Shown: positions 1 through 62,499 of the stretch, piece after piece
Layout of the letters: every line of letters begins with the position of its first letter
How positions within the stretch are numbered: the stretch's first letter is position 1
From: Campylobacterota bacterium
GTDB lineage: Bacteria; Campylobacterota; Campylobacteria; Campylobacterales; Arcobacteraceae
DNA: 62,499 nt
Reading direction: 5' to 3'
Assembly (NCBI GenBank): GCA_003643835.1
Contig: QMKX01000006.1
Coordinates: forward strand, 1 to 62,499
The notes under the pieces: generated by a model
What the model saw: only the letters and a program-made list of their open reading frames with translations
Databases searched by the model: none
What the model was told of the DNA's origin: nothing
Program-made: the position numbers and the translations under genes

Positions 1-470
1 AGCCGAAACAACTCCATATATCTTGGTTCGCTTTGGATAAGATGTCTCACTCGTGCTATCGCTTCACAGATATAAAATCTGTTTTGCTCCCTAACTCGTG
101 GTAGCAAGCGAGTTGCTACTATATTTCAGGAAAAAGATATTTTTATAAATTTCGTATAGAAAATGAAACTGTTTGAGTTTGAAAAACGAGTTTTTCATTT
201 TTAGAAATCTTGAGAAAATATCCCTGAAATTATAACTGCCGATACCGATTTTTCACAGAAACATTTTTTGCTATCACAAAAAAGCGATTCTCTTGTTTGG
301 CCTACTTTTTCTAAAAAAGTAGGTATAGTGGGTAAAAGATTGTGGAGTAGAAGTTTAAAACAACCAAACATATGTATAGCAACTTCTACATTTTGGCCCG
401 AACAAGTTTAGGGTTTCGGGTATATAAAATATATTTTAGGTCGCCTCTAAAAACCTCTATACTCATAGCT
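1..470. repeat. Gene-free region rich in inverted repeats
   Basis: No convincing gene lies here. The stretch holds a series of inverted repeats: ACAGAT 66-71 with 77-82; AACTCG 93-98 with CGAGTT 109-114; a long one pairing 123-130 and 136-143 with 215-230, enclosing GAAAAAC/GTTTTTC at 181-196; CCTACTTTTT 301-310 with 314-323; GTAGAAGTT with AACTTCTAC around 349-396; and CCCGAA/TTCGGG around 397-420. On the minus strand, bases 1-120 stay open toward the window edge, but the reading has no recognisable family. The first 120 bases look like a dispersed intergenic repeat; this is inference, since no second copy occurs in the window. Confidence 0.5.
301..323. terminator. Perfect 10-bp hairpin, possible terminator
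   Basis: CCTACTTTTT (301-310) pairs with AAAAAGTAGG (314-323) around a three-base loop. It has no long U-run after it, so intrinsic termination is uncertain. It could close the minus-strand transcript that ends with cmoB or a transcript entering from the left edge. Confidence 0.35.
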
Positions 471-1382
471 TTAGGTGGCTTTTATATAAACTCGTTTTGG
501 TGCTGGGTATCCTTCTGTGGTGAGATTTTTGTTTTTTTTATCTAAAAAATCATCTAAACTATGGTTAAAACTCCATTTGGTAGCTCTTTGTTCATGTGAT
601 GATGTTTGAGATATATGAAGCACTTTTATATCTACAAAGCCGGCACGATTTAGCCAGTTTGTCAAAGCTTGCACGGTGGGTATGAAATATATATTTGGTA
701 TCTTTGCATATCTTTGTTTTGGTGTTAGACATATATCATCGCTACCATCTATCATAAATGTATCTATGATTATCTCACCTCGTGGGTTTAGAGCGTTTTT
801 GAGTTGCTTCAAGGTGCCTATAGGATCAGGCCTATGATACAAAACTCCCAGCATAAATATCGTATCGAACTTGTGGTTATAAAGTTTGAGATACTCCACA
901 CCTATCATCTCAAATACTATATCTGTTTTTATAAAATGGTTTAGAAAATCAAACTGAAGTTTATATACAGCCGAAGGGTCAAAACCTATGAGTTTTTTTG
1001 GTCTGTCTTGGTTCATCTTGAACATATAGTATCCGTTGTTGCAACCTATGTCTGCTACTATTTTGTTTTTTATATCAAAATGAGGTCTCAAGATATTGTA
1101 TTTTATATCGCTTCGCCACTCTGCTTGAAGCTCTATACCAAATATATCAAATGGCCCTTTTCGCCAAGGTATAAGCAACCTCAAAGCTTCGTATATGGCT
1201 TCTTTGTCTTGCGATTTTATGTTTTGTGTAGTCGATATATATATAGTATCATCAAAAACTACTTTTATATCTATTATATCTATATTTTTGATTTGCTGCA
1301 CTGCTTTATAGATCGGTTTTATATTTTTCCAGCTATATGCTTCGTCTTTTTTTATTCTTATTTTAGAAAGAGTGCTACTCAT
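471..1382 (-). CDS. cmoB: tRNA U34 carboxymethyltransferase CmoB
   Basis: CmoB transfers a carboxymethyl group from carboxy-S-adenosylmethionine to 5-hydroxyuridine at the wobble position (U34) of tRNA, completing cmo5U. The 303-residue length is close to the family norm of about 320. The segment GPFDIFGIELQAEWRSD (76-92) and the nucleotide-binding loop DIGCNNG (111-117) are family hallmarks of a class I methyltransferase fold. The ATG overlaps the end of the upstream permease gene (ATGAGTAG), so it is the last gene of the long minus-strand run. Its partner CmoA is not in this window. Confidence 0.93.
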   Translation of the reverse strand: MSSTLSKIRIKKDEAYSWKNIKPIYKAVQQIKNIDIIDIKVVFDDTIYISTTQNIKSQDKEAIYEALRLLIPWRKGPFDIFGIELQAEWRSDIKYNILRPHFDIKNKIVADIGCNNGYYMFKMNQDRPKKLIGFDPSAVYKLQFDFLNHFIKTDIVFEMIGVEYLKLYNHKFDTIFMLGVLYHRPDPIGTLKQLKNALNPRGEIIIDTFMIDGSDDICLTPKQRYAKIPNIYFIPTVQALTNWLNRAGFVDIKVLHISQTSSHEQRATKWSFNHSLDDFLDKKNKNLTTEGYPAPKRVYIKAT

Positions 1383-2583
1383 TTTTCAGTATATCTATGA
1401 TATCAAGATTGCCAGCTCTTACAGATGGATACAAAGCAGACAAATATACCACAACCGACGAACCAAATAGTATGATGAGAAGATCAGTAGTAGCAAGTTT
1501 AAGCGGAAGTTTGGTCGTGCCATATACATCTGCTGGAAGTTTGATTATGTCATAATTTTCAAGCACATATATACCCAAAAATCCCAAAGCAACTCCCAAA
1601 GCTATACCACCAAAACCTATTATGGTGCCAAGACGAAGAAATATCATTTTTATCTCTTTTTTACTCGCACCTTGACTTATGAGCAAGGCTATCTCTTTTC
1701 GCCTACTCATCACTGTCATAAGTAGCGAGCTTATGATATTTAACGATGCTATGAGCACTATGAGCATAAGCACTACCATCAGTGCCTTTTTTTCCATCTG
1801 CATCGCTGCGAACAAGTTGCCATTTTGTTGCCACCATCCAACTACACCTATGCCATCGTTTTTTAGATACTCCAAGAGCATAACCTTGTCTTCAAATGGT
1901 GTTTTGCTATATATATGGATACCATCATAGCTATCATCTGTCCTACCAAGCACTGCTCTTAGGGCGTCTATTGTCACATATATATAAGCATTGTCATATG
2001 CATTTAAGCCAGATTTGAAACTTTTGATATGTCTAAATCTTTTGACCTTTGGCATTTGTGATAATCCTGTAGGAGACACAGACGAGAAAAAAAATGTAAC
2101 CTTTGTGTTTGGTTCAAATATTCTCAAGCTTTCTTCTACACCCTTGCCTATTATTGTATCATACTTTTTCACTTTTGTATTTTTGACTGTTTTTGCAAAA
2201 ATTTTGTTTATTTTTTTCTCTTTTTTGATATCAACCGCATACACAAGTCCGCCACTCATCTTTTCGCCATTTTGTATTATTGCTTGTGTTTTTAGATACG
2301 GTGAAAACTTTAGTTTTGGGTATTTTTTCTCCAATCGTTTGAGTAGTTTTTTATCTACTTGTCCATCTACTATTGGAAATACCGTCAGTGGGTAGTTCAT
2401 AGTGAATAGTTTTTTAGCGAACTCTTTTGCTGTTCCGTTCATGATAGCCATAGATATCAAAAGCACCATGACACCTACACTAACTCCTATGAAAGCTAAA
2501 ACTGCACTTATGCTTATGTATGGATTTGTTTTGTCCCATTTTAGGTATTTTTTGACTATGAAGTTGACTAATTGGTTGTTCAT
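1375..2583 (-). CDS. LolC/LolE-like ABC transporter permease
   Basis: FtsX-family permease of the type that, with the ATPase LolD, extracts lipoproteins from the inner membrane for delivery to the outer membrane. The 402-residue protein has one N-terminal membrane segment (about 22-44), a large extracytoplasmic domain, and three C-terminal membrane segments, the standard LolC/E layout. A longer reading frame exists, but its first 26 residues lie inside secA. The chosen ATG at 2583 overlaps the secA stop as ATGA. No ATPase gene is adjacent, so the assignment to Lol rather than another FtsX-type system rests on architecture. Confidence 0.82.
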
Positions 2584-5186
2584 AATGAGGCTAATACACC
2601 CTTTTTTGGTCCGCTTTTGCCGCAGCATTGTTTGTATTTTTTGCCACTGCCACAAGGGCAAGGTGAGTTTCGCGGGATTTTTTTGGCTGTTGATTGTTTT
2701 GTTTGACCTTTGTTGTATTCTATGTCTTGATTTTCTTCGTCCTCTTTCATCTTATGTTTGAGTTTTTCTATCTCTTGCTCTTCTTTGTCTCTTATTTGTA
2801 TAGTAAACAACAACCGAACTATCTCGTGTTTGATAGAACTCACAAGCTGCAAAAACATCTCATAACTCTCTTTTTTGTATTCTACGAGTGGGTCTTTTTG
2901 GTTGTAGCTTCTCAAACCTATGCCAGTTTTTAGTGTGTCTATAGCATACAGATGCTCTCGCCAATAGTTATCGAGCACTTGAAGATACATCAACCTTTCT
3001 ACTTCGCTTTTTTGTTCTGGTGTGATGATAGCAAACTTGTCATTATAAACTTTGCTCATAGCTTTTGATACCAAACCGTGTATAGCTTCATAGTCCATAT
3101 CATCAAAACTATTTTGTGCCATATCTATAGACAACTCCTCTTTTAGTTTAGTGTTTAGTTGGTCTATATCAAACTCTTCAGGTGGCATACCGTCCATTAT
3201 ATTTGCGTCATTTAACAGATTGTCTATATACCACTGAAAGTTTTCATCTATTTTTGAGCCTATATCATATGTTTCATCAAGCAAGTTATCTCTGTATTGG
3301 TATATTGTTTGTCGTTGTTTGTTTGCTACATCGTCATATTCGAGCAAGTGTTTTCTGCTTTCAAAGTGCATGGCTTCTACTTTTTTTTGTGCATTTTCTA
3401 CTGACCTTGTCACCATACCTGACTCTATATGCTCACCATCTTTTAAGCCAAGCCTTGCCATAACTGAAGATATTTTATCGCTTCCAAATATACGAAGCAG
3501 GTTGTCTTCAAGCGAAAGAAAAAACTGACTGCTTCCTACATCGCCTTGTCGTCCTGATCTTCCTCTTAGTTGGTTGTCAATTCTTCTACTTTCATGTCGT
3601 TCTGTGCCTATTATAGCTAAACCTCCGAGCTGTAAACACTCTTTTGGTAGCTTTATATCCACTCCACGACCAGCCATATTGGTAGCGATCGTTACAGAGC
3701 CCAGCAAACCTGCATCTTCTATGATTTGCCCCTCTTTTTGGTGTTGTTTTGCGTTTAGAACTGTGTGTTTAATTTTCTGTTTAGTTAGGTGGTCGTGAAG
3801 AAGTTCAGATTTTTCTATCGAGCCTGTTCCTACTAATACAGGCTGACCTTTTTTGTTTAGTTCTTTTATCTTAGTGGCAACTGCTTCAAACTTCTCTTTT
3901 TCGGTTCTGTATATTAGGTCATTTTTGTCATCTCTATTTGCAGACACATTTGTAGGTATTGATACCACATCGAGGTCATATATTTGTGCGAACTCTGCTG
4001 CTTCGGTTTGTGCTGTACCTGTCATACCCGATAGTTTTTTATAGAGTCTAAAATAGTTTTGAAATGTGATATCCGCAAGTGTTTGCGATTCTTTTTGTAT
4101 CGCTACACCCTCTTTTGCCTCAAGTGCCTGATGCAACCCTTCACTAAACCTACGACCTTCACTAACTCTGCCTGTAAATTCATCTACTATTAGGATTTTA
4201 TCCTCTCGTATTATATAGTCCACATCTTTATTAAAAAGATAATTTGCTTTGATAGCTTGGTCTATATTGTGTGATAGCACTGCGTTTTCAAGTGAATACA
4301 TACTATCTACCCCAAATGCTTTTTCGGCTTTCTCTATGCCTTGGTCTGTTATCATCACATTTTTGTTTTTCTCATCTATAGTAAAATCGCCAGTAGTTAT
4401 AGTGTCCTCTTCTGGTGATTTTGGCTCTATTGTCTCGCCTTTTGTCATAGATTTTGCTATTTTGTCCGATAGCACATAGTTGTCGTTTTTAGCTCCGGTG
4501 GCTCCAGATATGATCAATGGCGATCTTGCTTCATCTATAAGTATAGAATCAACCTCATCAACTATAGCAAAACTATGGCCCCTTTGTATCTTGTCTTTTT
4601 GTGACTCTGTCATATTGTCTCGTAGATAATCAAAGCCATATTCGTTGTTTGTGCCATATGTTATATCGGCATCGTATTGGGCTTTTCTCGTCTCGTGGTC
4701 GTCTATGTCGCCTACTATTACTCCAACTGAAAAACCCAAAAACCCATACAATGGTCTCAACTCGTTTGCATCTCTAGAAGCGAGATAGTCATTTACCGTG
4801 ATGATATGCACAGGCTTGCCACTCATGGCATTGAGCACTACAGGCAAGGTTGCTACCAAAGTTTTTCCTTCGCCTGTTTTCATCTCTGCTATTTTGTTGT
4901 CATTTAGCACCATACCGCCTATTAATTGCACATCGTAGTGTCTCATATTTAACACTCTTTTACTAACTTCTCGAACTATAGCAAATACATCGTTTAGCAA
5001 CTCATCAAGCTTTTTTTCATCGTTGTTTAGTTGGTCTTTTAGAGTTTGAAAACTTTGTTGTAGCTGTTTGTCGTTTTGTTTTTCGTATTTTGGTTCAAGT
5101 TTGTTTATCTGCAACACAACTTTGCTATACATTTTTAGCTGTTTGTCGTTTCTTGTGTTAAATACAGACAATAGTTTTTTTAACAT
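2580..5186 (-). CDS. secA: Preprotein translocase ATPase SecA
   Basis: SecA is the motor that drives unfolded proteins through SecYEG. The 868-residue protein has Walker A GEGKT (105-109), the [14 protein letters not shown] segment of the DEAD core, helicase motifs such as GRGVDI and the [10 protein letters not shown] segment. It ends with the zinc-binding tail [13 protein letters not shown] that contacts SecB or ribosomes. The ATG is preceded by AAGGATATAAAA. The gene reads directly into the LolC-like permease (ATGA overlap), pairing export with lipoprotein sorting. Confidence 0.98.
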
Positions 5187-5230
5187 TTTTATATCCTTAA
5201 TTTTGTCATCTTATCCAAATAATCTTATGG

Positions 5231-5977
5231 CTACCCAAACCCAAATAGTTTGAACTCTTTTGGCTCTTTTGCCTCAAAACAATAATCAAAAATCTCTGTT
5301 TTGACACAATGTAGCATAACTCTTTGGATATTGGCACTCTTTTTGCCATACAAGATATCTCCTACTATTGGGTGCCCTACACTTGATAAGTGCACTCGTA
5401 TTTGATGTGTTCTGCCGTCTTGTATGACTACTTTTAGTTTTGATAATTTACCTTGTATAAATAGTGGTGTAACTATAGTTGTAGCTGGTTTGCCATTTTT
5501 TTCATCTATTTTGCTTTTTGCTGTTTTGCCTTTGGTTGTCATAATTGGTTGGTCTATGGTCAAACTTTCTGGCACTTTGCCTTGCACTATAGCTATGTAT
5601 TCTTTATAGACATTTTTTTGTTTAAATTGTTGTATAGCTTTTGTTTGAAATAACTTTGTTTTAGCAAACAACATAACACCGCTTGTCTCTTTGTCAAGTC
5701 TGTTTAACAAAAAAAAGTTTTTAAATAGTTTGCTGGTTTGTTCGGCTGTTTGGTATGCTGGTTTATCTACTACTAATATATTGTCATCTTCAAATATCAC
5801 TTTTGTTTGTGGTATCGGTTTGATATCAAATACACTTTTGCTATCTATGAGCACTCTTGCTATTTGAAGTTTTTGACCTTTTATAGAAACTAAACCACTA
5901 TCTATATATAGTTTTGCTTTTTTTGCTGATATATCTTCTTGGATTGATAGCAGTTTATATGCTTTTTCCTTACTCAT
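5231..5977 (-). CDS. RluA-family pseudouridine synthase
   Basis: Converts specific uridines in rRNA or tRNA to pseudouridine. The 248-residue protein carries the family signature RLDKETSG (93-100) with the catalytic Asp at 95; the usual preceding His is Asn here. A further conserved stretch GRTHQIRVHLSSVGHPIVGD lies near the C-terminus. An S4-like N-terminal part is suggested by the first 50 residues. The ATG overlaps the end of waaA. The target uridine cannot be deduced; a second paralogue lies at 40833. Confidence 0.9.
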   Translation of the reverse strand: MSKEKAYKLLSIQEDISAKKAKLYIDSGLVSIKGQKLQIARVLIDSKSVFDIKPIPQTKVIFEDDNILVVDKPAYQTAEQTSKLFKNFFLLNRLDKETSGVMLFAKTKLFQTKAIQQFKQKNVYKEYIAIVQGKVPESLTIDQPIMTTKGKTAKSKIDEKNGKPATTIVTPLFIQGKLSKLKVVIQDGRTHQIRVHLSSVGHPIVGDILYGKKSANIQRVMLHCVKTEIFDYCFEAKEPKEFKLFGFG

Positions 5978-7127
5978 AGGTTGCCTTTTTTATATAATTT
6001 ATGATATCTTTTGTATCACCTTTGTTCAGTAGTTTTGCTTTGTTTAGAGTTTTGATATTTTTTAAACTACCTTGAAGGTTTTTTTTGTTTACTATTTCAT
6101 ATGCGCTTATAGATTCAAAAAGAGCATATTGGTTAAATATATGCTCTCCTGTTATTATGATATTTTGAAAATATGCAGGCTCAACTGGGTTGTGTCCTCC
6201 TATTTTAGCGAATGCTCCGCCTAATATCACCGCATCGCTTATAGCATATATATTGATAAGTTCACCCAAACTATCAAGCAAAATAATATCAGTATCAAAA
6301 CTTTTATTTATACTAAATTTCTGGTATGTTATATTTTTGTTTTTTATGAAATCCAATATAAGATTATCTACCCTTTCAAATCTTTGTGGGTGCCTTGGCA
6401 CGATAATCAGCTTGCCTATATTTTTGCTCCATGCATCAAGCACCAATTGTTCTTCAGTTTCGTGAGTGCTAGCTGCTACGACTAAAAAGCTGTCTTTTGG
6501 TTTGTCGTATTTTTGTGTTATTTTAGGTTTAATTGACAACTTTATATTGCCAACTGTTTCTATATTTTTAGCTCCTAATTGTTCTAATCTTTGTTTATCA
6601 GTGTCGCTTTGAGCGAAAATTTTATCAATATTTTTAAATATTTTTTTATAAAACCATCTATTTTTTAGATATTTTTTATATGACCTGTCGCTTATTCTGG
6701 CATTTACCAATACTGTTTTTATACCTTTGAGTTTCGCTATGAAAAACAACATATACCAAAGCTCTGCTTCGATTACAACCAAAACTTTTTGTTTGCTTAT
6801 CCAAAATGGCAAAATACTCTCAAACGGCAAAAATTTACTCTTTGCGCATATCTGTTTTGCTTTTTTGTAGCCTGTATCTGTGATAGTAGATATGTTTATA
6901 TTTTGCGTTATTTTTATGCTATTGATTATATTTTGCACCACTACAATTTCACCATATGAACACCCATGAAACCACACGCCGCTTTTGACAAACTTAGAAC
7001 TAAAGCCAAAAAATCTATGAGGAATTGATAGTTTGTATTTTTGTTTTGTTGAAATATAGAGTAAATATGGCAAAAAAACAATATGCAAAAAAACTGACAA
7101 TACAAAATAAAAAAAAGCAAATATCAT
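5970..7127 (-). CDS. waaA: 3-deoxy-D-manno-octulosonic acid (Kdo) transferase WaaA
   Basis: Transfers Kdo from CMP-Kdo to the lipid A precursor at the inner membrane. The 385-residue protein starts with a hydrophobic anchor (about 1-25), then VWFHGCSYGE in the place of the family's WxHxxSxGE motif. The C-terminal glycosyltransferase half carries GGHNPVEPA and the acceptor-domain patterns expected of the family. The start overlaps the recN stop (ATGA). kdsA, which makes the Kdo precursor, is elsewhere in this window (23427). Confidence 0.94.
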   Translation of the reverse strand: MIFAFFYFVLSVFLHIVFLPYLLYISTKQKYKLSIPHRFFGFSSKFVKSGVWFHGCSYGEIVVVQNIINSIKITQNINISTITDTGYKKAKQICAKSKFLPFESILPFWISKQKVLVVIEAELWYMLFFIAKLKGIKTVLVNARISDRSYKKYLKNRWFYKKIFKNIDKIFAQSDTDKQRLEQLGAKNIETVGNIKLSIKPKITQKYDKPKDSFLVVAASTHETEEQLVLDAWSKNIGKLIIVPRHPQRFERVDNLILDFIKNKNITYQKFSINKSFDTDIILLDSLGELINIYAISDAVILGGAFAKIGGHNPVEPAYFQNIIITGEHIFNQYALFESISAYEIVNKKNLQGSLKNIKTLNKAKLLNKGDTKDIINYIKKATYE

Positions 7128-8659
7128 AAGTTTATTTCTAAAAGTTTAGTAGCAAACTGCTTGGCTTGCGTTGTGATATTTTGACCGCTTATTATTCTCG
7201 CTATCTCATCTATTCTCTCATTTTTATTTAAAATTTTTATGTGCGAAGTGTTGTTTTGTTTATAAACCAATATATGCTTATCTGCCATAGAGCTAAGCTG
7301 TGGCTGGTGCGATATAGCAAATATCTGATAATTTTTTGACAACTCCTTGAGAACAGCCGATAATGCTTCGCTCTCTTTACCACTAAGATTTGCATCTATT
7401 TCGTCTAAAAAAAGTGATACATTATCTTTGAGGTTATATTTCGCTTTCGCACACAAAAGTGATAGTTTTAGTCTATTTTGTTCGCCACTGCTTATGTTGG
7501 CTAATTTTGTGTTGTTTAATGTTATATTTAATATATCTTGTCCATCTTTATCTATAGGTTTATTTGATATTGACAACTCTATAGGGTTCATATAAAGTTT
7601 GTTTAAGTAGCTGTTTATGTTTTGTTTTAGTTGTTTTAGATATTTTGTCCTGTTTGTTGTGAGTATTTTTGCTGTGTTGTTTATTTGTATCTCGAGTTTT
7701 TTGATATTTTTTTCAAGTATTGTTATATCAAATGTCATATTTTCTAAACTTTCAAGTTTTTGTTTTTTGATATTTTGTTGGATATTTGCTTGTTCTAAAC
7801 TTCCGTATTTTTTTTCCAGTTTAGACAAAAGTTCGATTTTGTCTATGAGTTTTTCTATATCATTTTCATCGATATTTTCAACTCTTTGTGTGAAATTTTC
7901 TATCAGTGTTTGTATTTTTAAACCAGCTTGTGTGAAAAACTCTGCATCTTCGCCCATCTTAGATAACATTTTATCAATCTTGTGAAAATCATATATAGTA
8001 GATGAGGCATCTGTTATGGCTTCGCTTATAATCTCTTTTTGTGCGAACCCTTTTTTGATAGAACGCAGTTCATTTAGCTCATCGGGTTTGATATCTTCTT
8101 CTCCTATTTGATTTATCTCGTATTTCAAAAAATCTATCTTTTCTTCAATATCTTGTTCGTCATTTTTTAGCTCTTTTAGCTCTTTTTGTTTGAATTTAAG
8201 CGTTTGAAATGTTTGTTCATAATCAAAAATAATCTTATGGTGATTTGTATCTTTTGTTTTTATGATAGTATCTAAAAACTCTACAAGCGAACTATTATCA
8301 AACTCGCCACTATCTTTATGGTTTATAAATCTTATAAAACTGCTTGAAAAACTCTTAAGCTCCTTTTTGGATATTTTCATAGAGTTTAGATAATGTTTTA
8401 CATTTGGATTTTCAAGCTTTTTTATACAAAAATCATCTTTGTTTATATCAAACTCTTGTTTTATTATGTTGTGACGGCTTATGCAAACTTCGCTTATGTC
8501 AGCTTTGGTGGGCTTCAAGGCAAATGCACTAAGTATAGCATCAAGCAACACTGTTTTGCCAGCACCACTTGGGCCGGTAAACACTACAAGAGAGTTATTA
8601 AACTCTATATTAAGCTCATCAAAAAACACACAATTTTTGAGATAAAAACTACTTATCAT
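7124..8659 (-). CDS. recN: DNA repair ATPase RecN
   Basis: SMC-like ATPase for double-strand break repair. Walker A GPSGAGKT lies near residue 30. A central coiled coil of roughly 150-330 follows, then the ABC signature ISSGEQNRLKLSL and Walker B LFLDEID. At about 511 residues it is slightly shorter than the usual 550. An in-frame GTG two codons upstream is possible, but the ATG at 8659 has GGGG at a good distance. The start lies inside the end of nadK. Confidence 0.93.
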   Translation of the reverse strand: MISSFYLKNCVFFDELNIEFNNSLVVFTGPSGAGKTVLLDAILSAFALKPTKADISEVCISRHNIIKQEFDINKDDFCIKKLENPNVKHYLNSMKISKKELKSFSSSFIRFINHKDSGEFDNSSLVEFLDTIIKTKDTNHHKIIFDYEQTFQTLKFKQKELKELKNDEQDIEEKIDFLKYEINQIGEEDIKPDELNELRSIKKGFAQKEIISEAITDASSTIYDFHKIDKMLSKMGEDAEFFTQAGLKIQTLIENFTQRVENIDENDIEKLIDKIELLSKLEKKYGSLEQANIQQNIKKQKLESLENMTFDITILEKNIKKLEIQINNTAKILTTNRTKYLKQLKQNINSYLNKLYMNPIELSISNKPIDKDGQDILNITLNNTKLANISSGEQNRLKLSLLCAKAKYNLKDNVSLFLDEIDANLSGKESEALSAVLKELSKNYQIFAISHQPQLSSMADKHILVYKQNNTSHIKILNKNERIDEIARIISGQNITTQAKQFATKLLEINL

Positions 8660-9494
8660 AGTCACCCCATCGTAGTTTTTGGCTTAGTATATCAAAATAA
8701 TTAAACTCACATCTATGTATAAGTTTAGCTTTTTTTGAAGCTTGAGATATACTAATTTGCTCTCCTCGTGCTAGCTGTAGGCTTGTTTGTCCGTCTATGA
8801 TTATCTTGATATCCTCTTCTCCTACACTTTTAAATTTGATATTAAAAACTTCTGGCAAAACTACTGGTCTTTGTGTTAAAGAGTGAGCAGATATAGGAGT
8901 GACCACGATACCACGCCCAAGTGGATATATCACAGGTCCGCCACACGATAAGTTATAAGCGGTTGAACCAGTAGGAGTAGATACTATCACTCCATCGCCT
9001 CTGTAGTGATTAAATCGTTTGTCATTGATAGTGGCATCTATATCTACAAGACCTCGCATGGATTTTTTGCACAATACTATGTCGTTGAAACTATAATAAG
9101 TTTTGTTTTCTATTTGAAGCTTCAACATCAATCTTTCGTCAATTCTAAACTCGCCTTTTTTTATTTTTTTTAAAAACCCATCAAACTGATTTTGGTCTAT
9201 ATCAATAAGAAAACCAAGCTTGCCAAAATTTATACCTAGTATTGGTATGTCAAAATTATATGCTTTTCTTGCTGTTGATATCAAAGTTCCATCGCCACCT
9301 ACACAAAGCAAAAAATCACTTCTTTCGCACAACTTTATAAACTCCAAACCCTCTTTGTCTATCGTGTTTGCGCTGTTTGTTTCTAAAATATAGTTTATGT
9401 TGTTTTGTTTTAAAGTATTCAATATCTCAAGATAGTTTGATATTAGGTTTTTTGAGTTTGGCTTGAACAATACTCCAGCTGTTTCGAGTTTCAT
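8649..9494 (-). CDS. nadK: NAD kinase
   Basis: Phosphorylates NAD to NADP. The 281-residue protein has the invariant GGDGT (66-70) and the downstream STPTGSTAYNLSCGGP substrate-binding region. It sits between carA and recN, an order common in this phylum. ATG start after AAAAAG. Confidence 0.96.
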   Translation of the reverse strand: MKLETAGVLFKPNSKNLISNYLEILNTLKQNNINYILETNSANTIDKEGLEFIKLCERSDFLLCVGGDGTLISTARKAYNFDIPILGINFGKLGFLIDIDQNQFDGFLKKIKKGEFRIDERLMLKLQIENKTYYSFNDIVLCKKSMRGLVDIDATINDKRFNHYRGDGVIVSTPTGSTAYNLSCGGPVIYPLGRGIVVTPISAHSLTQRPVVLPEVFNIKFKSVGEEDIKIIIDGQTSLQLARGEQISISQASKKAKLIHRCEFNYFDILSQKLRWGDYDK

Positions 9495-9504
9495 CTTTTT
9501 GTTA

Positions 9505-10632
9505 TCACTGATGTTTTATCATAGATGCAAACTCGTCAAATATATATCTGCTCTCTTTTGGGCCTGGATTTGCTTCTGGGTGGTGCTGGACTGAAAATAT
9601 ATTTTTGTTTTTGTATTTCACTCCCTCTATAGTGCCATCAAAAAGATTTTTATGTGTAATAGTAGCTATTTGTTCTATGGTATTTGGCACATTGTAGTTG
9701 TGATTTTGTGCTGTTATTTCTACTTTGTTTGAGCTTTTTACTGGGTGATTTCCACCATGTTGTCCAAACTTTAGTTTGTATGTGTCGTATCCAAAAGCTA
9801 TACTTAGAAGTTGATGCCCTAAACATATCGCAAATATCGGTATATCGCTGTTTATTAGTAGTTTTATCTGTTCTATCTCTTTTTCAAGCTTCATAGGATC
9901 GCCTGGTCCGTTACTTAAGAACACTCCTCCTATAAGGTTGTTTTTAAAATCATTTAAAATATCTTTTGCTTCAAACGAACAAGGCAACACTACTACATCA
10001 AGGCCACTTTGTGTAAGTTCGTCGAGTATTGATGTTTTCACACCAAAATCTATAACAGCTATCTTTTTATTTGTTGGTTTTGCTTTGTTGAATTTTTGTG
10101 TTTCGCTGTTCCAGCTTGCTCTTTTGTGTTCGTATGGCTTTTTGGTGCTTACAATTTCGCAGTAGTTTGTATCTTCTATTCTTTTAGAGTTTTCTAATTT
10201 TTCTTTTAGTTTGTTTTTGTCGCTTGTGGTTGTAGATGCTATCATCATCATAGAACCTTCGTCTCTTATGTGTTTTATGATTTTTCTTGTGTCTATGTCG
10301 CATATTCCCATACGGTTGTGTTCTTTTAATAGTTTATCAAAACTACTCGTAGCTCTGTAGTTTGAATAATCTTCTGTATAGTTTCGCACCAAAACACCCT
10401 CACACCACACACGACTGCTTTGCATGTCGTTTTCGTTGACGCCTACTATACCAATCTCGGGCATAGAAAATACCACAAACTGTCCTGCGTAGCTTGGATC
10501 ACTTGATATCTCTTGGTATCCTGTCATCGATGTATTAAACACAACCTCGCCTATAGCCTCTTTTGATGCACCAAAACTATTTGCTTGAATAAAAAGACCG
10601 TTTTCAAAATACAACCAAACCTTTTTTTTCAT
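9505..10632 (-). CDS. carA: Carbamoyl-phosphate synthase small (glutaminase) chain
   Basis: Releases ammonia from glutamine for the large subunit CarB, feeding arginine and pyrimidine synthesis. The N-terminal CarA domain (1-150) is followed by a class I glutamine amidotransferase domain with nucleophile Cys270 in FAICLGHQ and the catalytic HHPEANPGP near the C-terminus. The 375-residue length is normal. The start overlaps the DUF507 gene stop (ATGA). carB is not in the window. Confidence 0.97.
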   Translation of the reverse strand: MKKKVWLYFENGLFIQANSFGASKEAIGEVVFNTSMTGYQEISSDPSYAGQFVVFSMPEIGIVGVNENDMQSSRVWCEGVLVRNYTEDYSNYRATSSFDKLLKEHNRMGICDIDTRKIIKHIRDEGSMMMIASTTTSDKNKLKEKLENSKRIEDTNYCEIVSTKKPYEHKRASWNSETQKFNKAKPTNKKIAVIDFGVKTSILDELTQSGLDVVVLPCSFEAKDILNDFKNNLIGGVFLSNGPGDPMKLEKEIEQIKLLINSDIPIFAICLGHQLLSIAFGYDTYKLKFGQHGGNHPVKSSNKVEITAQNHNYNVPNTIEQIATITHKNLFDGTIEGVKYKNKNIFSVQHHPEANPGPKESRYIFDEFASMIKHQ

Positions 10633-11180
10633 ATTAAACCCTTTTTCACCAGCTCCTCTTCGTATAACCGCATAAATATCTCGTTGTATTCATCGGTGCC
10701 GGGGACTATTGATCTTTTTAAACTTTTTATTCTCTCGAAAGCTAATGTATCTGCTTCATCAAATCCTGCCATAAATTGCTCTATAGATAAAACTATGATA
10801 TTTTTGATTTGGTTATCTGCTACTTCAAAATGAATATAATCATCTTCATACAATATGTTCAAAAGTTTGTGAGCTATATCGCTATATCTATCTTCAGGCT
10901 TGAGCAAAACATCATAATCGTTTGATAACTTTTTTTTAGTCATCCAAAAAAGTTGTCTGGGATCTGCATGATAAAACTCTATATCATCTTCGTTTTCATC
11001 AAGCAAAGTTGCCACTGCATTTTCAAGCTTTATCTCTTTTTGGATATCATCTTCTATCACTTGTGTTATGACTGTTTTTATCTCGTCTTTAGTTTTTCGC
11101 ACTTGCAAAATTGATGATAGTATCAAATCTTTTGTAATTTTCCGTGATATAAAATCACAATGTATTAGTTTTAGTTTCAT
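10629..11180 (-). CDS. DUF507 family protein
   Basis: A 183-residue acidic, helical protein without signal peptide, matching the DUF507 proteins that accompany carA in Campylobacterota. It appears to be an internal duplication: KLIHCDFISRKI near the start and later segments around residues 100-180 share the pattern of charged helices. Function is unknown. SD AAGGACAAAAG precedes the ATG, and the gene overlaps carA by four bases. Confidence 0.8.
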   Translation of the reverse strand: MKLKLIHCDFISRKITKDLILSSILQVRKTKDEIKTVITQVIEDDIQKEIKLENAVATLLDENEDDIEFYHADPRQLFWMTKKKLSNDYDVLLKPEDRYSDIAHKLLNILYEDDYIHFEVADNQIKNIIVLSIEQFMAGFDEADTLAFERIKSLKRSIVPGTDEYNEIFMRLYEEELVKKGLI

Positions 11181-11189
11181 CTTTTGTCC

Positions 11190-13275
<2,086 letters not shown>

Positions 13276-13279
<4 letters not shown>

Positions 13280-14373
13280 AACATCTCCTTTGCCATGATT
13301 TGATTTGCTGTAGAATCAAACTGCCTTAACCCTAATTTATCTAAACACAACTCTATAGCATTGACCACCCAAAAAGCCTCATAATTTTTGACAAAACCCA
13401 TATGATTTATACGAAATATCTTGCCTTTTAGGTGGTCTTGACCGCCTGCTATATTGATATCAAAACTATTTTTGAGCATGTCTCTTATGAGGGTTGATTG
13501 TTCGTGATATATTGTAGTCATAGCATCGCTGGGTGCTTTTGGATATATTTTCATGCCCAATGCTTCTAAACTTTTTCTAGTAGCTGCCGCTCTTTTTTTT
13601 GTATCTTTGTATATTTTATCGAACCCAATATCATCCATAGTTTGCAACACTTTTTGCAAACCTATTATCAAAGTTGTAGGTGCTGTATATGCTGTGGTGT
13701 TTTGTTTTTGTTTATCTAACTCAACTTTCAAGTTTAGATAATACCCAGCGCTAAAACTTTGCAAACTATTGATAGCTTGGGAGCTCAAACCAACTATAGA
13801 TAAGCCAGGTGGAAGCATAAGTGCTTTTTGGCTTCCTGCTATGAGGACATCGATATTTGTTGTGTTTATATGCTCAACCCCAACTGCTGTGATACCATCT
13901 GCTACTATTATTATATCTTTGTTTATAGACTTTACAAGCTTTGTTATACTCTCAACTGGGTGTCTCAAACCTCCAGAACTCTCACAAATTTGTAAAAATA
14001 TCGTATCAATATCTTTGTGTTGGTTTAAACTATCTTTGATATCTTCAAGACAAACAGGAGTGTGCCACTGCTGTTTCAGCTCTACAAATGGTTTGTTGTG
14101 TGCTTGACATATTTTGCTAAATCTTTCACCAAATTTTCCAGAGTTTATCACTACTGCTTTTTTTTTGCAAAAGTTTAACACCGCTGCCTCCATAGCACCT
14201 GTGCCAGTGGTAGCAAATACAACAACCTCTTGCATATTTAGTAGTTTTTTCAACAGCTCTCTTGTATTTTTAAATAGATTCTCAAACTCTTTTGTTCTGT
14301 GATGTATAGTTTCGTTCGCCATAGATTTTCGTATAAACTCTGGCACGGCAGTTGGTCCTGGGGTTAATAGCAC
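13276..14373 (-). CDS. Class V aminotransferase (serine/alanine-glyoxylate type)
   Basis: PLP-dependent fold-type I aminotransferase of the serine-pyruvate / alanine-glyoxylate group. LLTPGPTAVP (2-11) and HHRTKEF are typical N-terminal motifs; the Schiff-base lysine is Lys183 in SQKALMLPPG. Length 365 is normal. The exact amino donor cannot be read from sequence; in this phylum such genes often supply serine/glycine or phosphoserine chemistry. GTG start immediately after the lgt stop, with AAAAGGAG. Confidence 0.85.
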
Positions 14374-15222
14374 TCAAGAACTCCTTTTTCTTTTTTTTGA
14401 TTGTTTTTGTTTTATGTTTTTGGTTATGATAAAATACAAAACTATAGTCAAAACAAGAAAAACAGATGATATAAGTATGCCCATAGTAAGCCACGATGTG
14501 CCATACAAAAACCCTAACTGGATATCTGGCTGTCTATAAAACTCTGCTACAATTCTACCAAACGAATAAAGCCCCAAATACATAAGTGCGATCTGTCCGT
14601 CGAACTTTTTTTTATTGCGAAAATAGAACAACACCAAAAATACCAATAACCCTTCTATAACTGCTTCGTATAGTTGAGATGGATGTCTTAATATGTCGTT
14701 TACATATATGGCCCAAGGCACATCTGTCACGCGGCCTACTAACTCTTGATTGAAAAAGTTGCCAATTCGTCCAAATATATAACCTACAGGAATTGCCAAG
14801 GTAGCGATATCAACGATAAATAAAAATGCCACCTTGTTTCGCTTCGCCCACCACAAAGAAGCTAAAATAAAACCTATCACGGCTCCATGATAACTCATAC
14901 CAGATATGCCAGCATATACTCCGTTTATAAATGGATTAAATATCTGCCATGGGTGTGTGAGATAATACATAGTATGGCTATCATAAAATAAAATATAACC
15001 AACCCTAGCTCCTACGATGACACCTATCTCTACCCATATTATATAACTATCAAGCATATTGGAGCTTATAGGTATGTTGTCTTTTTTGACAATCCAGTGT
15101 GCTACAACTATAGCTATGAGCAAAGCAGTAGCATACATAATACCATACCAATGAACTCCAAAAGAGCCTACATAAAATGCCACAGGGTCAAAGTGGCTGT
15201 AAATATTTTGCCAATAATTCAT
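14374..15222 (-). CDS. lgt: Prolipoprotein diacylglyceryl transferase
   Basis: Adds diacylglycerol to the lipobox cysteine of prolipoproteins in the inner membrane, serving the many lipoproteins in this window. Seven or so membrane segments; the signature GRIGNFFNQELVG and MSYHGAVIG are clear. An upstream start would add 14 residues, but the ATG at 15222 has AAGGACAG at correct distance and fits family N-termini (NYWQNIYSHFDPVAF). First gene of the long minus-strand run. Confidence 0.96.
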   Translation of the reverse strand: MNYWQNIYSHFDPVAFYVGSFGVHWYGIMYATALLIAIVVAHWIVKKDNIPISSNMLDSYIIWVEIGVIVGARVGYILFYDSHTMYYLTHPWQIFNPFINGVYAGISGMSYHGAVIGFILASLWWAKRNKVAFLFIVDIATLAIPVGYIFGRIGNFFNQELVGRVTDVPWAIYVNDILRHPSQLYEAVIEGLLVFLVLFYFRNKKKFDGQIALMYLGLYSFGRIVAEFYRQPDIQLGFLYGTSWLTMGILISSVFLVLTIVLYFIITKNIKQKQSKKRKRSS

Positions 15223-15309
15223 ATCTGTCCTTATGAGGTGATTATATCCAAATAACATTAACAAAACAAAATATAAGCTAAATACGATAAAATATCAAAA
15301 AGGTGAAAT

Positions 15310-15921
15310 ATGAATACTGCTTCTATTTTATTGATATCGGGTCCTAGTGGTTGTGGCAAAAGCACCATGCTTGAGTATATATATAAACACATATCGCAGT
15401 ATTATTTCTCTATATCAACTACCACAAGAGCTCAAAGAGTTGGTGAAGTAGATGGGGTGGATTATTTTTTTGTATCAAAAGAGCATTTTGAAAAAGATAT
15501 ACAAAACGGCCATTTTCTTGAGTGGGCAAAAGTTCATGACAACTATTATGGCACATCAAAAAAGCCTATAACCCAAGCTATAAACGATGGCAAACTTATC
15601 ATATTTGATATAGATGTGCAAGGTTTTCATATTTTAAAAGAAAGTATGGGGCGATATATAACATCGGTATTTATTACAACAAAATCAAAAAGTGACTTAG
15701 AAAATAGACTGATAAAAAGAGCGAAAGATAGCCCCCAAGATATACAAACAAGGCTGGCAAATGCCGCTATAGAGATGAAACAAGCCCATGAGTATGACTA
15801 TATCATAATAAATGACGATTTAGAACAATCATCAAAAAATCTATTAAACATAATATCTGTTATGGACTTAAAAACAAGTGATACAAAACACAAAAAACTT
15901 ATACATAGCTGGGTGAATTGA
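15310..15921 (+). CDS. gmk: Guanylate kinase
   Basis: Phosphorylates GMP/dGMP. P-loop GPSGCGKST (11-19), followed by STTTRAQRVGEVDGVDYFFV, the GMP-binding segment. Length 203 is normal. A -10-like GATAAAAT about 25 bases upstream and AAAGGTG before the ATG mark its own promoter, divergent from lgt. Confidence 0.97.
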   Translation: MNTASILLISGPSGCGKSTMLEYIYKHISQYYFSISTTTRAQRVGEVDGVDYFFVSKEHFEKDIQNGHFLEWAKVHDNYYGTSKKPITQAINDGKLIIFDIDVQGFHILKESMGRYITSVFITTKSKSDLENRLIKRAKDSPQDIQTRLANAAIEMKQAHEYDYIIINDDLEQSSKNLLNIISVMDLKTSDTKHKKLIHSWVN

Positions 15922-16793
15922 TACAAGTTTTAAACAACCCAATATATGCCATAGTTGTAACCAAAGGCAGATACAAACATACTCATCTTGGAGTGAAGGT
16001 GGGTGGTCCTGCTGATGAGTATGCTTTTCATATAGCAAATCAACTTGTAGCAAATACACCCTATACAAATATGATAGAGTTAAATTTTCCACACCTAAAG
16101 CTGCTTTTCTCTACAACTATCTCTATAGCGATAACAGGAGCAAAATGCGAAGCAAGTGTCAATAACGAGTCTATAAATATGTGGCAAACTATTGATATGA
16201 AAGCTGGAGATACCTTAAATATAGGCAAGTTTATAACTGGCTTGAGAGTTTATATAGCATTTGCAAACGGGCTTGATATACCATACAAAACACAAATAGT
16301 TGATGATATAAAACTAAAAGTTAAAGATATTTTTAAACTTAGAAATCCTAAAATTGTCACAAATAAAAGGTTGAAAAAAAACCTTGTACCAAAGTATGAA
16401 GATAGTTTGACCTTAAGAGTTATGTTGTCATATCAACATAAAGAGTTTGATGACACGCAGATAAAAAGATTTTTTGATAGCAAATGGATAGTCTCTCAAC
16501 AGATAAACCGTATGGGTTATAAGCTTGAAGGAGAAGCATTAAAACAAAAAAAAGATGGTATAATATCACAAGGTATTTGCTTTGGAGCAGTGCAAATACC
16601 CAAAGATGGACAGCCTATCGTGCTACTTAAAGACAGACAAACTATAGGCGGATACCCAATAATTGGTGTGGTGTTAGATGTGGATTGTTTCTCTCTTTCG
16701 CAAACGGTGCCCAGCACTAAAGTAAAGTTTCGGCAGATAAGTTTCAAAGAAGCTACGGCTATATCAAAAAAGTTCTATAGTCACTTCTTGTGA
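15918..16793 (+). CDS. Biotin-dependent carboxyltransferase-like / 5-oxoprolinase subunit C (PxpC/KipA-like)
   Basis: The 291-residue protein matches the PxpC/KipA (allophanate hydrolase subunit 2) family: GVKVGGPADEYAFHIAN near residue 30, the ITGAKCEASVN strand, and GYPIIGVVLDVDCFSLSQ near the C-terminus. With PxpA and PxpB, PxpC opens 5-oxoproline to glutamate using ATP. Those partners are not next to it; instead it overlaps gmk (TTGA, TTG start). They may be encoded elsewhere or the protein may work alone. Confidence 0.82.
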   Translation: MIQVLNNPIYAIVVTKGRYKHTHLGVKVGGPADEYAFHIANQLVANTPYTNMIELNFPHLKLLFSTTISIAITGAKCEASVNNESINMWQTIDMKAGDTLNIGKFITGLRVYIAFANGLDIPYKTQIVDDIKLKVKDIFKLRNPKIVTNKRLKKNLVPKYEDSLTLRVMLSYQHKEFDDTQIKRFFDSKWIVSQQINRMGYKLEGEALKQKKDGIISQGICFGAVQIPKDGQPIVLLKDRQTIGGYPIIGVVLDVDCFSLSQTVPSTKVKFRQISFKEATAISKKFYSHFL

Positions 16794-16822
16794 GCATTTT
16801 CATCGATGGACGACAAAATATC

Positions 16823-16855
16823 TATCGCTAAATACCAAGCTTGTATTTAGCGATA
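16823..16855. terminator. Bidirectional terminator hairpin
   Basis: TATCGCTAAATAC (16823-16835) pairs perfectly with 16843-16855 around a 7-base loop, in the gap between two convergent genes (pxpC-like on plus, surface protein on minus). Position and strength suggest it ends both transcripts, though U-runs are short. Confidence 0.7.
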
Positions 16856-16863
16856 TCAAACTA

Positions 16864-19512
16864 CTATGGAGTGCAGTTGTTTAAAGTAGGCCAAGTATTG
16901 CCAGCACCTGTAGAGTTGTTATACTCCGCACACCTACCAGCTGACACATTGTCAAGATTCCAAGAGGATAAATCTTGTCCTGCAAAAGCAGTAGCATCTA
17001 AAAACATATAGCTTATCAAGTTTACATTTGTCATGTTCCAACTACTTATATCTTGATTGAAACTTGTAGCACCTGTAAACATAGCACCAAAAGCTGTCAC
17101 ATTTGTTGTGTCCCATTTGGCACCAAACGAGCCGTTGAAATTTGTTGCAAGTGCAAATGCTCCATAAAAACTATTAGCACTTGTCAAATCCCAGTTTATA
17201 TTTTGGTTGAAGCTGGCTGCATTTCTAAGTATTCCACCAAAATCCGCAACATTTGTAGTATTCCATTCTCCTATTGGCTGGTCAAAACTTGAAGCGAGAT
17301 TGAACATATAGTTCATAGTAGTAACACTGCCAGTATCCCAACCACTTATGTCTTGATTGAAAGCAGTTGCACCTTCAAAAGTATTACGCATATTGGTAAC
17401 TTTTCCAGTATCCCAGCCACTTATGTCTTGATCAAAATTTGGGGCATGACGAAACATATATTGCAGTGTGATTACATTTGAAAAATCCCAATTTGAACCA
17501 AATGCGCCATCAAAAGCTGTCGCATTTTCAAACATACCATATGTATTTGTCAAACTGTCAGGAACTGTCCAACTTACATCTTGGTTGAAGCTCGTAGCAT
17601 CTTTGAACATCTCTTTTGTGCTAACAAGACTGCTTGGTTGCCATGCAGATATATCTTGATTGAAACTTGTAGCACCTTCAAATAAATTTGAAAGATATTC
17701 TATAGTTGTCACATTCCAGTCTGCTATGTTGCTATTGAAAGCTGTAGCTTCTTGAAAAGTTGCACCCATACTTGTAGCGCCACTTAAGTCTGGACTATCC
17801 ACTGCTGTGATATTGAAGTTTGAACACCCATAAAAAGCCCTATACATATTGGTCCATGCTATATCGCCCCACTGTTTGACATCAAGAAGTTTATCTTTGT
17901 CTCCACCACCACTAAAGTAGATATGAGGAAATAAACCTTTTATAGCTATAGTTTTTTCTCCGCTACTGCCCGCATAATCACAAGTATAATCACCCGTCTG
18001 TCCTATCACTGTAGCATCAAATGAACCATCAAAAGCACAATCAACTTCGTAGTTGTATGTAGGAGTTGTATGTGTAGGTATTGTAAATTGATCATCGCCT
18101 GAAGTTCCTGTATTGTCTGTCTTGATTTTCATCACAAACACTGTTTCGTCTATATCGTTCACTATTATAGCAAATGTTTCTGTATAATCCAAAACGCCAT
18201 CACTTACTTTTATATTGATACTATATGATGATTTAGTTTCAAAATCAGGTATAGCATTTATCTTTAGGTTTGTGCCGTCTATAGTAAAATTGGCATCATC
18301 TGTGCCACCATCGAAACTATAAGTTAAAGTTCCTGTATTCTCGCCATCGTCTGTAGCACCCAATATGCCTACAACTGTATTAGCCGGTTCATTTTCGTCT
18401 ATAGAACTGCTGGTTATATTTATATCTGTTGGAGCTGTATTTACATCAGTTACATTTATAGTCATAACTTCGGCATAGTCATTTACTCCGTCATTGACAT
18501 TTATTTGTATCTCAAGAGAGTTATCATTTTCAAAATCTATAGCTCCTGCTACTTTCAAAGTTGTACCAGATATAGAAAATAAACTATTATCGGGGCCACC
18601 TTTGCCCGTTTTTAGAGTATATGTGTGGGTATCGCCTGTATCTTCATCGGTGTTTGATAATGTTCCTATATCTGTGCCTGCAGCAGAATTTTCTGCTATT
18701 GTGCTACTACTCAAAGCTATATCTGTAGGTGCTTCGTTTACATCGGTTACATTTATTGTAAAAGCTTTAGAAAAATTTTTGGTTCCCTCATTGACATTTA
18801 CTCGTATCTCAAGTGTTGGGTTTGTCTCAAAATCTATAGCCCCATTTACTTGTAGTTCATCACCAACTATTTTAACTAAACCATTGTCGCCATCTCCATC
18901 TCCTGCTACGAGTGTATATACAGCTGTTTCATTGTCATCACTGTTGTTTGACAAAGTTCCTATAACTGTGTTTGTAGTAGAGTTTTCGGCAACTGTGCTA
19001 CTACTTAGAGCTATATCTGTGGCATTTGGTTTGTCTACAATATCTATATTTATCGTTTGGTTGTCTTCTATACCTGATGTGCTTGTAGCTACTACCAAAA
19101 CTGTATAGTTGTTGTCATTACCAGTATCAGTAGGAACTTCAAAATCTGGAGCATCTACAAATGTAAGTGCTCCCGATGTTATATTTAAGTCAAAGCTTGC
19201 ACCATCGCCACCGCCACCTATGGTGTAGTTGATATCTTCACTACTTGTAGCAGCCACTGTCGTGACTGCTACTTCATTTTCATTTACATTTATAGAGGCA
19301 GTATCACCTCCGCCATTTGATGTGATAACTGGTGTAGGTGTAGCAGATGAGCCACCACCGTCTCCTCCTCCACCACCGCCACCACAACCTATGGTAGCTA
19401 CTGATAGCACACCTGATAGTGTCACTATTTTTGCTTTGTTGGTCAAGTTTTTTAGAAATGAGCTAATCCCCCCCCCGTTGCTGCTTGAACTGTTTTTGAA
19501 CTCTTTTGTCAT
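16864..19512 (-). CDS. Cadherin-like/BspA-repeat surface protein, candidate phase-variable
   Basis: An 882-residue exported protein. After the start come a Ser/Gly stretch encoded partly by nine Gs (residues 13-15), a hydrophobic signal (29-42) ending at Cys43 in ATIGC, then a Gly-rich linker. Residues about 60-460 hold four cadherin-like repeats with recurrent AENS, DFE and INVTDVN(E/T)APTDI motifs. Residues about 560-850 hold BspA/DUF285-type repeats of roughly 24 residues of the form SFNQDISGWDT..VT.M..MF..A. These families act in adhesion or cell contact. The -3 residue of the lipobox (Thr) is weak, so lipidation is probable but not certain. SD AAAAGGAG. Target ligand unknown. Confidence 0.85.
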   Translation of the reverse strand: MTKEFKNSSSSNGGGISSFLKNLTNKAKIVTLSGVLSVATIGCGGGGGGGDGGGSSATPTPVITSNGGGDTASINVNENEVAVTTVAATSSEDINYTIGGGGDGASFDLNITSGALTFVDAPDFEVPTDTGNDNNYTVLVVATSTSGIEDNQTINIDIVDKPNATDIALSSSTVAENSTTNTVIGTLSNNSDDNETAVYTLVAGDGDGDNGLVKIVGDELQVNGAIDFETNPTLEIRVNVNEGTKNFSKAFTINVTDVNEAPTDIALSSSTIAENSAAGTDIGTLSNTDEDTGDTHTYTLKTGKGGPDNSLFSISGTTLKVAGAIDFENDNSLEIQINVNDGVNDYAEVMTINVTDVNTAPTDINITSSSIDENEPANTVVGILGATDDGENTGTLTYSFDGGTDDANFTIDGTNLKINAIPDFETKSSYSINIKVSDGVLDYTETFAIIVNDIDETVFVMKIKTDNTGTSGDDQFTIPTHTTPTYNYEVDCAFDGSFDATVIGQTGDYTCDYAGSSGEKTIAIKGLFPHIYFSGGGDKDKLLDVKQWGDIAWTNMYRAFYGCSNFNITAVDSPDLSGATSMGATFQEATAFNSNIADWNVTTIEYLSNLFEGATSFNQDISAWQPSSLVSTKEMFKDATSFNQDVSWTVPDSLTNTYGMFENATAFDGAFGSNWDFSNVITLQYMFRHAPNFDQDISGWDTGKVTNMRNTFEGATAFNQDISGWDTGSVTTMNYMFNLASSFDQPIGEWNTTNVADFGGILRNAASFNQNINWDLTSANSFYGAFALATNFNGSFGAKWDTTNVTAFGAMFTGATSFNQDISSWNMTNVNLISYMFLDATAFAGQDLSSWNLDNVSAGRCAEYNNSTGAGNTWPTLNNCTP
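19468..19476 (-). repeat. G9 homopolymeric tract in coding strand
   Basis: Nine consecutive Cs on the plus strand (Gs in the coding strand) encode Gly13-Gly15 of the surface protein. The tract is in frame as given. With ten Gs the next codons read GAT TAG; with eight they read GGA TTA GCT CAT TTC TAA. Either change truncates the protein before the signal peptide. It is the longest G/C run I saw in the window. Confidence 0.85.
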
Positions 19513-19556
19513 ATTTAACTCCTTTTAGTTTATTGACTTTTGCCTGTGAATATTCT

Positions 19557-19562
19557 ATTGTA
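19557..19562 (-). promoter_or_regulatory. -10 box of surface protein gene
   Basis: TACAAT on the minus strand, about 45 bases before the ATG of the surface protein, followed by AAAAGGAG as ribosome binding site. No clear -35, as usual for this phylum. Confidence 0.45.
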
Positions 19563-19627
19563 TTAAACTTAAAGTTAGCTTAAATTAAAAGTTATCAAAA
19601 AACAAAGAGATAGTTTTAAGCACAAAA

Positions 19628-19640
19628 AGATAATATAAAC
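19628..19640 (+). promoter_or_regulatory. -10 region of ccsBA
   Basis: AGATAATATAAAC, followed by A-run and AAGGATA. The same 13 bases and the same downstream AAAAAAGGATA recur before yfaZ-like (22404-22416). A start site a few bases downstream would give a leader of about 15 bases to the ATC codon at 19656. Confidence 0.5.
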
Positions 19641-19655
19641 AAAAAAAGGATAAAT

Positions 19656-22355
19656 ATCAAAAATATAACTAAAATTATGTTCTCTTATATCACCACTATA
19701 TCGTTGTTGTCTATATTGGCTGTAGGTGCAGCTGTTGCAACGATATTAGAAAATGACTTCGGCACATCAACTGCTAGGGTGCTTGTATACAACAACATCT
19801 GGTATGAGATAGTGCTTGTATTGGCTATCGTCAATCTAATAGGGGTGATGGTAAGTAGAAAAATGTATAAAAAATTTAACGGCAGAACTGTATTTCATTT
19901 TTCATTTGTCGTCATACTTCTTGGAGCTGGAGCTACAAGATATATAGGATATGAGGGTATTATGCATATACGAGAAGCACAAACCCAAAGCGATATGATA
20001 TCACTTGAGCCATATATACAAGCAACCGTCATAAAAGATGGCAAAAATTATGATACAAAATTCTTGAAAGAGTTTGGTGCTATTGGCGACAATAGTTTTG
20101 AGTATCAAGTCAAATACGGTGACAAACATATGGTGTTGAAAATGAGCGATTATAAGTTCGCAAAAAAAGGCAAAGACGAGATGAACCTCATAGGCACAAA
20201 TGTCACGATAGGCGATGAAACTTTAAATACCAAACTTGTAGGCAAAAGAGGCAATGTAGGCATACAAAGAGAACTGGAGTTCAAAAGTGGCGAAAAAGTG
20301 GTGTTGTCGTATGGCTCTAAGATGCTGTCTGTTCCATTTGCTATCAAGCTAAATGATTTTCAACTCGACAGATACCCAGGAAGCGAAGCACCATCATCGT
20401 ATGCCAGTGAAGTAACAGTGATAGATGGACAGAAAAAAATTGACTATAGAATTTTTATGAATAGCACCTTGAAATATGGTGGATATCAGTTTTTCCAAAG
20501 CTCATACGACCAAGATGAACAAGGCACTATATTGTCAGTAAACAACGACCCTGGAACTGTGCCTACATATATAGGATATTTTCTTTTAGTATTAGGCCTC
20601 TTGATGAATATGTTTGATAAAAAAAGTAGATTTATAAAACTAAGCAAATATATCAAAAACTCAACTGCTATTTTTGTTTTGGTGGCTTTAGGATTTTTGT
20701 CAAAACCACTACAAGCCGATGACAATCGCACACAATATTTTAAAAACTTCAAAGAAAATTCGAGTGAACTTTCAAAAGATTTTGGGCGACTTGTAGTGCA
20801 ATCATCAATGGGACGGATGAAACCTATGGATAGCTTAAACATAGAGATAGTTCAAAAACTGACGAAAAAATCAAGTTTTTTAGGCTTCACAGCAGACCAA
20901 GTAGTATTAGGTATGCTAACAAGACCTGAGATGTGGGGCGATGTGAAGATGATAACTATAAAATCCCCAAAGCTTAAAAAGTTTTTAAATATAGATAAGA
21001 CAAGAAAATATGTAGCATTCAATGAAGTATTTAACGATGGCGAATATCTGCTCGCAAACGAAAGCAAAAAGGCAAATGCCCTATCGCCAAATCAAAGAGG
21101 CACATATGAAAAAGAGATTATCAAAATAGACGAAAAATTATCAATAGCTTTTCAGGTTTATCAGGGTAATCTTTTTAATATCTATGCCAAAGATGGCAAC
21201 AATACAGACAATAAATGGTTCAATCCTATAGACGCTATCAAAAACTTTTCTGGCAAAAACCAAGAAGTTGTAGAGCAAATGACAAGAGGTTTTGTGGGCT
21301 CTGTTGTAGATGAAGACTGGACTAAAGCCAAACAATATCTTGGTTTCATATCAATGTATCAAAAAAAAATAGGCAAAGATGTGATGATAAGCGACAAACT
21401 GATAGACGCAGAGATATTGTTCAACAAACTAGGTCTGTTTCCAAGTCTAACACCTATATATATTGTTCTTGGTTTGATTTTATTTATCATAGCTTTCATA
21501 GGTATATTTAGACAACAAGAGGTCTCAAAAAAGATAACCACCACACTATTTGTTGTGATTAGTTTATTTTTTGCAGCACATACATTTGGGTTAGGTTTAC
21601 GATGGTATATAAGTGGTCATGCTCCTTGGAGCGATACATACGAATCGCTAGTATATATAGCTTGGTCTGCTATGGCTGCTGGGTTGTTTTTCTTTCGCAA
21701 ATCTATATTTGCATTAAGTGCTACCGTTGCTATGGCAGGTATATTTATGTTTACCGCACACTTAAGTGGTATTGACCCACAAATTACTAACTTGGTTCCT
21801 GTGCTTAAGTCTTATTGGCTCACTATTCATGTCTCTATCATCACAGGTTCATACGGATTTTTAGCTTTGTCTGCTATGCTTGGATACACAACATTGATAC
21901 TATTTATCAATAGAAACGACAAAAAACCACTAATAGACAAAACCATATACCAAACAAGTGCTATAGGTGAGGTATCTATCATAATAGGACTATCTATGTT
22001 GGTAATTGGCAACTTTATAGGTGGTGTATGGGCAAACGAATCGTGGGGACGATACTGGGGTTGGGACCCTAAAGAAACTTGGGCTTATGTATCGATTGTG
22101 GCGTATATCATCGTGCTTCACTTAAGATTTATCAAACCATTGAATAATCCTTTTGTATTTGCTGTAGTTTCAACTTTGGCATTTAGCTCAATTCTTATGA
22201 CATATTTTGGTGTGAATTTTTATTTAAGCGGTATGCACTCATATGCTACAGGTGACCCAGTGCCAATTCCAACTTGGGTATATGTGTTGATATTTATCGT
22301 ATTGGCTACTATAATCGCGGCATATCAAAAAAGATATCTAAAAGCGGATTATTGA
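19656..22355 (+). CDS. ccsBA: Fused cytochrome c biogenesis protein CcsBA (ResB-ResC)
   Basis: System II cytochrome c maturation: carries haem to the periplasm and joins it to apocytochromes. N-terminal half is ResB/CcsB-like (ENDFGTSTAR near residue 35), C-terminal half is CcsA-like with WGWDPKETWAY and several membrane segments. First ATG is at 19677, but it lacks any ribosome binding site and would leave no charged residues before the first membrane helix. Seven codons upstream is ATC, placed five bases after AGGA exactly as the ATG of trxB is, giving an N-terminus with Lys2 and Lys6. I chose the ATC (899 residues) as the more likely start; product identity does not depend on this. Confidence 0.9.
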   Translation: MKNITKIMFSYITTISLLSILAVGAAVATILENDFGTSTARVLVYNNIWYEIVLVLAIVNLIGVMVSRKMYKKFNGRTVFHFSFVVILLGAGATRYIGYEGIMHIREAQTQSDMISLEPYIQATVIKDGKNYDTKFLKEFGAIGDNSFEYQVKYGDKHMVLKMSDYKFAKKGKDEMNLIGTNVTIGDETLNTKLVGKRGNVGIQRELEFKSGEKVVLSYGSKMLSVPFAIKLNDFQLDRYPGSEAPSSYASEVTVIDGQKKIDYRIFMNSTLKYGGYQFFQSSYDQDEQGTILSVNNDPGTVPTYIGYFLLVLGLLMNMFDKKSRFIKLSKYIKNSTAIFVLVALGFLSKPLQADDNRTQYFKNFKENSSELSKDFGRLVVQSSMGRMKPMDSLNIEIVQKLTKKSSFLGFTADQVVLGMLTRPEMWGDVKMITIKSPKLKKFLNIDKTRKYVAFNEVFNDGEYLLANESKKANALSPNQRGTYEKEIIKIDEKLSIAFQVYQGNLFNIYAKDGNNTDNKWFNPIDAIKNFSGKNQEVVEQMTRGFVGSVVDEDWTKAKQYLGFISMYQKKIGKDVMISDKLIDAEILFNKLGLFPSLTPIYIVLGLILFIIAFIGIFRQQEVSKKITTTLFVVISLFFAAHTFGLGLRWYISGHAPWSDTYESLVYIAWSAMAAGLFFFRKSIFALSATVAMAGIFMFTAHLSGIDPQITNLVPVLKSYWLTIHVSIITGSYGFLALSAMLGYTTLILFINRNDKKPLIDKTIYQTSAIGEVSIIIGLSMLVIGNFIGGVWANESWGRYWGWDPKETWAYVSIVAYIIVLHLRFIKPLNNPFVFAVVSTLAFSSILMTYFGVNFYLSGMHSYATGDPVPIPTWVYVLIFIVLATIIAAYQKRYLKADY

Positions 22356-22371
22356 GAGTATTTTAAGAACT

Positions 22372-22393
22372 CCTCTTTTTTTGAGGTATTTTT
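22372..22393 (+). terminator. Weak hairpin after ccsBA
   Basis: CCTC (22372-22375) pairs with GAGG (22383-22386) across a T-run and is followed by TATTTTTA. The stem is short, so termination is probably partial. Confidence 0.3.
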
Positions 22394-22403
22394 AAACTTA
22401 TTT

Positions 22404-22416
22404 AGATAATATAAAC
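22404..22416 (+). promoter_or_regulatory. -10 region of yfaZ-like gene
   Basis: AGATAATATAAAC identical to the element before ccsBA, followed by AAAAAAGGATACATACT and the ATG. Confidence 0.5.
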
Positions 22417-22433
22417 AAAAAAGGATACATACT

Positions 22434-23060
22434 ATGAAAAAAAATTTAGTTTTTTTAGCGATTTTATTTGCTACAAATAGCTTTGGTAGTGCTGAGATAA
22501 ACTTAAACAGCAACACTCTTGGTGCTTTGCTTGATTGGCAAGTTCATAAAAAAGGATACACTAACTACTATTTAGGTGCCAGATATGTAAACAACGGCAA
22601 AGCAACAAGAGACAAAAGAACATATGACGACAAATTTGGCGATGGAACACTCGCTTCAGTTAACTTCAAAATGATGAACCAATACAGATACAAACAAAGT
22701 GGCATACAAGGTTTTGGTGTTGGTATGGGTGTGAGCACGGAGTATGTTGATTTTGATGAAGGAAGTGAAGATCTCATAGCAGTGCCTTTAAGATTGTATG
22801 CAAATATGCAGTTTAATTATAGATTATCTCTTGATTTTGATTTAGCATATGCCCCAAAGATATTGACATTTCAAGATGGCATAAACTACAAAGAGTTTAA
22901 AGCAAAATTCAACATAAGAGTTATTGACAATGGTTATCTTTTTGCTGGATTTAGGTATGTCAAAGCTGGTTATGATTATGAAGATGACGAAGGCACTGAC
23001 CAAGAATACGATGTAAAGTTAGATGATGATATATTTGGTGGATTTAAAATAATTTTTTAA
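22434..23060 (+). CDS. YfaZ-like outer membrane protein
   Basis: A 208-residue protein with a clear signal peptide (KKNLVFLAILFATNSFGSAE, cleavage near 19-20), then alternating aromatic/hydrophobic strands ending in a terminal Phe (GGFKIIF), the pattern of an outer-membrane beta-barrel. Strand motifs such as YYLGARYVNNG and GFRYVKAGYDY fit the YfaZ family. Function in the family is not established. Monocistronic by its own promoter and the downstream hairpin. Confidence 0.72.
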   Translation: MKKNLVFLAILFATNSFGSAEINLNSNTLGALLDWQVHKKGYTNYYLGARYVNNGKATRDKRTYDDKFGDGTLASVNFKMMNQYRYKQSGIQGFGVGMGVSTEYVDFDEGSEDLIAVPLRLYANMQFNYRLSLDFDLAYAPKILTFQDGINYKEFKAKFNIRVIDNGYLFAGFRYVKAGYDYEDDEGTDQEYDVKLDDDIFGGFKIIF

Positions 23061-23082
23061 ACTACTATCGTTTAAAAGGCAA

Positions 23083-23133
23083 GATAAGACACTTCTAAAT
23101 GCTATATCGGATAGCACTTAGAAGTGTCTTATC
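23083..23133 (+). promoter_or_regulatory. 23-bp hairpin in the rpsU leader
   Basis: Bases 23083-23105 pair with 23111-23133 (one mismatch, five-base loop). The hairpin ends 27 bases before the rpsU ATG and is followed by an A-rich stretch with AAGGTGG, not by a U-run, so it does not look like an intrinsic terminator on the plus strand. It may protect the 5' end of the rpsU message or be an RNase III site between yfaZ-like and rpsU. Confidence 0.6.
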
Positions 23134-23159
23134 AAAAAACAAAAAAGGTGGTGATTTTG

Positions 23160-23372
23160 ATGCCCGGCATTAAAGTTAAGTCAGAAGAGTCTTTTGAAGA
23201 AGCTTACAGGCGATTTAAAAAACAGTGCGACAGAAGCTTGATAGTAACAGAAACAAGAGCAAGACGATATTTTGAACCAAAAACGGAAATCCGTAAAAAA
23301 CAAAAAATCAATGCGAAAAAGAAGATGTTAAAAAAACTATATATGCTTCGTCGTTACGAATCAAGACTCTAA
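23160..23372 (+). CDS. rpsU: 30S ribosomal protein S21
   Basis: Small-subunit protein involved in initiation on messages with Shine-Dalgarno pairing. The 70-residue product starts [19 protein letters not shown] and ends with the very basic [17 protein letters not shown], as in other Campylobacterota. A longer frame starting at 23124 would begin in the leader hairpin; the ATG at 23160 has AGGTGG upstream and gives the family length. Followed by a strong terminator. Confidence 0.96.
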
Positions 23373-23381
23373 ACGACAACC

Positions 23382-23415
23382 AAAAAGAGACAAGCAGTTT
23401 GTTTGTCTCTTTTTT
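23382..23415 (+). terminator. Intrinsic terminator after rpsU
   Basis: AAAAAGAGACAA pairs with TTGTCTCTTTTTT around a short loop, with a U-run at its end. It lies 12 bases before kdsA, which must therefore depend on read-through or a promoter overlapping rpsU. Confidence 0.8.
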
Positions 23416-23426
23416 ATTGGAGATAT

Positions 23427-24212
23427 ATGAACATTCAAAACTTATACAAAACTCTAAAAGAAAACAAATTTATAATATCCGGTCCTTGTGTCATAGAAAA
23501 CGAACATATGGTTATGCACTTAGCACAAAATATCAAACAAATTACCGACAAACTAAATCTTACATATATATTTAAAGCTAGTTTCGACAAAGCAAATAGA
23601 ACATCACTAAATAGTTTTAGGGGTCCTGGACTTGATGAAGGCTTAAAAATACTACAAAAAGTTAAAAGTGAGTTTAACTTACCAATTACAACCGATATAC
23701 ACGAACAATCTCAAGCGACTGCTATAGCGCAAGTGGCTGATATCATCCAGATACCTGCCTTTCTTTGTAGGCAAACCGACCTACTGATAGCGAGTGCAAA
23801 AACGGACAAAATCATAAATATAAAAAAAGCACAATTTTTAGACGGCAAAGATATGCTATATCCGCTCAACAAAGTAAAAAACAGCGGCAACGACAAGATA
23901 ATGCTCACAGAGCGAGGCAGTATGTTTGGTCTTGGCAACTTGGTTGTGGATTTTCGCCAAATTATAGATATGAAAGAGTTTGGCTATCCTGTTGTTATGG
24001 ATGTAACACATAGCACCCAACGCCCTTCGCAGTTTGGAGATAAAAGTGGGGGTGATCGAAAATACGCTCCATATATGGCAAAGTTAGCCCAAGTCGTAGG
24101 GGTGAGTGGATTCTTTTTTGAGGTGCATGAAAACCCTGAAGTAGCATTAAGCGATGGACCAAATATGGTGTATCTCAAAGATTTTGAAAATATTTTGAAA
24201 AGTCTATCATGA
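23427..24212 (+). CDS. kdsA: 3-deoxy-D-manno-octulosonate-8-phosphate synthase
   Basis: Condenses phosphoenolpyruvate and arabinose-5-phosphate, feeding Kdo to waaA. ISGPCVIEN near residue 15, FKASFDKANRTS and DVTHSTQRP are family signatures. The ATG at 23427 has TTGGAG six bases upstream; the frame is open to 23403 but that part lies in the rpsU terminator. Overlaps the next gene as ATGA. Confidence 0.97.
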   Translation: MNIQNLYKTLKENKFIISGPCVIENEHMVMHLAQNIKQITDKLNLTYIFKASFDKANRTSLNSFRGPGLDEGLKILQKVKSEFNLPITTDIHEQSQATAIAQVADIIQIPAFLCRQTDLLIASAKTDKIINIKKAQFLDGKDMLYPLNKVKNSGNDKIMLTERGSMFGLGNLVVDFRQIIDMKEFGYPVVMDVTHSTQRPSQFGDKSGGDRKYAPYMAKLAQVVGVSGFFFEVHENPEVALSDGPNMVYLKDFENILKSLS

Positions 24213-24643
24213 CCAAACAAGATGTATTTGGCAATCTTAAAATAGCAGTCAAAGAAAAAGCACTCAAATACACCAAACAACGAGAGCTAATACTAGAAAC
24301 TATATACAACTCCAAAAATCATCTAAACGCGGAGCAGATACACAAGAAACTGACCATATCCAACAAAGATGACAAAGTAGGCATAGCCACTGTGTATAGA
24401 AATCTACTATTTTTGGAAAAAACTGGACTTATCTTGTCTATATCACTAAACAACAACCTCAAACAATACGAGATAAACCAACATAAACATCACGACCATC
24501 TAGTGTGTATGCGATGTGGCAAGATAGTTGAGTTTATAAATCAAAACATAGAACAAGAGCAAGAAACAATAGCAAAAGAGTTCAAATTTAAACTACTCAG
24601 CCATACCATGCATCTGTATGGTGTATGTGAAAATTGTCAATAA
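24209..24643 (+). CDS. Fur-family metal-dependent regulator
   Basis: A 144-residue winged-helix repressor. DNA-binding domain in the first 85 residues (TKQRELILETIY ... GIATVYRNLLFLEKTG). The dimerisation/metal domain has HKHHDHLVCMRCGKI and a C-terminal CENC, giving the two CxxC pairs of a structural zinc site. Fur itself or PerR are both possible; operon position after kdsA does not decide. Coupled to kdsA by ATGA overlap. It ends three bases from the convergent yhcC-like gene with no visible terminator. Confidence 0.85.
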   Translation: MTKQDVFGNLKIAVKEKALKYTKQRELILETIYNSKNHLNAEQIHKKLTISNKDDKVGIATVYRNLLFLEKTGLILSISLNNNLKQYEINQHKHHDHLVCMRCGKIVEFINQNIEQEQETIAKEFKFKLLSHTMHLYGVCENCQ

Positions 24644-24646
24644 AAA

Positions 24647-25597
24647 CTAATACACGAAGCCATTTTTGTGCAACTCTTTTCTGATATTATTTATCTGTTT
24701 GTGTTTATTTGTGCACCACAATGGAGCTACTACATCATAAACTCCGGCTGTTATTCTTTGGGTTATTAGATTTTTTGGCTGTTGTTTTATAGCATATATC
24801 ACCATATCTATATACTCATTTTGACCTATTGGTTTGAAGTTGCCTGCCTTATAATCTATATATAATTTGGTATTTTTTGTCACATATAGTGGATGATATT
24901 TGATACTATCAACACCTAAACTTATAATTTTTTTTACTGTATTTTTCATCATCTCTTTTGTTTCATTTGGCAAACCAAATATGATATGAGCACACACATT
25001 TAAACCTTTGTTTTTTGTTTTTTGTATGTATTTTTCTATATTTGCAAAATTATGCCCTCTGTTTATCTTTTCTAAAGTTTCATCATATATACTTTGCACA
25101 CCATACTCTACAGTTATCTCGGTTTTTTGATTTAGCAAAACCAAATAATCCAACACCTCATCGGTTATACTATCGGTTCTTGTGCCTATACTCAAACCTA
25201 CAACATCATCAAGTTTCAAAGCTTTGTCATATAATGCTTTTATAGTGTCAATAGGAGCATAAGTATTTGTATACGATTGAAAATATATTATGAATTTTTT
25301 TGCTTTGAACTTTTTTTGTAGTTTTGTTTTTGTTTGCTTATATTGTTGTGTCAGTTGCTGTAGTTGCATATCGAGCATAGGGTTTGTTTGCGAGCTTGGC
25401 TTTAGCTTGAAAGACGTTTTTGTATCTTTTAATAAGTTTGGAGAAAATGTATCGTTTTGACAAAATGTGCAACCACCTTTTGCTACAGTTCCGTCTATAT
25501 TAGGGCAAGTAAAACCAGATATACTTATAGGTATTTTATAAACATTTTGCCCAAATTTTTGTCTGTAATATCTTCCTATTGTTTGAATTTGTTGCAT
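24647..25597 (-). CDS. Radical SAM protein, YhcC family (TIGR01212)
   Basis: The 316-residue protein opens with YYRQKFGQNVYKIPI and has the family's unusual cluster motif GFTCPNIDG...GGCTFC, where three cysteines bind the 4Fe-4S cluster. Downstream YFQSYTNTYAP and VEYGVQS are also typical. Substrate is unknown. ATG start has no clear ribosome binding site. Last gene of the dksA-like to yhcC run. Confidence 0.85.
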   Translation of the reverse strand: MQQIQTIGRYYRQKFGQNVYKIPISISGFTCPNIDGTVAKGGCTFCQNDTFSPNLLKDTKTSFKLKPSSQTNPMLDMQLQQLTQQYKQTKTKLQKKFKAKKFIIYFQSYTNTYAPIDTIKALYDKALKLDDVVGLSIGTRTDSITDEVLDYLVLLNQKTEITVEYGVQSIYDETLEKINRGHNFANIEKYIQKTKNKGLNVCAHIIFGLPNETKEMMKNTVKKIISLGVDSIKYHPLYVTKNTKLYIDYKAGNFKPIGQNEYIDMVIYAIKQQPKNLITQRITAGVYDVVAPLWCTNKHKQINNIRKELHKNGFVY

Positions 25598-25609
25598 TGT
25601 TTTTTATAA

Positions 25610-26956
25610 CTATTTTATGAAATAGTTGCCATCAAAACTAACAAGCGAATAATTTCTTTCTCTGCCAATTGCATCTTTTAATTCATCTATACTAAGATAT
25701 GACAAACTATCTGCTCCTATATAACGACAAACTTCGTCTTTTGTTTTTGTAGCATTTATCAACTCCTCTTTTGTAGGGGTGTCTATACCATAAAAACAGG
25801 GATATTTTATCATAGGCGATGCTACTTTGAAGTGAATCTCTTTTGCTCCAGCACAACGAAGCATAGCTACAATTGTTTTGCTTGTAGTGCCACGAACTAT
25901 ACTATCATCCACTACTACAATCTTTTTGCCTTTTATCAAGGATTTCATAGGACTCAACTTCATTTTTACTCTTATGTTTCGCATATTTTGTGTAGGTTCT
26001 ATAAATGTCCTACCTACATAGTGATTTCGAATTATTCCTAACTCAAATGGCAAACCACTTTGTTTGGAGTATCCTAAAGCTGCTGGCACACCGCTATCTG
26101 GCACTGGTATGACCATATCTGCTTTTGTATTTGATTTGTTAGCCAACAATCTTCCCATAGCTTCTCTTGTCTTATATACCAACTTGCCATCTATTATACT
26201 ATCTGGTCGTGCAAAATAGATATACTCAAAAGCACAAGGTCTATAGTCTATATCTTTAAATAGTTCATATGATTCTATATCATCATTTTTGCTACTAAAT
26301 ATCAACATCTCACCTGGTTTCACTTCCCTTATAAATGTAGCATCTACTATATCAAAACAGCATGTCTCACTAGCAACTATATATCCCCCGCTTTTTAGCT
26401 TACCTATACTTAGTGGCCTTATGCCGTATTTGTCTCGAACTATGAAAAGTTTGCTTCTACTTTGTATTATAAAGTTGTATGCTCCTTTAAGTTTTTTGGT
26501 TGATTTTATTATTCTGTCTTTTAGTTTGTTTTCACTTGATTTTGCTATGAGGTGTATTAGGTTTTCTGTGTCCATAGATGTTTGAAATATAGAGCCCTCT
26601 TCTATGAGTCTTTGACGGACATAATTTTTGTTTATCAAGTTGCCATTATGAACTATTGATATCTCACCTAATTTGTATTTTGCTTGTATTGGTTGTGTAT
26701 CAAAAGTTGAATCCTTGCCTGCTGTTGAGTATCTGTTGTGCCCTATTGCTATGTTACCTTTAAGTGTATCAAATGATTCTTCACTAAATATATCTCTAAC
26801 ATAACCTCTGCCTTTTATAGTATATATTTTTTTGTCATCATCTCCGCCACTACTTATGCCGCAGGCTTCATGACCTCTATGTTGCATAGCAAACAAAGCC
26901 ACAGATGCCAATTTTGAAGCATCGTTATTGCCATATATGCCTACTATAGCACACAT
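25610..26956 (-). CDS. purF: Amidophosphoribosyltransferase
   Basis: First step of purine synthesis, from PRPP and glutamine. Cys2 is the N-terminal nucleophile after Met removal (CAIVGIYGN). HRGHEACGIS and the PRPP loop VVVDDSIVRGTTS are present. Length 448 is normal. Lies after dapB, with the start a few bases beyond its stop. Confidence 0.97.
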   Translation of the reverse strand: MCAIVGIYGNNDASKLASVALFAMQHRGHEACGISSGGDDDKKIYTIKGRGYVRDIFSEESFDTLKGNIAIGHNRYSTAGKDSTFDTQPIQAKYKLGEISIVHNGNLINKNYVRQRLIEEGSIFQTSMDTENLIHLIAKSSENKLKDRIIKSTKKLKGAYNFIIQSRSKLFIVRDKYGIRPLSIGKLKSGGYIVASETCCFDIVDATFIREVKPGEMLIFSSKNDDIESYELFKDIDYRPCAFEYIYFARPDSIIDGKLVYKTREAMGRLLANKSNTKADMVIPVPDSGVPAALGYSKQSGLPFELGIIRNHYVGRTFIEPTQNMRNIRVKMKLSPMKSLIKGKKIVVVDDSIVRGTTSKTIVAMLRCAGAKEIHFKVASPMIKYPCFYGIDTPTKEELINATKTKDEVCRYIGADSLSYLSIDELKDAIGRERNYSLVSFDGNYFIK

Positions 26957-26959
26957 ACA

Positions 26960-27733
26960 CTATAATCCCAAACAGTCATTGATATTATACAAACCAACAT
27001 CTTGCGATGCCAACCATTTTGCTGCTTTTATAGCACCTTGGCTAAAAGTATGGCGACTTGTTGCTGTATGATTTAGTTCTATAAACTCGCCATCGTTATA
27101 AAATCCAACAGTATGACGACCAACTATATCACCACCTCTTAAACTCATAATACCTATGCTGTTTTTGCTTCGTTTGCCTATATCACCATCTCTGCCTGAT
27201 ATTCTAACATCATCAAGATTTAATCCCCTAACATTTGCAGCAGTTTCGCCTATGGTCAAAGCGGTGCCACTTGGGCTATCTACTTTGTATCTATGGTGCT
27301 GTTCTACTATTTCACAATCAAAATTTTCTAAAGTTTTAGATGCTATAGATACCAATTTATTTAAAACAGCTACTCCCAAACTCATATTAGATGCATATAA
27401 CAAAGGTGCTACTTTCGATGCTTGCAGCAAAAGATTTTTTTGGTGCTCATCAAAACCAGTAGTGGCTATGACCAAAGGAGTTTTTGATTTTTGTTTTATT
27501 GTAGCATCTAACAACAAAGTAGTCGCAATAGGGTTAGAAAAATCTATTATTATATCACTACAATCAATCAAAGTGTTTATCTCATTTGTAACTACTACAC
27601 CACTTGGCAAATCTTTTTTAAGCTCATCAAATACATGAACACAGCCAAGCTTCATAAGTTTCTCTTCGGCTATGTCATCTATAAGCAAGCTTCCAACTCT
27701 TCCAGTACTACCCAATAAACCAACTTTTAACAT
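26960..27733 (-). CDS. dapB: 4-hydroxy-tetrahydrodipicolinate reductase
   Basis: NAD(P)H-dependent step in lysine and meso-diaminopimelate synthesis. GLLGSTGRVGS near residue 5 is the nucleotide loop; EQHHRYKVDSPSGTAL carries the catalytic His and Lys. 257 residues, normal. Directly follows adk. Confidence 0.96.
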   Translation of the reverse strand: MLKVGLLGSTGRVGSLLIDDIAEEKLMKLGCVHVFDELKKDLPSGVVVTNEINTLIDCSDIIIDFSNPIATTLLLDATIKQKSKTPLVIATTGFDEHQKNLLLQASKVAPLLYASNMSLGVAVLNKLVSIASKTLENFDCEIVEQHHRYKVDSPSGTALTIGETAANVRGLNLDDVRISGRDGDIGKRSKNSIGIMSLRGGDIVGRHTVGFYNDGEFIELNHTATSRHTFSQGAIKAAKWLASQDVGLYNINDCLGL

Positions 27734-28300
27734 CTAATTGCCTTTTATAAATTTTGTCATATCTTGAACGATATCATTGATAGACCTCTCGCCATCTATT
27801 TTTTTAAGTAAATTCTTGCTGTTGTAAAACTTTTGAATATCTTTGAGTGGTTGTGTATATACTTTCATCCTGTTGTTAAATATCTCTACATTGTCATCTT
27901 CACCTCTAGCTCGTCCCAACACTCTATCGCAAGCAGTCTCTTCGCTTACTACGACCTCTACTACTGCACGAAGCACGACTTTGCTTTGTGATTGTAAATG
28001 TTCGTGTAATTTCATCATCTGCTCTACACTTCGTGGATAACCATCTATTATCACTATATTTGTGTCTGCTTTGCTTATGGCATCTACTATTGTTTCTATG
28101 ACTATATCTATAGGCACCAAGTTGCCTTGCTTGACATAACTATCAATTGTTTTACCGATAGAACTACCTGTTGCTATTTGTGCTCTAAACATATCTCCTG
28201 TGCTGTAGTGAGTTATGTCATTTTCATTTTGTGCTATGAGCTCTGCGTCAGTTGTTTTGCCACTTCCCGGAGCACCTATGATTAAAAAAAGTTTTTTCAT
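27734..28300 (-). CDS. adk: Adenylate kinase
   Basis: Interconverts ATP, AMP and ADP. P-loop GAPGSGKTT (9-17), STGDMFR, and DGYPRS are present; the short LID form gives 188 residues, as in other Campylobacterota. SD AAGGAAT. Confidence 0.95.
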   Translation of the reverse strand: MKKLFLIIGAPGSGKTTDAELIAQNENDITHYSTGDMFRAQIATGSSIGKTIDSYVKQGNLVPIDIVIETIVDAISKADTNIVIIDGYPRSVEQMMKLHEHLQSQSKVVLRAVVEVVVSEETACDRVLGRARGEDDNVEIFNNRMKVYTQPLKDIQKFYNSKNLLKKIDGERSINDIVQDMTKFIKGN

Positions 28301-28309
28301 TATTATTCC

Positions 28310-29248
28310 TTAAAAAAATTGTGAAACAATATGTCTCATTTTTTTGCTACTATTTATTTTATTTACCTCTTGTCTAAAAACAGCTGAACCATCGTATGAT
28401 TTTGAATATCCGTGCAGGTATTTTCTAAACAACACTACACCATATTCACCATAAATATCTATTATACTATCCAAATGATTTAAAATTATAGTTTTTTTTT
28501 GTTTTTTTTCTATCGTTTGTGTGTTGTTTTTTATTTGTTGGAATATCCAAGGTGCCACAACAGCACCTCGTCCTATCATCAGGCCATCTGCTTTGGTTTC
28601 ATTTGTAACCTTTTTTGCTATGTCATAACTTGTGATATCTCCATTTGCTATTATAGGTATTCTTGACAACTCTTTCATGATAGCTATTTGTTCATAATCA
28701 ACTTTTGACTTATATGCTCCAACTTTTGTTCTGCCATGCACTGCTACAAAATCAGCCCCACTATTTTGGCACGAGTTTACGATATCGGCGCCTATTTTTT
28801 TCTCTATGCCTATTCGAACCTTTGCTGATGTATAAGTTTTGTTTGAGTGCTTTTTGATAGTTGATAACATCATCTCTAATTTTGGCAAATCTTCCAACAA
28901 TCTTGCACCACTTCCATGATGATATACTTTTTTAGCAGGGCAGCCACAATTTAAATCTATACCATCTATACCATCTATATCGTTCAATATAAACACTGCT
29001 TCTTTTATTTTATCAATTTTATTGCCAGATATTTGCACTATATATGGTGTTTCGTTTTTTGCTTTTTTTATCATTTTTAAAGTTTTTTTTGAGTTCTGTA
29101 TCAATGCATCACTACTTATCATCTCGCTTACGGTCATATCAGCTCCTAATTCTTTAACAACACAACGAAAAGCTACATCTGTATATCCAGCTAGTGGAGC
29201 TAAAGCCAAAAACGGTTTATCGCTTTTTAGTTTTTCTATCAAACTCAT
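28310..29248 (-). CDS. tRNA-dihydrouridine synthase
   Basis: FMN enzyme reducing uridines in tRNA. APLAGYTDVAFR (17-28) and GIDLNCGCPAKKVYHHGSGA with the catalytic Cys are DusB-like. 312 residues. ATGA overlap with the preceding membrane protein gene. Contains long A-runs, which are ordinary for this AT-rich genome. Confidence 0.92.
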   Translation of the reverse strand: MSLIEKLKSDKPFLALAPLAGYTDVAFRCVVKELGADMTVSEMISSDALIQNSKKTLKMIKKAKNETPYIVQISGNKIDKIKEAVFILNDIDGIDGIDLNCGCPAKKVYHHGSGARLLEDLPKLEMMLSTIKKHSNKTYTSAKVRIGIEKKIGADIVNSCQNSGADFVAVHGRTKVGAYKSKVDYEQIAIMKELSRIPIIANGDITSYDIAKKVTNETKADGLMIGRGAVVAPWIFQQIKNNTQTIEKKQKKTIILNHLDSIIDIYGEYGVVLFRKYLHGYSKSYDGSAVFRQEVNKINSSKKMRHIVSQFF

Positions 29249-30258
29249 GAAAACAGATTGTCGTATGTATAGTAGTTTCCAGTTTCTTTTAGTTGCATAA
29301 GAGCTTTAAATTTAGTATATTCGCTTTTTTTGCTGTTTGACAATATCTCTCTCATATCATCTATCATACCCAATTCAAACAACACAAAAAGATAAGCCTC
29401 ACTAGAGTTTTCATCTGTTGCAAAAAACTTTTCAAACAAAGACGACAACTGTTCGGGTGCCATTTTGTTTAGATACATTTTAGCAAGTTTTTGATACTCA
29501 TAACTTGTGAGTTTTAAATCATTTGCTATATCTATTATTTGTTGATTTCCAAATATAAGCTCTTTTGTTTCGTTTGAGTTAGCTTCAACCAAAGAAAAAA
29601 ACATCTCATTGTCAAGTTTTATACTGTCTAAACTTGATTTTATATTTCCTATTTTGTTGTTTTTCAATACTTGCACAAATGCTACTTTGATATCATTTTC
29701 ATCGTAGTTTTGTGGTTTTTTGATGATAGACAAAGCATAACTTTCGTCTGATAAAATTTTGTTTAAATTGTTTTGTGCGACTATAGTAGCTGTTTCATTT
29801 AGGTTAAACTCTTTTAGATTTTCAAATTGTTTATTTTGTATGTTGTTTATAGTTTCTATAAAACTGTTTATAGTTTTGTTTGGAGTGTCTGCTTTGTTTT
29901 TATCATTTGTGATTTTTAGTTTTGATAAAGTTTGAGCTATATTGTCCATATAGATATTTTTAAGTTCTATATCAGTATTGCTACCAGATAATTTATGTTT
30001 AATCAGTTGTATCAATTTTGCTTCGTCATTTTTTATAGCATTTGTAGCGATTGAACCTTTTATCCAATAAAACACCAAATGCATTATGGTAAATAAAAAG
30101 AGCAAAAAAGTTGGCAACACTACCCACACAACGACAGGAAGTGTTTGCTGATAATCAAACACTTTCAAACTATAATCTCCCAAACCCAATGTGACAACAA
30201 GCCCGCTCAAAACGACAACATACACCAACCCAAGCACTAAAAATCTTTTTATTCCCAT
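29245..30258 (-). CDS. Membrane protein of unknown function
   Basis: I do not recognise a named family. The 337-residue protein has two N-terminal membrane segments (about 4-26 and 42-68: VVLPTFLLFLFTIMHLVFYW) and a largely helical, charged remainder with no known motif. A longer frame exists (start 30285) but the ATG at 30258 has AAGGAGAG at proper distance. It lies between the DksA-like gene and dus with overlapping ends, a conserved-looking operon position. Confidence 0.7.
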   Translation of the reverse strand: MGIKRFLVLGLVYVVVLSGLVVTLGLGDYSLKVFDYQQTLPVVVWVVLPTFLLFLFTIMHLVFYWIKGSIATNAIKNDEAKLIQLIKHKLSGSNTDIELKNIYMDNIAQTLSKLKITNDKNKADTPNKTINSFIETINNIQNKQFENLKEFNLNETATIVAQNNLNKILSDESYALSIIKKPQNYDENDIKVAFVQVLKNNKIGNIKSSLDSIKLDNEMFFSLVEANSNETKELIFGNQQIIDIANDLKLTSYEYQKLAKMYLNKMAPEQLSSLFEKFFATDENSSEAYLFVLFELGMIDDMREILSNSKKSEYTKFKALMQLKETGNYYTYDNLFS

Positions 30259-30259
30259 A

Positions 30260-30622
30260 CTATCTCTCCTTGTTTTCTCTTTCATAAATCTCTCTACATA
30301 TTATGCAAAACTTTGCATATGGTTTAGCTTTAAGGCGATTATAATCGATAGTTTCATCACACATTTCACATATACCATATTCGCCTTTTTCTATTCTTTG
30401 AAGTGAATATTCCACCTCTTTTAGTTCATTTGACAATCTTGTTAAAATCAACTCTTCATTAAAAGTATCGAAGCTAAGCTCAGCAAAATCCAGCTCATCT
30501 TTACACTCTTGGGTTTTTAGTTGGTCTATAGACAATTGTCCATCATTTAAAAAATTTATCAAGCACTTTTCTCTTTTTTCTAAGATCCCTTTTAGTCTTA
30601 AAATTTCATTTTTTCTTGGCAT
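30260..30622 (-). CDS. DksA/TraR-family zinc-finger protein
   Basis: A 120-residue protein with the coiled-coil N-terminal part and the zinc motif CEMCDETIDYNRLKAKPYAKFC followed by CRE (residues about 86-110). Such proteins bind RNA polymerase through the secondary channel and adjust the stringent response. The tip acidic residues of DksA proper are not obvious, so the exact role is open. SD AAGGAAAATT. First gene of its run. Confidence 0.85.
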   Translation of the reverse strand: MPRKNEILRLKGILEKREKCLINFLNDGQLSIDQLKTQECKDELDFAELSFDTFNEELILTRLSNELKEVEYSLQRIEKGEYGICEMCDETIDYNRLKAKPYAKFCIICREIYERENKER

Positions 30623-30720
30623 AATTTTCCTTAGTGTTGTTGCTTACAACTTTATTATTTTCTATAATACCATAATTAAATAAAATTAACCGAACAAACA
30701 ACAAGAACACCTCTAAATAT

Positions 30721-32517
30721 CTATTTGATATAATTCAGCTGTTTTAACTTTTCGTATATTTTGCTAACATATGGACCACATGCCCCACCACCGTGTCCTC
30801 CATGTTCTAATAGCATCGTTACTACATATTTTGGATTATCGTATGGCGCATATGTTGTAAGCCAAGCATGTGATCTTTTATAGTATTCTAAGTCTTGTTC
30901 TCTTATTCTTGAGATAACATTTTGTGCTATAGATGTCGTTTGTGCTGTGCCAGTTTTGCCTGCTATTTTGATACTGGTGCTTATGCCTTTGTTTGCGGTG
31001 CCTTTTTTGTGCCAAACTACATCTATCATACCTTGTTGTATAAGCTTCAATTGTTGTTTTGTAGCATTTATATCTATAGTTGTTGTTTTGTTGTTTATGT
31101 TTAATTTTGGTGTAACTAACTTGCCGTAAGCTAAAGATGCAGTGTATCTCGCTATTTGCAAAGGTGTTGCCAACAAATCTCCTTGTCCTATCGAGGTATT
31201 TACCGTTTCCCCTATATACCACTTTTGTTTGTATTTTTTCTTTTTCCAGAGCTTGTTTGGGTTTATACCTACAAACTCTCTTGGCATATCTATACCTGTT
31301 TTTTCTCCAAAACCAAACATAGAGAGATTTTTTGCCATATTATTTATACCAGATTTTAAACTTGCTTCATAAAAAAATACATCACAACTCTCTCGTATAG
31401 CTTTTCTCATTTCTACTTTTTTATGACCACTTGCTTTCCAACACCTGAACTTTCTTTTTCCTACTGTTATGCTACCTTTACATCTTGTTTTGTGATTTTG
31501 TGTGGCAGGGTTATTTAAAAATCCAACACTATGTGCCATCTTTATCACTGAGCCAGGTGGATACAAACCATGTATAACTTTATTTGTAAATGGTTTATCT
31601 GGATTGTATATCATATCGTCCCACTGTTTATGGCTGATACCATTTACAAATATATTTGGGTTGTATTCGGGGTAACTGCCAGCAGATAAGATTTCTCCTG
31701 TTTTTATATCCATCACTACTACTGCTGCGCTTAAACTTGGTTCATCGTTTTTGTTTGTATCTGTATTAAACAACGAACTTATATATTTTTGAAGCTCAAT
31801 ATCTATAGTGACTTGTATATTTTTGCTTTTTGGTTTCGTATCTGATATTGTTTTAACCTCTTTGCCTAAAGCATTTACTATAAATTTTTTCGTTCCTATT
31901 TCACCTTTTAAACTACTATCATAAAATCTCTCTATGCCATTTTTGCCTATTGCTTTAAAATATATGTTTTTTTTATCTCTTTTAATATCTTTTTGACTTA
32001 CTTTTCCTGTATAGCCTATTATGTGTGAAGCAACCTTGTCATATGGATATCGCCTTTTATTTGCTGGAGCTATCTCAAAATATTTGTTTGAATTAAAAAT
32101 AGCATAATGCTTAAAAAACTCTTCATACGATATATAATTTATAACTTTTATAAATTTATGATTGTATATAGAATCATTTTTTTTGTATACTTGTTTAAGT
32201 TTATTTATATCTATATCGGCAAATCTGCTTTTTATCATATCAAAAAGGGAGTTCAACTTTTCTATATCTTGTTTACTATTTTGTAAATGGGGGGCTATAG
32301 ATATTGAAAATCCTAAGTCATTTACAGCTATGTATTTATTATTTCTATCCAATATCACACCTCTGGTTGCTGATGTATATATAGTTTTGGTGCGGTTTTG
32401 TTTTGATATAGCTTTGTATTGATTACTTGAATATACACTTATATAAAAAACTTTATAAACAATAAGCGCAACTACAAACAATATAAATATCAAAACTGTA
32501 TTAAATCTAATCATCAT
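30721..32517 (-). CDS. mrdA: Penicillin-binding protein 2 (MrdA)
   Basis: Transpeptidase for cylindrical wall growth. One N-terminal membrane helix (about 5-25), a dimerisation domain, then the catalytic domain with SVIKMAH (STYK-type nucleophile motif; GSVIKMAHSVG) and KTGTAQT. About 598 residues. The frame opens at 32553, but two ATGs at 32517/32514 overlap the preceding gene's stop and are more likely. The neighbour upstream is an MreD-like protein, fitting a shape-determining pair. Confidence 0.94.
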   Translation of the reverse strand: MMIRFNTVLIFILFVVALIVYKVFYISVYSSNQYKAISKQNRTKTIYTSATRGVILDRNNKYIAVNDLGFSISIAPHLQNSKQDIEKLNSLFDMIKSRFADIDINKLKQVYKKNDSIYNHKFIKVINYISYEEFFKHYAIFNSNKYFEIAPANKRRYPYDKVASHIIGYTGKVSQKDIKRDKKNIYFKAIGKNGIERFYDSSLKGEIGTKKFIVNALGKEVKTISDTKPKSKNIQVTIDIELQKYISSLFNTDTNKNDEPSLSAAVVVMDIKTGEILSAGSYPEYNPNIFVNGISHKQWDDMIYNPDKPFTNKVIHGLYPPGSVIKMAHSVGFLNNPATQNHKTRCKGSITVGKRKFRCWKASGHKKVEMRKAIRESCDVFFYEASLKSGINNMAKNLSMFGFGEKTGIDMPREFVGINPNKLWKKKKYKQKWYIGETVNTSIGQGDLLATPLQIARYTASLAYGKLVTPKLNINNKTTTIDINATKQQLKLIQQGMIDVVWHKKGTANKGISTSIKIAGKTGTAQTTSIAQNVISRIREQDLEYYKRSHAWLTTYAPYDNPKYVVTMLLEHGGHGGGACGPYVSKIYEKLKQLNYIK

Positions 32518-32968
32518 ATTGCCTAATGTCATTTGATTTATAAATTTTCTCAAATGATAATATTACTAAAAAATCAATTACAAAGTTCACCGCTATATTT
32601 TGTAACACTGTTTTATTAATATCAAAATACAGTATCAAAAAGGGTATAAAAAGAGCATAAAATACCAAAAAAGGCACGATAATTGAGTCTTGTTTTATGT
32701 TTATATATTTTTTTATAAATAGCAAGATATATTTATTGATTATATAATACAAAAATGACAAAGAAAAAAGAACAAGCCCAAAGTGTATCTCTATTGTTGC
32801 ATTGAGTATGATACTATAATATATTTTTGCTTGTTTTTCAAAAGTTTTTTTAAATATCAAAAAAGCGAAACCACATAAAAATATAGGAAAATTATGATAC
32901 AAAGATGCGGTATTTACTATATATATAAATACAACATAAAATAAAATTCTTTTATGACTATACTCCAA
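32507..32968 (-). CDS. MreD-like small membrane protein
   Basis: About 153 residues, five or so membrane segments, very hydrophobic, no polar motif. The position just before mrdA suggests an MreD role in the elongasome; this is inference from context. TTG at 32968, five bases after AGGAG and just beyond the mnmE stop, is the better start than the TTG at 32992 inside mnmE. Confidence 0.55.
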   Translation of the reverse strand: MEYSHKRILFYVVFIYIVNTASLYHNFPIFLCGFAFLIFKKTFEKQAKIYYSIILNATIEIHFGLVLFSLSFLYYIINKYILLFIKKYINIKQDSIIVPFLVFYALFIPFLILYFDINKTVLQNIAVNFVIDFLVILSFEKIYKSNDIRQYDD

Positions 32969-32976
32969 AATAACTC

Positions 32977-34311
32977 CTATTTGCCTAGGCAAAATTTGCT
33001 AAACATAACATCAAGCATTTCATCGTATTTGTATAATTTTGTGATTTTAGATATAAAAGAGAGTGCTTGGTTTATCTCAAAACTAAAAAGTTCAAGCTGC
33101 GATGTTTTCAAAAGGTCATCACAAGAGTTGATACTATTAAGACAATCTTGCACTGCTGATATTTGTCTATTTGATACTAAACTCATCTGTGATGTATCGA
33201 AACTATTATTTAAAATTGTCTCAAGTTTTTCAAAAAAAATATTAATATTCTCTTTTGCTATCAAGTTTATATGACTGTCAAGTCTCTTTTTATCAAACAT
33301 ATTTTTCAAATCATTTTTATTTACGATATTTATCACAATTTTATCCAAACTATTTACAAAATCCAAAACTCTCTCATCATCTTTGTCAAACTGTTTTGAG
33401 TTGTCGAACATAGCTACTATTATATCACCTTTTTTTGCTGTTTGCATAGAGATTTCGATGCCTTGTTTTTCTATGTCGTTGTTTGTTTGTCTCAAACCTG
33501 CTGTATCGCTTATATAAACTATATTGTCCCCTATTTTTATAGTTTTTGTTATAGTATCTCTGGTAGTGCCAGCGCTATGACTTACTATGGCAGCTTTATC
33601 ATTTAACAAAGAGTTCAAAAATGAGCTTTTTCCTACATTTGGTTTGCCTATTATTGTTATCGCAAACCCGTGTATCAAGCCATCTTTATACAAACTGTTT
33701 TGGAGAAGTTTTTTCAAACTTATTTGTAGGCTTTTCAATTTTATATTTATTGATTTTAAACTTTTATCGTCTATTAGCTCATCGGCATAATCAATATTTA
33801 CCTCCACAAAAGATAAAATCTCAACAAGCTGTTTTTTTACATCATCGACAAAAGTTGTTAGCTCGCCGTCTATCTGTCTTGATAACATTTTGGCTGCATT
33901 TTTACTTTGTGCTTGTATTATATTTGATACTGCTTCAACCTGACTTAAGTCCATCTTGCCATTTAGATATGCTCTTTTGCTAAACTCTCCAGGAGACGAT
34001 AAAGATATGTTGTATTTTAAAATTGTATCTAAAACCATATTTGCTACAACCAACCCACCATGACACTGAAACTCTACTATATCTTCACCTGTGTAAGAGT
34101 TTGGTTGTTTGAAATATATCACTATTGCTTCGTCAAGCATAGCTCCGCTTTGGTCATATAGTTTGCTCAAAGTTGCATATCTTGCTTTTATGTTAGTTTT
34201 TTTTGTAAGTTTTTTTGCTATACCAAGTGCGTCCTTGCCACTTACTCTTACTATAGCTATAGCACCAATTGCTCTAGGAGTTGATATAGCTACTATTGTA
34301 TCACAGCTCAT
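32977..34311 (-). CDS. mnmE: tRNA modification GTPase MnmE
   Basis: With MnmG adds the carboxymethylaminomethyl group to U34. The N-terminal formyl-THF-binding domain (IVRVSG), G-domain with GKPNVGKSSFLN and DTAGLRQ, and the C-terminal FCLGK with its essential Cys are present. 444 residues. Starts inside the end of the jag gene. Confidence 0.97.
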   Translation of the reverse strand: MSCDTIVAISTPRAIGAIAIVRVSGKDALGIAKKLTKKTNIKARYATLSKLYDQSGAMLDEAIVIYFKQPNSYTGEDIVEFQCHGGLVVANMVLDTILKYNISLSSPGEFSKRAYLNGKMDLSQVEAVSNIIQAQSKNAAKMLSRQIDGELTTFVDDVKKQLVEILSFVEVNIDYADELIDDKSLKSINIKLKSLQISLKKLLQNSLYKDGLIHGFAITIIGKPNVGKSSFLNSLLNDKAAIVSHSAGTTRDTITKTIKIGDNIVYISDTAGLRQTNNDIEKQGIEISMQTAKKGDIIVAMFDNSKQFDKDDERVLDFVNSLDKIVINIVNKNDLKNMFDKKRLDSHINLIAKENINIFFEKLETILNNSFDTSQMSLVSNRQISAVQDCLNSINSCDDLLKTSQLELFSFEINQALSFISKITKLYKYDEMLDVMFSKFCLGK

Positions 34312-35023
34312 CTAACCTATCATCAATCGTAATAGTTTTTCTTCTCATTCTTGTTTCTTTGAGTATAATTCTTTTATCTGGATAAGCGGTTTGTATCAAA
34401 TCTATAGCTATTCGTAAGTATTGGCCGGACATCTCTACGGAAGTTGCTGTGCCAAATTGTTCGATATCTTCCATAAACTTTTCGAGCAGTAGTTTTACTT
34501 TTTGTTTTTTGTTCTCAAGATATTCCAAAACTTCCAATTGAAGCTCTTTGTTGTATCGTCTTTTTATCCAAGAGTGTAACAATACTGACATAGCATCGTA
34601 TCTATAACCTTTTGTGCCTATTAGTATTTTTGCGTCTTCGCCAATTAGCTTGATGTATATGGTATTTTCATTTTTTTTATGTAGTTTGTCTATTTTTATA
34701 TCTAAACAATATACAGACAACAACCCATCAAGTTTTTGATAAATATCCTTTATAACCTCATCGTTTATATTTGTATCTTCAAGCTTGTTTTCGATATCTG
34801 GTGCTGCATTAGTTGTTTTTTTTTCTACAAGTGGTTGTGAAATTTTTGTATCTTTGTTTGGCAATTTTACTTCCACTATCGCCTCTTTTTTCATCAAACC
34901 CAAAATACCTTCCGATGGCGTTTGTATCACTTCAATATCAAGTTGTGCTATAGGGGTATCTATACTTTGTGAAACTTTTCTGTATGCTTCGTCAAGTGTA
35001 TCTGCTTTAAATATATTTTTCAC
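34301..35023 (-). CDS. jag: Jag/KhpB-like RNA-binding protein
   Basis: A 240-residue protein with the N-terminal Jag domain (FKADTLDEAYRKVS, then GLMKKEAIVEVK), a KH-type middle (IGTKGYRYDAMSVLLHSW) and an R3H-type C-terminal tail. Partner of YidC in membrane insertion and regulator of RNA in other bacteria. GTG start with GTGA overlap to the yidC stop. Confidence 0.88.
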   Translation of the reverse strand: MKNIFKADTLDEAYRKVSQSIDTPIAQLDIEVIQTPSEGILGLMKKEAIVEVKLPNKDTKISQPLVEKKTTNAAPDIENKLEDTNINDEVIKDIYQKLDGLLSVYCLDIKIDKLHKKNENTIYIKLIGEDAKILIGTKGYRYDAMSVLLHSWIKRRYNKELQLEVLEYLENKKQKVKLLLEKFMEDIEQFGTATSVEMSGQYLRIAIDLIQTAYPDKRIILKETRMRRKTITIDDRLDEL

Positions 35024-36636
35024 TTTTTGTCCTTGTTTAATTTGTGTGAAAGATGCTCTTCGTGTCTTAAAAGTTTGTTTTTTTCAAAAAGTTTGTTTAT
35101 ATAATATTGCTGACCTATGGTGAAAAGATTGTTTATAAACCAATAAAGTGTAAGTCCAGCAGGAAACCACAAAAAGAAAAATGTAAATATCACAGGCAAA
35201 AACTGAAATAGCTTTTTTTGCATCTCGTCTTGTATTTGATTTGGAGTTATTTTTTGTTGAATATACATAGTCGCACCCATAAGTATAGGCAACACAAACC
35301 AAGGGTCCATCAACGATAAGTCATCTATCCACAATATCCAAGGCGAACCTTTGAGCTCTATAGCATTTAAAAGCACTCTATATATAGCGAAAAATACAGG
35401 AATTTGTAGCAAAATAGGAAAACATCCTCCCATAGGATTAACGCCCTCTTTTTTATAAAACTCCATCATCTTTGCACCACTTTTTTGTTTGTCATCTTTG
35501 TATTTTTCTTGTATTTCTTTGATTTTTGGAGCAAACTCTTTTAACCTATTCATAGATACCATACCTTTATAAGCGAGAGGATAAAGCACAAGCTTTATAA
35601 GTATAGTTACAAGCACGATAGTCCAGCCCCAGTTGCCTATAAATCCAAAAAAATATTTAAGCAACAAAAACATAGGTTTAGCTATAAATGTAAACCACCC
35701 ATACTCTATAACATCTGTCAAAGAGTCATCTAATGCCTTCAGTGTGTTGTATTCTTTTGGTCCCATATATCCACTTAAAAATATCTTGTCTTTGATATGT
35801 ATAAAAATTTGTGGATTATTCTCTTTGTCTGGCATAAGTGATAGTTTTAAACTATCTTTAAAATTATATAAAATTGTAGCATAATATCTGTCAAAAGCAC
35901 TAGCAAACTTCACACCTTCGTATGTTTGTGTGTTGTCTAAATCTTCATCTTCAACTATCGTCAAAGTTTCATCGTTCATCTTCAAAAGAACTCCATGGTC
36001 AGCATACATATCAACTAAAATATCAGGGCGAAATCCAGTTGTGACAAAATAATCTGTAGGAGTTGTTGAGCTTATGTCTATATCATAATGGCCATCAGGA
36101 TAAAAGGTAATCTTTTTGACAATAGTTGTTTTTGACAAAGTTTGTGTGAGTGTCAATATCTTTGAGTTTGTTGTTGCATCTATATCGCTACTTGAAGCAA
36201 CTACATCAACCTTAAATGCCTCTTCATTTATAGATCTATCGCTAAATCTAATCTCAAGTGGTTTTAAGCTATCTATGTTGAACAACTGTATAGCTTTTCC
36301 ATCTTCATCTATGTATTGTGATTGCTTGAGTTTGAGTTTGGCTATACGGCCTAATTTATCTATCTTTATTTCATTATTTTTTGTCTGTATAGTTGATACT
36401 ATATCTTCTTGCTTTATTGTTTGTTCTTTTGGTGCTGTATTTGTAGCACTTTCAATTTTGCTGCTCGTCTGCGGGGCTTTGTTGTTGGTTGTCGTATCTT
36501 GTTTGGTAGATTGTTTGTCGGTTTTATCTGCTATAACTTGTGGCTGAATATAAAAATAATCAAATGCTATAAAAAAAGCAAATGCCAGCACCATAGCTAT
36601 AAGTAGTCGTTTTTGTTTGTCATCTTTGTTTGTCAT
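35020..36636 (-). CDS. yidC: Membrane protein insertase YidC
   Basis: Inserts and folds inner-membrane proteins, alone or with SecYEG. 538 residues with the long N-terminal extracytoplasmic domain of Gram-negative YidC (about 60-320), then five membrane segments. GGCFPILLQIPVFFAIYRVL and NRLKEFAPKIKEIQEKY are signature regions. SD AGGAAC. The start lies inside the end of yidD. Confidence 0.97.
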   Translation of the reverse strand: MTNKDDKQKRLLIAMVLAFAFFIAFDYFYIQPQVIADKTDKQSTKQDTTTNNKAPQTSSKIESATNTAPKEQTIKQEDIVSTIQTKNNEIKIDKLGRIAKLKLKQSQYIDEDGKAIQLFNIDSLKPLEIRFSDRSINEEAFKVDVVASSSDIDATTNSKILTLTQTLSKTTIVKKITFYPDGHYDIDISSTTPTDYFVTTGFRPDILVDMYADHGVLLKMNDETLTIVEDEDLDNTQTYEGVKFASAFDRYYATILYNFKDSLKLSLMPDKENNPQIFIHIKDKIFLSGYMGPKEYNTLKALDDSLTDVIEYGWFTFIAKPMFLLLKYFFGFIGNWGWTIVLVTILIKLVLYPLAYKGMVSMNRLKEFAPKIKEIQEKYKDDKQKSGAKMMEFYKKEGVNPMGGCFPILLQIPVFFAIYRVLLNAIELKGSPWILWIDDLSLMDPWFVLPILMGATMYIQQKITPNQIQDEMQKKLFQFLPVIFTFFFLWFPAGLTLYWFINNLFTIGQQYYINKLFEKNKLLRHEEHLSHKLNKDKK

Positions 36637-36946
36637 TTTTGTTCCTAATTATTATATATTTATCTTTTATTTTAGTTTTGATAAACCAATACTTCACATC
36701 TATTTTGCCATACTTTATATCGCTAAAATCTCTGCGAACTACTGGATAATCAAACCCGCCTTCAAACAATTGGTTGCATCGTAAAATCCTGTATATTGTC
36801 AAAAATAGTGCTTTAAAAGTATTATTACAATTTAATTGATCTATAGCATATGCCGAACAAGTAGGATAAAACCTACAAGAGCCATACGAAAATATAGATA
36901 TAAACTTTCTATAAAACTCTATAAAAAATACAATAATTTTATCTAT
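36620..36946 (-). CDS. yidD: Membrane protein insertion efficiency factor YidD, ATA start
   Basis: The core SYGSCRFYPTCSAYAI and RILRCNQLFEGGFDYP is unmistakably YidD. Upstream the frame continues ([19 protein letters not shown], typical N-terminal helix) until an in-frame TAA, without any ATG, GTG or TTG. The candidate start is ATA at 36946, which overlaps the rnpA stop as ATAG and follows AAAAGG by a suitable distance. ATT at 36937 or 36934 are alternatives. About 108 residues with a long charged tail after the conserved core. The first ordinary start, a TTG, lies after the CxxxC region and would remove the conserved motif. Confidence 0.85.
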   Translation of the reverse strand: MDKIIVFFIEFYRKFISIFSYGSCRFYPTCSAYAIDQLNCNNTFKALFLTIYRILRCNQLFEGGFDYPVVRRDFSDIKYGKIDVKYWFIKTKIKDKYIIIRNKNDKQR

Positions 36947-37272
36947 AAAAACACCTTTTTAAAAACAAAATCAAACTGTTTTTTGAGAGTTTGACTATTG
37001 GTGTCATTTATATTGTGTTTTGCTACAAAAAGATATGAACCAGTTTTTAGATTTTTGTCGTGTCTTAGTATCATAGCTCTCAATCTTCGTTTTGCTTTGT
37101 TTCTTTTTATTGCATTTCCTACTTTTTTTGATGCTACAAAACCAAGCTTAAGACAATCGTGCTTTATATAAAAAAATACAAAGCTATCTGTATGGAACTT
37201 TTTTTTTGTAGCATACAGTTTATTAAACTCTTTTTTACTTTTTATTCTGTGGTTTTTGTTTAGACAGCTAAT
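36943..37272 (-). CDS. rnpA: Ribonuclease P protein component, ATT start likely
   Basis: Protein subunit of RNase P, which matures tRNA 5' ends. The frame contains [20 protein letters not shown], the family signature, between in-frame stops. There is no ATG, GTG or TTG before the conserved N-terminal RIKSKKEF part; ATT at 37272 is the only AUN codon there, nine bases after AAAAGG, and gives 109 residues, the usual length. With this start the gene overlaps rpmH by 13 bases. An internal ATG would leave only about 40 residues. The A9 run inside is coding. Confidence 0.88.
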
Positions 37273-37394
37273 CTCTTTCTGCCTTTTGCTCTTCTTGCGT
37301 TGATAACTCTTTGGCCATTTTTAGTTTTCATACGAATTCTAAAGCCATGTGTCCTTTTCTTTGGTGTGTTGTGTGGCTGAAATGTTCTTTTCAC
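37260..37394 (-). CDS. rpmH: 50S ribosomal protein L34
   Basis: 44-residue protein [20 protein letters not shown] ending KGRKRLAV, the standard L34. GTG start with AAAGGAG upstream and a good TATAAT -10. First gene of the rpmH-rnpA-yidD-yidC-jag-mnmE cluster. Confidence 0.97.
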
Positions 37395-37417
37395 TATGCT
37401 CCTTTAAAATAAAACTC

Positions 37418-37423
37418 ATTATA
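37418..37423 (-). promoter_or_regulatory. -10 box of the rpmH operon
   Basis: TATAAT on the minus strand in the context TTTAGATATAATGAG, about 24 bases before the rpmH GTG. Confidence 0.6.
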
Positions 37424-37500
37424 TCTAAAAAATATAAATTTAAGAACGAAGCTTAACAACTACACAGCTTAACCCTACAAAAACACAGCAAACTATATTA

Positions 37501-37517
37501 AGGTCACCTCTAAAAAC
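37501..37517. repeat. Intergenic motif AGGTCACCTCTAAAAAC
   Basis: The same 17 bases with one change (AGGTCGCCTCTAAAAAC) occur at 438-454, and shorter forms at 30708-30717 (CACCTCTAAA) and 58725-58733 (AGGTCACCT). All are intergenic or at a stop codon, all in the same orientation. Role unknown; AGGTCACCT is itself an inverted repeat. Confidence 0.45.
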
Positions 37518-37555
37518 AAAAAATTGATATTTGTTCTGTATTAAGATTGTTTAGA

Positions 37556-37561
37556 TACAAT
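37556..37561 (+). promoter_or_regulatory. -10 box of valS
   Basis: TACAAT in TTTAGATACAATAC, 18 bases before the TTG start of valS, with AAAAGG between. Confidence 0.5.
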
Positions 37562-37578
37562 ACACAAAAAGGCAAATC

Positions 37579-40224
37579 TTGGACAACAGATATGACGCTA
37601 AAAAGATAGAAGATAACTACTATAAAATATGTGAAAATAGAGGTTATTTTGAACTAAATGGCAACAAAGATATACAAAAAAAAGGTAAATATTTTTCGCT
37701 TATGATGCCTCCACCAAATGTAACAGGAAGCTTACATATAGGGCATGCTCTTACACTTACTGTGCAAGATGTCATAACACGATACAAAAGAATGTCTGGG
37801 TTCAAAACTTTATGGCAACCAGGTATAGACCACGCAGGCATAGCTACACAAAATATAGTTGAAAAACAACTTTTAAGTGAAGGCACCACAAAAGACGAGA
37901 TAGGCCGAGAAGAGTTTCTAAAACGAGCCTACAAACAAAAACAACAAAGCGGCGATAAAATAGTGTATCAAATGAGAAAACTCGGCATAACTCCAGCTTG
38001 GAGTCGTCAGCGATTTACTATGGATAGTGGGCTTTGTGAAGCAGTAAAAACCACATTTGTCAAACTATTTGATGATGGTCTTATCACAAAAAATAACTAT
38101 ATGATAAATTGGTGCACTAAAGATGGGGCACTAAGCGATATTGAAGTAGAGCACGAAGAGGTATCTGGCAACTTTTATTTTATCAAATATGAGCTTACAG
38201 ATGGCGGTTTTTTGACTGTTGCAACAACTCGACCTGAAACATATTTTGGCGATACTGCTTTGATGGTGCATCCACGAGACAAACGATACCAAAAACTAAT
38301 AGGCAAAACAGCAAAGCTTCCACTTATAAACAAACCTATCAAGATAATAGCAGATGATTATGTAGACAAGCAGTTTGGCACTGGTATAGTCAAAGTCACC
38401 CCAGCACATGATCAAAATGACTACGAAGTTGGAATTAGACACAACTTGGAGTTTGTAAAAATATTTGACGAAAAGGGTATATTAAATGAAAATTGTGCCC
38501 AGTTTGCTGGGTTGGAGCGACTTCAAGCGAGAGAAAAAATAGTCCAAACACTTGAACAAAAAGGTCATATAGAAAAAATAGAACCCCACACTCACCAAGT
38601 AGGCAAATGTTATAGATGCAAAAATATAGTAGAGCCATACATATCAAAACAATGGTTTTTAAGTCAAAAAGTAGCTACAAACTCAATAAAAAAGACAAAA
38701 GAACTTAGTCGCACAAGAGCAAAAAATGGCGGTAGCCTTTTTCACCCAAGTAGGTGGATAAACTCATATACAGCATGGATGGACGAACTTCGCCCTTGGT
38801 GTATAAGCCGACAACTTTGGTGGGGGCATAGAATACCTGTGTTTTATTGTGATAATTGTGCTCACACTTTTGCTTCAACACAAGATAACCCAACAAGTTG
38901 TGCTAAATGTTCTTGTAAAAAACTCACTCAAGACAAAGATGTGCTTGACACTTGGTTTTCAAGTGCCTTATGGGCTATGTCGCCACTTGGTTGGCAAAAT
39001 AATGGCAAACTTCAAGAACTGTATCACGAAACAGATATGAAAGAGTTTTATCCAAATTCACTTTTGATAACTGGATTTGATATTATGTTTTTTTGGGTAG
39101 CTCGTATGATGATGATGGGTGAGTATTTTACAAGCAAGCTACCATTTGACGATATATATATGCATGCATTAGTGCGTGATGAGTTTGGTGACAAGATGAG
39201 CAAATCTAAAGGCAATGTGATAGACCCTCTTGATATGATTGAGTTGCACTCTGCTGATGTAGTGCGGTTTACATTGTGTTTCTTATCGGTGCAAGGACGA
39301 GATATAAAACTTGGCAAAAAAAACTTAGAGCAGTTTAGAAATTTTACAAACAAACTATACAATGCTACAAACTATTTGCTTTTAAACTACGATAGTTTTG
39401 AAAATATGGCTGATATAAAGATAAAAACAGCTGTAGGAAGATATATACAAAGTCGTCTAAATCAAACCATAATAGATATTAAAAAACAAATAGACAGCTA
39501 CAAATTCAACGAAGCTGCACTTAGTTTGTATAGTTTTGTATGGACTGAATTTTGTGACTGGACTATAGAGTATAGCAAAGCAGATAAAGAAAGCATAAAA
39601 GAGATTGGAAGTATATTTAAAGAAACTTTGAAGCTAATATCGCCATTTATGCCATTTATCGCAGACAATTTATACCACAAACTAAACAATACAACACTCG
39701 AACATAGCAAATCACTTATGGTGCAAGAGTTCCCGGATGAGAACAACACAACACAAGATAAAGCTATAGAGAAAAGTTTTGATATACTAAAAGATATCAT
39801 CATAAGCATAAGACGAGCAAAAGTGCAAATAGACATGGGAAATAGCTTGGTGCCACAAGTGTATGTGCAAATAAAAGATAAGAACTTTGACATAAAAGAA
39901 ACAAAAAAATATATAGAAAAATTAGCAAAAGTGAAAAATGTAGAGCAAACAAACGACAAGCACAAAGATTGTGTAGTAGATGTAAGCGGTGATATAGTTG
40001 TATATGTGCCCACAAAAGATATAGATATGAGTAACATAAAAATAAAACTACAAAATCAAAAAACAAAATTATCAAAAGAGTTTGACAAGCTTCAAACTAT
40101 GTTAAACAACAAAAAATTTATATCAAATGCTCCACAAAAAGTGCTTGATGAAAACCAAGAAAAATACAATAAATTAAAACAAAATATTGAAAACATAAAC
40201 AAACAAATGGAGAATATAAGATGA
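37579..40224 (+). CDS. valS: Valyl-tRNA synthetase
   Basis: Charges tRNA-Val and edits mischarged threonine. The HIGH motif appears as GSLHIGHALT (near residue 52), and KMSKSKGNVIDP is present near residue 540. An editing domain lies between, and a coiled-coil tail at the C-terminus (QNQKTKLSKEF...). 881 residues, normal. TTG start with AAAAGG upstream; no in-frame ATG nearby. Leads an operon with a lipoprotein gene (ATGA overlap). Confidence 0.97.
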   Translation: MDNRYDAKKIEDNYYKICENRGYFELNGNKDIQKKGKYFSLMMPPPNVTGSLHIGHALTLTVQDVITRYKRMSGFKTLWQPGIDHAGIATQNIVEKQLLSEGTTKDEIGREEFLKRAYKQKQQSGDKIVYQMRKLGITPAWSRQRFTMDSGLCEAVKTTFVKLFDDGLITKNNYMINWCTKDGALSDIEVEHEEVSGNFYFIKYELTDGGFLTVATTRPETYFGDTALMVHPRDKRYQKLIGKTAKLPLINKPIKIIADDYVDKQFGTGIVKVTPAHDQNDYEVGIRHNLEFVKIFDEKGILNENCAQFAGLERLQAREKIVQTLEQKGHIEKIEPHTHQVGKCYRCKNIVEPYISKQWFLSQKVATNSIKKTKELSRTRAKNGGSLFHPSRWINSYTAWMDELRPWCISRQLWWGHRIPVFYCDNCAHTFASTQDNPTSCAKCSCKKLTQDKDVLDTWFSSALWAMSPLGWQNNGKLQELYHETDMKEFYPNSLLITGFDIMFFWVARMMMMGEYFTSKLPFDDIYMHALVRDEFGDKMSKSKGNVIDPLDMIELHSADVVRFTLCFLSVQGRDIKLGKKNLEQFRNFTNKLYNATNYLLLNYDSFENMADIKIKTAVGRYIQSRLNQTIIDIKKQIDSYKFNEAALSLYSFVWTEFCDWTIEYSKADKESIKEIGSIFKETLKLISPFMPFIADNLYHKLNNTTLEHSKSLMVQEFPDENNTTQDKAIEKSFDILKDIIISIRRAKVQIDMGNSLVPQVYVQIKDKNFDIKETKKYIEKLAKVKNVEQTNDKHKDCVVDVSGDIVVYVPTKDIDMSNIKIKLQNQKTKLSKEFDKLQTMLNNKKFISNAPQKVLDENQEKYNKLKQNIENINKQMENIR

Positions 40225-40832
40225 AACAAACAATCAAGCTATTTGCAATAGTTGTATTTATGCTGCTTTTGAGCTCATGCAGCACCAAACAAGAACTAAA
40301 AGTAGTCCATATGGTAAGTCAAAAGAAACACGATACTATTTTCATGGCAAAACTACTACAAGACAACGATAACCAAAACAGATACATAAAAATTGTCAAA
40401 CTATCAAAAGATGGCAAACCAGATGAAAAATATGGTTATGTTAAAATTATAAATAAACCCCCGCTTGGCGATGACAAATATATAGATAAAAATAAAGTTG
40501 AAATTAGTGAGATGTTTGTTGATAATTTTGGCAGGACATATTTAGTAGGCACAACATCCACACAAGATAAACAAGTCATAATATGGAAGTTTTCAAAGAC
40601 AGGCAAACCTGATTTGTCGTATGGCACGGACAAAACATTAAATCATATTTTGATATCTGGACTTTGTAGCGATATGAACAAAAGACAAATAACAACAGAC
40701 AAACAAAATAATTTTTATATTATGTGTGGAGGAGTTGAACAAGGCGAAGAGGTGCTGTATATACGAAAATACGATATCAATGGCAAACTTATAGATGGAT
40801 TTGGACAAAACGGAGTATTGGTGCTAAAATAG
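40221..40832 (+). CDS. Lipoprotein with delta-60-like repeats
   Basis: 203 residues with signal peptide and lipobox LLLSSC (Cys20). Repeats of the form F..TGKPD.SYG and DINGKLIDGFGQNGV resemble the 'delta-60' beta-propeller-type repeats seen in secreted proteins. Likely an outer-membrane-anchored periplasmic or surface lipoprotein. Function unknown; co-transcribed with valS and an RluA-family gene, which says little about its job. Confidence 0.65.
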   Translation: MKQTIKLFAIVVFMLLLSSCSTKQELKVVHMVSQKKHDTIFMAKLLQDNDNQNRYIKIVKLSKDGKPDEKYGYVKIINKPPLGDDKYIDKNKVEISEMFVDNFGRTYLVGTTSTQDKQVIIWKFSKTGKPDLSYGTDKTLNHILISGLCSDMNKRQITTDKQNNFYIMCGGVEQGEEVLYIRKYDINGKLIDGFGQNGVLVLK

Positions 40833-41717
40833 ATGCCATTTAAGCTCAAAAGGCACAAAGCAGTCTTGCAAAAACCTATTCAACAATATCTGATAGAAGA
40901 TGTTGGCTTGCCAATAAGTATGGCACAAAAATATATAGCAAAAAATCGTATATACGATGAGTTTGGCAATAATATAAAAAACAAACAAAAACTAAAAACT
41001 TCTTTTGTGGATATTGCTGTTTTTGAACCAACAACCAAAGGATTGAAACCCATATTTCAAAATAGATATTTTGCGATATTTGACAAACCATCTGGTTTGA
41101 TGGTCCATCCTACGTCAAGAAATACACAATATTGTTTACTTGATGAAGTGCGGTATTATTTGGGTGAAAAAGCAAATTTAGCTCATCGTATTGATGCTGG
41201 CACATCGGGACTTGTTTTATCTTCTATAGACAAACACACAGATACAACTATCAAAACAATGTTTGAAGACAGGCAAATAACCAAAGAGTATATAGCTGTA
41301 GTTTCAGGCAAAATAACCAAGAACACAGTTATAAACGAACCTATACAAAAAGCCACTAATAGTCTAATAGGTGTCAAAATGGAAACAAACCCACAAGGAA
41401 AACAATCAAAAACTATAATAAAGCCAATCTTTTATGACTACAAAACAGACACAAGCAAGATAAAAATTATACCAATTACTGGCAGGCAACATCAAATAAG
41501 AGTGCATCTCAATAGTATAAATAGGACGATATTAGGAGATACTATTTATGGTATAGACGAAACTATAGCTGACAAAATTTTAACAAAAAGCATAAGCAAA
41601 CAAACGATAATAAAGCATACAAAATCGCCAAGACTGATGCTACAAGCAAATAGACTAAAATTTGTATTTGATAGAAAAACTTATGATATATATTCAAAAC
41701 AGAATTTAAAGTTATAA
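40833..41717 (+). CDS. RluA-family pseudouridine synthase (second copy)
   Basis: 294 residues, signature AHRIDAGTSGLVLSS with catalytic Asp, and GRQHQIRVHLNSINRTILGD downstream. An extended N-terminal S4-like domain precedes it. Diverged from the paralogue at 5231, so it probably modifies different sites. ATG directly after the lipoprotein stop. Confidence 0.9.
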   Translation: MPFKLKRHKAVLQKPIQQYLIEDVGLPISMAQKYIAKNRIYDEFGNNIKNKQKLKTSFVDIAVFEPTTKGLKPIFQNRYFAIFDKPSGLMVHPTSRNTQYCLLDEVRYYLGEKANLAHRIDAGTSGLVLSSIDKHTDTTIKTMFEDRQITKEYIAVVSGKITKNTVINEPIQKATNSLIGVKMETNPQGKQSKTIIKPIFYDYKTDTSKIKIIPITGRQHQIRVHLNSINRTILGDTIYGIDETIADKILTKSISKQTIIKHTKSPRLMLQANRLKFVFDRKTYDIYSKQNLKL

Positions 41718-41750
41718 TAAAGCAGTTTTGAAGATAGTTTAAGAAACTTT

Positions 41751-41760
41751 AGATAATATC
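41751..41760 (+). promoter_or_regulatory. -10 region of trxA
   Basis: AGATAATATC preceded by TTT, matching the elements before ccsBA and yfaZ-like. A start just downstream would place the 41771 hairpin at the very 5' end of the message. Confidence 0.45.
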
Positions 41761-41770
41761 ACGCTACAAG

Positions 41771-41818
41771 AGTAGCTCTAAAAATTTATAAGTCCTAATA
41801 TCAATTTTTAGAGCTACT
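41771..41818 (+). promoter_or_regulatory. 16-bp hairpin in the trxA leader
   Basis: AGTAGCTCTAAAAATT (41771-41786) pairs perfectly with 41803-41818; loop of 16 bases. It is followed by AAAATAAAAGGAAAAAAT and the ATG, not by a U-run. As with rpsU, it appears to be a 5'-terminal stabilising structure rather than an intrinsic terminator, though it could end the upstream transcript. Confidence 0.6.
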
Positions 41819-41836
41819 AAAATAAAAGGAAAAAAT

Positions 41837-42154
41837 ATGAGTAAATATATAGAACTAACAAATGATAATTTTGAAACGACAACCGCAAATGGTGTGTCAT
41901 TGGTGGATTTTTGGGCACCTTGGTGTGGTCCTTGTAGGATGATAGCTCCAGTTATAGATGAGCTGGCATCTGATTTTGATGGCAAAGCAAATATCTGCAA
42001 AGTAAATACAGACGAACAACAAGACCTCGCTGTGAAGTTTGGAGTTAGAAGCATACCTACAATTATTTTCATGAAAAATGGAGAAAAAGTAGATGAGCAA
42101 GTTGGAGCCTCATCAAAAGAGGTTTTATCGGAAAAAATAAACGCACTTTTATAA
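41837..42154 (+). CDS. trxA: Thioredoxin
   Basis: 105-residue thioredoxin with WAPWCGPCRM (redox Cys30 and Cys33) and the cis-proline IPT segment (VRSIPTIIFMK). SD AAAAGGA. Followed by trxB. Confidence 0.97.
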   Translation: MSKYIELTNDNFETTTANGVSLVDFWAPWCGPCRMIAPVIDELASDFDGKANICKVNTDEQQDLAVKFGVRSIPTIIFMKNGEKVDEQVGASSKEVLSEKINALL

Positions 42155-42198
42155 AACCAAATCAAACAAACAACAAACCTATTTGGTTGTGTTGTTTG
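42155..42198 (+). promoter_or_regulatory. Two overlapping alternative hairpins between trxA and trxB
   Basis: AACCAAAT (42155-42162) can pair with ATTTGGTT (42181-42188). Alternatively CAAACAAC..AACC (42167-42179) pairs with GGTT..GTTGTTTG (42185-42198). The two cannot form together. The second resembles a terminator stem but lacks a long U-run. Could tune trxB expression. Confidence 0.4.
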
Positions 42199-42241
42199 CT
42201 TGACAATCTATGAGGTGCCTAAAATAACAAAAAGGATATAT

Positions 42242-43171
42242 ATGTTGGATTTAGCGATAATTGGTGGCGGGCCAGCAGGTATGACTGCTGGACTTTATGC
42301 TACACGAGGTGGTCTTAAAGATGTGATAATGTATGAGCTTGGATTACCCGGAGGTCAAATCACTCAAAGCAGTGAGATAGAGAACTACCCTGGTCAAAAA
42401 GAGGTCGTATCTGGTATGGAACTTATGAGCAATTGGCCAGAACAATCAAAAGCTTTTGGGTTGCAACACAGCATGAACGAAGTATCAAGTATCACTAAAT
42501 CAAACAATATATTCACAATTCAACTTTCCAATAACGATAAAGTTCAGGCTAAAACAGTGGTGATAGCCACAGGCTCAAAACCTAAAAAAGCAGGTCTCAA
42601 AGGCGAAGAGGAGTTTTTTGGTAAGGGGGTTAGCACTTGTGCTACATGCGATGGATTTTTTTATAAAAATCAAGAAGTTGTAGTAGTAGGTGGCGGAGAT
42701 ACTGCACTTGAAGAAGCTATACATCTAAGTCACATATGCAAAACTGTTCATCTCACATATAGAGGTGATAAATTTCGAGCATCGCCTACTACAATAAAAA
42801 AAGTAAATAACCTAAAAAATATTAAAATATATTTTTGGACTATAGTAGATGAGATTTTAGGTGATAATAGCGGAGTAACACAAATAAATATCAAAAACAC
42901 AAAAACACAAAAAAAAGAAGAGTTGAAACTGGGTGGAATTTTTATATTTGTAGGGCGAGATGTCCTAAATGCTCCACTTTTACAAAAAGATGGTAGCTTT
43001 TTGTGCGAGACAAATAGTAGTGGAGAGGTGATAGTGAATCTCAAGATGCAAACATCTGTCTCGGGACTTTTTGCTTGTGGCGATATACGAATAGATGCAC
43101 CCAAACAAGTAGTATGTGCAGCTGGCGATGGTGCTGTTGCTGGTATCGGTGCTATAGCGTATCTTAGCTAA
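42242..43171 (+). CDS. trxB: Thioredoxin reductase
   Basis: FAD/NADPH enzyme reducing thioredoxin. FAD loop IIGGGPAGMT near residue 6, redox CATC in TCATCDGF, and NADPH loop VVVGGGDTALEEA. 309 residues. The ATG at 42242 has AGGA five bases upstream; a longer frame exists but is not conserved-looking. Confidence 0.97.
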   Translation: MLDLAIIGGGPAGMTAGLYATRGGLKDVIMYELGLPGGQITQSSEIENYPGQKEVVSGMELMSNWPEQSKAFGLQHSMNEVSSITKSNNIFTIQLSNNDKVQAKTVVIATGSKPKKAGLKGEEEFFGKGVSTCATCDGFFYKNQEVVVVGGGDTALEEAIHLSHICKTVHLTYRGDKFRASPTTIKKVNNLKNIKIYFWTIVDEILGDNSGVTQINIKNTKTQKKEELKLGGIFIFVGRDVLNAPLLQKDGSFLCETNSSGEVIVNLKMQTSVSGLFACGDIRIDAPKQVVCAAGDGAVAGIGAIAYLS

Positions 43172-43174
43172 CTT

Positions 43175-43849
43175 ATGAAAAAAATAGAAAAAATTTCAAA
43201 TACTGTTTTAAGTCTATTTGTATTATGTAGTTTTTTGTTTCTATCAGGATGTTCTCCTAAATATGATACAGAAAACTATAACAAACCTGCTGTTTATTGG
43301 TATAATAAAATACTACAAGATATAGCGACATCAAAATTAGACGATGCAGATGAAAAATTTATATCACTAAGAAGCGAACACTCAAGATCATTGTATATAG
43401 AGCCAGCTATGATACTTCTTATCAAAATACATACAGCAAACAACCAATATAAAATGGCAGACTATTATGCAGATGAATATATCAAGACATATCCTCTGGG
43501 TGATAGTATTGATTATGTTAATTTTTTGAAGTTAAAGGCATCGTATAACTCTTTGTTGTATATATACAGACAACAAGCCCAGCTCGATGACATAGTGTTA
43601 TCAATGCAACAATACATAAAAGAACAACCAAATACTACATATAGATATCTGTCAAATGATATGCTAACTAGACTTAAGTTTACAAAACATCAATTCAACA
43701 ATGAAATAGTAGGACTATACGGTAGAATTGATAAACCAAAAGCAAAAGAGTTTTATAACAAAAAAGCAAAAAATTCGAGCAAAAATACAAACTACAAAAA
43801 GGCAAAAACTCCTTGGTATATGATGTTGTTTGAGGAAGGTAGTTTTTGA
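43175..43849 (+). CDS. bamD: Outer membrane assembly lipoprotein BamD
   Basis: 224 residues with lipobox LFLSGC (Cys26) and TPR-type helices, for example AVYWYNKILQDIATSKLDDAD and KMADYYADEYIKTYP, the standard BamD pattern. Part of the BAM complex inserting beta-barrels. Its stop overlaps the TTG start of lon. Confidence 0.85.
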   Translation: MKKIEKISNTVLSLFVLCSFLFLSGCSPKYDTENYNKPAVYWYNKILQDIATSKLDDADEKFISLRSEHSRSLYIEPAMILLIKIHTANNQYKMADYYADEYIKTYPLGDSIDYVNFLKLKASYNSLLYIYRQQAQLDDIVLSMQQYIKEQPNTTYRYLSNDMLTRLKFTKHQFNNEIVGLYGRIDKPKAKEFYNKKAKNSSKNTNYKKAKTPWYMMLFEEGSF

Positions 43850-46200
43850 TAAATTTTATTGAAGATATAAAATTTCCTACAAATTTACCAGCGGTGATAA
43901 TAGACGATCTATTTTTGTATCCTTTTATGATAGCGCCAATATTTTTTGAAGATGAACAAAATATGAACTCAATCAACTATGCACTTGAACACGATACTCC
44001 AATAGTAGTAGTAGTCAAAAAGAGTTTAAACAGCAATAAAATAGACAATTTTTATGATGTAGGTGTCGTTGGCACTATCATGAGAAAAGTTTCTATGTCA
44101 AACAACAAAGTCAAAATATTGTTTAAAGGTATTAGCAAATGTGCAACTACAGACATAGTCAAAGGCTCGCCTTTGATTGTAGCTACTTCAAACTTAGAGT
44201 ATAAACAATTTGACAAAGATAGAGTTGATGCTATGTTAAATATACTAAAAACAACAACTATAAAATACTCCAAACTAAACAAAAATTTTCCTGTAGATTT
44301 GATCAACACTATAGACATAAATAGCGAACCAAATAGAACTACTGATTTAATATCGTCTGTGTTGACTATCCCTTTGAAGCAATCATACATATTATTTAAA
44401 CAAACCGATGTAGAGATGAGATTGGTTATGATAGTAGAGTACATAAACGAACAGATCCAAACCTTGAAACTTCAGCAAAAAGTTGAAACTGAAGTAAATG
44501 CTAAAATACACAATACAAATGAGAAATATTTTATAAAAGAACAAATAAAGAACTTACAAAATAAACTCGATGATGGAAGCCAAGAAAAGCAAAAAAAGCA
44601 AAAAAAGCATATAAACAAACTAAAAAAAATTAAAACTTTTATGAGTCAAGATGCCTACAAAGAGTGCAAAAAGATAGCCATAAGATTATCTAAACTACAT
44701 CAAGATCAACCTGATTCAACTTTGCTTGAAACCTATTTGGAATATGTTTTTGATATACCTTTTGGAAAATATGACGACAAAAAAATATCTATAAATGATA
44801 TACAAACTCAACTAGACAAAGACCACTATGGCTTAAAAAAATCAAAAGATAGAATAGTTGAGTTCTTTGCAGTAAAACAACTATTAAAAAGTAAAAATCA
44901 AGAGCATACAAAAAGTGGCACTATTATCTGTTTTGTTGGGCCCCCTGGTGTAGGTAAAACTTCACTGGCAAACTCAATATCAAAAGCTTTAAGTAGGTCA
45001 TTGGTTAGAATAGCTTTGGGCGGACTTGAAGATGTAAATGAACTACGAGGCCATAGACGAACATATGTAGGAGCGATGCCGGGGCGTATCGTGCAAGGTT
45101 TGATCCGTGCAAAAAGTATGAACCCAGTGGTTGTATTAGACGAGATAGATAAAATTGGGCGAGGCTACAAAGCAGACCCTACATCGGTAATGCTTGAGAT
45201 TCTCGACCCAGAACAAAATAGAAGCTTCCAAGATTTGTATCTAAATTTTGATATAGATTTAAGCAGATGTTTGTTTATAGCTACAGCAAATACTACATCT
45301 ACTATACCAGCACCACTGCGAGACCGTATGGAGTTTGTGTGGCTAAATAGCTACACATCAGTTGAAAAATTTAACATAGCTATAAATTATCTGATACCCC
45401 AAGAAAAAAGAACACATGCACTTGAAAACGAAGATATAAATATAAGTCAAAACTGTATCAAAACAATCATAGACAACTACACAAGAGAAGCAGGAGTGAG
45501 AAATCTTCGTCGTGTGTTTGCAAAACTTTTTAGAAAAATCGCTAAACAATACATAACCAAACAATACAAAACGATAAAAATAACCAACAACAATATTAAA
45601 AAATATCTTGATAAACCTATTTTTGAACATGAAACAATAAAAGATAAAAATGAAGTAGGATTAGTCAATGGTTTAGCATGGACAGCAGTTGGTGGCGATA
45701 CACTCAAAATAGAAGCGGTGAAAATTAAAGGCAAGGGTGTGCTTAGTCTTACTGGAAATCTGGGTGATGTTATGAAAGAGTCAGCTAAAATATCGCACAC
45801 AGTAGTCAAAACAATATTAGACAAAAAAGATACAAACAACAAAGATGTTGCATACAATAGTTTTGATATACATCTTCACATACCAAGTGGAGCGACACCA
45901 AAAGATGGGCCAAGCGCTGGTATATCTATGGCTACTGCTATCTTGTCAATACTTACAAATAAAAAAGTCAAACAAGATGTAGCTATGACTGGTGAGTTGT
46001 CTTTAAAAGGCGATGTCCTACCAATAGGTGGGCTCAAAGAGAAACTAATCGCAGCATATAAATCAGGTATAAAAACTACCATAATCCCGGAAAAAAACTA
46101 CAAAAATGATTTAGACGATATGCCAAAAGAGGTGCTAAAATCTCTAAATATAAAACCAGTTAAAACCATAGATCAGGTTATAGGCATAGCACTTGAATAG
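43846..46200 (+). CDS. lon: ATP-dependent protease Lon
   Basis: 784 residues: N-terminal substrate domain (1-200), AAA+ module with GPPGVGKTS and DEIDKIGRGYKADP, and the protease domain with the catalytic Ser in PKDGPSAG and Lys in GGLKEKLIAA. TTG start overlapping the bamD TGA (TTGA), with AGGAAGG upstream. Degrades damaged and regulatory proteins. Confidence 0.97.
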   Translation: MINFIEDIKFPTNLPAVIIDDLFLYPFMIAPIFFEDEQNMNSINYALEHDTPIVVVVKKSLNSNKIDNFYDVGVVGTIMRKVSMSNNKVKILFKGISKCATTDIVKGSPLIVATSNLEYKQFDKDRVDAMLNILKTTTIKYSKLNKNFPVDLINTIDINSEPNRTTDLISSVLTIPLKQSYILFKQTDVEMRLVMIVEYINEQIQTLKLQQKVETEVNAKIHNTNEKYFIKEQIKNLQNKLDDGSQEKQKKQKKHINKLKKIKTFMSQDAYKECKKIAIRLSKLHQDQPDSTLLETYLEYVFDIPFGKYDDKKISINDIQTQLDKDHYGLKKSKDRIVEFFAVKQLLKSKNQEHTKSGTIICFVGPPGVGKTSLANSISKALSRSLVRIALGGLEDVNELRGHRRTYVGAMPGRIVQGLIRAKSMNPVVVLDEIDKIGRGYKADPTSVMLEILDPEQNRSFQDLYLNFDIDLSRCLFIATANTTSTIPAPLRDRMEFVWLNSYTSVEKFNIAINYLIPQEKRTHALENEDINISQNCIKTIIDNYTREAGVRNLRRVFAKLFRKIAKQYITKQYKTIKITNNNIKKYLDKPIFEHETIKDKNEVGLVNGLAWTAVGGDTLKIEAVKIKGKGVLSLTGNLGDVMKESAKISHTVVKTILDKKDTNNKDVAYNSFDIHLHIPSGATPKDGPSAGISMATAILSILTNKKVKQDVAMTGELSLKGDVLPIGGLKEKLIAAYKSGIKTTIIPEKNYKNDLDDMPKEVLKSLNIKPVKTIDQVIGIALE

Positions 46201-46744
46201 TGTAAGACTATTGTCTGTTACAAATATCACTATACTATTGTGCAGCTTAGTTTTCGTCATAGATGGTTCGTTTGTCAATAGTGCTTTGATGTTTGGCTTG
46301 AATTTTCTTTTTGTAGAGTATAACTTTTTTTGGCAACCACTTAGCACTATGTTTATGCATGCCACACTTATGCATATAGTTATGAATATGGTGATATTGT
46401 TTCAGTTTGGCACATTGATAGAGCAAACATATGGTCCTAAGATTTTATTTTTGTTATTTTTTATAGGTGGAGTTATGACATCACTTGCCAGTTTTGCTTA
46501 TATCTATATATTTAATATGACAAGTCACAACATAGTAGGTGCTTCAGGGGCTATATCGGTTCTTATAGGATTTGTGGCATTTGTGGACAAAACGAAAACA
46601 AAAGTTATGCTCATATGGGTATTGGCTATATCGTTTTTGCCACTTTTGATGGGATTAAATATAGCTTGGTATTCTCACTTGGCTGGATTTGGCATAGGAT
46701 ATATAGCTGGAAGCAAAGCTGAAAAAAAATATCTGGATATATAA
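46193..46744 (+). CDS. Rhomboid-family intramembrane protease
   Basis: 183 residues and six membrane segments. Ser118 in GASGA and His162 in YSHLAGF form the catalytic pair; HATLMHIVMNM (56-66) supplies the HxxxxHxxxN motif. The substrate is unknown. TTG start eight bases inside lon. Confidence 0.88.
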   Translation: MNSVRLLSVTNITILLCSLVFVIDGSFVNSALMFGLNFLFVEYNFFWQPLSTMFMHATLMHIVMNMVILFQFGTLIEQTYGPKILFLLFFIGGVMTSLASFAYIYIFNMTSHNIVGASGAISVLIGFVAFVDKTKTKVMLIWVLAISFLPLLMGLNIAWYSHLAGFGIGYIAGSKAEKKYLDI

Positions 46745-46772
46745 AAAATCTCGAAAGTTTATCTTGTTTTGA

Positions 46773-46778
46773 TATAAT
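46773..46778 (+). promoter_or_regulatory. -10 box of the restriction-modification genes
   Basis: TATAAT in TTTTGATATAATAC, 30 bases before the methyltransferase ATG; GAAGG lies between. Separate promoter from lon-rhomboid. Confidence 0.6.
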
Positions 46779-46807
46779 ACAAAAAATATAAATGAAGGTA
46801 TAAAAGT

Positions 46808-47755
46808 ATGGCAGATTTTTTTAAATATAACAAAAGAGCAAATGGTCAATACTTTACATCTCATAACCCTTTTGAAAATCAAGGTTTTAAAAATTGGTGC
46901 GAGGAGTGTGATATAACAAACACAACAATACTCGAACCATTTGCTGGGTCCAACAATCTTATATCAATGCTACAAAACCTATCGCTGTGCTATGATTTTA
47001 AATCGTTTGATATAGAACCACAAAACAAAGATATACAAAGACAAGATACTTTAAAAGATTTTCCAAAAGGTTACAAAGTTTGTGTTACAAATCCACCATA
47101 TTTAGCACAAAACTCTGCCTCAAGACGCAATATAGATTATCCCGCTACTACATATGACGATATGTATAAGTTTGCTTTAGAAAAATGTTTAGATAATTGC
47201 GACTATGTAGCAGCTATAATCCCAGCTTCTTTTATAAATGCAAATATATTTTTAAGCAGATTGTCTGCTTATATTTTATTGAACACAAAGATGTTTGATG
47301 ACACAGACCACCCTGTATGTCTGGCTTTGTTTAATAAAAACCAAACACAAACAAAAGTTTATGACAATCAAAAATATATAGGACTACTAAAAGATTTAAA
47401 AAGCCAACTACCAAATCCTACGAGAAAAACTAATATGAAATTTAACGATAAACAAGGCAGGCTAGGCTTGATAGCTATAGATAACACAAAAACTCCGTCT
47501 ATCAAGTTTTGTCATGGCAACTTGATAGATGCAAATAAAGTCAGCTACAGCTCCAGATCTATCACTCGCATATCCATAGATGCAGATATAAACAAACTTA
47601 TTGTGCAGCTCAACCACACTATCTCGTCTCTACGAGAAAGCACGAGTGATATATTTTTGACACCATTCAAAGGTATGCGAGCAGACAACAGATATCGCAG
47701 ACGATTGGATTATAAACTAGCACGCGATGTCATAAATGAGGTTTATTTTTCATAG
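46808..47755 (+). CDS. Adenine-specific DNA methyltransferase (type II-like)
   Basis: 315 residues. SAM motif EPFAGSNN (43-50) precedes the catalytic NPPY (95-98), the order of gamma-class N6-adenine enzymes. GQYFT near residue 13 is common in that class. The recognition domain fills the C-terminal half. Linked by a one-base overlap to a nuclease candidate, forming a restriction-modification pair inserted between two housekeeping blocks. Target sequence cannot be read. Confidence 0.88.
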   Translation: MADFFKYNKRANGQYFTSHNPFENQGFKNWCEECDITNTTILEPFAGSNNLISMLQNLSLCYDFKSFDIEPQNKDIQRQDTLKDFPKGYKVCVTNPPYLAQNSASRRNIDYPATTYDDMYKFALEKCLDNCDYVAAIIPASFINANIFLSRLSAYILLNTKMFDDTDHPVCLALFNKNQTQTKVYDNQKYIGLLKDLKSQLPNPTRKTNMKFNDKQGRLGLIAIDNTKTPSIKFCHGNLIDANKVSYSSRSITRISIDADINKLIVQLNHTISSLRESTSDIFLTPFKGMRADNRYRRRLDYKLARDVINEVYFS

Positions 47756-48513
47756 TGAATTATCAAAAAGAATATAAAAAACAGATAAAAACAAATGTAT
47801 CAAAAGTTGTGTCTCAAATAGATGACAAGCAGATGAAAATCAAGATAAAAAATTGGGCAGAAAAATTTGGTTATTCTTTTAATACTATCAAAAACAAAAT
47901 TTTAAAAGACGAAGCTTTTCGTTGTATTTTTGCAAAAGACCCAGCCAAACAAAATATATATGAAAATGTGGCTTCTGAATATATTAGCTCATTTGACAAT
48001 GTCCAAGAGTTTAAGAAACTGCCATCTGCAGGAGACGATGCTTTGTATCTGTCAAATGGCAAACTACTAAAAGGAAGTGAGCTTAAAAATCAAGCAAAAG
48101 ATACTAAATCTATTGATTTTTCTTGGATAACAAACCAAACTACTGTATATGCATCGCATAAATATACCAAAGATGAAGGTGGAGCTCAAGATAATCAATA
48201 TGCCGACATACAAGAATTTCTAAAAAATGCCCGTGATTGTTCTTTAAAAAATGTTATGTTTATAGCTATATGTGATGGAGAGTATTATCAAAGAAGAGAT
48301 AGCAAGACAGGCGATAATACAAAAATAGAAAGACTGAAAAGACTAACAGATAACAAAATATCATTTGTCAAAACAATCAATAATTTATATGATTTTCTCA
48401 AAACTATTCAAAAGCATCATCTAAAAATGGTGCTGTTCACAATCGTGTTTGTAGGTGCCATCAACCACAACTGCGATTTTGTTTATTTTGGTGTTAAATT
48501 GTTTTGCTATTAG
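47755..48513 (+). CDS. Candidate restriction endonuclease, 3' end antisense to thiL
   Basis: 252 residues, GTG start. No exact family recognised. The middle holds a strand-rich block with HKYTKDEGGAQDNQYADI (135-152) and FIAICDGEYY (169-178), a layout like PD-(D/E)xK nucleases. Pairing with the methyltransferase supports a restriction function. The last 30 residues (from 223) are encoded by the reverse complement of the thiL 3' end and are hydrophobic and unlike the rest. The original stop may have been lost when the cassette inserted. Confidence 0.72.
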   Translation: MNYQKEYKKQIKTNVSKVVSQIDDKQMKIKIKNWAEKFGYSFNTIKNKILKDEAFRCIFAKDPAKQNIYENVASEYISSFDNVQEFKKLPSAGDDALYLSNGKLLKGSELKNQAKDTKSIDFSWITNQTTVYASHKYTKDEGGAQDNQYADIQEFLKNARDCSLKNVMFIAICDGEYYQRRDSKTGDNTKIERLKRLTDNKISFVKTINNLYDFLKTIQKHHLKMVLFTIVFVGAINHNCDFVYFGVKLFCY

Positions 48514-49257
48514 CTGGACTTTTTTTTGATTTTCTAAACTCACTGTAAAAAGTATCTCATACTCTTCGCCACTACATAGCATATCGTGTGTTGGTTTTTT
48601 GATAAATCTAAATGCTATATTGTTAGCGCTGCTCAATCTTTGAAGTTCAAATCCAAGTCCGTCTGATATATCTATAGCTGAAGATATATATTTACTTGCA
48701 CCATAGAAAAAATCTGCTTTTAGTTGAGGTTTGATAAATTTGCTATTTTCATCTATAGGTTTATCTATTTTTAGTTTTTCTAAATCTCTTTGAACTAAAC
48801 CAATATCGCCAGTGTAAAATACAATATCTCCTATATTTGCACCGTGCCTATATATTGGGTTTTTGGTTTTTGATATCAGGGTTATTGAGATACATAGTTT
48901 ACTATTTGATATAGTATCGCCTCCTATTATCTTGATAGCAAATTTTTTCGCTGTTTTGTTGAAACCTCTTGAAAGGTTTTTGAGCATAGTTTTATCAAAT
49001 TGTGGTGGTATCGCTATATTTAGCAAGGCATATTTTGGTTTGGCATTCATAACTATGGCATCGCTTATATTTACAAGCATAGCCTTTGTGGCTATTTGCT
49101 CCAAACTCATCCAAGACAATTTAAAATGAACATCCTCAAAAAAACTATCGCTACTATATACCCACTTGCCTTTTTTTTGGTTGATTACTGCTCCATCATC
49201 TCCTATGTGGCGGTTTTCAAATCTACTTATAAAAAAGTTTTCTTTATTAAATTTCAT
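48421..49257 (-). CDS. thiL: Thiamine-monophosphate kinase
   Basis: Phosphorylates thiamine phosphate to the cofactor pyrophosphate. GDDGAVI near residue 19, SSDSFFEDVHF and NISDAIVMNAKPKYAL are characteristic. 278 residues. ATGA overlap with yraN. The 3' end is overlapped by 93 bases by the plus-strand nuclease gene. Confidence 0.93.
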   Translation of the reverse strand: MKFNKENFFISRFENRHIGDDGAVINQKKGKWVYSSDSFFEDVHFKLSWMSLEQIATKAMLVNISDAIVMNAKPKYALLNIAIPPQFDKTMLKNLSRGFNKTAKKFAIKIIGGDTISNSKLCISITLISKTKNPIYRHGANIGDIVFYTGDIGLVQRDLEKLKIDKPIDENSKFIKPQLKADFFYGASKYISSAIDISDGLGFELQRLSSANNIAFRFIKKPTHDMLCSGEEYEILFTVSLENQKKVQLIAKQFNTKINKIAVVVDGTYKHDCEQHHF

Positions 49258-49604
49258 AAACTTATATTTTCTATATATTGCAAAAACTCAAAATTTTCAC
49301 CTGATATAACTATAGCATCTACACAATATGCTGGTTGTATTTTATTGACAATAAGATAATAATCTATAGAGTTATAAAGCTTTTTTAGTTTGCTTTTAGT
49401 TATATTATAAACTGCTTCAAAACTTTTGCCACTTTTAACTTCTGCGAAATGATACACACCATTTTTAGTAGATATTATATCAATTTCACCTAATTTTTTG
49501 GCATAGAAGTTTAATTCTATTATCTCATGGCCATTTTTTTTCAAAAATTTTGTCGCTTTTTGTTCGGCTTTGTCGCCTACACTTTTAGTAGAATATTTGT
49601 TCAA
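49254..49604 (-). CDS. YraN/UPF0102 family nuclease-like protein
   Basis: 116 residues with the family pattern GDKAEQKATKFLKKNGHEI, GEIDIISTKNGVYHFAEVK, the latter giving D..E.K of a Holliday-junction resolvase-like fold. Cellular role is unproven. TTG start inside the end of the formate-dehydrogenase-like gene, with GAGG six bases upstream. Confidence 0.85.
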   Translation of the reverse strand: MNKYSTKSVGDKAEQKATKFLKKNGHEIIELNFYAKKLGEIDIISTKNGVYHFAEVKSGKSFEAVYNITKSKLKKLYNSIDYYLIVNKIQPAYCVDAIVISGENFEFLQYIENISL

Positions 49605-51666
49605 ATTTTACCTCAATTGATTTAAAACAAGCAGTTTTTGTATTGATATCACTTTCGTCGCCAAACAGATAGTTGATTTTTGAATTTGCATGATGAAATG
49701 AACAAAACATAGTTCCAGGCAATATTTTTCTTGTAACTTTTACATTTAGTTTGTTTGTTTGTCCATATTGTGATGTCAATACCATATCAAACTTTTTTGT
49801 TGTGTCAAAATCTTCGCTTGACACAAGAAGTATATCACCGCCGTGAAGTTCATTCAATCTATTTGTTTGTGATGTTTGTGATGTATTGTTATAGTGTGCC
49901 AACACTCTACCTGTAGTGAGATAAAATCTCTTTTCATTTTTGTTTATCAGGTTTTTTATTTGATTTCTTATGGCATATTGGTTGAATATAAACTTGCCTA
50001 AACCATCATCTGTGTTAAACTTATCTATATGTAAAACTGGCGTATCTTTTCGTTTGACAGGCCATTGTAAACCTTTTTGTCTATTTTTAACAAGTTTTTG
50101 ATATGAAGCTCCTCCAAATCTCATAGGTGCATCTATTCGCACATCGTTCCATACATCTTCACTTGTTTTATATAACATATCGCCGTTTATTTTATTTTCA
50201 ATATCTCTTATGATTTGCCAATCATCCAACATATCGCTATGCACAAGTGGTTGTGACAAATGAAGCCTTCGTATAGCATTGACATATACCCCAGTTTTCT
50301 CATAAGCTGACCGAACACCAAATAAAATATCACTCTTTTTTGCTATGCTATTTTCAAATAGGTCCAAAACTACTATCATATCAAGCTTTTTGATAGCTTT
50401 ATTTATTTTGTTTAGATTTGGGTGGATATGTGTTATATCTTCACCCATTACAAACATAGTTTTGATTTTATTTTCAAGCATAGCATCTATGGCATCTGGA
50501 GTTTTAAGCCCTGATATTTCTGGTTTTTTGTAGTCTGGCAAATAGTATGGCAAGCATCCCACATCGCAAGTGCCTTGCACATTGTTTTGACCTCGAAGTG
50601 GCATAAGACCAGTTCCTGTTTTGCCTATATTTCCAGTAAGCAGGCTTAAGTTTGATATAGCCATAACAGCAAAACTTCCATCTATGTGCTCCGTGATACC
50701 AAGTCCCCAAAATATCATAGATTTTTTTGTAGCATAATCTCTTGCTATGTCGTATATTTGAGTTGCCAAGTTTTCATAACCAGCTATTTTTTTGAAAAAA
50801 TCTGGGTTTGAGTATGGGTCGTTTAAAATCTGTTTTTTATAATTGTCAAACTCTTTTGTGCGAGTTTTGATAAACTTTTTGTTGTATATTTTTTCTTTTA
50901 AAATAACATATGCCAAACAGTTTAAAAATAATAAATTTGCCTCAAATGGTAAAATAACTTTATGTTTTGCTTTTTTAGATATTGGTGTTATTCGCACATC
51001 GCACACTGCCATCTCACAACTTTTATTTTTGTTTGCTTCTATCATACGATTTGCTACTATTGGGTGAGCTTCGGTAGTATTAGTGCCAATAAGTAGCAAA
51101 AACTCTGCTTCAAATATATCATCATAAGGGTTTGTAGCTGCTCCTTCGCCTATAGTTGAAGCCAATCCATTTAAGCTAGGGGCATGACAAACTCTCGCAC
51201 AATTATCTATATTTGGACTATTCATCGTTTGTCTTGTAAATTTTTGCAAAACATAACCACTCTCACAAGAAGCTCTAGCACCACCAGTAGCAAAAAAAGA
51301 GTCCTTACCATACAAGCGCATATTTTCACTTAATTTCCAAGCTACCAATGAAGTAGCAAACGAGTATGTGCTTTTAAACCAAGTGTCATCTACTTTTTGT
51401 AGTGTATTTGATAAAGCTTTTAATTCTCTTGGAAACTCTTCAAAATGCTTTTTTATGAAACTTATTTTAATTTTAGCTTCTTCTATTCTATGTGGGCTAT
51501 CTACAAAATCAAAACCAGTTTTTCCTTTGATACATAGTTTACCACGACTTACATAGCCATCGTTTTGAGCATAAATTTTTTGTATTTTGTTGTTTTTTAT
51601 CTCTGCTGTGATATCGCAGCCTACACCACAATAAGTGCATACCGAACCAATACTAAACACTGACAT
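49585..51666 (-). CDS. Formate dehydrogenase-like molybdopterin oxidoreductase, Cys form
   Basis: 693 residues resembling FdhF. 4Fe-4S site Cys10, Cys13, Cys17, Cys45; active-site Cys160 followed by His161 (RVCH) where selenocysteine stands in E. coli FDH-H; RGQNNVQG and GMGVT-like (WGLGITE) motifs present. No twin-arginine signal, so cytoplasmic. No electron-transfer subunit or maturation genes adjoin, and the usual LPxxxxxE segment is replaced by LFGVRSAYEKTG, so substrate could differ from formate. ATG overlaps the hisG stop region. Confidence 0.82.
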   Translation of the reverse strand: MSVFSIGSVCTYCGVGCDITAEIKNNKIQKIYAQNDGYVSRGKLCIKGKTGFDFVDSPHRIEEAKIKISFIKKHFEEFPRELKALSNTLQKVDDTWFKSTYSFATSLVAWKLSENMRLYGKDSFFATGGARASCESGYVLQKFTRQTMNSPNIDNCARVCHAPSLNGLASTIGEGAATNPYDDIFEAEFLLLIGTNTTEAHPIVANRMIEANKNKSCEMAVCDVRITPISKKAKHKVILPFEANLLFLNCLAYVILKEKIYNKKFIKTRTKEFDNYKKQILNDPYSNPDFFKKIAGYENLATQIYDIARDYATKKSMIFWGLGITEHIDGSFAVMAISNLSLLTGNIGKTGTGLMPLRGQNNVQGTCDVGCLPYYLPDYKKPEISGLKTPDAIDAMLENKIKTMFVMGEDITHIHPNLNKINKAIKKLDMIVVLDLFENSIAKKSDILFGVRSAYEKTGVYVNAIRRLHLSQPLVHSDMLDDWQIIRDIENKINGDMLYKTSEDVWNDVRIDAPMRFGGASYQKLVKNRQKGLQWPVKRKDTPVLHIDKFNTDDGLGKFIFNQYAIRNQIKNLINKNEKRFYLTTGRVLAHYNNTSQTSQTNRLNELHGGDILLVSSEDFDTTKKFDMVLTSQYGQTNKLNVKVTRKILPGTMFCSFHHANSKINYLFGDESDINTKTACFKSIEVKFEQIFY

Positions 51667-52261
51667 CTAAAAGCTCTTTTAGTTTAAATATTGCTTGTTT
51701 TTTTAAAGTATATGAGTTTTTATTTGCTATAAGATATGCGGTTGATTCTAAAATAGTATCAGCAACTTTTAGACCATTTTCTTTCATAGTTTCTCCAGTT
51801 TCAACAATGTCAACAATACAATCAGCCAAACCTACAAGTGGCGCTAACTCAATAGAACCATAAAGTTTGATAATATCCACAGGCATAGCTTTTTTTTCAA
51901 AATATCTTTTTGTTATATTTTCATGTTTTGTAGCTACTTTTATCAACGATTTGTTGTAGTTTATAGTTTCATTTTCTTTTAAACCAATAGCGACTTTGCA
52001 TTTACCAATTTGCAAGTCAAGTAGTTTGACGATATCATAGCTTTTCTCTTCAAGCACATCAAGTCCAACTACTCCTAAATCAGCTGAACCATAATTCACA
52101 TAAGTAGGCACATCTTGACTTCTGACATTTAAAAATGTGAAATTTGTTTTTTTTAAAATAAGCTTTCTGTTGTGAAATTCAAATTTCTCTTTGAAAGCAT
52201 GCTCAAACTTCTCTAAAGTAAGCTTGGCTATTCGCCCTTTTGGCAAAGCTACTGTTAGCAT
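51653..52261 (-). CDS. hisG: ATP phosphoribosyltransferase, short form
   Basis: First step of histidine synthesis. 202 residues, lacking the C-terminal regulatory domain, so it needs HisZ (gene at 12434). ALPKGRIAK near the start, DLGVVGLDVLEEK, and DCIVDIVETGETMKENGL are typical. SD AAAGGAAAAC. Confidence 0.95.
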   Translation of the reverse strand: MLTVALPKGRIAKLTLEKFEHAFKEKFEFHNRKLILKKTNFTFLNVRSQDVPTYVNYGSADLGVVGLDVLEEKSYDIVKLLDLQIGKCKVAIGLKENETINYNKSLIKVATKHENITKRYFEKKAMPVDIIKLYGSIELAPLVGLADCIVDIVETGETMKENGLKVADTILESTAYLIANKNSYTLKKQAIFKLKELLDVSV

Positions 52262-52881
52262 CTGTTTTCCTTTATTATTTGCTCTAAATTGTTTAAAACT
52301 AAATTTTCTCTGTATTGGGTATTTTTTATATATTTTGACAACATCTTACCGTCTCCACCTGTTATGAGTATTTTACTCTTTTTTGCTGTATTTTTTATAA
52401 GGAGCAAAATTGATTGTATCACACCATAAGATATAGCGCTTGCTGTATCGTATGGTAGTGTATCTTTATCTATATCAAAATCAAAATTTTGTTCATAGTT
52501 TAGATTTTGTGATATATTTTTATACATCTTTTTATATGCCTTGAGTCCGGGTAATATATAGCCGCCTTTGTGTTTAAAGTTTTGAACTAAATCTACAGTT
52601 ACAGCCGAACCAGCATCTACAATTAGGCCGTCTTTTATATACTTACAAGCTACTGCTCTATCAACACCAAGACCCATATAGTTTGTGTCAAAGTTGATAA
52701 TACTTGACATATCTTGAGTATTTTCGTAGTTTTGTTTGAGTATTTTTTCACCTTTTTTACAAACTGATATATAGTGTATCTTTTCGTCAAATTTTGGCAT
52801 AGGTTCATCAAATGATAAGTTAAAAATTTTGTTGTTTTGTTTGAATTTTATATGAGTGTTGCCTATATCACAAACTATCAT
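52255..52881 (-). CDS. coaX: Type III pantothenate kinase
   Basis: First step of coenzyme A synthesis. ASKHA-fold protein with CDIGNTHIKF (4-13), GVDRAVACKY and DAGSAVTVD. 208 residues, a little short for the family. The ATG overlaps the BamB-like gene stop. Confidence 0.92.
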   Translation of the reverse strand: MIVCDIGNTHIKFKQNNKIFNLSFDEPMPKFDEKIHYISVCKKGEKILKQNYENTQDMSSIINFDTNYMGLGVDRAVACKYIKDGLIVDAGSAVTVDLVQNFKHKGGYILPGLKAYKKMYKNISQNLNYEQNFDFDIDKDTLPYDTASAISYGVIQSILLLIKNTAKKSKILITGGDGKMLSKYIKNTQYRENLVLNNLEQIIKENRC

Positions 52882-53861
52882 CGCAACTTCAAGTATCTGT
52901 TGTCATAATACAACTTATCTTTAAGATATGTTGTTTTTTCGTATTCATTAAACCAAATATCGTATATTTGTGATGTTTTGAAATTCTTGGAGAGTTTTAT
53001 GAGATAATTTTGCGATTCTAAACCATATATAAACTTGTTTGTAACTGCGAGTGTAAGTATTTTGGCAAATTTGTATTTTTTCTTGTTTATCTCTTCTAAT
53101 TTATGGTTTAGTTTGATGATTTGACCATCTACTGTAGCTATATAGATAAATCCGCCATCTGCAACTATATTGGCTACTTCATATTCTTTTAGGTTTAGCT
53201 TTGTATTGCCAAATGTTAGTATATTATTGTTGGTTGCTGCTATGAGTGTATTGTTTACAACATTGAGATATGACACATTTTTGACTAACCCTGTTGTCGC
53301 TACTATAAGGTTTCTTAAAGTTTTTCTTTGAGATAAGCTTACTACCGAAACTTTACCATCAAGTGTAGGAAATAAAACTGTTTTATTTATAAATATCGGT
53401 GTAGCTACTTTTTTATTATTGATATATGAGTGGTCGTGTTTCTCTTTGAATACAACTTCATCTAACTCCAAATCATACAATATCATAGAGTTGTCTTGTA
53501 ATACAAGTGCTAAAATATTGCCTTTTTTTGCTAAGCTTATCACTTTGCTTTCAAGTTTTATTGTTCTGTTTGTATCGCTTAAAATTAAGTCGTTGTTATA
53601 ACTTATAAAAACCTCATCATGTTCATAATTGACAATCTCTTGGTTTTTTTGAAGTTTTGTAGCAAGTTCTTTATCTTTTGTGATTAGTTTGTCATTTTCA
53701 AGAAGTATCAATCTGCCTGAGATATAGTTTAGTATATAACTATCTTCTACTATATCTTCGCTTGGCACATAACCAACTGTATCATCTGGTTGGAAATACT
53801 GTTTTTGAACACAGCCACTAAACACTAAGATGAAAAAAAATATAACAAAAATATATCTCAC
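52878..53861 (-). CDS. BamB-like beta-propeller lipoprotein
   Basis: 327 residues with lipobox VFSGC (Cys17) and repeated beta strands of the kind LFPTLDGKVSVVSL, FIYIATVDGQIIKL. This is the pattern of PQQ-like propellers such as BamB. Adjacent to a YfgM-like gene, the same pairing as yfgM-bamB in E. coli. No Trp-docking motif is clear. Probably an envelope assembly factor. GTG start. Confidence 0.68.
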   Translation of the reverse strand: MRYIFVIFFFILVFSGCVQKQYFQPDDTVGYVPSEDIVEDSYILNYISGRLILLENDKLITKDKELATKLQKNQEIVNYEHDEVFISYNNDLILSDTNRTIKLESKVISLAKKGNILALVLQDNSMILYDLELDEVVFKEKHDHSYINNKKVATPIFINKTVLFPTLDGKVSVVSLSQRKTLRNLIVATTGLVKNVSYLNVVNNTLIAATNNNILTFGNTKLNLKEYEVANIVADGGFIYIATVDGQIIKLNHKLEEINKKKYKFAKILTLAVTNKFIYGLESQNYLIKLSKNFKTSQIYDIWFNEYEKTTYLKDKLYYDNRYLKLR

Positions 53862-54445
53862 TATTTTGCCCCGTTTGCCGATAGGTGGTGATTTAATATA
53901 TTTGACAACTCTGCTATTGGTGACTCTTTTGCTATAAATTTCAAACTGTCTTTTGCTTGCTTAAGCTTACCTTGTTTAGTCAAAATCAAAGCCTTCTTAA
54001 ATATAACATAATCTTTTAATAAAAAGTTGTTATCTTGTAAAATTTTATTTATCTCATCTATATTATCTTGATCTTTTATATTTTGGAAACTGATTAAACC
54101 TTTTAGATATATCAAATCATCGTTCATGGATGATTTTTGGTTTTTTTTATAACTAATTATATCATATAATTTTTTGTTTAAATCTTGCAGTATAAATAAA
54201 GCTTCTTTGTCGTTTGGATTTGACAGAAGCTTGTTGTATGCTTCGTTTGCTTTTAGTTTATTTTTATCGTTTATGTAGTTTATTGATATAGTTGATATTA
54301 TAGCTATGACAGCTACTACTGACAACAAATATATATAGTTTTTGTATTTTTTATAGTATTTTTCAACCTTTAAAAACCCAGACAAAAACTCCTCTTGTGT
54401 TCCTATCTCTCGTTTGATGAAATTCATATTTTCTTTGATACTCAT
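53861..54445 (-). CDS. YfgM-like single-span membrane protein
   Basis: 194 residues; cytoplasmic N-terminus, one membrane segment (YIYLLSVVAVIAIISTISIN, about 37-56), then TPR-like helices in the periplasm. YfgM links SecYEG to periplasmic chaperones in E. coli; position before the BamB-like gene supports this reading. SD AAGGAG. First gene of a seven-gene minus run. Confidence 0.65.
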   Translation of the reverse strand: MSIKENMNFIKREIGTQEEFLSGFLKVEKYYKKYKNYIYLLSVVAVIAIISTISINYINDKNKLKANEAYNKLLSNPNDKEALFILQDLNKKLYDIISYKKNQKSSMNDDLIYLKGLISFQNIKDQDNIDEINKILQDNNFLLKDYVIFKKALILTKQGKLKQAKDSLKFIAKESPIAELSNILNHHLSANGAK

Positions 54446-54548
54446 AATGCTCCTTAAGTTTTATTTGTAGTATAGCATATCAAGCTTATAAATTCATTAT
54501 AAACAAACAAAATATTGTTAATTTTCTAATTTTCCAGTTTTTTCTGTT

Positions 54549-54574
54549 TATGTTAATGTTGTTTTGATAACATA
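54549..54574 (+). promoter_or_regulatory. Inverted repeat at the frdC start
   Basis: TATGTTA (54549-54555) and TAACATA (54568-54574) flank 12 bases and end six bases before the frdC ATG. TGATAACAT inside resembles an extended -10. No ribosome binding site is visible. Could be an operator for a respiratory regulator, or the promoter of a leaderless message. Confidence 0.45.
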
Positions 54575-54579
54575 CGCTC

Positions 54580-55335
54580 ATGAAAAATAAAAACTATATA
54601 ATAGAGGGTCTGATAGATAGACAAGTAGATGGCAAAAAGAGCAAAATTCCTGCTAGGCTTGATTTTTTTCAAAGCTTAAGTGGACTTGTATTGGGACTTT
54701 TTATGTGGGTGCATATGGCCTTGGTTTCATCTATACTCGTAAGCAAAGATTTTATGTATAAAGTTACAAAACTTCTTGAGGGTAGTTGGCTAATAGACGG
54801 CGGTCATCCAGCATTTGTATCAGTTAGTGTAGCAGTGATATTTGCTATATTTGTATTGCATGCATTTTTGGCTATTCGTAAATTTCCAAATTCGTATAGA
54901 CAATATAGAAACTTCAAAGCACATATGCTCATGTTTGCTCACGATGAGACAAAACTATGGTTCATGCAAGCAATAACAGGGTTTGCTCTGTTTTTTTTAG
55001 GTTCTGTGCATTTGTATATTATGCTTACAAACCCAGCCGATATTGGTCCGTATATGAGCTCAAACAGAGTAGTAGAGCAGCTAATGTGGCCTTTATATAT
55101 ATTACTTTTAATCGCAGTTGAACTTCATGGAACTATAGGTTTATATAAATTATCGGTCAAGTGGGGCTGGTTTGAGGGTGATGATGTTAAACTAACAAGA
55201 GTTAGACTAAAAAAAATCAAATGGTTTATAACTTCATTTTTTCTATTGCTTGGTATTTTATCTCTGTTAGCTTATGTCAAGATAGGATTAGAGCACAATG
55301 AAGGTAGATATATACCAAGCGGAGAAATAAAATGA
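54580..55335 (+). CDS. frdC: Fumarate reductase cytochrome b subunit
   Basis: Di-haem membrane anchor of the Wolinella-type quinol:fumarate reductase. 251 residues, five membrane segments. [40 protein letters not shown] and [10 protein letters not shown] carry conserved histidines for haem and quinol sites. ATG overlap to frdA. Confidence 0.95.
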
Positions 55336-57332
55336 AAATATTTTATACAGACAACCTAATAATTGGGGGTGGGCTGGCAGGTTTGAGACTTGCTATATCT
55401 ACCAAAGAAGCAGGATACAAAACAACAGTTTTATCACTTATACCTGTCAAGCGCTCACACAGCTCTGCTGCACAAGGTGGTATGCAAGCGAGTTTAGCCA
55501 ACTCAGTTATGAGCAAAGGCGACAACGAAGATGTGCATTTTGAGGATACAGTAAAAGGAAGCGACTGGGGGTGCGACCAAAAAGTAGCGAGAATGTTCAC
55601 TCAAGTTGCTCCTAAAGCTATACGAGAACTAACAGCTTGGGGAGTGCCTTGGAGCAGAATACAAAAGGGCGATAAATCGGTGATGATGGACGGCAAAAGA
55701 GAAACTATAACAGAAAATGAAAGCTCACACGGGCTTATAGCCTCACGAGATTTTGGAGGCACTAAAAAATGGCGAACTTGCTATACTGCTGATGCTACAG
55801 GACATACCATGCTTTATGCTGTAGCAAATGAAGCTATCAAACAAGGTGTTGAGATACTTGAGAAAAAAGAAGCTGTCAAACTGATACACAAAGATGGTGT
55901 ATGTTATGGTGCTGTGGTCAAAGACCTTATGAATGGAGAAGTTTTTGCTTATTTGTCAAAAGCTACTACTGTAGCAACTGGCGGATATGGTAGGATATTT
56001 GAAGCTTCAACCAATGCAGTGATATGTGAAGGAACAGGAGCAGCTATTGCTTTGGAAACTGGTGTAGCAAAACTAGCGAATATGGAAGCGGTGCAGTTTC
56101 ACCCTACTGCTTTAGTGCCCTCTGGCATACTTATGACCGAAGGCTGTAGGGGCGATGGCGGTATTTTGAGAGATGTTGATGGTTATAGATTTATGCCAGA
56201 TTATGAACCAGAAAAAAAGGAGTTAGCAAGTCGCGATGTAGTAAGTCGTCGTATGACCGAACATATACGAGCTGGCAAAGGGGTGCCATCGGTTTATGGC
56301 GAGCATTTGTGGCTTGATATATCTATATTGGGACGAAAACATATAGAAAAAAACTTAAGAGATATGCAAGATATATGCAAAAATTTTCTGGGAATTGATC
56401 CTGCTTGCGAAGGTGTATGGATACCAGTTCGTCCTATGCAACACTATAGTATGGGTGGCATAAAAGTAGATGAAACAGGTCAATCACCACACCTTAAGGG
56501 GCTTTTTTCTTGTGGGGAAGCGGCTTGTTGGGATATGCATGGATTTAATCGTCTTGGAGGAAATAGTGTAGCAGAAACAGTTGTATCTGGTATGATTGTT
56601 GGCGAGTATGTTGCTTCGTACTGCAAAAAACACAACCTCAAACTAGACACTAAGTTAGCAAATGATTTTATGAATGAGTTTGATTTAGAGCAAGACACTA
56701 TACTATCAAAAGTATGTGATATAATTCACAAACCAAATGAGTTAAGCATATATGATATTCGAGACAAAATGCGAAAAATTATGATGCACAAAGTAGGTAT
56801 ATTTAGAACAGGTAGCGAGCTTAAAGTTGCTTTAAATGAATTGAAAAAACTTTATAAAGATAGCTTGGGAGTGCATATAAGAAGTGGGAAAAAATTTGCG
56901 AACCCTGGACTTATCGATACATTAAGAGTGCAAAAAATGCTCAAGCTCGCTCTATGTATCACCAAAGGAGCGATGTTGCGAACTGAAAGCCGAGGGGCAC
57001 ACACAAGAGAAGATTTTCCAAAACGCGATGATAAAAACTGGCTTAAAAGAACATTGACTACTTGGGAGCAAAAAGAGTTAGACGAACCAAAAGTTAGTTA
57101 TGAAGAACTTGATATCAATAGTATGGAGCTACCACCCGGATTTCGTGGATACGGCAAAAAAGGCAATGTAATAGAACACCCACAAAGTGCCATAAGACAA
57201 GAAGAGGTAGATAAAATACGGCAAGAAAACAAAAATAAAAACAGGCACGAAATACAGAAAAAACTTATGCCATACAAGTTGCCAAAAAAATATCAAAATA
57301 AAAATGAAAGAGTAGAGGTAGGTTATGAGTAG
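55332..57332 (+). CDS. frdA: Fumarate reductase flavoprotein subunit
   Basis: Covalent FAD subunit: [12 protein letters not shown] near residue 11, the [13 protein letters not shown] region with the FAD-linked His, and [18 protein letters not shown]. 666 residues, normal for Campylobacterota. SD GGAG. Reduces fumarate to succinate in anaerobic respiration; also can work in reverse or in a reductive TCA cycle. Confidence 0.97.
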
Positions 57333-58044
57333 AAAACTTATATTTAATGTATTTAAATACAATCCGCTTGACAAAAGCGATAGGCCCAAACTACAAACTT
57401 ATGAAGTGCACGAAACAGATGGTATGACTATATTTGTGGCTTTGAACTACATACGAGATAGACTTGATCATACTTTACAGTTTGATTTTGTTTGTCGTGC
57501 TGGCATATGCGGAAGCTGTGCTATGGTGATAAATGGCACACCTACACTTGCTTGCAAAACTTTGACAAGAGACTATAAAGATGGTGAAATTACATTGTTA
57601 CCGTTGCCTGTATTTGAACTTATCGGTGACCTTAGTATAAATACAGCAAAATGGATGAACGAAATGTCAAAAGATGTAGCAAGTTGGATACACACAAACG
57701 AACAAACAATTATAGACAACATAGAAAAACCAATGGAACCTGAAGTAGCCGAAGAGGTGTTTGAGCTTGATAGGTGTATTGAGTGCGGATGTTGTATAGC
57801 AGCATGTGGCACCAAACAGATGAGACCAAAGTTTAAAGGTGCTGTAGCTTTAAATAGGGTTGCCAGATTTCTATGTGACCCACGCGATGAAAGAGACGAA
57901 GCAGATATGTTTGAGATAATAGGCGATGATGAGGGTATATTTGGATGTATGAGCTTATTGGGTTGTGATGACACTTGTCCTAAAAATTTACCGCTTCAAA
58001 GCAAACTGGCATATCTAAGACGAAAAATGGTATCTGTAAAATAA
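57325..58044 (+). CDS. frdB: Fumarate reductase iron-sulfur subunit
   Basis: 239 residues. [11 protein letters not shown] holds the 2Fe-2S site with its later Cys in [18 protein letters not shown] and [16 protein letters not shown] bind the 4Fe-4S and 3Fe-4S clusters. Transfers electrons between FrdC haem and FrdA. Its stop TAA overlaps an ATA codon that seems to start the next gene. Confidence 0.97.
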
Positions 58045-58724
58045 AAACAATTGGATTATTAGGTGGTATGAGTTGGGAATCTACCTTGATCTATTATAAG
58101 ATTATAAACCAACAAACCAACAAGATATTGGGTAGTCAAAACAATGCAAAATCTATCTTATATACGATAAATTTCGAACAAATAGAAAAACTCCAACAGC
58201 AAAATCGTTGGCAAGAAGCAGGGAACATTCTCATAAATGCATGCCTATCCTTGCAAAACGGGGGTGCGGATTTTATAATAATATGCACAAACACTATGCA
58301 CAAACTCTTGCCACAAATCAAACCACATATAAAAATACCATTTTTGCATATCGCAAAAGCAACAGCACATGAGATACAAAAAAACAGTATAAAAGATGTT
58401 TTGCTTCTTGGCACAAAATTTACAATAAAAGAAAATTTTTATAAACAAATACTGATAGATGAGGGCATAAATATAATCATACCAAGTGAAAAAGATATAA
58501 ATACTATTCATGATATTATATATGGTGAGTTGTGTCTGGGTAAAATTTCAAAACGATCGAGGCAGGCTTATCTTGATATCATAAACAAACAACAAAATAT
58601 ACAAGGTGTGGTATTTGGTTGCACAGAGATTGGTCTTTTGATATCACAAGATGATTTATCTATAAAAGTATTTGATACAACATATATTCATGCTACTAAA
58701 GCGGTAGAATATGCTCTAAATTAA
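58041..58724 (+). CDS. Aspartate/glutamate racemase family protein, ATA start
   Basis: Cofactor-independent racemase of the YgeA/RacX kind: the N-terminal [14 protein letters not shown] is the family's opening strand and loop; Cys82 in CTNTMH and Cys194 in GCTEIG are the two catalytic cysteines. The first ATG (58068) lies after the GG and would remove the first strand. ATA at 58041 precedes KTIGLLGG precisely where other members have their initiator Met, and overlaps the frdB stop as ATAA. 227 residues. Coupled to frdCAB; whether it acts on aspartate (a fumarate relative) is unknown. Confidence 0.88.
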   Translation: MKTIGLLGGMSWESTLIYYKIINQQTNKILGSQNNAKSILYTINFEQIEKLQQQNRWQEAGNILINACLSLQNGGADFIIICTNTMHKLLPQIKPHIKIPFLHIAKATAHEIQKNSIKDVLLLGTKFTIKENFYKQILIDEGINIIIPSEKDINTIHDIIYGELCLGKISKRSRQAYLDIINKQQNIQGVVFGCTEIGLLISQDDLSIKVFDTTYIHATKAVEYALN

Positions 58725-58735
58725 GGTCACCTTAA
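58721..58735. repeat. Palindrome TTAAGGTCACCTTAA
   Basis: Seven-base arms around a single C; it includes the racemase stop codon. TTAAGGTCACCT also occurs at 37498-37509 before valS. Possible operator or dispersed motif. A -10-like TATGAT (58747-58752) follows. Confidence 0.45.
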
Positions 58736-58771
58736 GTTAGATATGCTATGATACTTTGAAAGGTTTATAAA

Positions 58772-59308
58772 ATGTATTTAAGCTTGTTGGTTGTATTATT
58801 GTTTGTTGGCTGCACTCCTGTCTCAAATCAAGATGAAATTCACACACAAAAGTTTGGCCAAGATAGTATAAAAAACACAAACAAAACTCCATTTGGTAAA
58901 TTTGAACCAAAAAACTCAACGAAATATTCAAAAAAGAGCGAAGTTTTAAATGTAGCAAACAATATGATACAAAAAAAAGAGATATATCGTGGTGGTTGTT
59001 GGGATTATATAAATGAAGTTTTCAATAGAGCCTCAAGAAAGGGTGGCAAGAAAATCACTATATACAAATCAAAGCCATCGGGCAAATATGCAAATATATC
59101 TATGTTTAAGCCCGGAGATTGGTTGTATTTTATAAACCTATCATACCACAATATCCAACATAGTGCTATATTTGTCCGATGGGTTGATTACAAAAAAAAG
59201 ATAGCTTTGACTATAAGTTATCCGGGCGAAAACAAGAAAAAACCAGGAAGATATAGAAAATACAAACTATCAAAAGTTTACAATATCATAAGATATGTGA
59301 AGTATTAG
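58772..59308 (+). CDS. NlpC/P60-like lipoprotein
   Basis: 178 residues. Signal peptide with lipobox LLFVGC (Cys14). The mature part has RGGCWDYINEVFNRAS (Cys76), then FKPGDWLYF and QHSAIFVRW (His130), the Cys and His arrangement of papain-like NlpC/P60 or CHAP peptidases. Could cut peptidoglycan peptides. The residue after Cys is Trp instead of the usual Ser, so activity is unproven. Its own -10 (TATGAT) and AAAGG. The 3' end overlaps the convergent gene by 23 bases. Confidence 0.6.
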   Translation: MYLSLLVVLLFVGCTPVSNQDEIHTQKFGQDSIKNTNKTPFGKFEPKNSTKYSKKSEVLNVANNMIQKKEIYRGGCWDYINEVFNRASRKGGKKITIYKSKPSGKYANISMFKPGDWLYFINLSYHNIQHSAIFVRWVDYKKKIALTISYPGENKKKPGRYRKYKLSKVYNIIRYVKY

Positions 59309-60545
59309 AGTTGTGTTTTATGTTTATCATATACAAAACATCTCTAAACAACAAAACAGCCCCGAACACAAGAAAAATAACACCGACAATATAAACAAAG
59401 TTTAAACTATAAAATATAGCAAAAACCACAAAAATAACACCAAAACAACTAAACCAAAACTGTATATTTGATGTTTTTTCTGGTATCATATCGCTTAGCA
59501 TAGGCACTTTTTCTTTACCTACAAGCGGTGAAAACCTCTCATACCACACTAAAAACGGGATGATTTTATACAAGTGTCCTGATATCAAAAACCCAACAAA
59601 GCCTAAAAACAACAAGGCAAATATACCTTCTGTGCCATTTTCTAATGGCGAGAAAATATGATAAAATCCAAGCAACAAAGATGCCAGTAGTGATAAAAAC
59701 GAAAAAATCATAGCTTTGAAATATATGTCATTTTCGTGTCTCACTCTTGTGCGAAATATTATAAAGATTTGTATAAAATATAAAAAAAATGATGATACAC
59801 ATAAGATATCTATAAATTTGTCTATAAGCGGTATGCCTATAAACAATGACACTCCAGACAATAAAATAGCTACACTTAACACCGCTACAGCTGTTTTGAC
59901 CCAAATCCAGCTAAAACTATGACTTAACCAAAACATTGGCAATAAAACCAAACTTAAACCCATGATAGTGATACCCACATATCCTACAAATACCATATAA
60001 ACATGAGTTTTTAGCAAAGATACAATATCTATATTTAAAATACCACTATAACCCAAAGCCATAATCAAACCAACAATCAAACCAAAAAATAAAAATATAT
60101 TTGCTATAAGAACACAAAATATAACAAAACTAAACTTTTGAACCTTGGTTATAGTCAAAATAGTTTCAGCTATAAATATAACAAACGCTACCAAAACTAA
60201 TACACCACCAAATGGCAACAATATAGCAAAATACAAAAAACCAATAACCATACCCAAAGTGCCAAAAAAAAGCAACGGATATATAGCATAATACAAATCT
60301 ACAGCAAAGTGCCCTGTCTCAAGCACCACAGGCACCAGTTGGGCAGATGCTCCAAGTATAATCATCATAACAAAACCCAACAAATAAAGATGGGTCCACG
60401 ATAGTGTGTATGTATCGAACATACTAATAGTAGCCATATCAAAACCAAACAACGCAACCATGCTTACTAAATATATAAATACCCCTACTATAAAAAAAGG
60501 AGCTATCAGTGAAAACGGTGGAGCAAACTGTTGGGATATGTTCAA
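59286..60545 (-). CDS. Polytopic membrane protein with conserved His, haem-copper oxidase/NnrS-like layout
   Basis: 419 residues and about 12 membrane segments. Histidines inside helices: WTHLYLLGF (about residue 52), LKTHVYMVFVGY and SGHLYKIIPFLVWYERFS. This spacing recalls haem-bearing polytopic proteins such as NnrS or subunit I-like proteins, but no full set of oxidase ligands is visible. Exact family not recognised. TTG start; GGAGG lies 13 bases upstream, in the end of the small Cys gene, with which it is co-transcribed. Confidence 0.55.
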   Translation of the reverse strand: MNISQQFAPPFSLIAPFFIVGVFIYLVSMVALFGFDMATISMFDTYTLSWTHLYLLGFVMMIILGASAQLVPVVLETGHFAVDLYYAIYPLLFFGTLGMVIGFLYFAILLPFGGVLVLVAFVIFIAETILTITKVQKFSFVIFCVLIANIFLFFGLIVGLIMALGYSGILNIDIVSLLKTHVYMVFVGYVGITIMGLSLVLLPMFWLSHSFSWIWVKTAVAVLSVAILLSGVSLFIGIPLIDKFIDILCVSSFFLYFIQIFIIFRTRVRHENDIYFKAMIFSFLSLLASLLLGFYHIFSPLENGTEGIFALLFLGFVGFLISGHLYKIIPFLVWYERFSPLVGKEKVPMLSDMIPEKTSNIQFWFSCFGVIFVVFAIFYSLNFVYIVGVIFLVFGAVLLFRDVLYMINIKHNSNTSHIL

Positions 60546-60554
60546 AAGTTTAAA

Positions 60555-60878
60555 CTATCCTCCACAGCTGTTTTGTGTGAAATCGGTGGTGTTTGCAGAG
60601 CCTTCTTTTTTAGTAAATGTAACCTCAACTGTGCCATCGTTTAAGTTTTCTATCTCATAATCAAACTCTTGTTCTACTTTTGGAAATAGTCCGCCGGGAG
60701 CTTTGTGGTTTGTCATAATTAACTTTGAGCTATCATCAAGCAATCTAAGTCCTGCCATAGCATTAACCATAGGGTCTGGAGGACCGCATTTGCTCGTATC
60801 AAACCTATATGTAGTTAAACCATCTTTAACTACCTTAAAAAAATCAACCGTCGAACCAGCTACATCTATCTTTTGCAT
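60555..60878 (-). CDS. Small conserved protein with CGPP and C-terminal CGG
   Basis: 107 residues, no signal peptide. DTSKCGPPDPMVNAMAGLRLL (short form: CGPPDPMVNA) holds one Cys and the C-terminus is SCGG. The mix of a CGPP loop and terminal Gly-Gly resembles sulfur-handling small proteins, but I do not recognise the family. Precedes the His-rich membrane protein by nine bases, so they probably act together. SD AAAGGATAATT. Confidence 0.55.
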   Translation of the reverse strand: MQKIDVAGSTVDFFKVVKDGLTTYRFDTSKCGPPDPMVNAMAGLRLLDDSSKLIMTNHKAPGGLFPKVEQEFDYEIENLNDGTVEVTFTKKEGSANTTDFTQNSCGG

Positions 60879-60960
60879 AATTATCCTTTAAAATTTATGG
60901 AATAGTATCTAAATAAAATAAATATACCTATATAATAAGAGTTTTTTAAGAAAGTGGTGA

Positions 60961-60966
60961 TATAAT
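60961..60966 (+). promoter_or_regulatory. -10 box of the 60984 lipoprotein gene
   Basis: TATAAT in GGTGATATAATATAA, 18 bases before the ATG, with AAGGAG between. Confidence 0.6.
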
Positions 60967-60983
60967 ATAAAAAAGGAGAAATT

Positions 60984-62156
60984 ATGAAAAGAATTATAGG
61001 TATTTTATCGGTATTTGTATCAGTGATATTTGTATTTGGTGGTTGTGGAGGTGAAAATGGTATCGTCAGTAGTGAAGATAGCAACAATAGCAATACACCA
61101 AACGCAGGCTCTATGTTAAGTGGTGCTTTAACAGGACAGCCATTTAGCACAGGTAAGATTGATAATTTTACATTAGCAAGTGGGAGCGATAGTGTAGCTT
61201 TGGTAATTGCTAACAACACAACTAATAAACTCTATGCGATAGATATCCCCAGCAATAGTGCCGATGCAGCTGCTAACACTATTACAACAGTCAATGGCAT
61301 AACAGCCTCAATCCAAACTGTGGTCGGTTATGCCCCAACTTATATGAATATGTTCACAAATCCTATCTCAAAAGAGGTTTATATATTAGTTGAAAACTCG
61401 GGACAAACCTCATCCAGTATAGTGGTGGTTAAAAATAATGGAGCCAGCATAACCGAACTTGATTTGACAAGTGTTGATTATAGCCAACTTAATTATACCA
61501 GTCAGCCCGATTTTAATGTTCATGATTTAACCTACGGCAATGGTGTTTTATATGCCTCGGTACAGGACGGCTCTGATAGCACCCAAGGAGTTGCAAAAAT
61601 TAGCTCACCATTTGTTCATAACAGCGACACCACAGATAAACTATTGTCTTTATTTAAGTCAAATAGAGCAGGCAATTATATGGCTACTTTGGCGCCACTT
61701 GATAAAATGGTCTATGGCAAGGTAGGAACAAGCCATCGACTAATGGGTATCACCGAATGTGCCCCTGGTTTTTCATTTGATGTTGGTGATTTGAATACTG
61801 CGGGCACTATGAATGTTACCGAGTATTTTTATTTTGATAGTGGTTTGCCTACAAAAGTTTTTTCAGTAAATACAAGTGGCAAAACTTATCTTATGGCGCT
61901 TCATCGATGCATGAATGACTTTACAGTGCGAGTAGATGAGCAGTATCTCGATGGTTCCAAAACTGATATAAATGCTAATGCAGTTGGAGTTCGACCTGCT
62001 GGCGCTGTTGATTTTCTTGCCTGTGGTGGCACAACTGATTTTAGTGAAGCTCATATCAAAAAATATACCGACAACAATAAAATGATAGCATATCTTAGTG
62101 ATACTCAATTTATGACAATTGATAGCAGTGATGTTCTGAAACCAGTTAATTTTTAA
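60984..62156 (+). CDS. Secreted lipoprotein of unknown function
   Basis: 390 residues with signal peptide and Cys21 in VFGGCGG. The mature part has Asn/Ser-rich linker (25-45) and then beta strands such as ALVIANNTTNKLYAIDIPS and KEVYILVENSG, suggesting a propeller-like fold. No family recognised. Base use is a little less A-rich than its neighbours (for example around 61400-61800), which may hint at acquisition. Followed at once by another exported protein gene. Confidence 0.6.
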   Translation: MKRIIGILSVFVSVIFVFGGCGGENGIVSSEDSNNSNTPNAGSMLSGALTGQPFSTGKIDNFTLASGSDSVALVIANNTTNKLYAIDIPSNSADAAANTITTVNGITASIQTVVGYAPTYMNMFTNPISKEVYILVENSGQTSSSIVVVKNNGASITELDLTSVDYSQLNYTSQPDFNVHDLTYGNGVLYASVQDGSDSTQGVAKISSPFVHNSDTTDKLLSLFKSNRAGNYMATLAPLDKMVYGKVGTSHRLMGITECAPGFSFDVGDLNTAGTMNVTEYFYFDSGLPTKVFSVNTSGKTYLMALHRCMNDFTVRVDEQYLDGSKTDINANAVGVRPAGAVDFLACGGTTDFSEAHIKKYTDNNKMIAYLSDTQFMTIDSSDVLKPVNF

Positions 62157-62159
62157 ATA

Positions 62160-62499
62160 ATGTTAAAAAAAACTGTATTATTTTTAGCATTGTTGTGGTT
62201 TAGTGCCCTAAATGCTAACGACAAAATCAAAATAGATTATCAAAACCCACAAAAACCAAAAATAATAGTCACCATAAGTGACAAAATGTTTGATAGTTTG
62301 GTTAAGAATAATCAACTTGATAAAAACAAAGCAATACAAGTTTTGAAAATCAAGATGCTAAAAGACGGCAAACAAGCCAAGTTTGATCTATCGGGCAACA
62401 TCAAGATAGATATATCACAAGATAACCCACAACTTATATTCACGCCGTCAAATTATTTAGATGAAGATTTTAAATTTGTAGCCATATACAAAAATAGCA
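62160..62499 (+). CDS. Exported protein, partial at window edge
   Basis: Open from ATG 62160 to the window end (113 complete codons, no stop). N-terminus LKKTVLFLALLWFSALNAND is a signal peptide with cleavage near residue 19. The rest is Lys-rich with KPKIIVTISDKMFDSLVKNN and FDLSGNIKIDISQDNPQL. No family recognised. It starts three bases after the preceding lipoprotein stop, so they form an operon. Confidence 0.7.
   Translation, partial: MLKKTVLFLALLWFSALNANDKIKIDYQNPQKPKIIVTISDKMFDSLVKNNQLDKNKAIQVLKIKMLKDGKQAKFDLSGNIKIDISQDNPQLIFTPSNYLDEDFKFVAIYKNS

Follow-up and report, generated by a model that had tools for sequence, protein, structure and literature searches.

The run of nine guanines near the start of a gene for a predicted cadherin- and PARCEL-domain lipoprotein is most probably, at roughly 85%, a translational phase-variation switch, i.e. 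a contingency locus controlling a surface lipoprotein. The window, the whole stretch of DNA that was analysed (62,499 nucleotides), corresponds to one entire contig (C6) in a genome of 40 contigs and 1.43 Mb, designated G000. Genome-wide tracts were gathered by pattern searches, and every tract was read in four genomes of the genus, G000 and three sister species (G001, G002 and G003). According to the proposed mechanism, slipped-strand mispairing during replication would add or remove a G, faster than such changes arise elsewhere in the genome. Whenever the tract is a multiple of three (6, 9, 12 and so on), leader, tract and signal peptide would lie in a single frame, and an 882-amino-acid lipoprotein with a cadherin stalk and a PARCEL/DUF285 head would be made and exported. 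With any other length, translation would end 0-5 codons past the tract, short of the signal peptide, and nothing would be exported; one further slip would reverse the state. Slippage at the window locus, display on the surface, adhesion and a benefit of switching are all parts of this scheme that we infer.

The tract appears as C9 on the + strand (CCCCCCCCC) and as G9 on the coding strand, and direct sequence together with translation bore out the first-pass annotation, which had placed nine Gs at codons 13-15. The two frameshifts described there were also read in the sequence: ten Gs give GAT TAG immediately and eight give GGA TTA GCT CAT TTC TAA, hence a TAA within five codons. Both stops, ~0-5 codons past the tract, lie well ahead of the lipobox Cys43, so the earlier statement that translation would end before the signal peptide holds as well. 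In the present assembly the tract is in frame and the gene is ON. The in-frame starts past the tract are TTG at codon 23 and GTG at codons 30 and 35, all devoid of a Shine-Dalgarno sequence, which could in principle allow some expression in the OFF state; no in-frame start equipped with a Shine-Dalgarno sequence, by which the switch would be bypassed, was found 3' of the tract in the window gene. Coordinates of the gene and its flanking elements are given in Table 1.

Table 1 Features of the window gene and its flanks (positions in the window)
Feature	Position	Strand	Basis and remarks
Whole gene, predicted phase-variable lipoprotein, 882 aa, ON	16864..19512	-	Translation
Start codon and 12-codon leader MTKEFKNSSSSN, 5' of the tract	19477..19512	-	Translation
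G9 tract	19468..19476	-	Codons 13-15, GGG GGG GGG; direct sequence
Remainder of signal-peptide region ISSFLKNLTNKAKIVTLSGVLSVATIGC, lipobox TIGC, Cys43	19384..19467	-	Translation; layout shared by paralogs
Cadherin-repeat stalk, about residues 164-455	18148..19023	-	Pfam PF00028, E=4e-20
PARCEL / DUF285 repeat domain, about residues 540-882	16867..17895	-	PF03382, E=4e-84
Shine-Dalgarno AAGGAG, ATG 6 nt further on	19519..19524	-	Direct sequence; graded strong
Sigma-70-like promoter candidate TTGATA-17-TATATT	19632..19660	-	10/12 consensus; site count in the region not above shuffles; tentative
Terminator-like hairpin, 13 pairs, T-rich tail, directly 3' of the stop	16823..16855	-	Number found not above shuffles

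The product has a lipobox (LSVATIGC, Cys43) that was judged by eye, and Cys43 is followed by a Gly/Ser-rich linker. Cadherin and PARCEL/DUF285 repeats fill most of the remaining length. The cadherin part matched CELSR1 in a sequence search of the PDB (E=1e-17), and cadherin tandems were the top Foldseek matches (best E 2.8e-14); the AlphaFold model was moderate (mean pLDDT 73), with residues 1-165 unreliable. The PARCEL part found no match in the PDB sequence search; the product scored 56.9 bits with TIGR02167 (cut-off 30), and two marks of PARCEL/DUF285 surface lipoproteins, the PARCEL/DUF285 repeats and the lipobox signal (by eye), are present. Membership in the Mbov_0838 family (NF045896) was rejected at 178.8 bits, below the curated cut-off of 500. 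A protein search of genome contigs returned distant PARCEL proteins only (from Bacteroidota, Parcubacteria, Colwellia and a lactobacillus) and no near relative. Given the cadherin matches by sequence and by fold, it is reasonable to regard the predicted cadherin and PARCEL lipoprotein as adhesin-like, a term resting on its domains; of the adhesin named in the first-pass annotation the domain composition stands, and the function is a domain-based guess. That this is the only large adhesin-like gene of the window was confirmed, the other large open reading frames checked encoding SecA, ValS, Lon, PBP2, FrdA, a formate dehydrogenase-like subunit and a CcsB-like protein. The latter, a cytochrome c biogenesis gene, is the divergent upstream neighbour, and a guanylate kinase and a PxpC-like protein are encoded downstream; housekeeping genes thus form the neighbourhood.

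The tract is the longest G/C run in the 62.5-kb window, as had been noted before, the second longest being 6, and a first-order Markov model predicts 0.008 G/C runs of at least 9 in the window. The genome as a whole contains nine G runs of at least 8, seven of them of at least 9, where 0.18 of the latter would be expected (P ~1e-9, simple Markov model). The window gene combines two marks of a poly-G locus, a G/C tract of at least 7-8 near the 5' end of a coding sequence that exceeds chance, and a premature stop upon a one-base change, the stops of the two other frames lying 0 and 4 codons past the tract.

Among the alternatives the strongest, although unlikely, is that the tract merely represents fixed glycine codons in a flexible leader, with no useful rate of switching. 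The window gene has other Gly-rich stretches, as this explanation would have it, but these are mixtures of GGT, GGC and GGA and never consist of GGG only. Since GGG makes up 8.3% of the Gly codons in the other genes of the window and 2/84 of the other Gly codons in the gene itself, three GGG in a row have a chance of ~6e-4 per Gly triplet. Fixed glycines are also at odds with a number of tracts far over expectation, with the failure to find MutS1 and MutL in the four genomes, and with genes of the same design whose tracts number 8, 9, 10, 11, 12 or 18 Gs, five of them being out of frame with an intact gene behind.

These genes, with the order start, short leader, poly-G and signal sequence, number eleven in the four genomes, six in frame (ON) and five out of frame (OFF). 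The ON group comprises, apart from the window gene (G9), G001:C87 (G9), G001:C96 (G12) and three G9 genes of G002 (C47, C20 and C22); OFF are G000:C36 (G11), G000:C1 (G9), G000:C13 (G10), G002:C16 (G8) and G002:C53 (G18). As the genomes are fragmented assemblies, single tract lengths may be in error, those of 14 and 18 in particular. The OFF gene G000:C1:14578, for a lipoprotein, has 242 open codons behind its tract; G000:C13:26122, with no Pfam hit and a product read as secreted and probably located in the outer membrane, has 241, and G000:C36:7097 has 188, up to the contig end. Judged by each gene's out-of-frame stop rate, the open frames of four OFF genes (188, 241, 242 and 261 codons) each have a chance below 1e-7, and that of the fifth, 102 codons with the contig end intervening, a chance of 6e-5. 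Such long frames in the three G000 genes look unlike those of decayed genes. A stop was found no more than 8 codons from the tract in 21 of the 22 alternative frames, where 58% would be expected per frame (P ~1e-4, the paralogs not being independent). In the sister species, genes with the same leader occurred in both states: G12 ON and G18 OFF for MKNITRQ..., and G11 OFF, G9 ON and G8 OFF for MTTN.... Differences in length between ON and OFF states of homologous tracts were thus seen among same-design genes and with the paralog of the window gene, not with an orthologue. Tracts of at least 10 Gs occurred in all four genomes of the genus and in 19 of the 104 genomes of the family.

The repair background appears permissive, MutS1 (PF01624) and MutL (TIGR00585) having been found in none of the four genomes of the genus, while the control genomes were positive in 11/14 and 14/14 cases, respectively. 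A published idea involving an exonuclease was set aside, as the DnaQ-family counts were too small for support (2-3 in the genus, 4-5 in G016 and G028, 2 in G007). Taken with the same-design ON and OFF tracts of differing lengths, the lack of detectable MutS1 and MutL favours the on/off switch proposed in the first-pass annotation; a change of length at the window locus itself is predicted by that proposal.

Errors of sequencing or assembly could in theory account for the tract lengths, the ON/OFF calls and the contig breaks at poly-G. Of the nine G000 tracts of at least 8, five are indeed no more than about 600 bp away from a contig end (P ~5e-6). The window tract, however, lies mid-contig and in frame, poly-G leaders occupy matching positions in separately assembled species, and the contig breaks fit repeated cassettes equally well as length mixtures, which leaves an artefact highly improbable. 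The G000 contigs with poly-G near an end are C9, C16, C17, C28 and C36, for which cassette sharing, mixed tract lengths or a bias in sequencing may be considered. Homopolymers can promote slippage, and slippage of RNA polymerase or of the ribosome would produce in each cell a fixed mixture of frames that is not heritable; this is very unlikely here, for different genes and genomes have different fixed lengths, some ON and some OFF, as DNA slippage predicts. Tuning of translation by tract length at the mRNA level, through a trans-acting RNA like RepG of H. pylori or a G-rich structure, has very little probability, because the tract is part of the reading frame and both other frames run into stops, an arrangement that tuning does not need.

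The paralog on contig C36 (G000:C36:7097, G11, OFF) shares 63% identity with the window gene over the 178 codons compared 3' of the tract, and a search of the genome gave 65%. The differences between the two fall 46/28/74 at codon positions 1/2/3, a pattern consistent with a gene under selection. No orthologous copy of the window gene was found in the three sister genomes. It is absent from the ccsB-adjacent site in G003, and the 380-480 bp of ccsB flank examined in G001 and G002 showed no such gene, so it seems to be accessory. Its leader was found only in G000; a lone match in G002 was rejected as an orthologue, since the gene that contains it is unrelated and precedes an IF-1-like open reading frame.

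DNA alignments revealed 5' ends common to genes that differ further downstream. Between G001:C26:35077 and C40:11230 the identity is 100% in the region of about -80 to +100 relative to the tract; past it the two diverge, one of them encoding a protein with no Pfam hit and the other a Fib_succ_major protein. The identity between G001:C87 and G002:C16 is 93-95% around the tract to about +94, beyond which they encode Fib_succ_major and DUF285 proteins, and G002:C20 and C47 share 88-97% identity between about -140 and +100 before diverging. The cassette-like pairs (L105/L106, L107/L131 and L092/L095) have a near-identical promoter region, leader, G-tract and signal peptide, and different ectodomains. 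As identity is confined to the 5' end, the poly-G switch appears to travel together with leader and signal peptide. A wider proposal, to which we give even odds, is that modular cassettes of promoter region, leader, tract and signal peptide recombine throughout the genus and so come to precede ectodomains that are unrelated to one another (PARCEL, Fib_succ_major and others), the window gene included, and that a second design exists in which tract length controls translational coupling via an upstream open reading frame. On the main reading the window gene belongs to a set of poly-G switches found throughout the genus, so that single cells would show differing mixtures of surface proteins.

In the second design the tract lies in a small open reading frame of its own. 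Such tracts were recorded in G001 (C26:32800, C26:35077, C40:11230 and C96:22013) and G002 (C54:2264 and C62:30514); a further one in G000 (C16:53), truncated where the contig stops, is probable, and the set bears the locus labels L105, L106, L109, L097, L099 and L113. In all six loci with a visible next start a single frame reads through the tract, and its TGA overlaps the next ATG (ATGA), and in four of the six, not in C54 and C62, the tract length as assembled sets this frame. Among the complete downstream genes, three code for predicted lipoproteins, and a fourth, that of C54, is the counterpart in G002 to one of these; C62 is followed by a gene for a short protein that is exported but lacks a lipobox, and C96 by one cut after 20 codons whose start resembles a signal peptide. 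The natural reading of this arrangement is a translational-coupling switch. The MK(Y/H)V leaders carry a CTCCTCT or TCCTCT motif that is the complement of the Shine-Dalgarno sequence further downstream and pairs with it in one of three minimum-free-energy structures, and nothing comparable was seen in RNA folding of the MKNVK leader; an anti-Shine-Dalgarno element in the one leader family could add to the coupling switch, for which the folding is weak evidence. The nearest precedent found for this design is the leader peptide of the Streptococcus gallolyticus pil1 operon, where likewise the repeat length shifts the end of an upstream open reading frame and controls a surface gene; the difference is that pil1 uses GCAGA repeats and transcription antitermination, the tracts described here poly-G and an upstream stop overlapping the ATG (PMC3894217). 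For the window gene itself an attenuator of the pil1 type was rejected, as its tract lies in the gene's own frame and separate open reading frames occur only at the other loci.

Poly-G phase variation is of a kind already known in Campylobacterota (PMC6321876, PMC2823697). The Campylobacter and Helicobacter loci (the PhasomeIt set, PMC6321876; H. canadensis, PMC2823697) resemble the window gene in having a G9-type tract near the start of a gene for an exposed protein, in the truncation of the product by a one-base change and in the lack of full mismatch repair in relatives within the phylum; they differ in that the present locus comes from a genus placed in Arcobacteraceae, encodes a cadherin and PARCEL lipoprotein and has leader cassettes common to several genes. 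In Campylobacter, 9 is the commonest length of poly-G tracts (53%), and every tract of at least 8 in C. jejuni NCTC 11168 has shown variation (PMC6321876). The closest parallel as regards the protein is offered by the PARCEL lipoproteins MAG1330 and MAG3260 of Mycoplasma agalactiae, a member of a different phylum, which have N-terminal poly-G (PMC2996958). A variable G-repeat controls a membrane protein also in the case of H. pylori tlpB, but there the tract is located in the mRNA leader and is read by the sRNA RepG, whereas the window tract lies in the coding frame (PMC8295292).

The wider interest lies in the cassettes common to unrelated ectodomains and in the upstream-reading-frame design. 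The analysis points to a rich repertoire of poly-G phase variation in a small-genome lineage assigned to Arcobacteraceae, the best-known member of the family, A. butzleri RM4018, having been described without poly-GC tracts (PMC2147049), and ties this repertoire to PARCEL lipoproteins, for which N-terminal poly-G is found in a mycoplasma as well. A phase switch that is portable together with promoter and signal peptide becomes testable by sequence comparison and simple reporters.

Several other tracts were recorded. In G000, a G12 at a contig end (C17:10, L115) lies inside a gene for an MBOAT O-acyltransferase (PF03062), and a G11 at another contig end (C28:20963, L116) lies in a stretch similar to C17, with all three frames stopping within 15 codons of its tract. 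An intergenic G14 in G002 (C21:11147, L093), about 75 bp upstream of a gene for a predicted secreted protein, is a possible promoter-type tract. A different genus of the family has similar genes that look TonB-receptor-like by eye (G028:C1:1523482, L149, and G088:C3:69029, L147); each contains a G10, which is in frame in only one of the two species. Two large lipoprotein-like genes of G007 (C12:110895, G13, L135, and C22:83757, G10, L137) carry poly-G directly after the lipobox, and as assembled neither gene is in frame with its start.
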